Positions 1 through 45,315 of a DNA stretch of 45,315 nucleotides are shown here, in pieces; the stretch's first letter is position 1, and each line of letters starts with the position of its first letter. The notes below the pieces were generated by a model, which did no database searches, was not told where the DNA came from, and worked only from the letters and a program-made list of their open reading frames with translations. The stretch is from a virus: positions 1 to 45,315 of the IMG/VR virus record IMGVR_UViG_3300047472_000458; one strand, 5' to 3'. Both the position numbers and the translations under genes were made by a program.

Positions 1-1434
1 TTAGCGCACGCCAGTGACCAGGGCGAAGGCTTTCGGTTGAGTGACCACGACGTCGGCCCGGACATGGCAGATGAACGCGAGTTCGCCGGTGGTGGCGAAG
101 TGCTCGCGCAGCAGCTGGACGCTGAGGTTCTCGCGCATGAGGAAGTACATCTTCGAGAAGTCGCCCAAGTAGATTTCGCTGCTGTCCTTGGCCGTGCCGG
201 TGGTCAGGTTGATCGGGATCTGCGGTGTAGCGATCAGCGGCAGGTTGGCCAGCAGTTCCGGCTTGCGCAGCGGCTGGCCGGTGGTGTCGACCAGGCCGGC
301 CAGCTTGATGAGCGAGCGCGGCGCCATGATGGCCGCAGTGGGCATCGGAGCGTTCGCCGTCAACATCGCTTCGATGGCGGACATGAAGTTGCCGTAGCCT
401 GCCAGCGCCGCGCCGTTGGCGCCGTTCTGGATGATCGTCACGCCCGGGGTGTCCTTGATGCCCAGCGGCTCGGGTGCGATGCCGCTGCCGCGCAGGCCGG
501 CATAGTCAAGCGCCTGGGCGAACGCCTGGGCAATGGCGGTCTGGAGCGCTGGCTCGATGCCTTGGCCATCCGCCAACAGCTCACGGCTGACCTTGAAGTA
601 GAACGCCAGGCTCTGCGGGGTTGCGACAACCGCACGGAACGCCGGGTCACTCTCTGCGATGTTGCCGCGCTCCTGGCGCCAGGATGCCGTCGGAACCGTA
701 TCGACAACGGCGGTCGTGGCCGACTTGGCGCCGGTTTCCATCGGCACGATGCCGGCGCCAGCTTGCAGCAGGCTCGATACCGGCGTGAGGGCGCTGAGGA
801 TTTGCGGCATGGTCTGCGCCGGCACACTGAATCCGCCTGCCGTGTTGGTCCCGATCGACAGCGCGGCATGTACGGCCGAGGTGGTCTGCATCCCAGCCAC
901 GCCGCGCATGAAGTCAGCCAGGCTTACCGGCTCCGTGCTGGCCGTGTCCTTGGATGCGAAATGGGCCTTGAATTCGCCATAGGTGCGCAGCGCCTTGGGG
1001 CCGGCAATGGGCGCCGCCACAGTCACGGCCGCGCCGTTCATTTCGCCGGCGGCGGCGCGCGTGCTCGCGGTGTCGAACGCCGCTTCCAGGTTCGACAGGC
1101 GGGTATTGTGGTCTTCCTTGAATTCGGTGAACGATGCGCTGATCTGGCTGACCAGACCGGCAACGCCATCGGTTTCCGCGCGCACGCCGGAGACGATACC
1201 TCGAGGGATTGGCGCGGGTTCGTTCGACACAGCGGCGCCGGCATCCTCGCACTTGCTCGCCGCGGCTTCCAGCGCCTTGATTTCCACGCCCACCTGGGTG
1301 AAGCGATGCATGTTGCTATTCCATTCGGCTTGGTTCTCGGTGCCCCAGCTCGGGCCCGGGAAGGTGTCGAGCATGACCTTGGCGCGTTCCAGGAGCGCGG
1401 CTTCCTCGGTGCGCAGTGCATTCAAGCGATCCAT
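1..1434 (-). CDS. HK97-family major capsid protein of the satellite element
   Basis: The 477-residue product matches the HK97-fold major capsid family (TIGR01554 type). Residues 1 to about 165 form an alanine-rich, partly coiled-coil N-terminus like the delta/scaffold domain that is cleaved in HK97. The rest is the capsid domain, with typical features such as TNTAGGFSVP, a WRQERGNIAESD stretch and a C-terminal HVRADVVVTQPKAF. A GAAAGGAA ribosome site precedes the ATG, and the TAA stop is at the window edge. It is the last gene seen in the leftward satellite operon, so more structural genes may follow outside the window. It is unrelated to the P22-type coat protein at 20529-21713. The family is certain; its use in a satellite is inference. 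Confidence 0.93.
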   Translation of the reverse strand: MDRLNALRTEEAALLERAKVMLDTFPGPSWGTENQAEWNSNMHRFTQVGVEIKALEAAASKCEDAGAAVSNEPAPIPRGIVSGVRAETDGVAGLVSQISASFTEFKEDHNTRLSNLEAAFDTASTRAAAGEMNGAAVTVAAPIAGPKALRTYGEFKAHFASKDTASTEPVSLADFMRGVAGMQTTSAVHAALSIGTNTAGGFSVPAQTMPQILSALTPVSSLLQAGAGIVPMETGAKSATTAVVDTVPTASWRQERGNIAESDPAFRAVVATPQSLAFYFKVSRELLADGQGIEPALQTAIAQAFAQALDYAGLRGSGIAPEPLGIKDTPGVTIIQNGANGAALAGYGNFMSAIEAMLTANAPMPTAAIMAPRSLIKLAGLVDTTGQPLRKPELLANLPLIATPQIPINLTTGTAKDSSEIYLGDFSKMYFLMRENLSVQLLREHFATTGELAFICHVRADVVVTQPKAFALVTGVR

Positions 1435-1536
1435 GTATTTCCTTTCAGTAAGAAGAGAAGCAAGGATCGTTCAGGGGCGGGCCGCGCCGCAATCGGCAAG
1501 CCTGGCGCATTGCGGCTGATCAGGCTGGAATAAGGA

Positions 1537-1746
1537 TCAGCGTGGAGCGGCCAGCGCGGCAAGCCGTTTCGCGCGCAGCCAGTGATCGAAGTCAGCGCGG
1601 GCGATTACCGCGATACCTGGTGTGATCTCGAAGAACCGGGGAAACGTCGCGTCCGTCTTGAGCATCCGCGCCAACGTGTGACGACTGATGCCGAGTTCGT
1701 AGGCGATTGCCTGGCGGCGCATGTATCGGCTGATGATCGCCGTCAT
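1537..1746 (-). CDS. small AlpA/excisionase-like helix-turn-helix protein
   Basis: A 69-residue protein with a winged-helix DNA-binding look: RRQAIAYELGISRHTLARML is the helix-turn-helix, followed by FPRFFEITPGIAVIARADFD, which resembles the wing and final helix of AlpA and excisionase-type regulators. Its ATG overlaps the TGA of the gene upstream (ATGA), so translation is probably coupled. It sits between the replication module and the capsid gene, which would suit a regulator of late satellite genes or an excisionase for the integrase at 6452-7639. The exact role is not visible. Confidence 0.7.
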   Translation of the reverse strand: MTAIISRYMRRQAIAYELGISRHTLARMLKTDATFPRFFEITPGIAVIARADFDHWLRAKRLAALAAPR

Positions 1747-2264
1747 TGTGTAGCTCCTTCAAAGTAGGTGGCCGGGCGGGCGTATGTCCGCCGTGGGGCC
1801 GGGGGGATAGGGGTGGGCGTCCGGTCCAGGTCTGCCGGCTGGAACGCTCTGCAGCGCTGCAGGATCACCGGCAGTTCGCGCGGCAGCTGCTGCCCGCCCA
1901 GTTTGGCCCGGCGCCATTGGGCGCAGCGGCAGGCGTCTATCGTGCCCAAAAAGTGGACACACTCCAGGCATAGCCGGCGCTCGTCGTGGCGTGTGTCGCG
2001 CACATCAAGGCGACGTGCCAAAGCGTACGCGGCATCGGCGTCGACGCCTCGTGCTGCGAAGGCTGCAGCACGGCGCTGGGTATCGGCCGTGGCCCGCTTC
2101 ATCATTTCTATCAATTCCGATTTCAACGATCGTAGCAGTGGGCGCCATTCGTCCAGGGCGGCTGGTTCGCCGGCGACAATCAGTTTTCCGCCAAGCAGGG
2201 AGACCGTCACGCCTTCGGCCGCGCATCGATCGAGCACGGCACCAACCATCGAATCGAGGCTCAT
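1743..2264 (-). CDS. TubC-N-like small protein with a cysteine cluster
   Basis: A 173-residue protein. Residues 1-60 (GVTVSLLGGKLIVAGE, then LLRSLKSELIEMM) resemble the TubC N-terminal docking domain that recurs in proteobacterial satellite and plasmid operons. Around residues 95-140 there are five cysteines, including CLEC and CRC, which could bind zinc. The C-terminus is rich in proline and arginine. A GGAGG site precedes the ATG, which overlaps the stop of the primase gene, and its own stop overlaps the start of the next gene. The tight coupling implies a role in satellite replication or its control, but no function is established. Confidence 0.75.
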   Translation of the reverse strand: MSLDSMVGAVLDRCAAEGVTVSLLGGKLIVAGEPAALDEWRPLLRSLKSELIEMMKRATADTQRRAAAFAARGVDADAAYALARRLDVRDTRHDERRLCLECVHFLGTIDACRCAQWRRAKLGGQQLPRELPVILQRCRAFQPADLDRTPTPIPPAPRRTYARPATYFEGATQ

Positions 2265-4408
2265 AGTTCCTCCGTGACAATTCCAGTGACCGGATTTATC
2301 CCCGGGACAGGCGCCGAAGGGAGCGAAGGGAGCGAAGGGAGCGCGTTTTTCTCTCTATACTCTTCGGCACTCTTCGTGCTCCCTTCGGGTGCCGGCTTCG
2401 TATTTTGGGGAAGTCGCCATACCCACGGCCCACCCATGCTCATCTTGACGGACTCGATACCCAGCTCTTTTTTCAGGCGCTTGGCAACGTCCCACGAGTG
2501 CCCGGAATCCCGGATTTCGGCCTGCAGTGTCTTCGTGGGCATCGCTCCGCCAGCATCACGAAGAATGTCGGCCAGCATCCGCTTGAGCTCGACGCGAGAA
2601 TCTCCGTCCTCGCTTTCGTCAATTTCTACATCTCCAAGGATTTCCCGCGCTGTGCCCTCGATCACGCCGTCCCACATGGCACGCGTGGTTTCGATATCGC
2701 CCTCGATCGACGTCGGCTCGATCGAATACGCCATGCCGCCGTCATCGCGCGCGATGTTGGACTTGGCGCGCGCTAGCACCCGGCGCGCGCTGTCCTTTTC
2801 CTTCGCCGTGACCAGGACCATGCGCGCGAGCGCGCCGAAGGCCTGCGACCCGATCACGCGGTCTTGCGGCTCGCGGCCGGCGCCGCCCTTGGCGAAGTGC
2901 GTGATGCCGATGACTGCGCAGCCGTGCGCATCCGCGAAGTCGACAACCGCCTGCAGGCTGCGCCGCACATCGTTCGCCTTGTGCATGTCGCCGGCGACGG
3001 CGGATACGATCGGGTCGATTAGCAGCAGGCTCACGCCGCCCATGGCCTCGACGGCGCGGTGCAGCTCGATGATGTCTTGCGAAGGATCGAACGGCACGCT
3101 TTCACCGTTCTGTGCAATGCCCTCAATGAAGTGGCAGCGCGTGAGATCGGCTCCGGACGCGATCAGGCGCGGTACCAGCGTGTCGTCGGCCACGTCCTCG
3201 CTCGACCAGATCAACACGTTGCCCTTTGCCTTGCTTACCGTGCCGTCCGGCCAGCGCCCACCAGCAGTGATGACCGCAGCGAGTGCCAGGGCCAGCGTGG
3301 TCTTGCCGGTGCCGGCCGCGCCGGCCAGGATCGTCAGCTTGCCGGCCGGGAGCCAGCCAGGCCACAGCCAGGTGATCGCCTGCGGCTTGATGTCCGCGCC
3401 GCATCGGATCTTCACCACGCGAGTATCTGCAGGCCTTGCGGGTCGATCGGCTGGTGCGGGCGGTACCGTCGCTGCAGGCGGCGCGATGCGCACGGCGCGC
3501 GCCAGGGCGTCGACGAGCGCGCTGGCGCCCTGGCGCTGGGCCAGGTCATTGAAGTCGGTAGGCTCACCGTCGTCCGAATCGAACTCGGGGACGATCAGCC
3601 ATCCATCGACGGCGGCCGCCGCTTCGGTCGCGCTCTGCACGCCGACATTGCCGGCCGCGTTGAATCGGTCGTTGTCGGCGCACACGATGATCTGCGCGGC
3701 TGGCAATTTCTCGCGCAGCGCGCGCGCCACCGCGACCAGGTTGCCGGCATTGAAGGCGACGGCCACCGCGTGACCCAGCGCCGCGAACAGGCTGGCGCCA
3801 GTGGCGAAGCCTTCACACAGCAGGATTGTGTCGGGGGACTTCCCGCCAAAACCGTAATATGAACCTTGCACGCGTCCGTTGGACTTGAAGCGCTTCGTGC
3901 CATCCGCGTAGATGAATTGCAGGCTGCGCAACTGGCCACCAGCGTCGCGCATCGGTACCAGCAGCGTGCGTTTGTCCTTGAACTCTTTCAGGCCGTAGGG
4001 CTTGATGCCCTTTCGCACGCAATACGGGTTGTCGTCGGTCGCGTCTAGCGCGCCGGCGAAGATGCGCGCGCATGCTGCAGCGGCTTCGTCCTCCAGCTGG
4101 AGGCGCGTGGCTTCCGCGTCTTTGCGCGCCTGAGCGATCTTCGCCAGGTAGTCGGCGCGCTCGGGAGGCGTCAGCGCTTGGTCCGACTTGCCGCACCACT
4201 TTTCGGACAGGCCGGTTTTCCAGTTCCCGAAGGCGCCGGCCGGCACGCCATCGCCGTGCAGGATGTACCAGGCAGATTTCTTGCCGCGCTTGTCGTCGTC
4301 GGCGTCGAAGCGCCGGCGCATGCCATCCGCGATCACTTCAGGCGGGTGCAGGTCGAAAGAACCAAGGACCGCGGCGAACTGTGCTTCGATGTTTTGCGGG
4401 GCGTTCAA
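2261..4408 (-). CDS. Toprim primase / RepA-type replicative helicase
   Basis: A 715-residue replication protein. The N-terminus (about 1-190) contains a primase-associated zinc-ribbon-like region. A Toprim domain spans about 194-285 (LLCEGFATGASL, then IIVCADND). A RecA-like AAA_25/RepA helicase domain follows, with Walker A GAAGTGKTT at about 363-371 and Walker B LLLID at about 481-485. A winged-helix-like tail lies at about 610-665. This architecture corresponds functionally to the P4 alpha protein. It overlaps both neighbours by ATGA, so it is part of a coupled operon. The C-terminal SLPSLPS is encoded by the tandem iterons at 2316-2342, so the gene end doubles as a candidate replication site. 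Confidence 0.93.
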   Translation of the reverse strand: MNAPQNIEAQFAAVLGSFDLHPPEVIADGMRRRFDADDDKRGKKSAWYILHGDGVPAGAFGNWKTGLSEKWCGKSDQALTPPERADYLAKIAQARKDAEATRLQLEDEAAAACARIFAGALDATDDNPYCVRKGIKPYGLKEFKDKRTLLVPMRDAGGQLRSLQFIYADGTKRFKSNGRVQGSYYGFGGKSPDTILLCEGFATGASLFAALGHAVAVAFNAGNLVAVARALREKLPAAQIIVCADNDRFNAAGNVGVQSATEAAAAVDGWLIVPEFDSDDGEPTDFNDLAQRQGASALVDALARAVRIAPPAATVPPAPADRPARPADTRVVKIRCGADIKPQAITWLWPGWLPAGKLTILAGAAGTGKTTLALALAAVITAGGRWPDGTVSKAKGNVLIWSSEDVADDTLVPRLIASGADLTRCHFIEGIAQNGESVPFDPSQDIIELHRAVEAMGGVSLLLIDPIVSAVAGDMHKANDVRRSLQAVVDFADAHGCAVIGITHFAKGGAGREPQDRVIGSQAFGALARMVLVTAKEKDSARRVLARAKSNIARDDGGMAYSIEPTSIEGDIETTRAMWDGVIEGTAREILGDVEIDESEDGDSRVELKRMLADILRDAGGAMPTKTLQAEIRDSGHSWDVAKRLKKELGIESVKMSMGGPWVWRLPQNTKPAPEGSTKSAEEYREKNALPSLPSLPSAPVPGINPVTGIVTEEL
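2316..2386. repeat. iteron cluster A (candidate replication site)
   Basis: GAAGGGAGC occurs three times in perfect tandem at 2316-2342. After a 35-bp pyrimidine-rich spacer an inverted copy GCTCCCTTC lies at 2378-2386. The cluster is within the 3' end of the primase/helicase gene. A mirrored copy with the same 35-bp spacing lies at 5214-5295. Iterons of this kind are bound by P4 alpha-type proteins; their role here is inferred. Confidence 0.7.
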
Positions 4409-4698
4409 TTTAATTCCCCTACTGCAGCATCGAAATAGTGGCCTCGAATCAGAAACCAGGCATCGTCGAAGCCGTAATGAAGGGCAGCGGCCGCGAGCAG
4501 CCGATAGCGATCATGTTTATCGTCGAAGCAGTCGATAAACCGCAGAATGTATTCGACTGAATCGGTCTGCCACATTTGCCCAAGACGGTCAAAAAAGCAG
4601 ATTTTCGTTTTGATGCCGACGCGATTGCTGAAACCGAGATTACTGCTGGCCCATTCGAAAGGTGGCAACGGGCGCGGGGATGGTGTCGGTGTGTTCAT
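4405..4698 (-). CDS. hypothetical protein of the satellite operon
   Basis: A 97-residue protein without a recognised domain. It has an aromatic core (KTKICFFDRLGQMW, then EYILRFIDCFDDKHDRYR) and probably folds as a small alpha/beta protein. The ATG at 4698 overlaps the TGA of the upstream small gene, and its own stop overlaps the start of the primase gene. I therefore chose this start over the long open frame that runs upstream to about 5590, which crosses a terminator and the AlpA gene. Position directly before the primase suggests a replication-associated or regulatory role. Confidence 0.7.
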   Translation of the reverse strand: MNTPTPSPRPLPPFEWASSNLGFSNRVGIKTKICFFDRLGQMWQTDSVEYILRFIDCFDDKHDRYRLLAAAALHYGFDDAWFLIRGHYFDAAVGELN

Positions 4699-4898
4699 GC
4701 CGCACCTCCCACCATTACGGCCAGCGCTTCGGCCAGATCTGACGCCAAGCTGGCAGACACGGCCAGGGCATCGTCTTGGCCCGTAGGAGGCAGCAGCGCG
4801 AAGGTGCCCAGCATTGCGCCGATCGTGTCGGCAATACCTGCGAGACGGCGGATTTGTTCGGGAGAGAAGGATTGTACGGGCGAGTGGGTGCCAGGCAT
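4695..4898 (-). CDS. small acidic hypothetical protein (67 aa)
   Basis: A 67-residue helical protein starting MPGTHSPVQSFSPEQIRRLA and ending DLAEALAVMVGGAA. A very strong AAGGAGG ribosome site stands 6 bases before the ATG, which fixes the start. It is the first gene after the hairpin/terminator leader at 4929-5080 and is coupled by ATGA to the next gene. Proteins of this look occur in integrase-linked islands of Pseudomonas and Burkholderia, but I know of no assigned function. Confidence 0.75.
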   Translation of the reverse strand: MPGTHSPVQSFSPEQIRRLAGIADTIGAMLGTFALLPPTGQDDALAVSASLASDLAEALAVMVGGAA

Positions 4899-4928
4899 GC
4901 GGAGCCTCCTTGAGTAGCAGTTGTTGAA

Positions 4929-4960
4929 CCGCTCCCCTCGTCGCCAAACGGGGAGAGCGG
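4929..4960 (-). promoter_or_regulatory. leader hairpin, possible C4/CI-like antisense RNA element
   Basis: On the minus strand CCGCT-CT-CCCC pairs with GGGG-AGCGG around a 12-nt loop. It lies in the untranslated leader between a terminator (5057-5080) and the strong ribosome site of the gene starting at 4898. In P4 and P1, immunity works through a short RNA (CI or C4) made from such a leader upstream of the replication operon. The match here is only in position and general shape, so the call is tentative. Confidence 0.35.
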
Positions 4961-5056
4961 CAAATGGCAGGGTTGGCGAACCGGCACTCAAGGAAACCGG
5001 CATACCCGAAGGTATCCCCACCACTGCCGCCCATAGGAGATGCAATGGCTTGGACA

Positions 5057-5080
5057 AAAAAAGACCGCCTGGTGGCGGTT
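5057..5080 (-). terminator. Rho-independent terminator in the leader of the satellite operon
   Basis: Read leftward, ACCGCC-ACCA-GGCGGT forms a hairpin followed by C and seven T. It stands between the AlpA gene and the replication operon, where it would stop transcripts before 4898 unless it is overcome, as in P4-type attenuation control. Confidence 0.75.
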
Positions 5081-5213
5081 GTCCGCCCTGAGAAATTCGA
5101 GTCGCCAAACCCGGTTCCCTTTTTCTCGGGAACACGGCTAGTATCGCGCCAAGCGGCGCGCGTCGTCAAGCGATTGCGTGCGAGCGGTTGCAAATTCAGC
5201 TCGTCAGGATTAC

Positions 5214-5295
5214 GAAGGGAGCGCGAAGAGGGTTGAAGAGCGTAGAGAAAAAAATGTGCTCCCTTCGCTCCCTTCGGGGGTTTTCCGCTCCCTTC
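5214..5295. repeat. iteron cluster B, mirror image of cluster A
   Basis: One GAAGGGAGC at 5214-5222, a 35-bp spacer, then GCTCCCTTC at 5258-5266 and 5267-5275 in tandem and again at 5287-5295. In reverse complement, cluster A has the same order and exactly the same 35-bp spacer length, with 26 of 35 spacer bases equal. It lies just downstream of the AlpA gene. Together the two clusters resemble the paired ori and crr sites of P4. Confidence 0.7.
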
Positions 5296-5314
5296 AGGGG
5301 AGCAATTTGTTGCC

Positions 5315-5545
5315 TCAAACAACATGAACCGCTCCCTGCTGGGCGACGTATGCGCGGATGTCCTCGACGCGCCAGGCCGTCGTGCGAGGCCCAAGTTTGA
5401 CGGCCGCTGGAAAGCGGCCCGACCGGACGCCGGCCCACCAGGTGGACTTGCGGACGGGGATGATGGCTGGGATGGGTGGGACGGCTTTAGAATCCCCGAT
5501 GATCTGCGGCAGGCGGAGAAAGCCCGTTTCTGGGAGTTGATGCAT
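5315..5545 (-). CDS. alpA: AlpA-family transcriptional regulator
   Basis: A 76-residue AlpA protein: FLRLPQIIG begins the recognition region, IPVRKSTWWAGVRSGRFP is the winged-helix core, and AWRVEDIRAYVA is the C-terminal helix typical of AlpA/P4 Vis-type regulators. In P4-like satellites and PICIs, such proteins activate or repress integrase/excision and late promoters. It is the first gene transcribed toward the replication operon. The leader, iteron cluster B and a terminator follow it. No strong ribosome site is seen, so the exact start is less certain than the family. Confidence 0.85.
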   Translation of the reverse strand: MHQLPETGFLRLPQIIGDSKAVPPIPAIIPVRKSTWWAGVRSGRFPAAVKLGPRTTAWRVEDIRAYVAQQGAVHVV

Positions 5546-5626
5546 TTAGACCGCTCCTGTGTGAATACGTCCAAAGTGGACCGACGGAGCAATCTTGAAT
5601 TCAGTGTTCTTTCTAGAAAACCTGAG

Positions 5627-5673
5627 TGCTAGTAGAGTGAGCAGGATTCTGCACGGTGCTCACTCTACTAGCA
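5627..5673 (-). terminator. perfect 17-bp inverted repeat, likely terminator of the AT-rich gene
   Basis: TGCTAGTAGAGTGAGCA at 5627-5643 is repeated perfectly in inverse orientation at 5657-5673, with a 13-bp spacer. It directly follows the stop of the gene at 5683-6414. There is only a weak T-rich stretch after it on either strand, so it could also be a protein-binding palindrome. Confidence 0.55.
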
Positions 5674-5682
5674 GACTAATTA

Positions 5683-6414
5683 TTATTTATTTTCTTTTTC
5701 CCATAGTCGGCACCAATCCTCAATTACTTTCTGGCTTTCTAGATTCTCACATTTGCTCAGCATATCGCGAGCAAAAGCCGCTTTACTTTTATACGTCTCT
5801 GGCTTTTGACGCCAGTTGCACCAGCACTCAAAAACAAAACGTCTTTCAGCCTGTTTAGGGTCTTGAGCATGTCTTTTTTTTGCTGCACGTACAGCCATCT
5901 CTGACAAAAAGTCTTTGTGCGAAACGTCACCTTTTATGTGATCACTCAACCGATGAGATTCTGACGATTCAAAGAGCAATTCAATCGCAGTTTTTATTTC
6001 TCCTTTCACTGTAGCGAGCGATGCTGAGAGCAAGTAGAAGAGCACCATAAAGTCTAAGAAATCAACTACCTCATCTTGTTCCATTGACGGCTTGAAGAGG
6101 CTAGATTCGATCGAGCCGTCCAGCACCGCTACAAACGCTCGCCAAGCCATTGAAATATCATTGGGCAGGCCCACCCACGCCATCATCGTTATTCCAATTA
6201 TCCGCCTGCACTCAGATAGGTAAGCTGGAACTTGATTGCCATATATTTCTGTAAGTTCGTATAAATAGCCTTGTCCTAAAGCGTCAGTTTTTCCGCCTAG
6301 TGGTGTAAAGCTTGTATAACTAACTGGCATCGGGCCGACAGCCGAATTGTTCTTCTCAAAGTAGATTATTGCGTCGTTAAAGTTTGGCTTGGCTTGTTCG
6401 GTGTTTTCGCTCAT
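5683..6414 (-). CDS. AT-rich hypothetical cargo protein of the satellite
   Basis: A 243-residue protein with no family I recognise. It is mostly helical, with a hydrophobic central segment (VVDFLDFMVLFYLLSASLA) that might be buried rather than membrane-spanning. The C-terminal half is basic and aromatic, with FVFECWCNWRQKPETYKSK and a helix-turn-helix-like AAFARDMLSKCENLESQKV. Base composition is strikingly AT-rich compared with the neighbours, indicating separate acquisition. It stands alone between integrase and alpA, where satellites carry variable cargo, often host-defence genes. A defence role is only a guess. No clear ribosome site precedes the ATG. Confidence 0.7.
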   Translation of the reverse strand: MSENTEQAKPNFNDAIIYFEKNNSAVGPMPVSYTSFTPLGGKTDALGQGYLYELTEIYGNQVPAYLSECRRIIGITMMAWVGLPNDISMAWRAFVAVLDGSIESSLFKPSMEQDEVVDFLDFMVLFYLLSASLATVKGEIKTAIELLFESSESHRLSDHIKGDVSHKDFLSEMAVRAAKKRHAQDPKQAERRFVFECWCNWRQKPETYKSKAAFARDMLSKCENLESQKVIEDWCRLWEKENK

Positions 6415-6451
6415 ACACTAATTGTTTTTGAGTGGTAAATAAAGGCAGGGT

Positions 6452-7639
6452 TTAAGATTCTCGAATCTCATCCAAATAATCCGCCCATTGCTGCATCATT
6501 TCTCGGCGGGCCGGCAGGTGTGCAGTGCGGTTATAGGCGCGGCCGTTCGCATCCCGCACGGCGTGCGCCAGCTGGTGCTCGATCAGGTCCGGACGAACGC
6601 CCAGGACTTCATCCAGGATCGTGCGCGCCATCGCTCGAAAGCCGTGCCCGCTCATTTCCTCCTTAGGGATGTCCATGCGCCGCAGCGCCGCCAGGATGGC
6701 GTTGTCGCTCATGGGCCGCGTCAACGTGCGCGCGCTGGGGAACACGTACCGGCCGGTGCCGGTCAGCGCACGTATCTCCTGCAGGATGGCCACGGCTTGG
6801 GCTGACAGCGGCACGATGTGGTCCACGCCCAGCTTCATGCGTGCGCCAGGGATTCGCCACTCGGCCGCGACCAGGTCAATCTCGGCCCACTCGGCACCGC
6901 GCAGCTCACCAGGTCGCACAAAGACAAGCGGCGCGAGGCGTAGGGCACAGGACACGACGGCCGATCCTTTGTACTCCGCGATCGCGCGCAGGATCTGCGC
7001 GGCCTGGCCCGGATCCGTCACCGCGGCGAAGTGTTCGCCCTTGACCGGGGGCAGGGCGCCGCGCAGGTCGCCCGATGGGTCGCGCATGGCGCGGCCGGTC
7101 GCCACGGCATAGCGGAACACCTGGCCGCAGTTCCCGAGGGCACGGTGGGCCGTCTCAAGCGCACCCCGCGCTTCGATCTTACGGATGACGAGCAGCAGCT
7201 CGGGCGCCGTGATGTCGGCAATGGGCCTGGCGCCGAGGTCCGGGAAGATGTCGCGCTCGAGCCGGCGAATGATCCGGCTACCATGCGCGTCGACCCAGTT
7301 GGGCGCGTGCTTCGCGTACCACTCGCGGGCGGTCAGCTCGAAACTATTCGCCGCCTGCACCTGGCGCATAGCTTTCTGTGCCTTGCGGCTATGGCTGGGG
7401 TCGATGCCGTCGACCAGCTGCTTACGCGCATCGTCGCGCCGCTCGCGCGCGTCTTTGAGGCTGACATCGGGGTAGGTGCCGAGGGACAGCAGCTTTTCCT
7501 TACCCTCGAAACGGTACTTGAATCGCCACCACTTCCCACCGGCCGGGGTGACGAGAAGGAACAGGCCGCGCTCGTCGAACAGCTTGGCTGGCTTGGCGCC
7601 TGGCTTGGTGGTGCGAATGGTCGTGTCGGTCAGGGGCAT
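6452..7639 (-). CDS. int: P4-type tyrosine integrase of the satellite
   Basis: A 395-residue tyrosine recombinase with the N-terminal DUF4102 arm domain (about 1-90: LTDTTIRTTKPGAKPAKLFD, then LLSLGTYPDVSLKDARERRD). A core-binding domain and the catalytic domain follow. The visible active-site motifs are FVRPGELRGAEW (Arg), HGFRAMARTIL (His-x-x-Arg), HQLAHAV and GRAYNRTAHL (Tyr). The start at 7639 gives the usual family N-terminus; an in-frame start at 7702 would add 21 residues unlike the family. This class integrates into the 3' ends of tRNA genes, consistent with the remnant at 7816-7840. Confidence 0.95.
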   Translation of the reverse strand: MPLTDTTIRTTKPGAKPAKLFDERGLFLLVTPAGGKWWRFKYRFEGKEKLLSLGTYPDVSLKDARERRDDARKQLVDGIDPSHSRKAQKAMRQVQAANSFELTAREWYAKHAPNWVDAHGSRIIRRLERDIFPDLGARPIADITAPELLLVIRKIEARGALETAHRALGNCGQVFRYAVATGRAMRDPSGDLRGALPPVKGEHFAAVTDPGQAAQILRAIAEYKGSAVVSCALRLAPLVFVRPGELRGAEWAEIDLVAAEWRIPGARMKLGVDHIVPLSAQAVAILQEIRALTGTGRYVFPSARTLTRPMSDNAILAALRRMDIPKEEMSGHGFRAMARTILDEVLGVRPDLIEHQLAHAVRDANGRAYNRTAHLPARREMMQQWADYLDEIRES

Positions 7640-7728
7640 AGGCGGGGTTCTTGGGGGTAGCAGTTTCAGGGGTACGCGATCTACCCCAGGACATACCCCC
7701 ACAAAGGTTCGGATGTCGTTGGACTATG

Positions 7729-7983
7729 TTAGCCCAAGATATACGACTCCCCATAGTAGAAAACCCGCCAGGAGGCGGGTTTTCGGACGTGGATAAACCA
7801 CGTTGGATCGAATTTTGGTGGAGGCGGAGGGAATCGAACCTGCGGAATTTGAGCGCTCATGCGGGTTTCACTCGGCATGTTGGCAGAAAGCTGGCATTCA
7901 GGTGGCACGATCACAAGCTCACCATCCACCACCTGAGCCACCAGCTCCGCACCGCGCGGCGTGATGACGTGGAAGTCCATCAC
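7729..7983 (-). CDS. short prophage gene running through the attachment site
   Basis: An 84-residue frame that starts by ATGA overlap with the Rz gene stop. Its first 35 or so residues (MMDFHVITPRGAELVAQVVD, then GELVIVPPE) look like a normal small phage protein. From about residue 45 it translates the tRNA remnant and terminator, and ends in satellite-side DNA. The original gene was therefore probably altered at its 3' end when the prophage integrated. No family recognised. Confidence 0.5.
   Translation of the reverse strand: MMDFHVITPRGAELVAQVVDGELVIVPPECQLSANMPSETRMSAQIPQVRFPPPPPKFDPTWFIHVRKPASWRVFYYGESYILG
7760..7783. terminator. bidirectional terminator between the two elements
   Basis: AAAACCCGCC-AGGA-GGCGGGTTTT is a perfect 10-bp stem with a 4-nt loop and T-runs on both strands. 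It stands between the integrase promoter region and the att remnant, and would insulate satellite and prophage from each other. Confidence 0.85.
7816..7840 (-). other. attachment-site remnant: 3' end of a tRNA-type gene
   Basis: Read on the minus strand this is GGTTCGATTCCCTCC followed by GCCTCCACCA, that is, a T-loop, the 3' half of the T-stem, the acceptor strand and CCA. The sequence upstream of it (7841 onward) does not pair with the T-stem and shows no anticodon arm, so only the 3' end remains. The intact gene should start with GGAGGCG. This is expected where an integrase has recombined into a tRNA 3' end, here at the border of satellite and prophage. The tRNA identity cannot be decided from this piece. 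Confidence 0.7.
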
Positions 7984-8468
7984 GGCACCATGCCTTCATC
8001 CTGAAGCACGCGCTGGCATGCGCGTCCCGTGGCCAGGTCTTCCTCGACGGCCAGCTTCAGCGCGACAAGATCTCGCTCAACGTCTGGTCGAACCAGCCGG
8101 CCGGGTGGATCGGTGCTGTCGCCGCCGGTGGCGCCTTGCGTTTCGGTGGGGGCGGCAGGTCGGTCACCACATACGCCGGTACCGACGTACACGCGCTGAG
8201 TAACAATGCGCTCGCGAACAGGCTGAACCTCTTCATGCTTTTTCTCCGTAATGGTTGCGTTGCTGGCGGCCTGGCGCGCGGCCTCGGCTGCGTTGGTTTC
8301 GGTGCGTGCGTGGACGGCCTTGGCGTCCGCCTCGGCGCGTTCGGCGATCGCGGCGGCGTGGCCCGCAGCGTACCGATCGGCGCCGTACCAGCGCAGGCCG
8401 AAGAAGCCGGCCACGGCCAGCACGACCGCCAGCAGCACGGCGGCCACGAGACGTTCCAGCGCGCTCAC
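7980..8468 (-). CDS. Rz-like inner-membrane spanin
   Basis: A 162-residue protein with one N-terminal transmembrane segment (about 7-28, LVAAVLLAVVLAVAGFFGL) and then a long charged, alanine-rich helical periplasmic region, typical of i-spanins that join inner and outer membrane in the last step of lysis. It overlaps the lysozyme stop by ATGA and completely contains the Rz1-like o-spanin frame at 8057-8236. The holin-lysozyme-Rz/Rz1 order is the classical lysis cassette of tailed phages of Gram-negative hosts. Confidence 0.88.
   Translation of the reverse strand: MSALERLVAAVLLAVVLAVAGFFGLRWYGADRYAAGHAAAIAERAEADAKAVHARTETNAAEAARQAASNATITEKKHEEVQPVRERIVTQRVYVGTGVCGDRPAAPTETQGATGGDSTDPPGRLVRPDVERDLVALKLAVEEDLATGRACQRVLQDEGMVP
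8057..8236 (-). CDS. Rz1-like outer-membrane spanin lipoprotein, embedded in Rz
   Basis: A 59-residue frame lies wholly within the Rz-like gene in another reading frame. It begins MKRFSLFASALLLSAC, a short lipoprotein signal with lipobox LSAC and lipidated Cys16. The mature part contains the proline-rich stretch DLPPPPKRKAPP and is free of transmembrane segments. Both traits, and the embedded position, are diagnostic of Rz1 o-spanins, which pair with Rz across the periplasm. Confidence 0.85.
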   Translation of the reverse strand: MKRFSLFASALLLSACTSVPAYVVTDLPPPPKRKAPPAATAPIHPAGWFDQTLSEILSR

Positions 8469-8920
8469 GATGGAATCCCGTCGTCCATGAACAGCTTAGC
8501 CTCGGCCGCGCGGCGCGTGACCAGGCCGGGCAGTACGTCGGCGCCGGCGAACGTCCAGCGCTTGAATTGCTCGGCCGCTGCCTTGTAGTTGCGCTTGTTC
8601 AGCAGGATCAGCAGCGTTGATTCCGCGAGCCGCGTCGTGCCGAGGTTGAACGTGAACGACACCAGGGCGTCGAACATGCTCTGCGTGATCGGCGCCTTCA
8701 CCAGCGTCTGCACGCCGTCGACAGCGTCGGCCAGGTCCTGCGTCAGCCAGACGTCGGCCTGCTGGATCGAGCAGCGGTCGCCCATGCGCACGCCGCGTGT
8801 GTGGCCGATACCGATGGTGGGAATGCCCTTCGAGTCGCGGTATGCTTCCAGGCGGCAGCCTTCGAACTGGCGGATCAGCGCGCGACAGGCGCCGGATGGT
8901 TTCAGGTCGGTGGCTTTCAT
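8465..8920 (-). CDS. phage lysozyme (endolysin, GH24)
   Basis: A 151-residue muramidase of the T4/P22 lysozyme family (glycoside hydrolase 24). The catalytic triad spacing of T4 lysozyme (E-8-D-5-T) is conserved: Glu20 in FEGCRLEAY, Asp29 in YRDSKGIP and Thr35 in PTIGIGHT. A second family motif is DALVSFTFNLGTTRL. There is no signal peptide or SAR segment, so release needs the holin encoded next to it. It is coupled by ATGA to the holin gene upstream and the Rz gene downstream. Confidence 0.95.
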   Translation of the reverse strand: MKATDLKPSGACRALIRQFEGCRLEAYRDSKGIPTIGIGHTRGVRMGDRCSIQQADVWLTQDLADAVDGVQTLVKAPITQSMFDALVSFTFNLGTTRLAESTLLILLNKRNYKAAAEQFKRWTFAGADVLPGLVTRRAAEAKLFMDDGIPS

Positions 8921-9258
8921 TGCGGATCCTTCGGGGTGGGGAATTTCGTGTCAGCCCAGTTGCTGACCCAGACCTCGGCCTTGAACAGCGCGCGGCTGCC
9001 CATGTGCGAGGTGATGCCGACCAGGGCGGCCGTCAGGTCCTGCGAGTAGCCTTGCCACTGGCAGAGCTTGAAGGTGATGAAGCCGACAAGGGCAGACGTC
9101 GCCATCTCGCCCATGAACTCGGTGAGGTTCCAGGCGCGCACGTGGCCGGCCTTGAGCTTCTGGTAGAACGAGACGAAGCCGCCGAGCAGCGCGGCGCCGA
9201 CGATCCAGGCCCAGGTGAGCAGCACGTCCCAGGTGCCAGGGGTAGGGGATTGGTTCAT
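8917..9258 (-). CDS. LydA-like holin
   Basis: A 113-residue small membrane protein resembling the P1 LydA holin family (PF16083): LLTWAWIVGAALLGGFVSFY is the first membrane segment, a charged region with NLTEFMGEMATSALVGFITF follows, and a final hydrophobic stretch LTAALVGITSHMG ends it. Such proteins time lysis by opening the inner membrane for the lysozyme. The start at 9258 is preceded by GAAAGAG; a longer frame upstream would cross the terminator at 9271-9299. Confidence 0.85.
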   Translation of the reverse strand: MNQSPTPGTWDVLLTWAWIVGAALLGGFVSFYQKLKAGHVRAWNLTEFMGEMATSALVGFITFKLCQWQGYSQDLTAALVGITSHMGSRALFKAEVWVSNWADTKFPTPKDPQ

Positions 9259-9270
9259 GGACTCTTTCAG

Positions 9271-9299
9271 GAAAAGAAAAGACCGCCTCGAAGGCGGTC
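9271..9299 (-). terminator. Rho-independent terminator before the lysis cassette
   Basis: Read leftward, GACCGCCT-TCG-AGGCGGTC is followed by TTTTCTTTTC. It closes the transcript of the large virion genes and precedes the holin gene, so lysis expression probably needs read-through by the antiterminator. Confidence 0.8.
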
Positions 9300-9387
9300 T
9301 ATAATTGTTGAAACTACAAGGGGAACTGCCGTGCACTACGATCCGATCCAGCTGGGCGCCATGCTTGCCTACGTCATCAACGCCTGG

Positions 9388-11562
9388 TTAGCGTCCCGCC
9401 GCTCGAAGTAGCCGGCGCTGCTTTTCCTCTTCGGTCTCCAGGCCCATGAAGGCGGCCGGTGACACGCCCAGTCCGGCGCCGCGCAGCAATGGCGCCGCGG
9501 ACTGGCCGGGCAGGGTGATGTTGGCCGGCACGTCGAGCGCGCGGCCGGACTTCACGCCCAGCATGATGTTTTCGAGCGGCTCGCCCAGCGCCTGTTTGCC
9601 GAACGGGATCTTCGACAGCAGGCCGCTGCTCAGGAAGCGATCTAGGATCGCGCCCGCGGCGCCGGCCGTGTTCGAGTTGTTCACGGCGCTGCCGGTTGGC
9701 TGGAACTGCTCGTACCGCGACGTGCGCCCGATCGCATTCAGCTGCGCGATCTCGCCCTTGTCGAAGAACAGGTTCAGCTTGCGCTCGCCGATGGCCTGCA
9801 GCGCCTTGTCGTAGTTCGAGCTGCTGAAGTTGCCCACCTCGTCCGCCGCGCCGCCCAGCGCCTTGCTCTTGAGGTGCGCAACGATCTGCTCGCGCACCGC
9901 CTGCATCGCATCTGGGCTGCCTTTGATCTGGTTCTTCAACTGGGCCACGCTCATGACGCTGGCACCGTTGCCGCTGCCGATGACGAACTGCTGGACGAAC
10001 TTGTCGGGCTCAACGCCGTCGCGGATGGCTTGCAGGGCTGGCGTTTTCTCGACGGTCTGCATCCAGGCGCGATTCGCGGCGCGCGCTTGGCCGAAGGCGT
10101 CGATCGCTTCCTGACCCAGGTTCTGCATCGGCGCGCCCAGCCCGCTGTTCAGCGGTGCGATCTGGTCGCCACCATTGAACGGCGCCGGCCGCGCGCGCTG
10201 CACCAGCGGGGTTTCGTCCAGCGCCTGGCGCACTAGGCCCAGCGCATGCCGCACGTTGCCGTCGCTGGCGTTGCGCTGCAGGCGCCCGATCCCGGTCTTG
10301 AACTGCTCTGCGATTTCGACGTTTAGCGGGATGTCGCCGCCGGCGAAGCCGTTCAGCTTGTTGCGGATGTCCGGCGTCAGAAAGCTTTCGACGTTGGCAT
10401 CGTGCAGCAGGTCGGCGGCGCGGTTCGTGAACGCGACGTGGTCGAGGTTCGCGCTGCGGCCGGCGCTGTCCCGTGCGCGGTCGTACAGGCTGCCGATGGC
10501 GGCCTGCTCCGCATCGTTCACGCCATGCAGCGCGGACATGATCCGGTTTGCACCGCCGATCGCATCATCGGTAGCGCCGGCGCCCAGGTCGTTCAGCCCG
10601 TTGATCAGCAGCCGATTGTTCTGGTTCTGCGTCTGGGCCAGCTGCTGCGCCACGCGATCCTTGCTGTTCGCCCCCAGCTTCGCCAGGTTCCGCTGCTGCG
10701 TGACGATGGCCGGATCCAGGGTCAGGCCGGCGGCCGTCGGCGTCAGGCCGGTGAGGCGGTAGTCGGCGAGGCGACGCACCGCATCAGGCGATATCTGGTT
10801 GTCGGTGCGGAATGCTGCGGCCACATCGTTGCGGATACTCTGCGCCACCTTCGGCTGCAGGTCTTCCAGCGTAATGCCGGAATCCTGCAGCGCCTGGTTA
10901 ATGGTGATATCGATCTGCGCGGCCTGCTGCGGCGTCGGCGCAGCGCGCTTTGCGGCCTGGCGCGCCACGGCGCCGGCGACACGCTGCCCGCCAGCCAACG
11001 CGGCCGGCGCGGCGACGCCAGCGGCCAGCGAGGCCAGGAGCTGCGACGTATCGTTGCCGCCGGTTTCGCGCGTGTAGCCGCCCGCGCCGCCGGCAGCAGC
11101 GGCCGAGGCCAGTTGCTGCGCCGGATTCGCGGCCAGCGCGCGCGCCACGGCCTGCGTGGCGCCGGTGGCGCGGCCCGCCAGCGCGCCAGCAGCGCCCAGC
11201 GGCACGGCGCCCCCGGCCAGCGTGCGCGCCGCATCGCCGACAACACGCTCCTGCGAGGTGCGCGGCTTCGGCAGATTGACCAGGTCGGCCAGCGTGCCAC
11301 CGATATCTGCCGTCGCGGCGTTGCCCAGGATCGGGCGAGCCAGCGTGCGCAGCGGATTGCCGACCAGCGCGTCGAACGTGCCGCCCAGGCCTTCCAAAGC
11401 GTAACGCGCGGTCAGCCCCGCCTGGCGCGGCGCATCGGCGATCGCGTCGTTCAACTGCTCGCCGAAGCCTTTCTTCTTCGGCGCCGGCGCGTCGTAGCGG
11501 TCGAACGGGTTGACCGCTTTCGTGGCCGGCTTTTCGTCGTATTGGTCGAATGGATTTGCCAT
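9388..11562 (-). CDS. large internal virion / DNA ejection protein (putative)
   Basis: A 724-residue protein with a duplicated N-terminal motif (NPFDQYD and NPFDRYD) and a very alanine- and glycine-rich, helical, partly hydrophobic region from about 60 to 200. A long soluble helical part follows. This composition, and the position as last of three large genes between the tail hub gene and the lysis cassette, fit the ejection proteins of podoviruses (P22 gp16/gp20, T7 gp14-16). No lytic transglycosylase motif is evident. The function is inferred from context and composition. Confidence 0.6.
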   Translation of the reverse strand: MANPFDQYDEKPATKAVNPFDRYDAPAPKKKGFGEQLNDAIADAPRQAGLTARYALEGLGGTFDALVGNPLRTLARPILGNAATADIGGTLADLVNLPKPRTSQERVVGDAARTLAGGAVPLGAAGALAGRATGATQAVARALAANPAQQLASAAAAGGAGGYTRETGGNDTSQLLASLAAGVAAPAALAGGQRVAGAVARQAAKRAAPTPQQAAQIDITINQALQDSGITLEDLQPKVAQSIRNDVAAAFRTDNQISPDAVRRLADYRLTGLTPTAAGLTLDPAIVTQQRNLAKLGANSKDRVAQQLAQTQNQNNRLLINGLNDLGAGATDDAIGGANRIMSALHGVNDAEQAAIGSLYDRARDSAGRSANLDHVAFTNRAADLLHDANVESFLTPDIRNKLNGFAGGDIPLNVEIAEQFKTGIGRLQRNASDGNVRHALGLVRQALDETPLVQRARPAPFNGGDQIAPLNSGLGAPMQNLGQEAIDAFGQARAANRAWMQTVEKTPALQAIRDGVEPDKFVQQFVIGSGNGASVMSVAQLKNQIKGSPDAMQAVREQIVAHLKSKALGGAADEVGNFSSSNYDKALQAIGERKLNLFFDKGEIAQLNAIGRTSRYEQFQPTGSAVNNSNTAGAAGAILDRFLSSGLLSKIPFGKQALGEPLENIMLGVKSGRALDVPANITLPGQSAAPLLRGAGLGVSPAAFMGLETEEEKQRRLLRAAGR

Positions 11563-13200
11563 TTACTTTCCCAGGATAGATGCTGCGGCGCCAGCGCCGT
11601 ACTTCTCGTCGAACGCCGCTTGCAGCGAAGGTTGCATCCGGAGACGCTGGATAGCCGCATTCGGGATGCTGGCGGCCGGCGCCGGCGCGGCGACCGGATT
11701 CGGCACTGTGGTGGCGCCGTGGTCGCCCCCTCGGCCGCTGATTTGGCCGCGCAGGTTGTCGCGCACGTGCTGCGGCGCACGCTGCGCGGCGGCGATCTCC
11801 TGCTGCATTTGGCTCACGATCGCCTCGTAGGCTTCCTGGCTCTTCGCCGTCGACAGCAGCTCGCGAGCATGCTCGTTGTCCGAGACGGTCGCCTTGCCGC
11901 CGCGCGCCATCGCGCCCGCGTAGGCGGTGGCCAGGCCGATATTCGCGGTGGCGAAGCGATTCAGCTCCGGGCTGTTCGTGTTCGAATCGAACATGACCTG
12001 CGCCTTGCCGAACGGGAGGAAGCCAGAGCGCGCCACCTGGCGGCCGGCATCGACGGCCAGCGGCGCGAGCTGTGCCGCCTCGGCGGCTGCGTTCTCGATG
12101 CGCGCGCTGATCGTGCCCGACGTGCGCAAGCCGGCCTTCTGGCCCTGGTAGTCGGCACCGATCGATGCCAGGTCGGCGCCGCTCAGGCCCTGCGACTGCG
12201 CCTGCTGCGCCACGCGCGTGCGCAGCGCCACCAGATTGGCGGCGCCCTGCGCGCCGCGGCCCAGGTTTTGGTAGACGGTCGGGTCGCCGCGCAGTGCCTG
12301 GTCGGCCAGGAAATTCAGCGTCTGGTCGTTCAACGATGGCTCGGTGCCGCCCGCTGCGCGATTCGCTGCATCGCGCCGGTCGGCGGCGATCGAGTCCGGT
12401 GACTGGCCGATCGTGTACTCGGTGCCGACTGGCGTGCTGCTCTTGTCGACGAACTTTACCCGGTTGCCCAAGCGGACTTCGGTGAGATCCGGCTTCGCTC
12501 CGTACTGGCTCACCTCTTGCCGGCCGTCCTTGTACGTGATCACGTTGACGGGCTTGTTGTTACCGTCCAGTGCGACCTCGATCTTGTGCACCTCGGGAAG
12601 GAACTTTGCTGCGCGCTCCCACGCCTTGTTGGCGCCGTCGATGTCGCCTTCCTCGCTCCTGATTTGCGCTTCAGTGGCCGCCCGGTTAAAGAAATCTTGC
12701 GTCGCATTCCCGCGCGCCGCGCCAGCGCTACCGACGCCCGTGGTTGCCGGAGAGCCGCCCTGCAGGCCGCTCTGCTGCTGATATGCTTGCATCCAGTCGG
12801 GCCCGCCAACCTTCGGCGACATGGCGCCGCCGGGCATAGTCGAGGCCATCGGAGCCTGCTGGTCGTCCATCTGCGGTAGTTGCGCGGCGCCGCCCGGCAG
12901 CCGCTTGGCGATGCGCGCGTTGCGCTCGCGCACCATCTGCTGGTTCGCCACGTCGCTCTCGGCGTCCTTGATTTTCAGGCCGAGCAGCTGCTGGTTGAGC
13001 GCGGATGCTTTCCGCTGCTGCTCGCGGTCCTGCGACGCTTGCTGAGCCTGCTGAAACCCTGCCAGGCCTTGCCCCAGAGCCTGGCCGAAGGAGGTTGGGC
13101 GGAGGCTTGGGCCACTCGCCTGCAGCAGCGCGGCGCCGAGACCCAGCAGACCATCTGCCTGATCCGACTTGAGGCCCATAAGATTTTCGAGAAGTCCCAT
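11563..13200 (-). CDS. internal virion protein (putative)
   Basis: A 545-residue, glutamine- and alanine-rich protein. Residues 1-100 (LLGLGAALLQASGPSLRPTS, then GFQQAQQASQDREQQRK) form a coiled-coil-like N-terminus seen in many podovirus structural proteins placed before the ejection genes. The rest is helical and low in cysteine. It ends exactly where the next gene starts and begins 9 bp after its upstream neighbour, so it belongs to the same late operon. No catalytic motif seen. Confidence 0.6.
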   Translation of the reverse strand: MGLLENLMGLKSDQADGLLGLGAALLQASGPSLRPTSFGQALGQGLAGFQQAQQASQDREQQRKASALNQQLLGLKIKDAESDVANQQMVRERNARIAKRLPGGAAQLPQMDDQQAPMASTMPGGAMSPKVGGPDWMQAYQQQSGLQGGSPATTGVGSAGAARGNATQDFFNRAATEAQIRSEEGDIDGANKAWERAAKFLPEVHKIEVALDGNNKPVNVITYKDGRQEVSQYGAKPDLTEVRLGNRVKFVDKSSTPVGTEYTIGQSPDSIAADRRDAANRAAGGTEPSLNDQTLNFLADQALRGDPTVYQNLGRGAQGAANLVALRTRVAQQAQSQGLSGADLASIGADYQGQKAGLRTSGTISARIENAAAEAAQLAPLAVDAGRQVARSGFLPFGKAQVMFDSNTNSPELNRFATANIGLATAYAGAMARGGKATVSDNEHARELLSTAKSQEAYEAIVSQMQQEIAAAQRAPQHVRDNLRGQISGRGGDHGATTVPNPVAAPAPAASIPNAAIQRLRMQPSLQAAFDEKYGAGAAASILGK

Positions 13201-13209
13201 GTTGATCCC

Positions 13210-14391
13210 TTAGAGCAAGCCCTTGAGCTTGTTGAAAATTCCCAGGCCCGACGAAACGCCGCCCAGGATGCCCGCGCCCTGATTGCTGTACAGCGGCTGA
13301 CTGCCGGTCGTGGTCGTCGTCGCGTTGGCATTCAGGTACGGCGACAGCAGACTGTTGATGGCCGAATACTGGTTCAGGTCGTAGTTATTCTGGCTGCTGC
13401 CAGTGTTGTACGCCTGCCCGAGCAGGCCGGACAGCAGGCCCGAGCCGGCCACCGCCGCGCTGTTGTTCTGCTGGTTCTGCTGCGACTGCAGGCCGGCATT
13501 GAACTGGTTGGCCTGCTGCGTCTGGCTAGCGTTGAACTGCGCGGCGTTGTTGCCGACGGCCTGGTTCGCCAGGTTGGCCTGTTGGCCCATGCTGGCGTTC
13601 TGGCTCGCCACGCCGTACTGCTGCGCGCCCAGGCCCTGCGTCGCCGCCAGCGCGCGATTCTGGCCGTTCTCGTAGTTGGCCGCCAGCGCGTTCGCGTTGT
13701 TCGCGCTGTTAGCCAGGCCGATCTGCGTCGTCGAGTCGTTGAGCTGCTTGGTGAAGTCGCTGATCGCGTTGCCTTCGGCGATGCCCTGACGCGAGCCGCC
13801 ATACTGGCCGGCTGCGATGGCGCCACCACGGATCGACGGCAGCACGCTCTTTTGCAGGTTGTCGGTCAGGCTGGCCTGGTTCTGCTGCAACTGCTGGTTC
13901 GTCAGCGCGTTGCCGGCCTGGAGTGAGCTGAGCAGCTTCGACGTGTCGCCACCGTTCAGGAAGCTGTTGTACGAGCCGGTCAGGTCGATGTTGTTCTGCG
14001 CGGGCGCGTTCACCGTCGCGCCCTGGTTCCACAGGACGTTGCCTACGCCAACGCCGCCGCCTGCACTCGGCGCGCCACTGCCGGCCATCAAGCCCTGCGC
14101 AGCCGAATGGATCGAATTCAGGTCGCCGGCGCCGTAGGTGCCGAGGTAGTTGTTGTTGGCGTTGCCGTACTGCGCCAGGCCGGCGTCTTGCGGCTTGTTC
14201 AGTAGCGCGGAATACTGCGAGAGCAGGCCCTGCGAGCCATTGCCGCCGAAAATCAGGTTCTGGATCGCGGGGTCGAGCGTGGTCTGGCTGGTCGAGGTGC
14301 TGGTGGCACTGCCGGATTGCTTACTGCCGCCGCCACCAAGGACGCCGCCGAGCAGTGCGGCACCGCCGCCGAGGATGCTTTCAATTCCCAT
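13210..14391 (-). CDS. glycine/asparagine/glutamine-rich virion protein (putative ejection protein)
   Basis: A 393-residue low-complexity protein. The N-terminus is hydrophobic and glycine-rich (SILGGGAALLGGVLGGGGSK) and could insert into membrane; the middle is rich in Asn, Gln and Ala; the C-terminus is again glycine-rich. Such proteins occur in podovirus late operons as components ejected with DNA. An AGGAG site stands 9 nt before the ATG. The gene begins inside the 3' end of the acetyltransferase-like gene at 14253-14759. Confidence 0.6.
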   Translation of the reverse strand: MGIESILGGGAALLGGVLGGGGSKQSGSATSTSTSQTTLDPAIQNLIFGGNGSQGLLSQYSALLNKPQDAGLAQYGNANNNYLGTYGAGDLNSIHSAAQGLMAGSGAPSAGGGVGVGNVLWNQGATVNAPAQNNIDLTGSYNSFLNGGDTSKLLSSLQAGNALTNQQLQQNQASLTDNLQKSVLPSIRGGAIAAGQYGGSRQGIAEGNAISDFTKQLNDSTTQIGLANSANNANALAANYENGQNRALAATQGLGAQQYGVASQNASMGQQANLANQAVGNNAAQFNASQTQQANQFNAGLQSQQNQQNNSAAVAGSGLLSGLLGQAYNTGSSQNNYDLNQYSAINSLLSPYLNANATTTTTGSQPLYSNQGAGILGGVSSGLGIFNKLKGLL

Positions 14392-14759
14392 TTCTTGGAA
14401 CTCCTATAGATGTTGCCGTGTTTGATGAAGCCAAGCCGCTCGACGAACTCGCGGCCCTGCTCGGTGGTTGCGCTCGTTGTCGCTTCGCCGTGCTCCTCAA
14501 TCACGCGGTTCAGTAGCGCCGCTTCATCCCGCCCGAACCATCGGCCGCGCGCCCAGGGCATCACGCATGCGTGGATCTCCTTCCCGTGCACGAGCACAGC
14601 CCCGCACAAGCGCCCGCGCGCATGCACTGGATGGACTTCGAAGGAGGAAGCGACGGCGGCAAAGGCCGGAAAGGTCATGCCAGCCAGGCGAGGAGCTGCT
14701 GATTTGTAAGCGAGGAGGAGGGCGCGCTGCTGTTCGAGGCTCAGCCCAGAGGCGTCCAT
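14253..14759 (-). CDS. GNAT-like virion-associated protein
   Basis: A 168-residue frame. Residues 1-120 look like an acetyltransferase-type fold related to T7 gp13-like proteins: GRLCGAVLVHGKEIHACVMP, then ALLNRVIEEHGEATTSATTE and the terminal strand FVERLGFIKHGNIYRSSKKW. The last 45 residues overlap the next gene by 139 bp in another frame and are low-complexity, so they may be an incidental extension or a sign of a frameshift. The start overlaps the upstream gene by 19 bp. Confidence 0.65.
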   Translation of the reverse strand: MDASGLSLEQQRALLLAYKSAAPRLAGMTFPAFAAVASSFEVHPVHARGRLCGAVLVHGKEIHACVMPWARGRWFGRDEAALLNRVIEEHGEATTSATTEQGREFVERLGFIKHGNIYRSSKKWELKASSAAVPHCSAASLVAAAVSNPAVPPAPRPARPRSTPRSRT

Positions 14760-15034
14760 ACGCCGTGATTGTTGAAGTAGTAGTAGCCTTCGCCGGAACC
14801 TGGATCCCAGGTCGTCGCGTCCGTGTAGACGATCATCCTGGCGCGCGGATTGGGTGGCGGCGCCGTCATCGGGTTCAGCGATAGCGAGTCGCCCGACAGC
14901 ATCGACATCTGGATCTGCAGCAGCGCCGCTATGCGGTTCAGCTCATCATCCAGGTAGCGCTGTGCGCTCGCCGGCAGGTCGGGAGGCGGCGGGCCCGGTT
15001 TGTACGGCACCGGGGCGAACGTGGTTTTCTTCAA
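14741..15034 (-). CDS. small virion-operon protein, TTG start
   Basis: A 97-residue hypothetical. I chose the TTG at 15034 because it overlaps the TGA of the hub gene (TTGA) and has GGGAG 8 nt upstream. The N-terminus is proline-rich (APVPYKPGPPPPDLP), followed by a helix (QRYLDDELNRIAALLQIQM) and an aromatic end (GEGYYYFNNHGVWTPLG) that may bind another tail part. No family recognised. Confidence 0.7.
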   Translation of the reverse strand: MKKTTFAPVPYKPGPPPPDLPASAQRYLDDELNRIAALLQIQMSMLSGDSLSLNPMTAPPPNPRARMIVYTDATTWDPGSGEGYYYFNNHGVWTPLG

Positions 15035-16596
15035 TATTTGCTCCCTCTGGATACATCGAGCGTGTAGCTGTCCAGGCGCCATTGCTCGGCGGTGCCGCTC
15101 TCAAACCGGATGGCGATGTAGCGGTAGTCGATGATGAAGTCGAGGCGGACCGTCTCACCGATCACATGCTCGACCTCGACCGCCCATTCCGGATCCGCAT
15201 AGGGATCGTCCATGTGCCCGCCCACCTTCAGCTTGACCGTCAAGCCCTGGTTGCCAGTAATGCGGGCCATGAGGCTGACCACGCGCTTGGTGTTGTCGTC
15301 ATCATCGAAGGACAGTCCGCGCCGCTCAAGGTAGGCCTCGGGCTGTACGCCAGCGAACGATGCGGAGGCATCCAGCATGTAGAGCTGGCCGTCGTCCGAG
15401 GCCATGAGCACGCGCGTGAGCCGCGGCGTGAAATCGGGGCCGTTCCATGCGGTCAGGTCCGACTCCCACGAGTCCGTGTCCGACCCCCACGAGCCGCCAA
15501 GCGTGTTGTCGACCGGGCCGTAGTTCGCGTGGTTCAGGTTCGGGATGTCGCGGTAGCTGACGGTGCGGTCCTTATAGTTCCAGACCAGCGCCTTGTTCGG
15601 CACCGTGGATCCGATCGACACGTAGCAGACGAACACCTCGTTCAGGAACGGGTTCTTGAAGACGAACGCGCGGTCGTTGTAGGCCACGTCCATGTCCTGG
15701 AAGAGGGCGCGCCGTGCCACTTTGTCCAGCACCTGCGTCGCGCTCTGGCCGTCGTGCACGACGACATCGGAGCCGGTCAGCACGAAGTGGAAGCCGTCGA
15801 CCTCCACGATGCAGTTGCGGTTCATGGCGCCGGACACGCCGAGCACCTTGCGGAAGCCGAACACGAATGCGCCGCCGATCTTGTCCATGCGCCAAACCGA
15901 CTGCTGCTTGTAGACCATGAAGCTGTCGCGCAGCTGCAGGCCGTCGACGACGTAGTCGCTGCCCTCGGCCAGGTCGAATTCACCGGCCTCCTGCGTCGCG
16001 TCGGTCTCGTCCCAGGTCAGCGGCACGCCGCCCGGGTCTGCCGGCGACGACCACTTCACCATGTAGTTGTAATCGGCGCCGCCCTTGTTCACGCCCAGCG
16101 CAATCAGGTACGGGCCAAATGCGCGGATCGACTTGCAGCGCACCGTCGACGGCCAGTTGTCGAGCTGCTGACAGCGTGCCGTCGTGTCCAGATTCCAGCG
16201 CTGCGGCGTGTCGACGCCGTTGGTAAGGATCGGGATGCCGGAAAGGACCGTCGATGTCCAAGTGTTGCGCGCGCCGCTGTAATCGACGTCAGCGCCGGCC
16301 GTCTGGCGCGTCAGGTTCGTGTGCACGGCAGCGCCGTTCTTCACGGTCGTGGCATAGATTTTCTTCTCGCCGGCATACAGCCAGTACCAGTCGGCGCCGA
16401 TGTTCACCTGCACGACGTGCAGCGGCTTGACGGCGGGCGTCGGGTAGACCGGGCCGTGTCCGAAGAACTGGCGGCAGTAGCCGTCGAGGAAGCGGATGTT
16501 GCGGGCATCGGTCCAGGCTTGCGGCGGAAGCTCGTGCGCGGAGAGGTCCATGACCACCCCGACCGACCCGCAGTTGGGGATGGTCACTTTCGGCAT
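15031..16596 (-). CDS. tail hub / packaged-DNA stabilisation protein (P22 gp10-like)
   Basis: A 521-residue protein, mostly beta-strand, with repeated bladed motifs such as GPYLIALGV, GFHFVLTGSDVVVHDG and DGQLYMLDAS, as in the beta-propeller tail hub proteins of P22-like podoviruses. The N-terminal VTIPNCGSVGVVMDLSAHEL is characteristic of this class in Burkholderia-type podoviruses. It sits between the adaptor/fibre genes and the ejection genes, where P22 has its stabilisation proteins. The name is from fold and context; exact equivalence to gp10 is not shown. Confidence 0.75.
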   Translation of the reverse strand: MPKVTIPNCGSVGVVMDLSAHELPPQAWTDARNIRFLDGYCRQFFGHGPVYPTPAVKPLHVVQVNIGADWYWLYAGEKKIYATTVKNGAAVHTNLTRQTAGADVDYSGARNTWTSTVLSGIPILTNGVDTPQRWNLDTTARCQQLDNWPSTVRCKSIRAFGPYLIALGVNKGGADYNYMVKWSSPADPGGVPLTWDETDATQEAGEFDLAEGSDYVVDGLQLRDSFMVYKQQSVWRMDKIGGAFVFGFRKVLGVSGAMNRNCIVEVDGFHFVLTGSDVVVHDGQSATQVLDKVARRALFQDMDVAYNDRAFVFKNPFLNEVFVCYVSIGSTVPNKALVWNYKDRTVSYRDIPNLNHANYGPVDNTLGGSWGSDTDSWESDLTAWNGPDFTPRLTRVLMASDDGQLYMLDASASFAGVQPEAYLERRGLSFDDDDNTKRVVSLMARITGNQGLTVKLKVGGHMDDPYADPEWAVEVEHVIGETVRLDFIIDYRYIAIRFESGTAEQWRLDSYTLDVSRGSKY

Positions 16597-17178
16597 TTAC
16601 GGTTCCTCGCCGCCCCAGATGATGATCTCGGCGCGGCCGACGGCGATCAGGCCGGCAGCTTCGTACATCGCCAACCCCTCGCGCACCCAGGGCGCATTCA
16701 GATTGATCGGCGTCGCCAGCGCCAGGTCGCGTTCGAACACGCGGACCTTTGCGGCGGCCAGGCGCTCGGCCTCAGCCCCGGTCGGCGCATCCAGACTGGC
16801 GATTTCAATTGCGGCGCGTTCGTCGGCCGACAGGCGCATGCGGTAATCGAAATAGGCGGCCGGCAGTATCTGGGCCGCCTTCCAATCGGCGATTTCCTGC
16901 GCGGTCCAGTCGCGAACAGTGCGAATCGAAATCACCACCATGCGACCGCCCGGATCGAGGCTGAGCACCTCGTCATCGTTGTAGCTTTGGTATTGGCCCA
17001 GCGCCGGCCAGTGGAACTCGATGGGCCACCAGCCATAGCCGACGTAATCCGGCAGGCCGAGCCAGGTCAGATCGGCAATGTCGGCAATCGGGGTCTGGGA
17101 CGCGGTCAGGAAATCGGGCACCGGGTCGCGCGAAATGATGCCGTCTTTCACCTTCACACAGCTGCTGTAGTCGATCAT
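16597..17178 (-). CDS. tail-associated protein (hypothetical)
   Basis: A 193-residue protein with an AAGGAGGAG site directly before ATG 17178, which settles the start over the longer open frame. The N-terminal half is strand-rich and aromatic (YVGYGWWPIEFHWPALGQYQ); the C-terminal half is helical and acidic. A segment with VRDWTAQEIADWKAAQ resembles helices of tail-fibre assembly proteins. It lies directly after the glycine-rich fibre gene, so a fibre chaperone is possible. Confidence 0.6.
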   Translation of the reverse strand: MIDYSSCVKVKDGIISRDPVPDFLTASQTPIADIADLTWLGLPDYVGYGWWPIEFHWPALGQYQSYNDDEVLSLDPGGRMVVISIRTVRDWTAQEIADWKAAQILPAAYFDYRMRLSADERAAIEIASLDAPTGAEAERLAAAKVRVFERDLALATPINLNAPWVREGLAMYEAAGLIAVGRAEIIIWGGEEP

Positions 17179-17191
17179 GACTCCTCCTTGG

Positions 17192-17974
17192 TTACCAACA
17201 TTCGATGAGAGCGAAGCCGGCGCCGCCGGTCCGCACACTGGTGGTTCGCTGATTGCCGCCGCCGCCGCCGCCGCCGTCCCCGCCCTGTGACGTATCCTGA
17301 CCGGTCGATCCAGCGAGGCCGACGACGATTAAGGGGCCAACGCTGGCCACTGCAGCGCCCGCGGCGCCTGCTGCATTTGTGTTTGCTGCGCCGCCGCCGG
17401 CGCTGCCAGATAGGTAGCCGACGCCTGGCGCGCCTTGCCCGCCCAGGCTGACCGTGCCGGCGCTGCCGTTGCCACCACGTCCAGCAGCCCCGCCGCCGCC
17501 CCCGGGGCTACCCGATGCAACGGACGATGCGCCGGCGCCGCCGTTGAAGTTGACGTCACCGCCGCTACCTACACCGCCGGCGCCACCGGTCGATCCATTC
17601 GGGGCGGCGGCGCCCTTGCCGCCAATCAGGGTGTATCCGAAGGCCTCGACGATCGTTCCCAGAACTGGATCGAAACGGACATTGATGGTCCCGTTCGCGA
17701 CCTTCAACTGGTTCGTCCCGGCAAAGCCCCCGCCGCCGCCGCCGGACGCCGGCGCACTCGTGCCCGCTTGAATGCCGTCGCCGCCGGCACCGGTGGCACC
17801 CATCCGCACCGCAGTGCACCAGTCGGGCAGCTTGACGACTTGGTCGGTCCTGACGAGGAAGATCTTTGCGGGGAAGCCGGCAGGATCCGCATTCAGCGCG
17901 CCCGACGAGCGACGTGGCCACCCTGGGCTGCCGGGCTGGCCGCGCGGGATGCCTTGTGGTCCATACGCTGCCAT
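17192..17974 (-). CDS. glycine-rich tail fibre / adhesin
   Basis: A 260-residue protein. The N-terminal 80 residues include a collagen-like GPQGIPRGQPGSPG. From about residue 75 it is built of glycine-rich runs (GATGAGGDG, ASGGGGGGFAG, GNGSAGTVSLGGQGAPG), ending GGAGFALIECW. Such glycine-rich domains (Gly_rich type, comparable to the polyglycine sandwiches of phage adhesins) form receptor-binding tips. Start ATG 17974 was chosen because it follows the stop of the upstream gene. Receptor binding is inferred. Confidence 0.7.
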   Translation of the reverse strand: MAAYGPQGIPRGQPGSPGWPRRSSGALNADPAGFPAKIFLVRTDQVVKLPDWCTAVRMGATGAGGDGIQAGTSAPASGGGGGGFAGTNQLKVANGTINVRFDPVLGTIVEAFGYTLIGGKGAAAPNGSTGGAGGVGSGGDVNFNGGAGASSVASGSPGGGGGAAGRGGNGSAGTVSLGGQGAPGVGYLSGSAGGGAANTNAAGAAGAAVASVGPLIVVGLAGSTGQDTSQGGDGGGGGGGNQRTTSVRTGGAGFALIECW

Positions 17975-17976
17975 GA

Positions 17977-18393
17977 TCAGAAGTCCGCGGCTTCGGCCTG
18001 GAACACGATGCCGGCCTGCGCTGACGCGATCCCGCCCCACAGGCTTTCGCCCGGACCGAGACGCAGCGGCGTCTGCTCGGAATAGTCGGGGAACGTCACT
18101 TTCGTTGGCGGGGTGGTTGTGCTCGGCGTCTGCACGCCGATCGTGGTCGCGTCCTTCAGGCGCTGCACCGTGCCGGCAGCGTTCTTGCTGGTGAAGAGGT
18201 AGGCCACGGTGATAGCCGTGACAGATGCGCGCGGGATTGCGCTGATGCGCGTGAGGTTCACGCCCTTGTCGGCGGGCGCGGCGCAGATCAGCACCGTGTT
18301 TGTCGGCGCATCAGAGTTCAGGCTGGCGACGGCCAGCGTAGCCACGCCGCTGTCGAGGTGCGGATTGTTTGCAAAGTTGGGAGTGCTTGCCAT
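17977..18393 (-). CDS. virion-operon protein, beta-rich (hypothetical)
   Basis: A 138-residue beta-rich protein starting MASTPNFANNPHLDSGVATL and ending QAGIVFQAEAADF, with many Ala, Thr and Val in alternating patterns as in small jelly-roll decoration or tail proteins. It lies between the two fibre-like genes in the late operon. I do not recognise a named family. Confidence 0.65.
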   Translation of the reverse strand: MASTPNFANNPHLDSGVATLAVASLNSDAPTNTVLICAAPADKGVNLTRISAIPRASVTAITVAYLFTSKNAAGTVQRLKDATTIGVQTPSTTTPPTKVTFPDYSEQTPLRLGPGESLWGGIASAQAGIVFQAEAADF

Positions 18394-18402
18394 GTTGGTT
18401 CC

Positions 18403-18987
18403 TTACGAGAGGGCGAGGCTCAACGCGCAGACCTGGGCGATCCGCAGCGGGTAGTTGTAGATGTCGGCCGGTTTCCAACTCGTGACGCCATTCACGGTCG
18501 TCAGCTCGAAGATCACCGCGCCGCCGGGTTGCGCGGGCAGGACCGCGCCGAATGCGAGCTGGTCGACGTAACCTTTCGTGATCGCGGCCAGGCGGAACGC
18601 AGCGCCGTCGTAGATCAGGGCCACATAGCGGCCGGCCGGCACGTCGCCCGGAAGAAGCGGCGAGCCGTCGACGGCCTGGATGGTCTTGGCGCCCAAGCCC
18701 GAGATATTCAGCGTCGGCGTGGCGGCGGTGTTTGCTGCCTTCGGCTTGAACACGACCATCATGTTTTCGCTGTAGGCCAGCAGCGGCGTGGCGGGTGCGA
18801 GCACGTACGCGTCAACAGCACCGACGTCGGCGCCGCCGATCAATACGGCGCCAGTGAAGCCGGTGAAGCACTGGCGCAGTGCAGTTTTCATAAGCCGGAG
18901 GTGGTCGTCCCCCTGCGATTTCGGATCGTCGGGCGTCGGGTTCGTCGCGACCAAGTCGCTGATGTAGGTGCCAGTTTCGAGGCTCAT
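18403..18987 (-). CDS. tail fibre N-terminal-type protein
   Basis: A 194-residue protein whose start (GTYISDLVATNPTPDDPKSQ, then GDDHLRLMKTALRQCF) matches a common anchor motif of phage tail fibres and appendages. The rest is beta-rich (AYVLAPATPLLAYSENMMVV, PTLNISGLGAKTIQAV) as in fibre repeats. It probably attaches fibre parts to the short tail. Directly follows the adaptor gene in the operon. Confidence 0.7.
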   Translation of the reverse strand: MSLETGTYISDLVATNPTPDDPKSQGDDHLRLMKTALRQCFTGFTGAVLIGGADVGAVDAYVLAPATPLLAYSENMMVVFKPKAANTAATPTLNISGLGAKTIQAVDGSPLLPGDVPAGRYVALIYDGAAFRLAAITKGYVDQLAFGAVLPAQPGGAVIFELTTVNGVTSWKPADIYNYPLRIAQVCALSLALS

Positions 18988-19629
18988 TTAGTACCCCCTG
19001 TAGAAGTCGGAGCCGTCGCAGCCCAGCACCTGGGCAATCTCGGTGCGCAGCGGCGCCACGGCGCGCGCGCGGCTCTCGGTTGCGTTGATTTCCTTGACCG
19101 CCTGCCCATACATGGCCTGCCACAGCGGAATCGAGTCGTTGTCGCGGATGAAGGGCGCGGCCTGCAGCAGCGTCCCGTACAGGTACAGGTCCGGATATTT
19201 GGTCAGCAGCGCGTTCGTCGGCGCCGCGTCGGTCAGTCGGAAGCCGCCCCGGTAGCGCAGCGTCACCGTGCGCGCCGCATCGGAGGGGCAGTCGAACGCG
19301 AGGCTCGTGCCGTCGATGGCCCAATACGTCGGGCGGCCTGGCGCGCTGGTCACGGGTAGCTCTTCCGGCGTTGCCGGCGCCAGCTCATGGCGATGCGTCG
19401 CCCCCAACCACACAGCGAGCGGCGACGTGAAGCCGGCCGGCAGCGGGATCGTGCGTGCGCTGACCGCGAGAGCCAGCGGCACCTCGTTTTCCATCGCGCG
19501 CACCTGAGCGATGCGGTTGATCCCGGTTTCGGCCAGGGCGATGAAGTCGGGGATCTGCGCGACCAGGTCGGAGCGATGCAGCCAGCCCTTCACCGCAGCC
19601 TTCAGTTCGGTGTAGTTGGAGAACGGCAT
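18988..19629 (-). CDS. phage adaptor / head-tail connector protein
   Basis: A 213-residue protein resembling the adaptor proteins found in podoviruses after the capsid genes. Conserved features include YTELKAAVKGWLHRSDLVAQ, IPDFIALAETGINR at the N-terminus and a helical C-terminus LLTKYPDLYLYGTLLQAAPF. Such proteins dock below the portal (P22 gp4-like role). Placement between the coat gene and the fibre/hub genes agrees. Confidence 0.8.
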   Translation of the reverse strand: MPFSNYTELKAAVKGWLHRSDLVAQIPDFIALAETGINRIAQVRAMENEVPLALAVSARTIPLPAGFTSPLAVWLGATHRHELAPATPEELPVTSAPGRPTYWAIDGTSLAFDCPSDAARTVTLRYRGGFRLTDAAPTNALLTKYPDLYLYGTLLQAAPFIRDNDSIPLWQAMYGQAVKEINATESRARAVAPLRTEIAQVLGCDGSDFYRGY

Positions 19630-19632
19630 GGC

Positions 19633-19824
19633 TCAGCCTTTGGTGACGCGGGTCTTGCGAGGCGCGGGCGCTTCGACAGCTTCTGCGGGCGCGTTGGTGC
19701 GCTCGTGATCGGCGTGCCAGTCGTCGTAGCCGTCGGCGCGCGCGGCGCCTTCCTGCACTTCGTCGTCGACCAGCAGCATCTGGCCAGCCAGGTACAGGGC
19801 TTTCGGGTATTCCTGGAATTCCAT
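19633..19824 (-). CDS. small acidic head-operon protein (63 aa)
   Basis: Starts at ATG 19824, which has GGAG 6 nt upstream. The ATG at 19836 lies inside the T-run of a terminator and is less likely. The sequence MEFQEYPKALYLAGQMLLVD, then DEVQEGAARADGYDDW resembles a frequent short phage protein encoded next to capsid genes, with the pattern P-K-x-L-Y and A-R-A-D-G. No function is known. The C-terminus is basic. Confidence 0.7.
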   Translation of the reverse strand: MEFQEYPKALYLAGQMLLVDDEVQEGAARADGYDDWHADHERTNAPAEAVEAPAPRKTRVTKG

Positions 19825-19837
19825 GTGCTTCTCCATG

Positions 19838-19859
19838 AAAAAAGCCGCCCGAAGGCGGC
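19838..19859 (-). terminator. terminator after the HNH gene
   Basis: Read leftward, GCCGCC-TTCG-GGCGGC is followed by six T. It lies between the HNH endonuclease gene and the small gene at 19824, inside the late operon. Confidence 0.8.
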
Positions 19860-19863
19860 CTGT

Positions 19864-20469
19864 TCAGTCAACGTGCTTCCATATCTTTCGATTGCGCACG
19901 TCGTAGACGTTGGTTGTTGATATGTCGAGGCGTCTTGCTATCTCGACTCCGGTTTCGCTCGAACTTCGTATTTCCCGCACCAATTCCTCGGTGAGCTTGG
20001 ACATGCCATGCTTTTCGCCAAGGGAAACGCCTGGGCGGGACCTTTTTCTCGCCCACATATCGACCATGTTCTGCTGCTGCGTCCCTAGGTATAAGTGATC
20101 GATGTTCACGCATTTCGGGTTGTCGCAGTGGTGAAGAACAAACGCCTTCTTGGGGAAATCTCCCTTGAACATCCGCCATGCGGCTCGATGCACGAGCTCA
20201 ATTTGGCCGGCAGAATTGCGCCATTGGCCATGCCACTCAAGTTGAGTCTTGTCTTTTTTCTTCATGATGCTGCCGAGCCAGTGCCAGCATCCATTTGGTT
20301 GCTTCGCGACCCATTTCATGAAGCGGTCCTCTTCGCTCAGCCCATGGAACTGCTGCTGGAGAGGACGAAGTTCTTCGCCGACCTTTTGCTGCCGGTAGTG
20401 CCCCCCGCACAATTCGCGCGAGTGGACCTTTTTCTCGCACCCGATAAAAGAGCATGTTTTAGCCGACAT
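19864..20469 (-). CDS. HNH endonuclease with C-terminal HTH (homing-type)
   Basis: A 201-residue free-standing HNH nuclease. A zinc-binding N-terminus has CSFIGCEKKVHSRELCGGHY. The nuclease core is VHRAAW, then VLHHCDNPKCVNIDHLYLGT (His-His, Asn, His). A C-terminal helix-turn-helix module follows: GMSKLTEELVREIR and GVEIARRLDISTTNVYDVR, as in HNH_3 homing enzymes. AGGAGGG precedes the ATG. It separates the coat gene from the small head gene, is more AT-rich than both and ends at its own terminator, which fits insertion as a selfish endonuclease. Confidence 0.9.
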   Translation of the reverse strand: MSAKTCSFIGCEKKVHSRELCGGHYRQQKVGEELRPLQQQFHGLSEEDRFMKWVAKQPNGCWHWLGSIMKKKDKTQLEWHGQWRNSAGQIELVHRAAWRMFKGDFPKKAFVLHHCDNPKCVNIDHLYLGTQQQNMVDMWARKRSRPGVSLGEKHGMSKLTEELVREIRSSSETGVEIARRLDISTTNVYDVRNRKIWKHVD

Positions 20470-20528
20470 TTTACCCTCCTATAAAGAATAAGGTAGAGTA
20501 GCATAATACGGCTAAAACATGTGTATTA

Positions 20529-21713
20529 TCAGTTGCTGAGTATGCGAGCTGCGAGTTGAGCGCGCAGAGTTTTGTATCCGTATAATACGTCAAGACGGCA
20601 CGGGAAGGTGTCGTTGCTGATGTTGTACTGGCGGACCATGCGCATCGAGATGCCGTCGAACGTCTCGCGAGCTTTCCAGTCCACGCCATCCGGCATCACC
20701 AGGTCGGCGGTCGCGAAGGTGAACGCGTCCTTGTGGAATGCCAGCGACGGGCGGTAGACGGCCGAGGCGCCACCGATCTTGGCGACGCCCGCGCCGTTGC
20801 CAGGCGAAGCGACAACGTTCTGACGTCCGCCGGAGGTAACGATGGCCGGGGCGATCTGCAGGCTGCCGGCGCCGCCTGCGTAGTCCGCGGTGACGACGAA
20901 CGTTTGCAGGGTGCCGGTATCGGCTTTGGTCTCTGGGTGCACGCGGTTGATGCCCAGCGTGATGACGTCGCCTTTCTTGAAGGTGGTGGCACCGGCCGCA
21001 ACCACGATCGACGAGCCGGTCTGGCCGGCACCGTTGACGGTGTAGCCGGTGGCCGCTGCTGCGGTGCCGGTCGCGGTGCCGCCCAGGATGGTGTTTTCCA
21101 TGATGTCGCCGAAGCCGGCGGTGGTGCCCAGCACGCCCTCGCGATACTGCTTGGCGATCTGGGTCGAGTCCTGGAACAGGCCTTTCAGGTTGTCGATCGC
21201 GTCGACGGTGTCCTGGGTGTTCATCAGCAGGTTGCGGGTGCCGGATGGGGCCAGCGAGTCGGTCAGCAGCTTCTTCGCCAGCAGCATCTGGCGCATGTTC
21301 AGCGTCGAGCCGATGTTGTTGACCACGTTGTACACGTCGTTCGCCATCGTCAGCGCGTCGGCTTCGATGTTGGCGGCCAGGACCGACACGGCTGGCTCGA
21401 TGATGCGTTCGCTGAAGTCGTCCAGCGACATCGTCAGGTCGACCGCGGTGAAGTTCAGGTCGACACCCTTCTGGGTGGTGACGTTCAGCTGGGTCTTGTT
21501 CTCGACGGTGTCCTGCGCCTGCATGGTTGCGCCGGTGCGGACGACGTATTCGTTCGGCAGGCGGATGTCCAGCGACGAGCCGATCTTGGCGCCGGATTTG
21601 GCGAAGCGCGAGTCGTACTGGCGGTTGATCGAGCCGATGAAGTTGGCCTTTTGGTGCAGCACGCGCAGTGCTTCGCGGGTGATGATTTGCGGGGTGAGGA
21701 TGGTGTTTGCCAT
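20529..21713 (-). CDS. P22-type major coat protein
   Basis: A 394-residue protein of the P22 coat (gene 5) family. The N-terminus MANTILTPQIITREALRVLH, the QYDSRFAKSGAKIGSSLDIR segment, TMSLDDFSERIIEPAVSVLA and the C-terminal MVRQYNISNDTFPCRLDVLYG are characteristic. An insertion-like, beta-rich middle (about 215-300) corresponds to the I-domain region. It is the virion shell of the podovirus prophage and is distinct from the HK97-type capsid protein at 1-1434. It follows the scaffold gene after a terminator. Confidence 0.95.
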   Translation of the reverse strand: MANTILTPQIITREALRVLHQKANFIGSINRQYDSRFAKSGAKIGSSLDIRLPNEYVVRTGATMQAQDTVENKTQLNVTTQKGVDLNFTAVDLTMSLDDFSERIIEPAVSVLAANIEADALTMANDVYNVVNNIGSTLNMRQMLLAKKLLTDSLAPSGTRNLLMNTQDTVDAIDNLKGLFQDSTQIAKQYREGVLGTTAGFGDIMENTILGGTATGTAAAATGYTVNGAGQTGSSIVVAAGATTFKKGDVITLGINRVHPETKADTGTLQTFVVTADYAGGAGSLQIAPAIVTSGGRQNVVASPGNGAGVAKIGGASAVYRPSLAFHKDAFTFATADLVMPDGVDWKARETFDGISMRMVRQYNISNDTFPCRLDVLYGYKTLRAQLAARILSN

Positions 21714-21730
21714 TTAGGGCTCCAGAAATG

Positions 21731-21755
21731 AAAAAGCCCGCCAGGTAGGGCGGGC
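21731..21755 (-). terminator. terminator between scaffold and coat genes
   Basis: Read leftward, GCCCGCC-CTACCT-GGCGGGC is followed by TTTTT. It lies between scaffold and coat genes, where it may tune their expression ratio or be read through by the Q-like antiterminator. Confidence 0.8.
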
Positions 21756-21781
21756 CGGGTGTCGTGTTGCGGATCGGGGCG

Positions 21782-22660
21782 TTAGCGCTTGCGCAACTGC
21801 TTGTTGCGGTGATCCATCCATTCGTCGGCGCTCATCTTGCTCGGGTCCTTTACCGCAGTAGCGCGCGAGGCGCCGACGCGGGTGACCGGAGCAGGCGGCG
21901 CTGCCGGGGCGGGCTTGGAGCGCTGGGCGCCCTGTTTCTTCTCCAGCTGGTCGAACAGTTCGGCCTTGTGCATGATCTTGAAGAGCGCCGGATTTTCCAG
22001 CAGCACCCGGGCGGTTGCCGGGGTCATCTTCACACCCTGCTGTTCGGCAAAGGTGTTGATCTGCGCCGTCCGTTCCGGCGTCCAGGTGGAGACTTCACGC
22101 CGCACATACGCTTCCGCTTCCTGGATGAGCTTGGCAGCGTTCTGCTGCTCGGCCAGTGCCTGTTCGTTCTGTTTCTGCGTGATGCCTTGCACTTTCGCGC
22201 TGCGCTCGGCTTCGAGTGCGCGCTGTTGCTGCTGCAGCTGCATGGCCTGCACCGGGTCCTGCTCGATGAGCTGGTTCCAGTCCAGGGCCTGGTACTGCTT
22301 GAGCTGCTTCTCGATGGCACGCACGTCGGCGACGTCGTCGAGGAACTGCTGATGCTGCGCCGCCTGCTGGCGGACCTGCTCGCGCTCGGTCTCGACAGCG
22401 CGACGCTCATCGGCTACAGCCTGCGTCTTCTGCGTGTAGTCCGATTGGCGCATCGTGCCGGACTTGATCTCAGCGGCGATGCTCTTCGGCATGGCGACCT
22501 TTTTGCCGCCGATCTCGATTTCCTCATCCTCTTCGGGTTGCTCTTGCGAGGCCGCGTCGTCTTGGGAATCGTGGTTGCCCGCTTGCTGATCGTGTTCCTC
22601 GGCGGCAGCGGCTGCGGCTTCGGAATCCAGCGTTTCCACCGGTTGTTCCAGTTCGTCCAT
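21782..22660 (-). CDS. scaffolding protein (P22 gp8-like, putative)
   Basis: A 292-residue highly charged protein. The first 80 residues are acidic (EEHDQQAGNHDSQDDAASQE), the middle is a long glutamine-rich coiled coil (AVETEREQVRQQAAQHQQFL), and the C-terminus is basic (WMDHRNKQLRKR). A basic C-terminal helix that binds coat is typical of P22-like scaffolds. Position between portal and coat genes is decisive. ATG 22660 has TGGAG 8 nt upstream; an earlier in-frame start would add 19 residues. Confidence 0.85.
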   Translation of the reverse strand: MDELEQPVETLDSEAAAAAAEEHDQQAGNHDSQDDAASQEQPEEDEEIEIGGKKVAMPKSIAAEIKSGTMRQSDYTQKTQAVADERRAVETEREQVRQQAAQHQQFLDDVADVRAIEKQLKQYQALDWNQLIEQDPVQAMQLQQQQRALEAERSAKVQGITQKQNEQALAEQQNAAKLIQEAEAYVRREVSTWTPERTAQINTFAEQQGVKMTPATARVLLENPALFKIMHKAELFDQLEKKQGAQRSKPAPAAPPAPVTRVGASRATAVKDPSKMSADEWMDHRNKQLRKR

Positions 22661-22685
22661 GCGAAATACTCCAGGTTGTGCCGGC

Positions 22686-23576
22686 TCAGCCGGCGGTTTG
22701 GTCGACAGCAGCGTCAACCGTGAACGTGCCCGAAACTGGGCACAGGATGAAAAAGGCGCCGGCGCGCAGCTTGATGTCGACGGCGCTGCCGACGCGCTGG
22801 TTCAGGCCCAGGCCGACCGTGAGCGTGCCGGTGTTCGCGTTCATCGTGGTCGCATACAGCGTGCCATTCGTGCAGTTCAGGCCCGCGGTGGGCGATGTGC
22901 GCACTTGCAGCGTGCACGTACCGCCGCCGGCCAGCGTTAGCGCCGCGTTGCAGCTCGCGCTAACGGTGACGATCGATGGCTTGGCTGGGTTCGTGGCCTG
23001 GTAGGCCGTGGACAAGGCCAGCGCGCGCGAGACTGGCTCGCCGAAGTCGAATGCGTAGGGCGACGGGATCGTCGGCTTGTCGGCCAAGTCGTTGTAGCTG
23101 CCGCTGAATGCCACCTGGGCGAAGGCCGGTTTGCCGCTCAGGTCTGCCCACGAGCCACTGAACAGCGCAGGCTTGTTCAGAAGATCCAGGTAGGACCCGG
23201 TCTGCGCGGCGACCGACAGGCCCGTCAGGTCCGCTGCTTGGCCCGTGATCGCCACCGTCTTCAGGGCCGGCTTGTTGAGGATCTGGCCAGCGCCGCTCGT
23301 GGCATTCCAGTCGGCGTTGATCTGCGTGGTCGGCAGCGCGGACAGCACGCCGTTGCTCGAGACCAGGCCGGCGCCCACCGTCAGGTACGACGGCAGGTTC
23401 GTCGACTTGTTCCAGATGAGGATGCCATCGGTCGGCGGGTTGACCAGCGTGCGCAGGATGTTGCCGGTGTCGGCGCTGTTGCGCTGCGTGATGATCAGGC
23501 TGTTGCCTTCGGCGTAGGCCGTGCCGCTGCACAGCGCGAGCAGCCACAGGATGGCCGCGAGAGTCAGTTTTTTCAT
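22686..23576 (-). CDS. exported protein with tail-fibre-type repeats
   Basis: A 296-residue protein with a clear Sec signal peptide (MKKLTLAAILWLLALCSGTA, cleavage predicted after AYA at residue 22). The mature part has three copies of a G-S-[YW]-x-D-L-x-x-K-P motif (GSYLDLLNKPAL, GSWADLSGKPAF, GSYNDLADKPTI), a repeat seen in phage tail fibres, and a C-terminal domain with four cysteines. AAGGAG precedes the ATG, which overlaps the portal stop. A secreted protein between portal and scaffold genes is unusual. Cell-surface exclusion or a virion part are both possible. Confidence 0.75.
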   Translation of the reverse strand: MKKLTLAAILWLLALCSGTAYAEGNSLIITQRNSADTGNILRTLVNPPTDGILIWNKSTNLPSYLTVGAGLVSSNGVLSALPTTQINADWNATSGAGQILNKPALKTVAITGQAADLTGLSVAAQTGSYLDLLNKPALFSGSWADLSGKPAFAQVAFSGSYNDLADKPTIPSPYAFDFGEPVSRALALSTAYQATNPAKPSIVTVSASCNAALTLAGGGTCTLQVRTSPTAGLNCTNGTLYATTMNANTGTLTVGLGLNQRVGSAVDIKLRAGAFFILCPVSGTFTVDAAVDQTAG

Positions 23577-25711
23577 GCTACTCCTTCAGGTGGTTGCGCA
23601 GGCCCGGGCATGGGCTGCGGCATCGCTGGTTGCGGTTGCTCTTGCGGCATTCCCGGCTGAGCGGGAATCGGAGGCGCTGGTTGCGGCTGAGGCGGCATGC
23701 CGGGCGCCGGCGCCGACAGCACCTGTTGCAGCGTCTGCATGATCAGCGCCTGAACCTGCTCCGGGCCCATGCCGGCGCCGACGACCTTCAGGCGGTTCGT
23801 CTCGGCATTGAAGGCGTCGATCTCCATCTTGCGAACGTCGATCGACTTGTCCTGGTCCTTCGCCTGCAGTTGCTGCTGCATCTGCTGCATACCCTGCTGA
23901 AGCTGCTGGATGACCTGCTGTGCCTGTTGCAGCTGCGGGCTCTGCCCCTGCAACTGCGGCGGGAGCAGCGCCTTGAGCGCTTGCGATATCTCTTCGGCGC
24001 CCGGCCAGTCCAGATTCTTCGCCAGCATCGGGCCCATCACCTGCGCAGCCGGCGGATACGCCTGCATGAAGTTCATCATCTGCTCGGCGGCTTCCTCGCG
24101 CTGCGTCGTGTAGCTCGGGCCGCTCTCGCACGTCACGTCGTACTTGCCGCTGGTCAGGTCGTACACGTGCTCGATGCCGATCTGCTCGTGCGTCGCCTGC
24201 TGTGGCTGCTGTTGGCCTTGCGCGGCCTGCTGTTGTGCCTGGATCGGGGTCGTCGGGGCGTTCACCTTCACGTTCTCGTTCGAGCCATCCTCGTGGATCA
24301 CGCGGATGATGCGCTCGACCGTGTAAGTCTTCGGGATCAGATCGGCCAGGATGCGGCCGGTATGGCGGATGCCGCGGTTCTGGTTGTCCGTGAAGTTGAA
24401 CGTGCTGACGTCGCCTTCACGCTGGCGTGCCAGAATCGCGCGACCACTGGTCTCGTTCGACTGCGCACCGAGCGAAGCGTCGAACAGGCCCATGACCGAC
24501 TTCATGTCGTCGGACGCGCTCATCGCCTCCTGCATCGAGGCGGCGTCGGGTCCCACGAAGCCCTGGCGTTGCGGCGGGGCGGCGCCGTCAACAGGGTCAT
24601 ATTCGAGATACGCGTGGTTCGCCGTGTTCGCACTCATCCAGTTCGGATCAGTCGCGAACGCACCAACGGCGCCGATGAACGGTGCGCGCGGCGTCAGGGC
24701 GGCCACTTCGGTCGTCGTCGTGCGCCAGTAGTTGAAGCTGCGCTGCGCGTCCTTCGCGTCGTGGATCATCGACTTCAGGTGACGCTTGCCGTCGATGATG
24801 ACCTGGTCGCCGTAGACGGGCACGATCGGGATGTACTTGCCAGCCCATTCGTTCGTCTCGATGATCTCGGCGCCGCTCATGATGTGCTGCGTCACCTTCA
24901 TCGTGCGCACCTGGCGGCGCGCCACCTCGGTGATGCCCTGGATCTTGAGCACGTCCTGGAGCATCGGGTCCTGCAGCTCCTCCTCGTACATCACGGTGCC
25001 GTCGGACAGCTTGATCAGCGTCTTTTCGACCTCCCGGCGCTTCCACCACTCGGCAACCATGATGTCGTCGCCGTCGAGCCAGTCGGCATGGCATTCGCCG
25101 CGGCGATCGCCTTCGAAGCTGGCCGTGTCGGCCTTGGGCCACTTCGCCTTGAATGCGTCGAGCGAGTAGGTCTCGGTCACGAACGCGTCGTTCCAGTTGG
25201 CCGAGTCGGCGCCCATGTCGTAGGCATCCGGCACGACGGACAGCGAATTCGGGATCGGCTCGATCCGGATATCCTGGTCGAAGACGTCGTCGCTTGCGTA
25301 TTCCGTGCTGATGCGCCAATAGCCAACGTTGCCGGTCACCGCGTTCTCGATGGCCGTGTCATAGGCCACGTCGGCGTTCGACGTCACCTCGATGTTGCGC
25401 ACCAAGCCGTCCAACACCTTCGCGGTCCACTGGTCGGAGCCTTCGCCTACAGCATGGAACTTGATCTGCGGAGTGTTCTGGCGCGCATCGTTCACCACCT
25501 GGCGGATGAACGCCGGCAGCTTGTTGATGGTCAGGCACGGGCGGCCGTCCTTCTCGCGCTGCTTGCGCACGTTCTCGGGCCACTGCTCGCTCAGGCGGGC
25601 GAAGCGCACGTCATCGGCGTAGCGCTCGCGGTTCTCGCTGTCACGCTCGATCGCGATGTCGTAGATCCGCAGCCCTTCGGCGTGCAGATCCTTGTCTTTC
25701 TTGTCAGCCAT
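23573..25711 (-). CDS. portal protein (P22 gp1-like)
   Basis: A 712-residue portal of the P22 family (PF16510). Recognisable blocks are ERYADDVRFARLSEQWPENV, CLTINKLPAFIRQVVNDARQ at about 60-80, the GNVGYWRISTEYASDD region and SNETSGRAILARQREGDVST at about 430-450. A long C-terminal glutamine-rich helical barrel-like tail (QQAQQVIQQLQQGMQQMQQQ) ends in a proline/glutamine-rich stretch. It forms the dodecameric DNA gate at the capsid vertex. It follows the large terminase gene by 3 bp and overlaps the exported-protein gene. Confidence 0.95.
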   Translation of the reverse strand: MADKKDKDLHAEGLRIYDIAIERDSENRERYADDVRFARLSEQWPENVRKQREKDGRPCLTINKLPAFIRQVVNDARQNTPQIKFHAVGEGSDQWTAKVLDGLVRNIEVTSNADVAYDTAIENAVTGNVGYWRISTEYASDDVFDQDIRIEPIPNSLSVVPDAYDMGADSANWNDAFVTETYSLDAFKAKWPKADTASFEGDRRGECHADWLDGDDIMVAEWWKRREVEKTLIKLSDGTVMYEEELQDPMLQDVLKIQGITEVARRQVRTMKVTQHIMSGAEIIETNEWAGKYIPIVPVYGDQVIIDGKRHLKSMIHDAKDAQRSFNYWRTTTTEVAALTPRAPFIGAVGAFATDPNWMSANTANHAYLEYDPVDGAAPPQRQGFVGPDAASMQEAMSASDDMKSVMGLFDASLGAQSNETSGRAILARQREGDVSTFNFTDNQNRGIRHTGRILADLIPKTYTVERIIRVIHEDGSNENVKVNAPTTPIQAQQQAAQGQQQPQQATHEQIGIEHVYDLTSGKYDVTCESGPSYTTQREEAAEQMMNFMQAYPPAAQVMGPMLAKNLDWPGAEEISQALKALLPPQLQGQSPQLQQAQQVIQQLQQGMQQMQQQLQAKDQDKSIDVRKMEIDAFNAETNRLKVVGAGMGPEQVQALIMQTLQQVLSAPAPGMPPQPQPAPPIPAQPGMPQEQPQPAMPQPMPGPAQPPEGVA

Positions 25712-25714
25712 GTG

Positions 25715-27037
25715 TTATCCCATCCAGCCGCCCGGCTGGGCAACCGGTCTTGGTCGTGGAGGTGGTTTGATGCTTTGCTCTTCGTAGCAGACGGCCATCA
25801 GGCCGAACGAGTCGGCGCCGTGGCTGGCCCAGTCGTGCGACGGGCCCAAGCCGATGTTGCGGACAATGTCGCGCTTCTCGTGGTAGAAGCCGAGCGCTTC
25901 GCGGCCAGCGGTCGTTGTCTGCTCGTTGAACCACATGGCGGGGAATAGTCGACGCGTTGCTTCGATGCGTGCTTTCGCTGCGCCTTTGCCCTGGTTCGGG
26001 ACGACCTTGACCTTGTAGCCAGCGCCCTTCAGCGCGGACTCGTAGGACACGTCGAACACCTTGTCTTGCGTCGAGCCGTCGTGTGGCAGCCAGATTTGCG
26101 CCCTGGCCGGCGAGTAGTCCCGATCCCGCAGCCATTCAAGGTGCGTTGCCAGCGGCTGCCCGACCGACTCGTAGTAGTCGAGCACTCGGATTTCCTTGCC
26201 GATGAACTGCGCCACCCACATGGTGAATGCGTCAGCTCGCGCGCCGGTGCCGCCAATGTCGACGAATACCCGGAGCGTCATCAGTGGATCAGCCGACACA
26301 CGACCGATGCGACCTTGCGACTTCGCCACCGTCAGTCCGGACGCGTAGTAGGCGCCGGCCACGATGGTGGCGTATCCGCCTTCCCACACGTGTTCGTATT
26401 CGTCCGGCCGTTCTTCCTGGTCGCGCTGACGCTCGCGCTCCAGCTTGGCCGGGAACTTCGGGTTGTCGCTCCAGTTGATCTCGACGACCTTGACGAGCGG
26501 ATCGGCGGAACCGCGGTAACGCTTGTCGACCGCCGCGCTCTTACGCTTCGGGTTCCACGTCACCCACAGTTCAGCATTCCAGCCCTCGCCCTCTTCACGC
26601 AGGGTAGGGACCAAGGTGGTGAATGCTTCGTCGGAGACCGGCTCGGCCTCATCGATCCAGCAGATCAGGATCCGGCCCTTCGATTTGACGCTGGCGATGT
26701 TGCGGTCCAGACCTGTGAAGGCGAACCACACGCGGCCATCCTTCGACCGGATGAACTTTTCGCCAACCTCGTAGTAAGCAGCAAGGAATGGCTCGTCCTC
26801 GATGGCGCGCTTGCACTCTTCGAGCGACGAGTCTTCCAGCGAGTTCATGAACTGGCGAGCGCACAGCAGCTGCCCGGTGACGCCGGCCATACCGTAGATG
26901 TAGCCGCGCAGGGCGATCATCTTGGCAAACGACCTGGTCTTGCCGGAGCCGCGTCCACCGTAGGCGCCGCGCACGTCGGCGTCACCCTGGAAGACTGGAA
27001 TCAGCTTGTCAGGGATCGCAACTTGAACGGTCGTCAT
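25715..27037 (-). CDS. terL: terminase large subunit
   Basis: A 440-residue packaging motor of the PBSX/Sf6-like class. Walker A is GGRGSGKT at about residues 27-34 and Walker B is ILICWIDEAE. The C-terminal RNase H-like nuclease has FVDIGGTGARADAF and HDWASHGADSFG, each with an acidic metal-binding residue. The enzyme cuts concatemeric DNA and pumps it through the portal. It overlaps the small subunit gene by ATGA and is followed at once by the portal gene. Confidence 0.96.
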   Translation of the reverse strand: MTTVQVAIPDKLIPVFQGDADVRGAYGGRGSGKTRSFAKMIALRGYIYGMAGVTGQLLCARQFMNSLEDSSLEECKRAIEDEPFLAAYYEVGEKFIRSKDGRVWFAFTGLDRNIASVKSKGRILICWIDEAEPVSDEAFTTLVPTLREEGEGWNAELWVTWNPKRKSAAVDKRYRGSADPLVKVVEINWSDNPKFPAKLERERQRDQEERPDEYEHVWEGGYATIVAGAYYASGLTVAKSQGRIGRVSADPLMTLRVFVDIGGTGARADAFTMWVAQFIGKEIRVLDYYESVGQPLATHLEWLRDRDYSPARAQIWLPHDGSTQDKVFDVSYESALKGAGYKVKVVPNQGKGAAKARIEATRRLFPAMWFNEQTTTAGREALGFYHEKRDIVRNIGLGPSHDWASHGADSFGLMAVCYEEQSIKPPPRPRPVAQPGGWMG

Positions 27038-27531
27038 TTCGTCAGCGGGACGAGCTCAATGCGCGTCACCGTTTGAACTGGGTTGTCACCCTGGCCGCCG
27101 TGGTTCACATCGACCTTGTCGCCGTAGCGCTTCGGGTCCCACTTCGCCAGCAGCTTCAGGCGCGTCTCGATGCGCAGCTTGGAGCGGCTGATCCATTCGG
27201 TATTGGCGCGGTCGCCGTTCTCGCCCTGGATCGTGTCGAAGGTGGTTTCATCGGCGATGTCGAGGCAGTCCTGGGCAATGGCGTCGTGGCCGGCCTCGCG
27301 CGCACGTGCGATGCGTGCGGCAAACGCATCGTCCGCATCCTTCCAGTCGTACACGGTGCGCCAAGCGGGCATTTCCTCATCCCGGCAAATCTGGCGTAGT
27401 GGCTCGCCGTCCGCGAGTCGTTCGCAGATGCGGTCCGCAATCTCTTGCGTGAACGTGCTGGGGCGCCCTGGCGGACGAGCCTCAGCCGGCGCCGCCTTCT
27501 TGCGGGTCTTGGCTTTGGTGGTATCGCTCAT
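27034..27531 (-). CDS. terS: terminase small subunit
   Basis: A 165-residue DNA-recognition subunit. A basic N-terminus is followed by GRPSTFTQEIADRICERLAD and LRQICRDEEMPAWRTVYDWK, the helix-turn-helix of Sf6 gp1-like terminases. A helical oligomerisation region has RIETRLKLLAKWDPKRYGDK, also typical. ATG 27531 has CGGAG before it, and a small gene ends on it by overlap, so I prefer it to the longer open frame that continues through the terminator at 27697-27719. Confidence 0.93.
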   Translation of the reverse strand: MSDTTKAKTRKKAAPAEARPPGRPSTFTQEIADRICERLADGEPLRQICRDEEMPAWRTVYDWKDADDAFAARIARAREAGHDAIAQDCLDIADETTFDTIQGENGDRANTEWISRSKLRIETRLKLLAKWDPKRYGDKVDVNHGGQGDNPVQTVTRIELVPLTK

Positions 27532-27683
27532 GCTCCGCCGATCCCTTCCGCGCATAGCGCGTATCCGGGGCCAAGCTTCGGGGCAGGGCGGACGACGGCT
27601 ACACCGCAGTCCATCCCATCTTGCGAATTGCGCAAGCGTGCGATGAGGATCGCAACGGCAATCCATGCGTTGGTGGAGTTCAT
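27528..27683 (-). CDS. small hypothetical protein before terminase (51 aa)
   Basis: A 51-residue frame from ATG 27683 to a TGA overlapping the terminase start. Sequence MNSTNAWIAVAILIARLRNS, then QDGMDCGVAVVRPAPKLGPG suggests one short amphipathic or membrane-associated helix. No clear ribosome site; it begins right after a terminator. The overlap with terS is the main argument for it. Confidence 0.4.
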   Translation of the reverse strand: MNSTNAWIAVAILIARLRNSQDGMDCGVAVVRPAPKLGPGYALCAEGIGGA

Positions 27684-28004
27684 ATCGTCGAGGAATAAAA
27701 AAGCCAGCGCGAGGCTGGCGAAACTCCGTGGAGTGCGGAGCAGGGAGACAGGTTGTGGTGAGACGCACCGTGTTGGCCGCACTCGGCGGCGGAAGGGTGG
27801 TCGGGCGTTCACCACATGGAGACCGGCTGCCGCGTCCGCTGACTAGGCTCGGCGTTTGGTTGTCATCCGCAACCGATCTGCATGTGGTCACCCCTTACGA
27901 GGGTGAGGCGCCGAAGCTCGCATAAGGCAGCGATTACCGTTCCCAGCAGTCTGTCAGTTGGACAATACAGCGGGGCCAAGCCGCTGTTCTTCGGGGTGAA
28001 GTGA
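27684..28004. other. intergenic stretch upstream of the packaging genes
   Basis: About 320 bp without a convincing gene. It contains the terminator at 27697-27719. All longer open frames here lack ribosome sites and look like GC-driven shadows. A pac/cos region near the terminase genes is conceivable but nothing in the sequence marks it. Confidence 0.4.
27697..27719 (-). terminator. terminator upstream of the terminase genes
   Basis: Read leftward, GCCAGC-CTCGC-GCTGGC is followed by TTTTTT. It separates the head operon from upstream DNA and would require antitermination for late expression from the right. Confidence 0.85.
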
Positions 28005-28145
28005 TCAGCGATCTTCGAAGCGCGTGAGGCGCGCGATTGTGCTAATCACAAGGTCAGCCATCCATCCGATCGCATAGCAGCTGCCGCAAATGACAGCACC
28101 GCACCCCAAGCCAAGCGCAAGGGCGAGGGTGTCATCTGTGAACAT
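28005..28145 (-). CDS. 46-residue membrane peptide
   Basis: A short frame with a good ribosome site (GGAG, 8 nt before ATG 28145). The product MFTDDTLALALGLGCGAVIC, then GSCYAIGWMADLVISTIARL has one transmembrane helix and a basic C-terminus. It stands alone between two terminators in front of the packaging operon. A holin/antiholin-like or superinfection role is possible, but nothing specific supports one. Confidence 0.6.
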   Translation of the reverse strand: MFTDDTLALALGLGCGAVICGSCYAIGWMADLVISTIARLTRFEDR

Positions 28146-28182
28146 GGCAGTTCTCCAAGTAGCAAAAGCTGACGCCCAATGC

Positions 28183-28209
28183 AAAAAGGCCGCTCATCTG
28201 GCGGCCTTT
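28183..28209. terminator. hairpin terminator
   Basis: AAAGGCCGC-TCATCTG-GCGGCCTTT, a perfect 9-bp stem; on the minus strand it ends in TTTTTGC. It stands downstream of the gene at 28325-28711 on that strand. Confidence 0.75.
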
Positions 28210-28324
28210 GCTGTAGTCGAGCGAAAACACCCTACCTGGGTATCGTCTCTCGGTCATTTCTGAACGGAATTAAGTTGTAGTATGGAATTTACTGTTGAGT
28301 TTGCCTACTGTCAAGACATTTCAC

Positions 28325-28711
28325 TCAGGAACGTTGTTTCGCCATCTCGGCAGCAGCCTCAGTAACCGCGCGGCGCGTATCCGCACTGGCGTCGTGGCTG
28401 AGATGCGCTTCCGCAAGCCACTTGACACTGCGAGCATCTCCGACGCAGACGTCGACCTCACTGATGCACACATCGAGCCGAAGCCCGACCAGAAGGTCGA
28501 ACGCATCATTGCTGAACTGTAGCGAGTTCCAAGCATGCCGGATCGTCCCATCCTCGAAGTGCAGGTTGCCGTACCCCTCGCCGTCGACCTCTTCAAACCT
28601 GGCGCCGAGTGCGCGGGCGGCCAGCGTGAGCAGCTCCAGGTCGGCTGGCGGGATGTCCTTGCGCGGGCGCGCCGGAAACTCGTCGACCTCGTCGATGCCG
28701 TCCAGGTTCAT
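28325..28711 (-). CDS. hypothetical phage protein, ABA-sandwich-like
   Basis: A 128-residue protein. The core ELLTLAARALGARFEEVDGE, then HAWNSLQFSNDAFDLLVGLR has the pattern of the small phage ABA-sandwich family (LLxLAAxAxG ... WNxLxxxxDAxxLxVxLRL). The same pattern occurs in the protein at 43413-43778, so the prophage has two distant paralogues. The C-terminus resembles a basic helix (ADTRRAVTEAAAEMAKQRS). Function unknown. Confidence 0.7.
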   Translation of the reverse strand: MNLDGIDEVDEFPARPRKDIPPADLELLTLAARALGARFEEVDGEGYGNLHFEDGTIRHAWNSLQFSNDAFDLLVGLRLDVCISEVDVCVGDARSVKWLAEAHLSHDASADTRRAVTEAAAEMAKQRS

Positions 28712-28720
28712 GCCGTGTCC

Positions 28721-28945
28721 TTAAGTTGCTTTGTCAATGACTGGTGGCGGGCTTGGGAACCGCTGCCAGTGCGTAGGGGTGTGAACACCGTGCCCATGCG
28801 CTTCCCATTGCCCATGCACATATCGAGCCCAGCCAACCGATTGGACAGGCGGAGCATTCTGGTAATTGGTCTGGTGAACCACAATCACCAGCTCGTCATC
28901 CTCAGGGCGCTGCTCGCTAGTCCTGATCCATGCGCTTTCGCTCAT
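28721..28945 (-). CDS. DUF551-like small protein
   Basis: A 74-residue protein with the DUF551 pattern: WIRTSEQRPEDDELVIVVHQ at the N-terminus (WI-x-x-x-E-x-x-P-x-D), VGWARYVHGQWE in the middle, and THWQRFPSPP at the end. ATG 28945 has GGAG upstream and overlaps the stop of the Q-like gene. DUF551 proteins are common in lambdoid early or late-leader regions; their role is unknown. Confidence 0.85.
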   Translation of the reverse strand: MSESAWIRTSEQRPEDDELVIVVHQTNYQNAPPVQSVGWARYVHGQWEAHGHGVHTPTHWQRFPSPPPVIDKAT

Positions 28946-29448
28946 CGCTGCTTCTCCATGTTCTTCTCGACCATCAATTCTAACGCGGCTTGAGCGGTTC
29001 GCAGCATGCTTTCGAATAGCTCGCGACGCACCGGGAGCTGCAGAACTCGCATGATCGGCTGCCACGATCGGCCCTCGACGTAGTGGTAGCGGAGGATCGC
29101 TTTCTGCGTCGCGCGCAGGTGGAAAAGGCCGCGCTCGATCTGATAGGCGTCCTCGTCGTCCATCCGGCGGCGCTCGTCGCTGAACGACTCCAGTAAGCCG
29201 GCTTCCTTCTTCAGCCGATCGCAGAATGCTGCCGTTGCGCTGCGGGCGATGTGACGCTCCTTGGCGTTCGCCCACCGGGCCCAGTTCTGCAAGCGCTCGT
29301 GGATCGGGCTGGACGTGTGGTCCTGCCGCTCCTGGCGCCGTGTAGCGTTCCTGGGCGTGTACGGAACCTCTGCGAAGTCGTCGATGCGTCGGGCGGACTG
29401 GCCTGCCGGGCGCCAGTTCAGGGTGATGGTCGAGCGGCGATCGGTCAA
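28942..29448 (-). CDS. Q-like late antitermination protein (putative)
   Basis: A 168-residue basic protein starting at TTG 29448, which has AAGGAG 8 nt upstream. LQNWARWANAKERHIARSAT resembles the N-terminal NWxRW motif of phage antiterminator Q proteins. The C-terminal half, AYQIERGLFHLRATQKAILR and YHYVEGRSWQPIMRVLQLPV, looks like a sigma-region-4 type helix-turn-helix. It lies where Q genes lie, after NinG and just before the late genes, and the late operon has several internal terminators that a Q factor could override. The assignment is from motif and position. Confidence 0.6.
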   Translation of the reverse strand: MTDRRSTITLNWRPAGQSARRIDDFAEVPYTPRNATRRQERQDHTSSPIHERLQNWARWANAKERHIARSATAAFCDRLKKEAGLLESFSDERRRMDDEDAYQIERGLFHLRATQKAILRYHYVEGRSWQPIMRVLQLPVRRELFESMLRTAQAALELMVEKNMEKQR

Positions 29449-29690
29449 GGGGGAGTCTCCTTCTGCTGTTGAATTGCTACGTACTGCCGGCGCGCGGCGA
29501 GGTTCTTGATGTCGACGCGGTAACTGATGCATGGACGTGAGTTCCACGCCACGTACTGGAACTTGGCTTGGTCGCTGTCGCTGGCGAGGCAGCGGCCCAT
29601 GCCAACGTCGGCGTACTCGGGCGCAGCCAGGCGCACGCTGAACTCGTCGCAGAGCGCACACATTTCGCTGGGATCGGGACCGCAGATCAT
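29445..29690 (-). CDS. small cysteine-containing protein (81 aa)
   Basis: An 81-residue hypothetical with CGPDPSEMCALC at the N-terminus and further Cys at GRCLAS and RPCISYR, perhaps zinc-binding. ATG 29690 follows GAAGGATG and overlaps the stop of ninG; its own stop overlaps the TTG of the Q-like gene. The coupling suggests it belongs to the nin-like region, whose small genes are mostly of unknown function. Confidence 0.7.
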   Translation of the reverse strand: MICGPDPSEMCALCDEFSVRLAAPEYADVGMGRCLASDSDQAKFQYVAWNSRPCISYRVDIKNLAARRQYVAIQQQKETPP

Positions 29691-30286
29691 GCCGCATCCT
29701 TCAGAGCACGCAGCTGCGCGCGGAAATCGGCCTTCATCGCCAGCAGGCCGGGGATTGTCCAGGCGCCGCCGACCTGGTCGCATTCGAGTTCTTCGACGGC
29801 AGCCAGGCCGATTCGAACAATCAGGCCGATTCGGTAGTCGGCCGCGTTGCCGGCGCGGTAGCGATTGCACTTCTTGCACTGGCCGTGCGCGTTACGGAAG
29901 TCGAAGCGCAGATGCGGCGCGCTGCCCCGGCTTCGGTAGTGTCCGCAGTCATAACCGCCGCCTGGCGTGTCGTCCAGCGTCGCCAGCACGGTCGGGCAGC
30001 TGATGCACGTTTCGTCGCGGTCCCGGAAGCGCACGAGGGCGTTGAATGCCTCCTGCGTCTCGGCGATATGCTGGCCGCGCGTCTTCATCGCTTGCTTGCG
30101 CTCGCGCGTCTGCTTCGCGTCCAGGCGCTTACGCTCGGCCACGGCGTGCACGGCAGCGCAGTCGGCGCCGCATACCTTGTGGCTGATGTTCCGCGGCTGG
30201 AAGCGGTTGGCGCAGCCCTTGACGGCGCACTTGCGGACGCGCGAGCCTTGGATCGGCTTGCGGCGGGTGAGGGGAGTTCTCAGCAC
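29687..30286 (-). CDS. ninG: NinG/Rap-like recombination protein
   Basis: A 199-residue NinG (Rap) family protein, a structure-specific nuclease helping phage recombination. Zinc-binding parts are visible: KCAVKGCANRFQ with HKVCGADC, and CISC, then YDCGHYRSRGSAPHLRFD and HGQCKKCNRYRAGN, the diagnostic NinG block. I prefer the GTG at 30286 (GGAG 8 nt upstream); an ATG at 30301 would add five residues but has no ribosome site. It begins inside the end of the methyltransferase gene. Confidence 0.92.
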   Translation of the reverse strand: MLRTPLTRRKPIQGSRVRKCAVKGCANRFQPRNISHKVCGADCAAVHAVAERKRLDAKQTRERKQAMKTRGQHIAETQEAFNALVRFRDRDETCISCPTVLATLDDTPGGGYDCGHYRSRGSAPHLRFDFRNAHGQCKKCNRYRAGNAADYRIGLIVRIGLAAVEELECDQVGGAWTIPGLLAMKADFRAQLRALKDAA

Positions 30287-31017
30287 GTTAGGATCTCCCA
30301 TGCTGCTGCTGCCACTCGTGGAACTTGGCCATTTCCAATGGCTCGGTGCCGGTCCATCGCAGCGGCCACCCCATCAACCACTCGCTGAACTCCGGGTTGT
30401 GACGCCCGCCAGGCAGCAATCCCTTCAGGGTTAAGAATTCGGGGAGACGCACACCGCGCGAAGACTTGGCGGCTCGCTTCTTGGCGGTCTGCGGTGTCAC
30501 GCTGCCCTTCTCGTCGGAAGCGGTTGGCGTCGGCCACAATCCAGAGACGTTCCCGCATGTGATCCAGCCCGGCGTCGTATGCGCTGAACACTCCCCATCG
30601 TGCATCGAACCCCAGCTCGGCCAAGTTTCCAAGAACGGTTCCAAGCCCCCGAGAAGTGAGCATTGGGCTGTTCTCCACAAACACGAATCTTGGTCGTACT
30701 TGGCGAATGATCCGCGCCATTTCCGTCCAGAGCCCCGAGCGTTCTCCGTTGATTCCGGCCCCGCCTCCGACCACACTGATGTCCTGACAGGGAAATCCCC
30801 CAGATACGACGTCAACAAGTCCTCGCCATGGTGTGCCATCAAAAGTTTCGACGTCAGACCAGACTGGGAAAGGTCGAAGACATCCATCGTTTTGCCTCTG
30901 CGCCAGAACGGCCGCCGCGTCAGCATCACGTTCAACTGCGCACACGGTGCGCCATCCAAGAAGGTGCCCGCCGAGTATTCCTCCACCAGCGCCTGCGAAA
31001 AGAGCCAACTCATTCAT
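30280..31017 (-). CDS. DNA (cytosine-5) methyltransferase
   Basis: A 245-residue C5-methyltransferase. Motif I is LALFAGAGGGILGG, binding S-adenosylmethionine. Motif IV is GGFPCQDIS at about 74-82 with catalytic Cys77. Motif VI is VENSP at about 114-118, motif VIII is RERLWIVA, and motif X is AIGNGQVP at 226-233. It is short, with little room for a target-recognition domain. Phages use such enzymes to evade host restriction. The same DNA is open almost end to end in another frame (30288-31013) whose product also resembles a phage protein family. AAGGATGAG precedes the start. Confidence 0.92.
   Translation of the reverse strand: MNELALFAGAGGGILGGHLLGWRTVCAVERDADAAAVLAQRQNDGCLRPFPVWSDVETFDGTPWRGLVDVVSGGFPCQDISVVGGGAGINGERSGLWTEMARIIRQVRPRFVFVENSPMLTSRGLGTVLGNLAELGFDARWGVFSAYDAGLDHMRERLWIVADANRFRREGQRDTADRQEASRQVFARCASPRILNPEGIAAWRASQPGVQRVVDGVAAAMDRHRAIGNGQVPRVAAAAWEILTC
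30288..31013 (-). CDS. second full-length frame within the methyltransferase gene (WPTP/WLMGWP-type phage protein)
   Basis: A 241-codon frame starts 4 nt after the methyltransferase ATG (ATGAATG) and stops 8 nt before its end. The product has features I know from widespread phage proteins annotated separately: the start MSWLFSQALVEEYSAGTFLD, GLWPTPTASD at 158-167 and EWLMGWPLRWTGTEPLEMAK at 211-230. Tryptophan-rich motifs fall exactly on methyltransferase motifs. Either this is real dual coding, or that family is partly an annotation shadow of methyltransferase genes. An antisense frame is open here too, so openness alone proves little. Confidence 0.45.
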   Translation of the reverse strand: MSWLFSQALVEEYSAGTFLDGAPCAQLNVMLTRRPFWRRGKTMDVFDLSQSGLTSKLLMAHHGEDLLTSYLGDFPVRTSVWSEAGPESTENARGSGRKWRGSFAKYDQDSCLWRTAQCSLLGGLEPFLETWPSWGSMHDGECSAHTTPGWITCGNVSGLWPTPTASDEKGSVTPQTAKKRAAKSSRGVRLPEFLTLKGLLPGGRHNPEFSEWLMGWPLRWTGTEPLEMAKFHEWQQQHGRS

Positions 31018-31037
31018 CTCATCCTTCTTCGTTCTAG

Positions 31038-31142
31038 TTATGCGCTCGCGCGCTGATTGATCACCCTCACCCCAGCCCTCATCAGGGCCAGGGTTGCCAG
31101 CAGCGATGCGGCGCGCTGGATGTGGATTTGCTGTTTGGTCAT
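31038..31142 (-). CDS. 34-residue peptide
   Basis: A short frame, MTKQQIHIQRAASLLATLAL followed by MRAGVRVINQRASA, with a GGAGG ribosome site 6 nt before the ATG. The ATG overlaps the TGA of the upstream gene (ATGA), like its neighbours. Probably a single basic helix. No family recognised. Confidence 0.6.
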   Translation of the reverse strand: MTKQQIHIQRAASLLATLALMRAGVRVINQRASA

Positions 31143-31321
31143 GCGCCCTCCGGCCCTCGGTTAATCGCCTCCTGCGCGAACTTCACTTGGATAGGGATCA
31201 GCTCTTTGTCGCCTTGCTCCTGGCGCCAGAGGATCCGCTTCGCCCAGGCTTTGTAGTCGTAGCCGACGGGCGTGTTGTAGGGGAACTTGGCCGCGGCTTC
31301 GTGCTGGAGTTGGACGCTCAT
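31139..31321 (-). CDS. small hypothetical protein (60 aa)
   Basis: A 60-residue protein, MSVQLQHEAAAKFPYNTPVG then YDYKAWAKRILWRQEQGDKE, helical and rich in aromatic residues. It is coupled by ATGA to the DnaC-like gene upstream and to the 34-residue gene downstream, so it is part of the replication operon. Function unknown. Confidence 0.75.
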   Translation of the reverse strand: MSVQLQHEAAAKFPYNTPVGYDYKAWAKRILWRQEQGDKELIPIQVKFAQEAINRGPEGA

Positions 31322-32106
31322 GCGCGCCTCCCGTCAGCGATGTGATGGACGTCGGCGCCCTGCTTGGCACCGGCCTTGCGCGCGTCCGCCCAGTTGAATG
31401 CGCAGATGAACGCGTTCTCGTGAAGGCGGCTGTGAACTCGATCCCCGACGAATTTCGCCAGGTCAGCCAGCGGCTGGTTGCTGATGGCGATGACAGGTTT
31501 GTTGTCGTTGTAGCGACGGTTGATCACTTCGGTCAGGATCAGGTTGGAGTCCTCGCGATCCGGCTTTGCGTCGATCTCGTCGAGGATCAAGACGTCGTAC
31601 TGCAGAAAGCGCAGGATTTCGCCTTCCTTGCTCTTGCCCTCGGTGCTGTAGCTGGCCTGCACCTCGCTGATCATCCCGTTCGCCGTGATGTAGCGGATCG
31701 AGCGCACAGCATTCGTGATGAGCGATTGCGCCAGGTCGCAGGCCAGGAGCGTTTTGCCGGTGCCTGTGATGCCCGAAAGGATCAGTGCGCCCCATGCCGG
31801 CTCGCCCAGGATGAAGTCGCGGAATAGGCGGGTCGTGTGCTTGACGCCTTTCTGCTCCGGCGTGCTGGCGACGAACTTCTGGCCGACGTACTTGGCCGGG
31901 ATCGTCGCAGCCTTCATCAATGCTGCGGAACGCTCGGCCATCCAGCTGTCGCGGGCTTCTTCCGCCAGGACAGCATCGAGGCAGCGCGGGCAGTGCCAGG
32001 CAGCTCCGTTGCGCACCAAGACGTCGGCAGCGCCGTGCTGCTCGCAGGTGCCGGCCACCATCTGCATGCGGCCCAGGCCAGGGATCAGGTTCTGAATCGA
32101 TTCCAT
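31318..32106 (-). CDS. DnaC-like helicase loader ATPase
   Basis: A 262-residue AAA+ protein of the DnaC/IstB class. The N-terminus carries a C-x2-H ... C-x2-C zinc-finger-like set (Cys21, His24, Cys39, Cys42) common in phage loaders. Walker A is GITGTGKT at 112-119, Walker B is VLILDEIDAK, and sensor 1 is VIAISNQP. A GGAGG site precedes ATG 32106. Paired with the O-like initiator upstream, it would load the host DnaB helicase at the phage origin. Confidence 0.93.
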   Translation of the reverse strand: MESIQNLIPGLGRMQMVAGTCEQHGAADVLVRNGAAWHCPRCLDAVLAEEARDSWMAERSAALMKAATIPAKYVGQKFVASTPEQKGVKHTTRLFRDFILGEPAWGALILSGITGTGKTLLACDLAQSLITNAVRSIRYITANGMISEVQASYSTEGKSKEGEILRFLQYDVLILDEIDAKPDREDSNLILTEVINRRYNDNKPVIAISNQPLADLAKFVGDRVHSRLHENAFICAFNWADARKAGAKQGADVHHIADGRRA

Positions 32107-32116
32107 GTCGCCTCCG

Positions 32117-33019
32117 TCAGAGTGGGCTGTCGTCGTCAAGATCGGCTTGCGTGACGCCACGCGCTGCAAGCTGGGCTTGCATCATCGCGACGTCCGCGGA
32201 TCGGTCGACCTCGGCGAAGTGGAACTTCTGCGACTGGCCGCCACCGGTGCGCGGCGCAGATCGGCGATCAGGCTGCGGGGTCAGCAGGCGCTCGACGATG
32301 GGAGCCAGGTATTGCGGCGAGATCGTCTCGGTGCCCTTGTGCTCCCGGGCGATACGTACCGCCTCGGTCAGCACCTCCAGCGAGACAGCGCGATCAGCCC
32401 AGCCCATGACGGTCGGGTGCATCGCCGTCGCACTGACGCCGAGAGGGCGCAGAACCACCGCGATGGCAGCAGCTGGGCTTGCAGGGGCGGGCAGAGGTTG
32501 ACGCGGTGGCATCGGCGCCGTTGCTGGCGGGTCAAGCTCGTCCCGGCCGTCAGGCACGTCACCGCCACCGCCCGCCGCCGGCGCGCTCGCGTCGGTGGTG
32601 GTGGTAGGGGATTCAGGATTCAGGATAGGGGATGAGGGATTCAGCCCGGCTGCTTCCGGAGTTTCCGATGCTTGCACCGTACTTGCACTGTTCTTGTACG
32701 GTGCTGGTATCTCACTAGGCGCCTCTTTGATGTGAGGGTTCTGGTGTTTGCCGAAATTCGTCACTTGGATAAAGCGGCGATCATCGTGCTGATACCGGAT
32801 GATGAAGCCATGTTTCTCCAGCTCGCCCAGGAGTTCATCGGCGTTGCAGGTGTCGTACGGGAGAATCTCGGCCTTGATCTTCTTGGGGCGATCCTCCATG
32901 CGACCTTCCCGGTCGCAGTGCAGCCATAGGCCGGCAAACAGCAGGCGGGCCAGCGGCGTGCACTCGGCAAGCATGTCGTTCGTGAAGAAGCCAGGTTTGA
33001 TATTGCGTGCGCGTGCCAC
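32117..33019 (-). CDS. replication initiator (lambda O-like / winged helix)
   Basis: A 300-residue protein with GTG start (AAGGAG upstream). Residues 1-110 form a winged-helix domain typical of phage initiators (NIKPGFFTNDMLAECTPLAR, then LLFAGLWLHCDREGRMEDRP). A long proline-, serine- and glycine-rich linker (about 115-185) follows, then a helical C-terminal domain (MGWADRAVSLEVLTEAVRIA) that would contact the loader. The linker is encoded by the 7-bp repeats at 32610-32644, which could be the origin, as in the lambda O gene. Confidence 0.8.
   Translation of the reverse strand: MARARNIKPGFFTNDMLAECTPLARLLFAGLWLHCDREGRMEDRPKKIKAEILPYDTCNADELLGELEKHGFIIRYQHDDRRFIQVTNFGKHQNPHIKEAPSEIPAPYKNSASTVQASETPEAAGLNPSSPILNPESPTTTTDASAPAAGGGGDVPDGRDELDPPATAPMPPRQPLPAPASPAAAIAVVLRPLGVSATAMHPTVMGWADRAVSLEVLTEAVRIAREHKGTETISPQYLAPIVERLLTPQPDRRSAPRTGGGQSQKFHFAEVDRSADVAMMQAQLAARGVTQADLDDDSPL
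32610..32644. repeat. 7-bp repeats inside the initiator gene (candidate origin iterons)
   Basis: GATTCAG occurs at 32610, 32617 and 32638, so all starts are in register with a 7-bp period. They encode the proline-serine linker (LNPSSPILNPESP). Lambdoid origins lie in the same place within O genes. Binding is not shown. Confidence 0.45.
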
Positions 33020-33020
33020 G

Positions 33021-33290
33021 TCAGTGCTCCTTGTCCAGCAGGTTCATCTGGCGCGGATCCGACTTGTCCAGCACGAAGATCATGGAGCCGCCAGCCGGCC
33101 ATGGATCGTCGCAGTCAACACCAGCGATCTCGCAGGCCCGGCGGCAGACTGCGCTGCGCTGACCCAGGAATAAGCAGCCTTCGCAGTCGGCATAGACAGG
33201 CGCCTTGTTCGCCTTAAAGCGGATGGTGGCAGGGTCGATAGCCACTGCCGTGAAGCCTTCCCATTTCGGGCTGAGGATGTTGGTGGTCAT
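33021..33290 (-). CDS. cysteine-rich hypothetical protein (89 aa)
   Basis: An 89-residue protein with a possible zinc site: YADCEGCLFLGQRSAVCRRAC (C-x2-C ... C-x3-C), then VDCDDPWPAGGSMIFVLD. It is coupled by overlap to the gene upstream and ends just before the initiator gene. Probably a small early regulator or nucleic-acid-binding protein, but no named family is recognised. Confidence 0.75.
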   Translation of the reverse strand: MTTNILSPKWEGFTAVAIDPATIRFKANKAPVYADCEGCLFLGQRSAVCRRACEIAGVDCDDPWPAGGSMIFVLDKSDPRQMNLLDKEH

Positions 33291-33781
33291 GCGGCCTCCT
33301 GATACACGTTTCCGTCAGCCAGGCGCTTGTAGATCGTGTTCATGGCTTCGGTGACTTCCCAGCGCTTGGAGATAGCCATTTGCTGGTCGTGGATCTGCAG
33401 TGCGTGTTCGATGTCGCGCAGCGCTTCGCCATCGAGGCGGAAGTTGCCCGATTTCTTGCTGCGGATCTTGGCGCGGAACAGGCCGTCCAGAGCGCGGACG
33501 ATGTCAGGCTCGTATTCGGCGCCGATTCCTTTTTCAGCCAGGACCATGCCAACGTTCAGGGCGCAGGCAAGGCACGACCACGATTCTTCGTTGGCGGTGC
33601 CGACACGGAGGTTTTCGAACGAGAGCCAGTAGGCGACGCCGATGTCGGTGACTTGATCGGCCTTGAGGACGGATGCGTTCTCGCCGCGTGCGTGGCACAT
33701 GGCGATGGCGACAAGCCCGCCATGCTGGGTGACGGGCTTGGGTTTGTAAGCCTTATTGCGAGGTTTGCGTGGCTTCGTCAT
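33287..33781 (-). CDS. hypothetical early phage protein
   Basis: A 164-residue protein. The N-terminus is basic (TKPRKPRNKAYKPKPVTQHG); the rest is helical with a central SWSCLACALNVGMVLAEKGI and a C-terminus IHDQQMAISKRWEVTEAMNT. Proteins of this kind occur in lambdoid-type early operons of Burkholderiales phages. It overlaps both neighbours by ATGA. Role unknown. Confidence 0.75.
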   Translation of the reverse strand: MTKPRKPRNKAYKPKPVTQHGGLVAIAMCHARGENASVLKADQVTDIGVAYWLSFENLRVGTANEESWSCLACALNVGMVLAEKGIGAEYEPDIVRALDGLFRAKIRSKKSGNFRLDGEALRDIEHALQIHDQQMAISKRWEVTEAMNTIYKRLADGNVYQEAA

Positions 33782-33975
33782 GGCTGCGCTCCTTGGCCGG
33801 CCTGACGTTGCGCCTCATCGGTTGCCTTCCGCAGGTTCTGCAAAGCGACGTAGCGCGCATCGGACATCAATTGATCGCCCGTGCGCGCAGACTCCTTTTC
33901 GACACAGCGCAGGATGGTTGCCGCAAGCTGTACGCGGTAGCCAGGTGTGAATTTGGTTCGTTGCTGGTCTGTCAT
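33778..33975 (-). CDS. small basic hypothetical protein (65 aa)
   Basis: A 65-residue helical protein, MTDQQRTKFTPGYRVQLAAT then ILRCVEKESARTGDQLMSDA. It ends by overlap with the next gene. Third gene after the Cro-like regulator in the leftward early operon. No family recognised. Confidence 0.65.
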   Translation of the reverse strand: MTDQQRTKFTPGYRVQLAATILRCVEKESARTGDQLMSDARYVALQNLRKATDEAQRQAGQGAQP

Positions 33976-33995
33976 TTATTCCTCGATTGGTGGGT

Positions 33996-34238
33996 TCAGT
34001 TATTCATGCGCACGTGCATTTGTGCGCGGCTGCGGCCCGGTGCGAACTTGGCCTGGAATTGGCCCAGATTGGGCCTTTTGCTGACGACCCTTGCCGGCTT
34101 AACATCCCTGCACTTGAGCCAGGAATCACGGAGGATCGAACTCATCGACTTGTCCCTTGCCTTCGACTCAGCCATCAAATCGATGAACTGGTCAGCGGTA
34201 AGCGAGGTCTTGGCGATGATGTTGTGTACTGCTTTCAT
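33996..34238 (-). CDS. small early phage protein (80 aa)
   Basis: An 80-residue protein, MKAVHNIIAKTSLTADQFID then LMAESKARDKSMSSILRDSW, with a basic C-terminus (GRSRAQMHVRMNN). A strong AAGGAG site precedes ATG 34238, so the longer open frame to 34316 is rejected. It is the first gene after the Cro-like regulator on this strand. A DNA-binding role would suit its charge. Confidence 0.7.
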   Translation of the reverse strand: MKAVHNIIAKTSLTADQFIDLMAESKARDKSMSSILRDSWLKCRDVKPARVVSKRPNLGQFQAKFAPGRSRAQMHVRMNN

Positions 34239-34358
34239 GGGTACTTCTCCTTGGTGGATCGACGGGGTGGTTCGGTCGGGTAGTGCAATGGCTCTAGGTA
34301 AAGAGCCTGCGTGCAACTTTCTGGGCGCGCGGAACCGGCCGGGTAGGGCCGGGGTGGA

Positions 34359-34589
34359 TCAGTTCGGGGGATCGGACAGCTCAGGCCAGTACCGCCGCCA
34401 GTCGTCGGGGAACATCTCGCGTCGCGTGACCATTCCGCCGGTAGCCGACTCGATGGCAGCGCCGTGCTTCGTTGGGATCGGGCGCGCGCCAGACAGCCAT
34501 CGGCTTACGTCAGGCGCAGGCACCCCGATGGCTTTTGCCAAGGCTGCCTTGCGGCCGCGCTTTTGCGAGAGGTATGTGAGCAGGTTCAT
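34359..34589 (-). CDS. Cro/YdaS-like DNA-binding regulator
   Basis: A 76-residue helix-turn-helix protein: MNLLTYLSQKRGRKAALAKA, then IGVPAPDVSRWLSGARPIPT is the YdaS/Cro-type HTH. It is transcribed divergently from the XRE repressor at 34683, the position of cro in lambdoid phages. The -10 box (TAATAT) ends only 6 nt before its ATG, so its mRNA is probably leaderless. It would compete for the TTAGCCC-type operators and open the lytic programme. Confidence 0.85.
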   Translation of the reverse strand: MNLLTYLSQKRGRKAALAKAIGVPAPDVSRWLSGARPIPTKHGAAIESATGGMVTRREMFPDDWRRYWPELSDPPN

Positions 34590-34595
34590 GCGTCT

Positions 34596-34678
34596 ATATT
34601 AGCCCAGGGCTAATGCGCACGCAAGCCAAATGTTAGCCCTTGGCGAATTCAGTCTTTAGCCAATGTGACGTCTAATAC
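34596..34678. promoter_or_regulatory. divergent cro/repressor promoter-operator region
   Basis: On the minus strand TTGCGT (34619-34624), a 17-bp spacer and TAATAT (34596-34601) form the cro promoter. A perfect palindrome TTAGCCCAGGGCTAA (34599-34613) lies within it, overlapping the -10 box. A second, partly degenerate copy TTAGCCCTTGGCGAA is at 34633-34647 and a half-site TTAGCC at 34656. A TAATAC box at 34673-34678 precedes the repressor ATG by 4 nt. Three operators of this kind are the classical lysogeny switch. Confidence 0.75.
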
Positions 34679-34682
34679 AGCG

Positions 34683-35105
34683 ATGAAAAAAATTGAGGAC
34701 GTGCGACGCGAGAATTTACGGCGTCTGCGCGATGAAATTGGGAGTGTGCAGGAGTTGGCTGATCGGATTGGGAAAAGTCAGTCCCAAGTCAGCCAGTGGC
34801 TCAACGCGTCCGCCCACTCTGCAAGCGGCAAACCCCGAACGATCAGCAGTGGATCGTGCCGGGAGGTGGAGAAAGCGCTCAAACGACCGGACGGGTGGAT
34901 GGATGTTGAGCATCAGGACTTGATAGCCGCGCCTACCAGCGAGGCGGTAGCGCTTCGCAAGCTGTTCAGCGAGGTCTCAGCAGAGGTCCGCCTTCTTGCG
35001 GTTTATCGGTTCGCGAGCCCCGACCAGCGGGAACTGATAGATGGCGCAGTTCGGCACATTGTCGAGCAAATGGACATCGTCGGCCTTGTCAACGGGACGA
35101 AGTGA
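34683..35105 (+). CDS. XRE-family phage repressor (short type)
   Basis: A 140-residue repressor. The N-terminal HTH is IGSVQELADRIGKSQSQVSQ with WLNASAHSASGKPRTISSGS following. The C-terminal half is helical (RKLFSEVSAEVRLLAVYRFA) and probably dimerises. There is no S24/LexA-type peptidase domain, so RecA-triggered self-cleavage is not expected. ATG 34683 gives the usual family start; an ATG 18 nt upstream is possible. No ribosome site precedes it and a -10 box stands 4 nt away, suggesting a leaderless message as for lambda cI. Confidence 0.82.
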   Translation: MKKIEDVRRENLRRLRDEIGSVQELADRIGKSQSQVSQWLNASAHSASGKPRTISSGSCREVEKALKRPDGWMDVEHQDLIAAPTSEAVALRKLFSEVSAEVRLLAVYRFASPDQRELIDGAVRHIVEQMDIVGLVNGTK

Positions 35106-35216
35106 CTTGCCGCCAACTGACGGGAAGCTGCGTGCAAGCTGGCGCGCCATGCCCTTGAGGTGGCTCCGGCCAGTGTCATTCATCATCTCGTACATCACCT
35201 CTATTTCGTGGTCCAT
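34977..35216 (-). CDS. possible small gene antisense to the repressor end
   Basis: A 79-residue frame on the opposite strand, MDHEIEVMYEMMNDTGRSHL then KGMARQLARSFPSVGGKSLR, with GAGG 6 nt before its ATG. The N-terminal 35 residues look like a plausible helical phage protein. The rest overlaps the last 129 bp of the repressor gene and may be incidental. Weakly supported. Confidence 0.3.
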   Translation of the reverse strand: MDHEIEVMYEMMNDTGRSHLKGMARQLARSFPSVGGKSLRPVDKADDVHLLDNVPNCAIYQFPLVGAREPINRKKADLC

Positions 35217-35364
35217 GCGTGCCTCGATCGTTATATACCTGCGGTTTCGCAAGTCAGTAAAGTTGATACTACTGTACACCTATACAGTATTTCTAGCTAG
35301 CGTCAGAAAGCCTCCGCCGTCATATTTTTGGCGATAAACGTTGTCATAAACATAATTAAGAGCA

Positions 35365-35715
35365 ATGAGAAAAACCGCCCTTGCACTTATCGTTTCACTC
35401 TTGGTCGGCTGTGCTACAACTCCTGCCGAGCGGCGCATGCGCGACTCAGGTGATGACGATGACACCATGCGGAAGGTCGGCATCGGTTTGGCCGTTCTCG
35501 CGGTTGGCGCAGCTGCATATTACGGTGGCAGAAACTCGTCGGGCGGCGGATACGCGCCCACACCGCCGACTGACTACGACTGGGCTTGGGATTTGCAGCG
35601 AGGCGGCGCCGGCGGCCTGGTTTGGGTCTGCCGTGGCATCCAGAGCGGTCAGTATTCCGACCAGTCGCATTGCGCGTACAAGATCCAGAGCGACTCTCAG
35701 TGGCCTGGTTACTAA
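35365..35715 (+). CDS. lipoprotein encoded beside the repressor (moron candidate)
   Basis: A 116-residue lipoprotein: signal MRKTALALIVSLLVGC with lipobox LVGC and lipidated Cys16, then an acidic stretch (DSGDDDDTM), a small hydrophobic glycine-zipper-like segment (GIGLAVLAVGAAAYYGG) and a conserved-looking C-terminal domain with two cysteines (GLVWVCRGIQSGQY, SHCAYKIQSD). Being beside the repressor and on its strand, it may be expressed in the lysogen and act at the envelope, for example in superinfection exclusion. That role is inference. Confidence 0.8.
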   Translation: MRKTALALIVSLLVGCATTPAERRMRDSGDDDDTMRKVGIGLAVLAVGAAAYYGGRNSSGGGYAPTPPTDYDWAWDLQRGGAGGLVWVCRGIQSGQYSDQSHCAYKIQSDSQWPGY

Positions 35716-35924
35716 AACAATCCCCGCCGAAGCGGGGACCGAATTGGGAGGTTGGTTGGGGAGCACCTCGGCATTGCGAGCCGAATTCCTCACCAGCTAA
35801 ATCCCCGCTCCCGCCGGCCAGCGGGAGTGTAGCAAGCCGGACCAAGACTGCCGCCTCTTAAATCGCAAAACAAGAGCAAGCCGCAGTGGAGGGTAACTTG
35901 CAAAGAACGGCCACCCCCTTGTGG

Positions 35925-35954
35925 GCGGTCGATCAGGCCTGGTTGACCGCTTTT
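35925..35954 (+). terminator. hairpin with T-run after the lipoprotein gene
   Basis: GCGGTCGATCAG pairs with CTGGTTGACCGC (12 positions, two G-T pairs) and is followed by TTTT. It stands between the lipoprotein gene and the small membrane-peptide gene. Other GC hairpins without T-runs occur at about 35721-35737 and 35808-35828. Confidence 0.6.
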
Positions 35955-35969
35955 GCATGAGGATCATTC

Positions 35970-36065
35970 ATGTTCAAGCTTAAAACCAAAGTAGTGCAGG
36001 TCGAGCTGAACTTGTGGGCACTTCTGGCTTTGCTGAAGATGCTCATCCAGTTCTTCGCGTCCTAA
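35970..36065 (+). CDS. 31-residue membrane peptide
   Basis: A short frame, MFKLKTKVVQVELNLWALLA followed by LLKMLIQFFAS, with TGAGG about 8 nt before the ATG. A positively charged N-terminus is followed by a single hydrophobic helix, as in small membrane toxins or modulators. Found in the lysogeny-side region behind the lipoprotein. Function unknown. Confidence 0.5.
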   Translation: MFKLKTKVVQVELNLWALLALLKMLIQFFAS

Positions 36066-36199
36066 TGGAAAGCGGGTCGGTTCCGGCCGGCCCGCACCAT
36101 TGATTGAACTCTACACTTGAACTAAGCGGTTTACAACGCTCCCGCCGAAGCGGGGAGGGAGAATTACCGGGCTTACCGGGATAACCTGAAAGGCAAGAG

Positions 36200-36433
36200 A
36201 TGGCGCTTTACAAGAACTCAAATTACTTGCGGCACGATACAGGAACTGCTTTTGATGCTTTGCATAGCCCTGGTAGCACCACTCCACTTTCGGGTATCTA
36301 TAAATGCGAAGGGTGCGGGCATGAAGTCACATCGGTTGAGGGGCACCCTTTTCCACCGCAGAATCACCACCAGCATAACCTTGTACAAGGGTCGATCCGT
36401 TGGCGCCTGATTGTGGCGACATGGCATCAATGA
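36200..36433 (+). CDS. small zinc-ribbon protein (NHHQH type)
   Basis: A 77-residue protein. The motif YKCEGCGHEV followed by PFPPQNHHQHNLVQGSIRWR marks a widespread short proteobacterial protein with one C-x2-C pair and a histidine-rich part, most likely a zinc ribbon. A GAAAGG site precedes the ATG. The last 107 bp overlap the minus-strand gene at 36327-36728. Function unknown. Confidence 0.75.
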   Translation: MALYKNSNYLRHDTGTAFDALHSPGSTTPLSGIYKCEGCGHEVTSVEGHPFPPQNHHQHNLVQGSIRWRLIVATWHQ

Positions 36434-36728
36434 TCTGACCCTCCTGCAGCTGGCTGCTGTTTGCCGAAAGGTTGGTATGCAGCAGCCGCTCAAGCTCCTT
36501 GACGCGCCCGGACAGCGTGTTGACGTTGCACTGCAGTTTTTCAACCTGAGAGATCGCCGGGCCATCATCCTCTGCTTGGGCGAACATTGCTTCGATCCCG
36601 GCCGCTACATCGCGTAACTCCTTTGGCTGCATCACGATCGCCTCATAGCCTGGAATCATTAGGCGCATCTGAAGCGCGCCACTCACCTTCTTCGTCAACT
36701 GTACTGTGTAAGCCGCTGGCTTTCCCAT
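36327..36728 (-). CDS. hypothetical phage protein with coiled coil
   Basis: A 133-residue protein. The N-terminal half is strand-like (AAYTVQLTKKVSGALQMRLM), then a helix with a heptad pattern (ISQVEKLQCNVNTLSGRVKE) suggests a coiled coil; the C-terminus is low-complexity. ATG 36728 has a GGAGG site. It is one of few leftward genes on the rightward arm, between two plus-strand units, and its 3' end overlaps the zinc-ribbon gene antisense. Perhaps an independently expressed lysogeny gene. Confidence 0.6.
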   Translation of the reverse strand: MGKPAAYTVQLTKKVSGALQMRLMIPGYEAIVMQPKELRDVAAGIEAMFAQAEDDGPAISQVEKLQCNVNTLSGRVKELERLLHTNLSANSSQLQEGQIIDAMSPQSGANGSTLVQGYAGGDSAVEKGAPQPM

Positions 36729-36740
36729 CCCATCCTCCAC

Positions 36741-36763
36741 GCCCGCACTCGCGGGCTTTTTTT
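36741..36763 (+). terminator. Rho-independent terminator
   Basis: GCCCGC-ACTC-GCGGGC followed by TTTTTTT on the plus strand. It separates the lysogeny-side genes from the operon starting at 36925. Confidence 0.9.
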
Positions 36764-36848
36764 ACACCCTCTCGCCGGGCCGGCGCGCCTGAACTGTACG
36801 GGCAGGAAAAATTTTACCAAAAATATTAGCCGCAGGCACAAATAAAGC

Positions 36849-36877
36849 TTGCAGTGAGATTAGCCCTCGGCTAATAT
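36849..36877 (+). promoter_or_regulatory. operator-controlled promoter of the pentapeptide operon
   Basis: TTGCAG (36849-36854), a 17-bp spacer and TAATAT (36872-36877) form a good promoter. The palindrome TTAGCCCTCGGCTAA (36860-36874) lies within it, overlapping the -10 box in the same register as in the cro promoter. A half-site TTAGCC lies at 36826. The phage repressor or Cro therefore probably controls the rightward operon. Confidence 0.8.
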
Positions 36878-36924
36878 AACTCCATCGCAACGAGCCCAGC
36901 AGGGCACGAACCTTGGAGAGCCTG

Positions 36925-37578
36925 ATGAAGATCGAGATCAAAAACCGCTGGACCGACGCAGTAATTTTTACCCACGAAGGTGAAGACGTCACGATGCGCG
37001 ATGTGGTGTTGGTAGCAGTTCGCCAGGGAGTGAGCCTGAGCGACGCCGACCTGAGCGGCGCCTACCTGAGCGGCGCCTACCTGAGCGACGCCGACCTGAG
37101 CGACGCCGACCTGAGCGACGCCGACCTGAGCGGCGCCAGCCTGCGCGGCGCCGACCTGAGCGACGCCAACCTGAGCGACGCCGACCTGAGCGACGCCGAC
37201 CTGAGCGGCGCCAGCCTGCGCGGCGCCGACCTGAGCGACGCCAACCTGACTTCGATTCGCGACGATATCTGGGCTGTGCTGTCGTCAGCGCCGGCCGAGG
37301 TGCCGGCCGTGATCGCTGCGCTGAAAGCTGGCCGCGTCGACGGCTCGACCTACTCGGGCGAATGCTCCTGCCTGGTCGGCACCATCGCCCGCGCCCGCGA
37401 AGTCGGCGTCGACGACATCGAATCGCTGCGCCCGAACAGCTCGCGCCCGGCGGAGCGCTTCTTCATGGGTATCCGCAGCGGCGATACGCCCGAGACCAGC
37501 CAGTTCTCGGCATTGGCCCTGGCCTGGACCCAGGAATGGCACGACCGCATGACGGCTGCGTACGCGCCGAAGGGCTGA
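36925..37578 (+). CDS. pentapeptide-repeat protein
   Basis: A 217-residue protein. After a 37-residue start ([20 protein letters not shown]), 14 pentapeptides of the form [L][SR][DG]A[DYNS] run to about residue 107, building a right-handed beta-helix. A C-terminal domain of about 110 residues ([20 protein letters not shown], then [16 protein letters not shown]) is found in similar phage proteins. GGAG lies 6 nt before ATG 36925. It is the first gene of the rightward early operon. Some pentapeptide proteins mimic DNA and protect gyrase; whether this one does is unknown. Confidence 0.9.
37036..37245 (+). repeat. 14 tandem 15-bp units, including a perfect 75-bp duplication
   Basis: Units are variants of CTGAGCGACGCCGAC. 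The block 37096-37170 is repeated without any change at 37171-37245 (five units each), which indicates recent expansion by slippage or unequal exchange. Confidence 0.95.
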
Positions 37579-37580
37579 TC

Positions 37581-37919
37581 ATGGACCGCATGTCAATCGA
37601 GGAAGCGCGCGAAGCCAAGATCGCTGAGCTGACCGCCAAGAAAGCCGACTACACGAAAGCGCTGATCGCCAAGGGCGACATTACAACGATCCGCGAGGTC
37701 GGCAACTGCGTCACGGACTACCTGGCGTTTGCCTACGAAGACCTGCACAAGCTGGTGATGGGAGCGACCACGTTCGAAGCGGTGCGCGACAAGGTCATCG
37801 CCAGCGACGCCGAATGCGAGGCGATCAAGGCGGTCGAGCAGATGGAGCGGCGCCGCGAAGAGGAATCGATTGCTACGCGCGCCGAACGGTGGCTGTGGGC
37901 TCGCGGGGTGCTGCAATGA
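37581..37919 (+). CDS. hypothetical early protein (112 aa)
   Basis: A 112-residue helical, charged protein (MDRMSIEEAREAKIAELTAK, then ADYTKALIAKGDITTIREVG). It starts 2 nt after the pentapeptide gene, and its stop overlaps the next ATG. No recognised family; composition suggests a soluble coiled protein acting early after induction. Confidence 0.75.
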   Translation: MDRMSIEEAREAKIAELTAKKADYTKALIAKGDITTIREVGNCVTDYLAFAYEDLHKLVMGATTFEAVRDKVIASDAECEAIKAVEQMERRREEESIATRAERWLWARGVLQ

Positions 37920-38119
37920 AATGCATCCACTGCAATGACACCGGAAGCCTGTCCAAGTCGCTCGATGGCTACGTTGACTGCGGCCACTGCCACATCGCAG
38001 CCGAGCGCGTCGAGCTTGAACGCTGGTACATCGCCGAGACGAAGCAGCACGGCATCTACGGCGCCCTGTGGCGGCTGAAACAGAAACTGACCAACGAACT
38101 GCAAGGGGAGGCAGCATGA
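37916..38119 (+). CDS. small zinc-finger protein (67 aa)
   Basis: A 67-residue protein starting MKCIHCNDTGSLSKSLDGYV then DCGHCHIA: two C-x2-C pairs spaced as in half of a DnaJ-type zinc finger. A helix follows (RVELERWYIAETKQHGIYGA). It is coupled by ATGA to both neighbours. Short DnaJ-finger proteins are common in phage early operons; the function is not known. Confidence 0.78.
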   Translation: MKCIHCNDTGSLSKSLDGYVDCGHCHIAAERVELERWYIAETKQHGIYGALWRLKQKLTNELQGEAA

Positions 38120-38454
38120 GTGAAGCAGCAAAGCACACGCCGACGCCGTGGCATGTCGTCAACGGTAACAGGATCAAAGACGAACTCATGCCGTTTGACC
38201 GTGACGAGCGTGACACCGCCCTCATCACCACGGTCAGCGGCCACGGTGACTGCGAGTCGGATAAGGCCAACGCCGCCTTCATCGTCAAGGCCGTGAACTC
38301 GCACGAGATGCTTGTCGAGGCGCTGTGCGATGCGGTACGCCCTTACGGTGTTTTCGATGTTGCGATCAGCAGCTGCGCTGCCAGTACTGTTGGCGATTTC
38401 CTCGAGCTGAAAAGCCGTGTGAGAGCCGCCCTTGCCGCAGCAGGTTCCCAATGA
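38116..38454 (+). CDS. hypothetical phage protein, HTPTPW type
   Basis: A 112-residue protein with the start HTPTPWHVVNGNRIKDELMP and a middle DKANAAFIVKAVNSHEMLVE followed by a helical end (DFLELKSRVRAALAAA). This pattern recurs in many phages and prophages as a hypothetical early protein. ATGA-coupled to both neighbours. Confidence 0.78.
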   Translation: MSEAAKHTPTPWHVVNGNRIKDELMPFDRDERDTALITTVSGHGDCESDKANAAFIVKAVNSHEMLVEALCDAVRPYGVFDVAISSCAASTVGDFLELKSRVRAALAAAGSQ

Positions 38455-38567
38455 TCCGCTTCTTCCTCCTCCACCGCATCGAATGGACCGACGAGCATCC
38501 TGCGTTCGGCCTGGCCTGCCTCGGCGCCATGGTCCTGCTGGCCGGCGTACTGGAGCGTGCGCTGTGA
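38451..38567 (+). CDS. 38-residue membrane peptide
   Basis: MIRFFLLHRIEWTDEHPAFG followed by LACLGAMVLLAGVLERAL: a short cytoplasmic start and one transmembrane helix. Its ATG overlaps the stop of the gene before and its stop overlaps the GTG of the next, so it is translated as part of the operon. No known function. Confidence 0.65.
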   Translation: MIRFFLLHRIEWTDEHPAFGLACLGAMVLLAGVLERAL

Positions 38568-38677
38568 TCCGCGACTTCGCCCGCGCCCTGGTACTCCTGC
38601 TGTTCCTCCTTGGCCTGATGGCAGAGGTGCAGCGGATGGATGAAAAGAACGACACAGTAGTGGAAATTCAGCAGTAA
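38564..38677 (+). CDS. 37-residue membrane peptide, GTG start
   Basis: Starts at GTG overlapping the previous stop (GTGA). The product (M)IRDFARALVLLLFLLGLMAE then VQRMDEKNDTVVEIQQ has one hydrophobic helix and an acidic tail. A tandem pair with the previous membrane peptide. Function unknown. Confidence 0.6.
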   Translation: MIRDFARALVLLLFLLGLMAEVQRMDEKNDTVVEIQQ

Positions 38678-38734
38678 TAGCCCGAGCCGACCGGTCGTCG
38701 GCAACCCCATAGAGCCCCGAGCGAAAGGCTAAAC

Positions 38735-39241
38735 ATGGAACCGCAAGCAGTAGTTGAAGAAACCCGTACCCACTGGAAGGCACTCGTTGACCCGCGATAC
38801 TTCGGCGCCTACGCGCTCCCGAACGGTAAAGACTTGGTCGTGACGATCGAACGTGTTCGCTCCGAAGAGGTGACCATGATGGGCGGGAAGAAGGAAGTGC
38901 ACAGCATTATGTACCTGAAGGGACAGAAGCCGATGATCCTGAACGTGACCAACTCGAAGTCGATCCACAAGCTGTACGGCCCGTACATCGAGGATTGGTC
39001 CGACAAGCAGATCACGCTGTATGCAAGCACGGCGAAGATGGGTGGCGAGATGGTCGAGTGCGTGCGCATCCGCCCGAGCGTGCCGGTGCGCCAAAAGCAG
39101 CAGATCACCGGCAAGCGCCTAGAAGCGGCAATCGAACAAATTCGCGCCGGTACCTACACGGTCGGAAAACTTCGCGGTAACTTCGCGCTGACCGAAGACC
39201 AGAAGACCATCATCGATGACCTTGAAAAGGAGATGGCATGA
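38735..39241 (+). CDS. recombination-module protein, OB-fold-like (putative)
   Basis: A 168-residue protein. The N-terminal 120 residues (DPRYFGAYALPNGKDLVVTI, KGQKPMILNVTNSKSIHKLY, GPYIEDWSDKQITLYASTAK) belong to a common phage family with an OB-fold look, usually next to exonuclease genes. The C-terminus has a short helical module (GKRLEAAIEQIRAGTYTVGK). GAAAGG precedes the ATG, and the stop overlaps the exonuclease start. It may be the single-strand-binding or annealing partner of that nuclease; this is inferred. Confidence 0.7.
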   Translation: MEPQAVVEETRTHWKALVDPRYFGAYALPNGKDLVVTIERVRSEEVTMMGGKKEVHSIMYLKGQKPMILNVTNSKSIHKLYGPYIEDWSDKQITLYASTAKMGGEMVECVRIRPSVPVRQKQQITGKRLEAAIEQIRAGTYTVGKLRGNFALTEDQKTIIDDLEKEMA

Positions 39242-39981
39242 ACAACACGCTCCGCTTTCGTTGCTCTTCACTGGGCCTAATCATGTCCGACGCGCAGTCG
39301 ATCGACGAGCAGTTTGTCAACGATGAGGTTGCGGCCATCCAGCGTAAGACCAAGCGCACCGACGATGAAAAGGCGCTGCTTCAATCGCTGAAGGATAAGA
39401 GTCTGTCGGCCGGCGCCAAGACGTTCATCGAAGATATGGCGAAGGAATATCTGTACAGCTTCCACGAGGTCGTAACGGGCAAATACATGGACAAGGGGTT
39501 GATCGTAGAGGACCAGTCGATAGATCTGTACAACTCAGTGCACTTCACGAACTACAAGAAGAACACCGAGCGCCGCTCGGACGACTACATCACCGGTGAG
39601 TGCGACATCATCGTGCCAGGCGTGAAGGGTATCGACATCAAATCGTCGTGGTCTCTCTCGACATTCCCTGCGACAGCAGCAGCCGGCGCCGACAAGAACT
39701 ACGAGTGGCAGTGCCGCGGCTACATGCGCCTCTGGAACGTGCCGACCTGGGAAGTGGCGTACTGCATGGTGAACACGCCGGACGAGTTGATCAAGTACGA
39801 GCAGGAAGAGCTGCACTTTGTCGACCATATCGACGAAGCTCTTCGCGTGACGGTAGTTCGCTATGAGCGTGACATGGAGCTCGAAGCCAAGATCGTCTCT
39901 AAGGTGCGCGCCGCGCGCCAATACCTTGACCGCATCGTTGCAGAGATTCTCCGGCAGCATGGCTTATTGGAGGCCGCATGA
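39238..39981 (+). CDS. YqaJ-like PD-(D/E)XK exonuclease
   Basis: A 247-residue nuclease. The catalytic motif appears as GECDIIVPGVKGIDIKSSW, giving Asp123 and Asp133-Ile-Lys135, with an upstream acidic residue near Glu91 and a following YEWQCRGYMRLWN helix (QxxxY/W type). This is the layout of lambda-type alkaline exonucleases. With the preceding gene it would form the phage homologous recombination module. Coupled by ATGA on both sides. Confidence 0.85.
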   Translation: MNNTLRFRCSSLGLIMSDAQSIDEQFVNDEVAAIQRKTKRTDDEKALLQSLKDKSLSAGAKTFIEDMAKEYLYSFHEVVTGKYMDKGLIVEDQSIDLYNSVHFTNYKKNTERRSDDYITGECDIIVPGVKGIDIKSSWSLSTFPATAAAGADKNYEWQCRGYMRLWNVPTWEVAYCMVNTPDELIKYEQEELHFVDHIDEALRVTVVRYERDMELEAKIVSKVRAARQYLDRIVAEILRQHGLLEAA

Positions 39982-40439
39982 AAGAGATCGTGCTTACCAA
40001 GGTAGCTGGCGGCGTGCTGGCTCCGATCGACCCGCAAGCTGCCGAGTATATCGCCAAGCTCAAGACCGGCGCCGCGGTGCGCGCCACCGTGAAGCAGCAG
40101 CGCAACCCGCGTTTTCACCGCAAGTTCTTTGCGCTCCTGAACCTGGCTTTCGACGCCTGGGAGCCTGTCGAAGCGACCTATAAGGGCCAGGCCGTCGGGA
40201 AGAACATCGATCAATTCAGGAATGACATCGTCGTCCTAGCCGGCTTCTACGAAATGGCCGTGAACCTCAAGGGCGAAACGCGCTTGACGGCCAAGTCGAT
40301 CAGCTTCGCCAACATGGGTCAAGACGAGTTCGATCACCTCTACAACTCGGTCTGCAACGTCGTCCTGGCAAAGATCCTGCAGTCGTACGACCGTGAGCAA
40401 CTGGATGCAGTAATGGACCGCCTGATGGGCTTCCTCTAA
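39978..40439 (+). CDS. DUF1367 family protein
   Basis: A 153-residue protein with the DUF1367 signature: RNPRFHRKFFALLNLAFDAW, then IDQFRNDIVVLAGFYEM and FDHLYNSVCNVVLAKIL. Such proteins accompany recombination genes in many phages of Proteobacteria; the biochemical role is not established. Its ATG overlaps the exonuclease stop. Length is usual for the family's core. Confidence 0.88.
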   Translation: MKEIVLTKVAGGVLAPIDPQAAEYIAKLKTGAAVRATVKQQRNPRFHRKFFALLNLAFDAWEPVEATYKGQAVGKNIDQFRNDIVVLAGFYEMAVNLKGETRLTAKSISFANMGQDEFDHLYNSVCNVVLAKILQSYDREQLDAVMDRLMGFL

Positions 40440-40456
40440 CCACCGGAGAAAACGAA

Positions 40457-41296
40457 GTGAACAAGAACCCCGACGCAGTGAAGCAATACCTCACAGACCG
40501 CATCGGCCGCGCAGGCGCCGAGCTGTGCGAAATCATGGGCAGCGAGACGGCAGTGTTGCCGGTGACTGGCGAGGACAAGCTGTATGTGGCGGTCGGCACG
40601 CTGGGTGGCATCGCCCAGGTGGCTGGCAAGAGCTTCGACAAAGCGGCTGGCAACACCAATAAAGCAGTGCTGACGGATGAGCAGATCGTAAAGGTTTGGC
40701 AAGAAATGCCAGGCGGTCCGAATGGCTGGCTCAAGGAATTCGGCTTCTCGCAATTCGCCCGCGCCATCGAAGCCGCTGTTCTCACCAATGCCAGTAAGGC
40801 AGTAGTGGCAGAGCCGGTCGGCAAGACGGTCGCAATGCCTGGTTCTGGCGGTGGCTTCACGATGTGCGCATTCAATGCGGTAGATGTACCGGTCGGAACC
40901 GATCTCTATCTCGCCGCTCCTGCACCTGCAGATAACCCGAGCACGGCGGGTGCGGCGAAGGGCGGCGATACGCCTCGCGTAGACGCTTTGATGGCTCGCT
41001 GGGACGACGACGGCGCAACTCGTGGTTCCGCGTTCTGCGAATTGCGCAACCTCGCCAGGGAATTGGAATCGTCCCTCGCCGCTCCAGCACTCAATCCATC
41101 CGAGGTGCGGGACGAGGCGCTTGAAGAGGCGGCGTTGACCTGCGAGCAGATCGGGACTGATTGGCTCGATGCAGACGACGCCCACAAGAACTTCGCAGCC
41201 GATTATCTGGCAAAGGCCATCCGCGCTCTCAAGTCTGCCGCCATCAAGGCAGCCGATCAGCAGGGCGCCCTGGGCGAGAAAGGCGGCGAAGCGTGA
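40457..41296 (+). CDS. mosaic phage protein of shuffled modules
   Basis: A 279-residue protein starting at GTG 40457 (CCGGAG upstream). It seems assembled from short modules joined by linkers: an N-terminal domain (AVKQYLTDRIGRAGAELCEI), a VLTDEQIVKVWQEM unit, a central piece (MCAFNAVDVPVGTDLYLAAP) and a C-terminal DEALEEAALTCEQIGTDWLD with AKAIRALK. Similar short pieces occur combined differently in other Burkholderiales prophages and in the protein at 41697. No enzymatic motif is visible. Confidence 0.7.
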   Translation: MNKNPDAVKQYLTDRIGRAGAELCEIMGSETAVLPVTGEDKLYVAVGTLGGIAQVAGKSFDKAAGNTNKAVLTDEQIVKVWQEMPGGPNGWLKEFGFSQFARAIEAAVLTNASKAVVAEPVGKTVAMPGSGGGFTMCAFNAVDVPVGTDLYLAAPAPADNPSTAGAAKGGDTPRVDALMARWDDDGATRGSAFCELRNLARELESSLAAPALNPSEVRDEALEEAALTCEQIGTDWLDADDAHKNFAADYLAKAIRALKSAAIKAADQQGALGEKGGEA

Positions 41297-41700
41297 GCCT
41301 GCGCCTGACAAAGGCTCAGCGCGCGGCCCTGCGCGGGAAGTTCGGCGGTCGGTGTGCGTACTGCGGCTGTGAACTGGGTGACCGCTGGCACGCCGACCAC
41401 CTCGAATCCGTACAGCGCGAACTGGCCGCGCGCGGAGGCCGACTTGTCCCGACCGGAAAGCTACATCGCCCCGAGAACGACCGCCTGGAGAACTTCATGC
41501 CGTCGTGCGCACCCTGCAACCTTAGCAAGCATTCGATGCCGCTGGAGGGGTGGCGCGACTGGCTCGCAGGCCATCTCCGCTCGCTGAACGCGCACCACCC
41601 AATTTATCGACTCGTGAAGGCTTATGGCCTGGTCGTTGAGACCGGCAAGCCCGTCACCTTCTACTTTGAGCGCTATAGCGCAGAACAGGAAGCAGCATGA
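41293..41700 (+). CDS. HNH endonuclease-like protein
   Basis: A 135-residue HNH protein with GTG start (GTGA overlap). The core has CAYCGCELGDRWHADHLESV, with a zinc C-x2-C pair and the catalytic DH, then ENFMPSCAPCNLSKHSMPLE with the second C-x2-C and the Asn-x3-His part. A helical C-terminus follows. Unlike the intron-type HNH gene at 19864, it is coupled to its neighbours on both sides and looks like a regular early gene, perhaps a nuclease acting on host or replicating DNA. Confidence 0.88.
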   Translation: MSLRLTKAQRAALRGKFGGRCAYCGCELGDRWHADHLESVQRELAARGGRLVPTGKLHRPENDRLENFMPSCAPCNLSKHSMPLEGWRDWLAGHLRSLNAHHPIYRLVKAYGLVVETGKPVTFYFERYSAEQEAA

Positions 41701-42779
41701 CTACCACCTCCACCGCAGCGCCGCTGAGCGCAGAGCAACTGGACGTGCGCCAATACCGGAAAAAGCCGGTGGTAGTCGAAGCAATCCAGTTTAAGAAGAC
41801 AACCAGTGTTGATGAATTGCCGGGCATGAGTGAAGCACCTGAATGGCTGACTGAAGCTGTGATGCAGGGCGACTATCTTGTTGTCGATGGTGTCGCACGT
41901 ATTAGCACTCTGGAAGGCGTTATGACCGCGCAGCCGGGTGACTGGATCATTCGTGGTGTCAAGGGTGAAATCTATCCATGCAAGCCGGATATCTTTGCCG
42001 CGACTTACGAACCGGTGATCACCCAGGCACGCGTAGCCCAAGTCCCGCAGGCAACCGCACCACAGCCTAGCGTGGGGGAGCGGGCGGACGAGCGGGCGCT
42101 GTTTAAAGCATGGTGGGCCAAGCGCGTACCTGCCGGCAGCGACAGCGACCACGCGGCAATCTTTGCTTTCGAGGTCTGGCAAGCGGCCCGCGCCCCATCC
42201 CCCAGCCGGGAGGAAGCACCGGCAGCGATGGCTGTAGAGGCGCGTGGTTTGCTGAATGCCGATGAGCTGGCTGCGCTGCGGCGCTTCGATGAGTGCGCGC
42301 AGGATGGCGAGGGCTACGACGTGCCCAAGGAAATGATGCAGCGCTTGGCAGAAATCGGCGTCCTGCAGCGCCGGTCGGGCGCCTACTACCAAGCCACCGA
42401 GTTTGGCCAGAGCGTGCTGGGTAACGCCCCTGCCGCCTCCGTAGCGCAGGCCGAGGATGCAGCCGAGCCGCCGTCGAAGAAGCAGGAAGAGCTGCATGCG
42501 CTTGCTGACCGCATCGACCATGAAAAGCTCTGGAAGCGCCCGATGATGTACCGGGATCGTCTGACGGATGACCAGCGCAACCGCCTCGATGCTGCTGTGA
42601 ACCTGCGTCGCTATGCTGACCTGCTCGCGCCTGGCCGCTGGCTCGTGCTGCCGCCTACCGGCAATCTCCAGTTCAGTGCGGGATCGCTCGAAGCGGTAAC
42701 GGAAATGGCGAAGAGGGACCAAGATCGTCGCGCCATGCCTTCCGCCCAGCATAGCGCCAAGGCTGGAGGTGCCGAATGA
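41697..42779 (+). CDS. PGDYG-domain mosaic protein
   Basis: A 360-residue modular protein. Residues 18-110 match the phage PGDYG type (RKKPVVVEAIQFKK, GDYLVVDG, AQPGDWIIRGVKGEIYPCKP). Then come a short tryptophan-rich unit (RALFKAWWAKRVPAG), a winged-helix-like unit (ELAALRRFDECAQDGEGYDV, then MMQRLAEIGVLQRRSGAYYQ) and a C-terminal helical part. The units are joined by alanine/proline linkers. Like the protein at 40457, it appears to be the product of domain shuffling. Function unknown. Confidence 0.78.
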   Translation: MTTTSTAAPLSAEQLDVRQYRKKPVVVEAIQFKKTTSVDELPGMSEAPEWLTEAVMQGDYLVVDGVARISTLEGVMTAQPGDWIIRGVKGEIYPCKPDIFAATYEPVITQARVAQVPQATAPQPSVGERADERALFKAWWAKRVPAGSDSDHAAIFAFEVWQAARAPSPSREEAPAAMAVEARGLLNADELAALRRFDECAQDGEGYDVPKEMMQRLAEIGVLQRRSGAYYQATEFGQSVLGNAPAASVAQAEDAAEPPSKKQEELHALADRIDHEKLWKRPMMYRDRLTDDQRNRLDAAVNLRRYADLLAPGRWLVLPPTGNLQFSAGSLEAVTEMAKRDQDRRAMPSAQHSAKAGGAE

Positions 42780-43168
42780 TGACCGACCTGATGAAAGCAC
42801 TGGATGCCCGCGATGATCGGATGAAGGAGCAGCTTGACCAGATTGGCCGCGCCATCGGCTACGGTCGCGCGATCCAGCTGCTGGGCCAGCTCTGGGACGA
42901 CATGATGCAGGCCAGCTATCCACAGGTGGGTCGCAGCCAGGAAGGCGCGCACCGCCGGAAGGACATCGAGAGCATCGAAGCGGGGCTGCCGATTGGTCGC
43001 AAGGTTGTTTATTACCAGAAGCGGGGTCGCAAGGGGCAAATTACGGCGCTCTGCTACCCAGATACCGAATTGCAGAACGTCGCACGGATCGTTTCGGATA
43101 CGCCGTTGTATGGGCGCGCGCCGTACGCCGACGACAGTTCCGTTGCACAAATGGCGGGTGACGTATGA
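42776..43168 (+). CDS. hypothetical early protein (130 aa)
   Basis: A 130-residue protein. The first 60 residues are helical (MKALDARDDRMKEQLDQIGR, AIQLLGQLWDDMMQAS); the second half is strand-like and basic (IGRKVVYYQKRGRKGQITAL). Coupled by ATGA at both ends in the rightward operon. No named family recognised. Confidence 0.68.
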   Translation: MMTDLMKALDARDDRMKEQLDQIGRAIGYGRAIQLLGQLWDDMMQASYPQVGRSQEGAHRRKDIESIEAGLPIGRKVVYYQKRGRKGQITALCYPDTELQNVARIVSDTPLYGRAPYADDSSVAQMAGDV

Positions 43169-43416
43169 AGGCCGGGCGCTTCCAAGACTTCTGGCGCGGC
43201 GATGGCTGGTTTTTAGCCTTCGACGTGCGCAGCGGCTGGATACTGTTCGCATTTCGCCCGAAGTGCTGGCGGCTGCGAATTGTGCACCCGCATTCGCGAC
43301 CAGACGTGACGCGCCTCTATTTCGGGCCGTTCGAGGTCGAGCGGACACGCAGGGCAGCCGCCCATGGGTCAGCAGATCAGGGTGCCAAGGCAGGCGCGGA
43401 GCGAGGTGGGGCATGA
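43165..43416 (+). CDS. small tryptophan-rich protein (83 aa)
   Basis: An 83-residue protein: DFWRGDGWFLAFDVRSGWIL, then FAFRPKCWRLRIVHPHSRPD and YFGPFEVERTRR. Many Trp, Phe and Arg residues suggest a compact beta protein. The ATG overlaps the stop of the previous gene and its stop overlaps the next start. No family recognised. Confidence 0.65.
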   Translation: MKAGRFQDFWRGDGWFLAFDVRSGWILFAFRPKCWRLRIVHPHSRPDVTRLYFGPFEVERTRRAAAHGSADQGAKAGAERGGA

Positions 43417-43778
43417 GGACCGACCGCGAATTGCTGGAACTGGCGGCGAAGGCCGCTGGTATCGAAATCAACCTGGCGAGGACGAAGGAGCGCGACGAGG
43501 CCGGATATGGTCAGCACGGGCTGTGGACTATGACGACAACGCACTGGAACCCGCTCACCGACGACGGCGATGCGCTGCGCCTGGCGGTGACGCTGCGGCT
43601 GTCGATCATCCATTCGACCGGCGGCCCGGCGATGGTGATGAGCCCCGACTGCGCCGTGAGCAGCAACGAGTCCGCCGGAGCTGATGAGGCGGCAATTACC
43701 CGCCGCGCCATCGTGCGCGCCGCTGCTGAAATTGGCGCCCAGGCAGCAGCCCAACAGAATGGAGAGAGCAAGACATGA
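43413..43778 (+). CDS. phage ABA-sandwich family protein
   Basis: A 121-residue protein with the family pattern RELLELAAKAAGIEINLART, then THWNPLTDDGDALRLAVTLR, plus a C-terminal helix ITRRAIVRAAAEIGAQAAAQ. The start was placed at ATG 43413, which overlaps the stop of the gene before; an upstream open frame is rejected. It resembles the protein at 28325-28711 in the other arm. Role unknown. Confidence 0.8.
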   Translation: MRTDRELLELAAKAAGIEINLARTKERDEAGYGQHGLWTMTTTHWNPLTDDGDALRLAVTLRLSIIHSTGGPAMVMSPDCAVSSNESAGADEAAITRRAIVRAAAEIGAQAAAQQNGESKT

Positions 43779-43963
43779 AGCAACGCAGCAACGACCGCCG
43801 GCAGAGCCAGGCCGTGTTCTACGACGCCATCAGCGACCGACGCAGGCAGGAGCGCCGCGACCAAGAGCCCGTCCCCGCGGCGGCGGGCTCGATCCGGCCA
43901 GCGCCGGGCGTGGTACAGCCAGTGAAGGAGCGGCGCAGGTTTCCAGAATCGGGATCGGAATAG
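43775..43963 (+). CDS. small basic hypothetical protein (62 aa)
   Basis: A 62-residue protein rich in Arg and Gln (MKQRSNDRRQSQAVFYDAIS, DRRRQERRDQEPVPAAAGSI). Probably disordered and nucleic-acid-binding. Coupled by ATGA to the preceding gene; 9 bp before the excisionase gene. Confidence 0.6.
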   Translation: MKQRSNDRRQSQAVFYDAISDRRRQERRDQEPVPAAAGSIRPAPGVVQPVKERRRFPESGSE

Positions 43964-43972
43964 GGGAGAGCG

Positions 43973-44251
43973 ATGTTGCGCTATGTGACAATTTCAAAAT
44001 TTGCAATTGAGTCCGGTTATACCGAGATTGCGATCAGGGCCAAGATCCACGACGGCATCTGGCCAGAAGGCACGGTTTGGAAGAAGGCTCCAGACGGTCG
44101 AGTTTTAATCAGCACGGAAGGATACGAGGAATGGGTAGAGACGGGCGGGGTGTTAAAGCTGCGTCGGAAAGCAGCATCGAAATCAGTTTCATGTACCGTG
44201 GGGCCCGCTGTCGGGAAAGGGTCCCACTTAAGCCCACCGCCGCTAATCTGA
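43973..44251 (+). CDS. xis: excisionase-like protein
   Basis: A 92-residue protein. The N-terminal 57 residues (RYVTISKFAIESGYTEIAIR, AKIHDGIWPEGTVWKKAPDG, RVLISTEGYEEWVE) form a winged-helix of the excisionase type. It directly precedes and overlaps the integrase gene by 121 bp, the classical xis-int arrangement. GGGGAGAG precedes the ATG. The last 35 residues lie in the overlap and are low-complexity. It should direct the integrase toward excision. Confidence 0.85.
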   Translation: MLRYVTISKFAIESGYTEIAIRAKIHDGIWPEGTVWKKAPDGRVLISTEGYEEWVETGGVLKLRRKAASKSVSCTVGPAVGKGSHLSPPPLI

Positions 44252-45315
44252 AGCGGGCCGAGCAGCACCGGGCAGCGATCCTACACGCGATCGCCGCCGG
44301 CAATTTCGATTACCGGGCTTCGTTCCCGGATTCGAAGATTGCGGCCAGGTTCGAGGAGGCGGCGGCCACGCCGGGCGGTCTGATGACGGTGGCGCGCTTC
44401 CTCGACGCGTGGCTGGACCAGCAGAAGCTCGAGCGCAAGGCCAGCACCTACGACACGTACCGAAAGATCGTGATCGGCAAGCTGGATCCGTGGTTCGGCA
44501 AGCTGAAGCTGACGGAGCTGAAGCGCAAGCACGTGCGCGACAAGCTGGCAGCGCACCCAGCAGGCAACAAGACGCTCGGCAATATCCAGAGCGTGCTGCG
44601 CGCGGCGCTGGAAGCGGCGGTCGACGATGAGCTGATCGAGATCAATCCTCTGGCTGGCTACACGTACCGGAAGAAGGAAGCGCCCAGCGATGACGAGATC
44701 GACCCGTTCGACCGGGTAGAGCAGTCGGCTATCCTGGCTGCGCTGGAAGGGCAGGGCCGTAACCTGGTGCAGTTCGCATTCTGGACCGGCCTGCGCACTT
44801 CGGAGTTGGTGGCGTTGGAATGGGGTGATGTGGACTTCCTGCGCGGCGTGGTGCGCGTGTCGAAGGCGCAGACCCAGCACGCACAAGCGCCCGAAGCGCC
44901 GAAGACGGCATCGGGCCGGCGCGAGGTCAAGCTGCTGGACATGGCGATGGAAGCTCTGGCGGCGCAGAAGGCGCACACGTACCTTGCTGGGAAGGAAGTG
45001 TTCCAGAACCCGCAGACGCTAGAGCGCTGGGCCGGCGACCAGCCGATCAGGAAGACGCTGTGGACTTGGGCGCTCAAGCGCGCCGGCGTGCGGTATCGCT
45101 ACCCATACCAGACCCGCCACACCTACGCCAGCATGATGCTGTCGTCGGGCGAGCATCCGATGTGGGTCGCCCAGCAAATGGGCCATGCCGACTGGTCGAT
45201 GATTATCCGGCGCTACGGGCGCTGGATGCCCGATGCGGACGACCAGGCCGGAAGCCGCGCGGAAGCCGTCTATGGAAAGAAAAAGGACGCCGCGAAGATA
45301 TCCGGGGCGTCCTGA
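44131..45315 (+). CDS. int: tyrosine integrase of the podovirus prophage
   Basis: A 394-residue integrase. An N-terminal DUF3596-type arm domain (ISFMYRGARCRERVPLKPTA, then NLKRAEQHRAAILHAIAAGN) is followed by a core-binding domain (VARFLDAWLDQQKLERKAST) and the catalytic domain: FWTGLRTSELVALEWGDVD (Arg), YQTRHTYASMMLSSGEHP (His/Arg) and QMGHADWSMIIRRYGRWMP (His, Tyr). ATG 44131 gives the usual length; an in-frame start at 44077 lies within xis. It ends at the window edge, so the att site should lie just outside. Confidence 0.95.
   Translation: MGRDGRGVKAASESSIEISFMYRGARCRERVPLKPTAANLKRAEQHRAAILHAIAAGNFDYRASFPDSKIAARFEEAAATPGGLMTVARFLDAWLDQQKLERKASTYDTYRKIVIGKLDPWFGKLKLTELKRKHVRDKLAAHPAGNKTLGNIQSVLRAALEAAVDDELIEINPLAGYTYRKKEAPSDDEIDPFDRVEQSAILAALEGQGRNLVQFAFWTGLRTSELVALEWGDVDFLRGVVRVSKAQTQHAQAPEAPKTASGRREVKLLDMAMEALAAQKAHTYLAGKEVFQNPQTLERWAGDQPIRKTLWTWALKRAGVRYRYPYQTRHTYASMMLSSGEHPMWVAQQMGHADWSMIIRRYGRWMPDADDQAGSRAEAVYGKKKDAAKISGAS

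Follow-up and report, generated by a model that had tools for sequence, protein, structure and literature searches.

Two reading frames under selection in a phage cytosine methyltransferase gene: a probable two-protein enzyme encoded by one stretch of DNA

The question raised by this locus is whether a cytosine methyltransferase gene in a viral DNA of 45,315 nt (the window; IMG/VR record IMGVR_UViG_3300047472_000458) encodes a second protein in another frame of the same strand, and what that protein may do. Genes that encode two long proteins on the same strand are considered great rarities among prokaryotes and dsDNA phages, and the candidates mostly come from few genomes. The frame 0 ORF, a C5-cytosine DNA methyltransferase of 245 aa (alpha), occupies 30280-31017 on the minus strand, and the +1 ORF (P2; 241 aa) is nested in it at 30288-31013, minus strand. 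The first-pass annotation had described two same-strand frames starting 4 nt apart (ATGAATG) and open for about 240 codons, and ATG-initiated ORFs of 245 and 241 codons bear this out. The dual start lies at 31011-31017 (minus strand; alpha ATG 31015-31017, P2 ATG 31011-31013), with a putative Shine-Dalgarno-like AAGGA at 31022-31026 (minus strand), 4 nt 5' of the alpha ATG and 8 nt 5' of the P2 ATG. Across homologues the aligned Shine-Dalgarno sequence lay a median of 3 nt from the alpha start and 7 nt from the P2 start, distances at which a single site could serve the two. The neighbouring genes serve phage replication and recombination: upstream is that of an IstB/DnaC-like ATPase, and downstream is ninG (29687-30301, minus strand; NinG PF05766, 1.1e-41). 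Since ninG starts within the two ORFs (ATG at 30301), the 14 nt at 30288-30301 (minus strand) are read in three frames, as the end of P2, the end of alpha and the start of ninG.

Stop codons in the +1 frame were counted over the first 85% of the gene and compared with synonymous codon shuffles. The set used for dual-frame rates and a 200-sequence stop test both required a full P2 match, and unconditioned sets, fetched by similarity to the alpha protein only, were therefore tested separately. The +1 frame contained 1 stop vs 304 expected in 75 viral loci, and 7 vs 252 expected in 76 genome loci. The P2 frame was open over 85% of the gene in 74 of 75 viral loci (0.9 expected) and in 72 of 76 genomic loci (3.7 expected). 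Stops in the +2 frame were slightly above the shuffle expectation, and +1 stops in flanking genes were close to it (observed/expected about 0.93-1.03).

Substitutions were classed by their effect in both frames, following the logic of OLGenie (PMC7531306), in 50 independent pairs with 80-97% DNA identity. In the P2 frame, dNN/dNS was 0.36 [0.31-0.40] and dSN/dSS was 0.28 [0.25-0.32], and changes synonymous in alpha that altered P2 were about 4-fold rarer than those that left P2 unaltered. In the +2 frame NN/NS was 1.45 and SN/SS 0.99, and in the +1 frame of flanking genes they were 0.81 and 0.77, respectively. Purifying selection in the P2 frame thus goes beyond the constraint of the reference frame, which is what an OLGenie-type analysis looks for in a functional overlapping gene. 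Codon-position rates were 0.139/0.056/0.176 in alpha vs 0.091/0.052/0.308 in the flanks. Selection on P2 extended to its N-terminal half (SN/SS 0.21 over motifs I-III of alpha). Omega of alpha was 0.13-0.18 over motifs I-VIII and 0.57 after motif VIII, where omega of P2 was 0.27; there, first positions of alpha codons changed at a rate of 0.255 and third positions at 0.149. From these regional values and the faster first positions it follows that +1 acts like the principal coding frame in the last ~100 codons.

Codon choice carried the same signal at single sites. The P2 start was ATG in 202 of 203 unique homologues; the alpha start in the 203 was ATG in 136, GTG in 46 and TTG in 19. The second alpha codon was xAT (AAT, TAT or CAT) in 202, and other Asn codons were AAC in 58% of cases. 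The valine of the alpha VEN sequence, directly 5' of motif VI (ENS, 30667-30675, minus strand), was encoded by GTG in 152 of 153 homologues, although GTG accounts for 36% of the valines in these genes; it is fixed as GTG because this codon makes Trp113 of P2. Similarly, the glycine of the alpha DG sequence was GGG in 150 of 156, vs 18% of glycines overall; at both sites the alpha residue itself is invariant. Both frames are under purifying selection at the amino-acid level, and evolution demonstrates dual coding of this gene. The earlier proposal of near-full-length dual coding was upheld in this way by the dual-frame ratios; the neutral second frame or frequent stops that were named as its possible refutation were not what the selection ratios and the 1 and 7 stops returned.

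Alpha has the features of a C5-methyltransferase catalytic polypeptide. PF00145 matched it at 5e-29 over residues 4-169 only. Its translation contains motif I (FAGAGGG, 30979-30999, minus strand; invariant or near-invariant alignment columns), motif IV (PCQ, 30784-30792, minus strand; catalytic Cys77, with P76 and C77 invariant and Q78 nearly so), motif VI (ENx), motif VIII (RERLW, 30541-30555, minus strand; R155, R157 and W159 invariant) and motif X in frame 0 (RAIGNGQVP, 30319-30345, minus strand), at which the alpha tail aligned best to ordinary methyltransferases. An AF2 model of alpha (pLDDT 80.6) has a Rossmann-type, M.HhaI-like catalytic domain and an uncertain tail, and Foldseek aligned it to M.HhaI with a TM of 0.60 over 169 columns. 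A motif-IX-like string was absent from frame 0 in all 57 alpha homologues, and the median distance from motif VIII to motif X was 89 aa in alpha vs 154.5 in one-chain enzymes. Frame 0 had been credited with all C5-methyltransferase motifs; it has motifs I-VIII and X, and the motif-IX-like sequence is in the +1 frame. Judged by its sequence, alpha without motif IX is not a complete one-chain methyltransferase, which would carry that motif in frame.

P2 had no relative in Pfam, NCBIfam or the PDB by sequence searches, and PADLOC gave no match for it. PHROGs holds separate families for the two frames of this same DNA, phrog_363 for alpha (1e-60) and phrog_1008, phrog_26627, phrog_35493 and phrog_27243 for P2; phrog_1008 and phrog_26627 matched 58 of 58 aligned P2 relatives. 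The P2 families are labelled 'DNA methyltransferase' (phrog_1008) or unknown. AF2 gave P2 alone a pLDDT of 52, as might be seen for a subunit that needs its partner in order to fold, but also with a shallow alignment.

P2 has a conserved C-terminus, LNPxWVEWLMGWPxGWTDL. A motif-IX-like string occurred in 47 of 58 P2 homologues vs none of 57 alpha homologues, and in this locus it is the segment NPEFSEWLMGWPLRWT (30351-30398, minus strand), at the place expected for motif IX, just 5' of motif X. Upstream of it is the LWPTP element (30525-30539, minus strand), often repeated in longer homologues; [LFW]PTP was found in 44 of 58 P2 homologues, 0 of 57 alpha homologues and 1 of 388 flanking genes, and two one-chain enzymes have LPTPxxxD elements in frame. 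When viral contigs were scanned for FVEWMMG(L/F)P, 33 matches shared the methyltransferase frame and had motif X after them in that frame, as in one-chain enzymes; 55 were in the +1 frame of a methyltransferase without motif X there and 3 in +1 with motif X, and for the remaining matches the catalytic domain was unplaced by the motif search or lay in another frame. Against unselected ordinary bacterial methyltransferases, the P2 tail aligned with an E of 0.24, no better than shuffled columns, with its best place at RLTPRECARLMGFP, motif IX. A stronger match came from one-chain enzymes fetched by a motif-IX DNA pattern, a partly circular choice, and with 1 of 20 shuffled controls scoring unexplainedly high it was not relied on. 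The lack of motif IX in alpha, the ending of P2, the frame split of FVEWMMG(L/F)P and the best alignment place together make the C-terminal half of P2 look like a target-recognition region plus motif IX. The suggestion of two recognisable families in the two frames therefore stands for PF00145 in frame 0 and for P2 with PHROG families of its own; its second member is probably not an unrelated protein and would instead be the missing motif IX and recognition part. Some P2 homologues have repeated (W/L)PTPxxxD units (e.g., L261 and L427-L429), which could reflect growth of the recognition region by repeated LWPTPTAxD-type units and changes in target specificity.

Because alpha is without motif IX and the C-terminus of P2 resembles motif IX and a recognition region, P2 is probably a beta subunit, and we consider it likely that this stretch of DNA encodes a two-protein cytosine methyltransferase in which alpha is catalytic. 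What we infer is that both proteins are translated, that they assemble and that beta is needed, as well as what the enzyme does for the phage and in which order the evolutionary steps came. Frame 0 would be translated into alpha, with motifs I-VIII and X, and the +1 frame, entered at the ATG 4 nt downstream and probably from the same ribosome-binding site, into P2. The C-terminal half of P2 would supply what alpha does not have, a target-recognition region and motif IX, and the two proteins, co-produced from one message, would assemble into the active enzyme. The assembled enzyme would methylate phage DNA, presumably for evasion of host restriction or for phage gene regulation. The ancestor was probably a one-chain methyltransferase. 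Two compensating frame changes, one 5' of the recognition region and the other between motifs IX and X, would have moved its recognition region and motif IX into +1, and the +1 ORF would afterwards have extended upstream over the catalytic domain.

Three other explanations were weighed against the two-protein enzyme. P2 may be real and have another role (e.g., as a regulator, or in anti-restriction or antidefence) over a complete methyltransferase, its likeness to motif IX being coincidental or fossil. That P2 is clearly selected agrees with this, the link between alpha and P2 is drawn from sequence, the N-terminal half of P2 has no methyltransferase counterpart, the profile match to unselected methyltransferases was not significant and PADLOC was blank for P2. 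However, the motif that 57 of 57 alpha homologues are without is present in P2 just before motif X, one-chain enzymes have the same motif in frame with the catalytic motifs, and P2 was apart from an alpha-type sequence in no examined locus; a different role is accordingly thought unlikely. It is also conceivable that a programmed +1 frameshift joins motifs I-VIII of alpha to the C-terminus of P2, leaving the P2 start unused. The C-terminal half of P2 is its most constrained part, phages of the Lacticaseibacillus type are open in +1 only from near motif IV onward, and in two loci (L451 and L460) motifs I-VIII lie in frame 0 but motifs IX-X in +1. Yet a shifted product would be without motif X, the P2 start ATG is kept in all loci except one of 203, and the selected N-terminal half (motifs I-III) would be needless for such a product, so that frameshifting is very improbable here.

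The reading to which the least weight is given makes P2 a non-functional shadow ORF, held open by the amino-acid or codon bias of the methyltransferase. Shadow ORFs are generally common in high-GC genes, and P2 nearly always lies over an intact methyltransferase. Shuffles that preserve the protein and its codon usage nevertheless predict hundreds of stops where 1 and 7 were found, the P2-altering changes silent in alpha are depleted about 4-fold, and neither the near-fixed GTG at the VEN valine nor the GGG at the glycine would be expected. This null was rejected by the synonymous shuffles, the dual-frame rates and the codon choices, and the chance that it holds is negligible.

A two-protein enzyme of this kind has relatives among known systems. 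M.EcoHK31I and M.EaeI are two-polypeptide YGGCCR C5-methyltransferases. According to Lee, Kam and Shaw in 1995, the beta polypeptide of EcoHK31I is reportedly encoded inside alpha in another frame, with both polypeptides needed in vitro; a second polypeptide nested in alpha in another frame is thus a likeness to the present locus. The M.EcoHK31I alpha has motifs I-VIII and X plus a predicted target-recognition domain, and only motif IX is in the small polypeptide (PMC3404938). By that definition, alpha here is also a large subunit with I-VIII and X and without IX, and P2 may match the small polypeptide in carrying motif IX, judged by frame distribution and position, the profile match not being significant. 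Unlike in M.EcoHK31I, the +1 ORF here spans nearly the whole alpha gene and starts 4 nt after alpha; the predicted recognition domain is in the EcoHK31I alpha, whereas here both frames are open in that region and P2 is the more constrained (0.27 vs 0.57); and P2 and alpha form a phage and prophage family not known as part of a restriction-modification system. In split C5-methyltransferases of the M.AquI type, which also make one enzyme from two polypeptides, motif IX and some of the variable region are on the second polypeptide (PMC3404938). The second AquI subunit has both IX and X, whereas here alpha retains X and the second ORF lies within its gene. The ShiLan-type HNH endonuclease hidden in mycobacteriophage methylases, a mobile insertion encoding a homing endonuclease (PMC11855218), is likewise an out-of-frame protein within a phage methylase gene; P2, in contrast, is no insertion, overlaps the catalytic motifs and is a fixed feature of the family. 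In Paenibacillus phage Rani, gp51 ('g50 Internal gene'), annotated as a hypothetical protein, is a +1 ORF in a C5-methyltransferase with the same LNPDWVECLMGFPIGWTD ending; it differs in that its start lies about 200 nt inside the methyltransferase gene.

A full-length P2 occurred in 203 unique loci, with hosts among Acinetobacter, Pseudomonas, enterobacteria, Betaproteobacteria, Verrucomicrobia and others. In phages and prophages from many groups of bacteria, dual coding here covers about 240-300 codons, and selection was measured for each of the two frames. The locus is a clean system for studying two proteins that share one sequence and the choice that ribosomes make between two starts separated by 4 nt. 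Should P2 be a subunit, many of the 'orphan methyltransferases' of phages would be two-component enzymes that have been expressed or annotated without an essential part.

Related overlaps of differing extent occurred in other phage groups. In methyltransferases of Lacticaseibacillus-type phages, the +1 frame had no stops between motif IV and +150 codons, a stretch in which NN/NS was 0.21 and SN/SS 0.19. The nested +1 ORF of these loci (L288-L312 and L282) begins at an internal ATG located 16 codons 5' of PCQ (21 of 22 sequences), runs to about +150 codons and often ends LNPAWVEWLMGYPIGWT. In the Streptococcus/Lactococcus type, there were 0 +1 stops from motif IV to +90 codons vs about 317 expected, and NN/NS and SN/SS were 0.35 and 0.26 inside vs about 0.65-1.0 outside. 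The shorter nested +1 gene of this type (L317-L396), from about codon -25 to +115 relative to PCQ and ending SLSDILEENVPEKYFLS..., is sharply bounded by stop depletion and dual-frame rates. One gene type in this group (L287) has a canonical motif IX in frame 0 despite its nested +1 gene. Paenibacillus phage Rani, Escherichia phage ESSI2_ev129 and Erwinia phage 59 have +1 ORFs with WPTP-type repeats and a similar ending. Most sampled chromosomal methyltransferases with a canonical motif IX had +1 stops at about the expected number, and phage-type genes of the same genomes had none. A Bacteroides-phage methyltransferase used as query returned three distant loci only.

With somewhat less than even confidence, we propose that nested +1 subunits are old and common in phage C5-methyltransferases and that paired compensating frame changes left each protein half ancient and half new, alpha combining an old catalytic domain with an overprinted recognition region and P2 an old recognition region and motif IX with an overprinted N-terminus, with variants of differing extent in the Lacticaseibacillus-, Streptococcus/Lactococcus- and Paenibacillus-type phages. 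If this is true, these would be two-protein methyltransferases whose parts cannot be lost or separated independently. In the two viral contigs already mentioned (L451 and L460), motifs I-VIII are in frame 0, which then has stops, and the recognition region and motifs IX-X are in +1; they are possible AquI-like overlapping split genes, as evolutionary intermediates or as frameshift genes.

Database records, among those inspected, usually listed one frame only. P2 is listed as a hypothetical protein in Pseudomonas phage phPA-G and Vibrio phage 1.291.O, other inspected records list the methyltransferase, and Rani alone lists both, the P2-like one as an 'internal gene'. As most of the inspected records give just one of the two, public annotation is frequently only half right.

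Broken copies were seen in both frames. Stops in P2 with an open methyltransferase occurred in L257, L262 and L273. Conversely, P2 is intact in L202 and L231, whose methyltransferase frame is interrupted by one stop, and L047 was flagged likewise; single-stop copies may be sequencing errors. The first-pass annotation would have been contradicted by a P2 that always shadowed an intact methyltransferase, and these three genes, together with one from Paraburkholderia adhaesiva (L261), depart from that pattern. The latter has several frame 0 stops after motif VIII and no P2 start at +4, and its +1 frame, open for 505 codons, carries several WPTP-type repeats and both motif IX and motif X.
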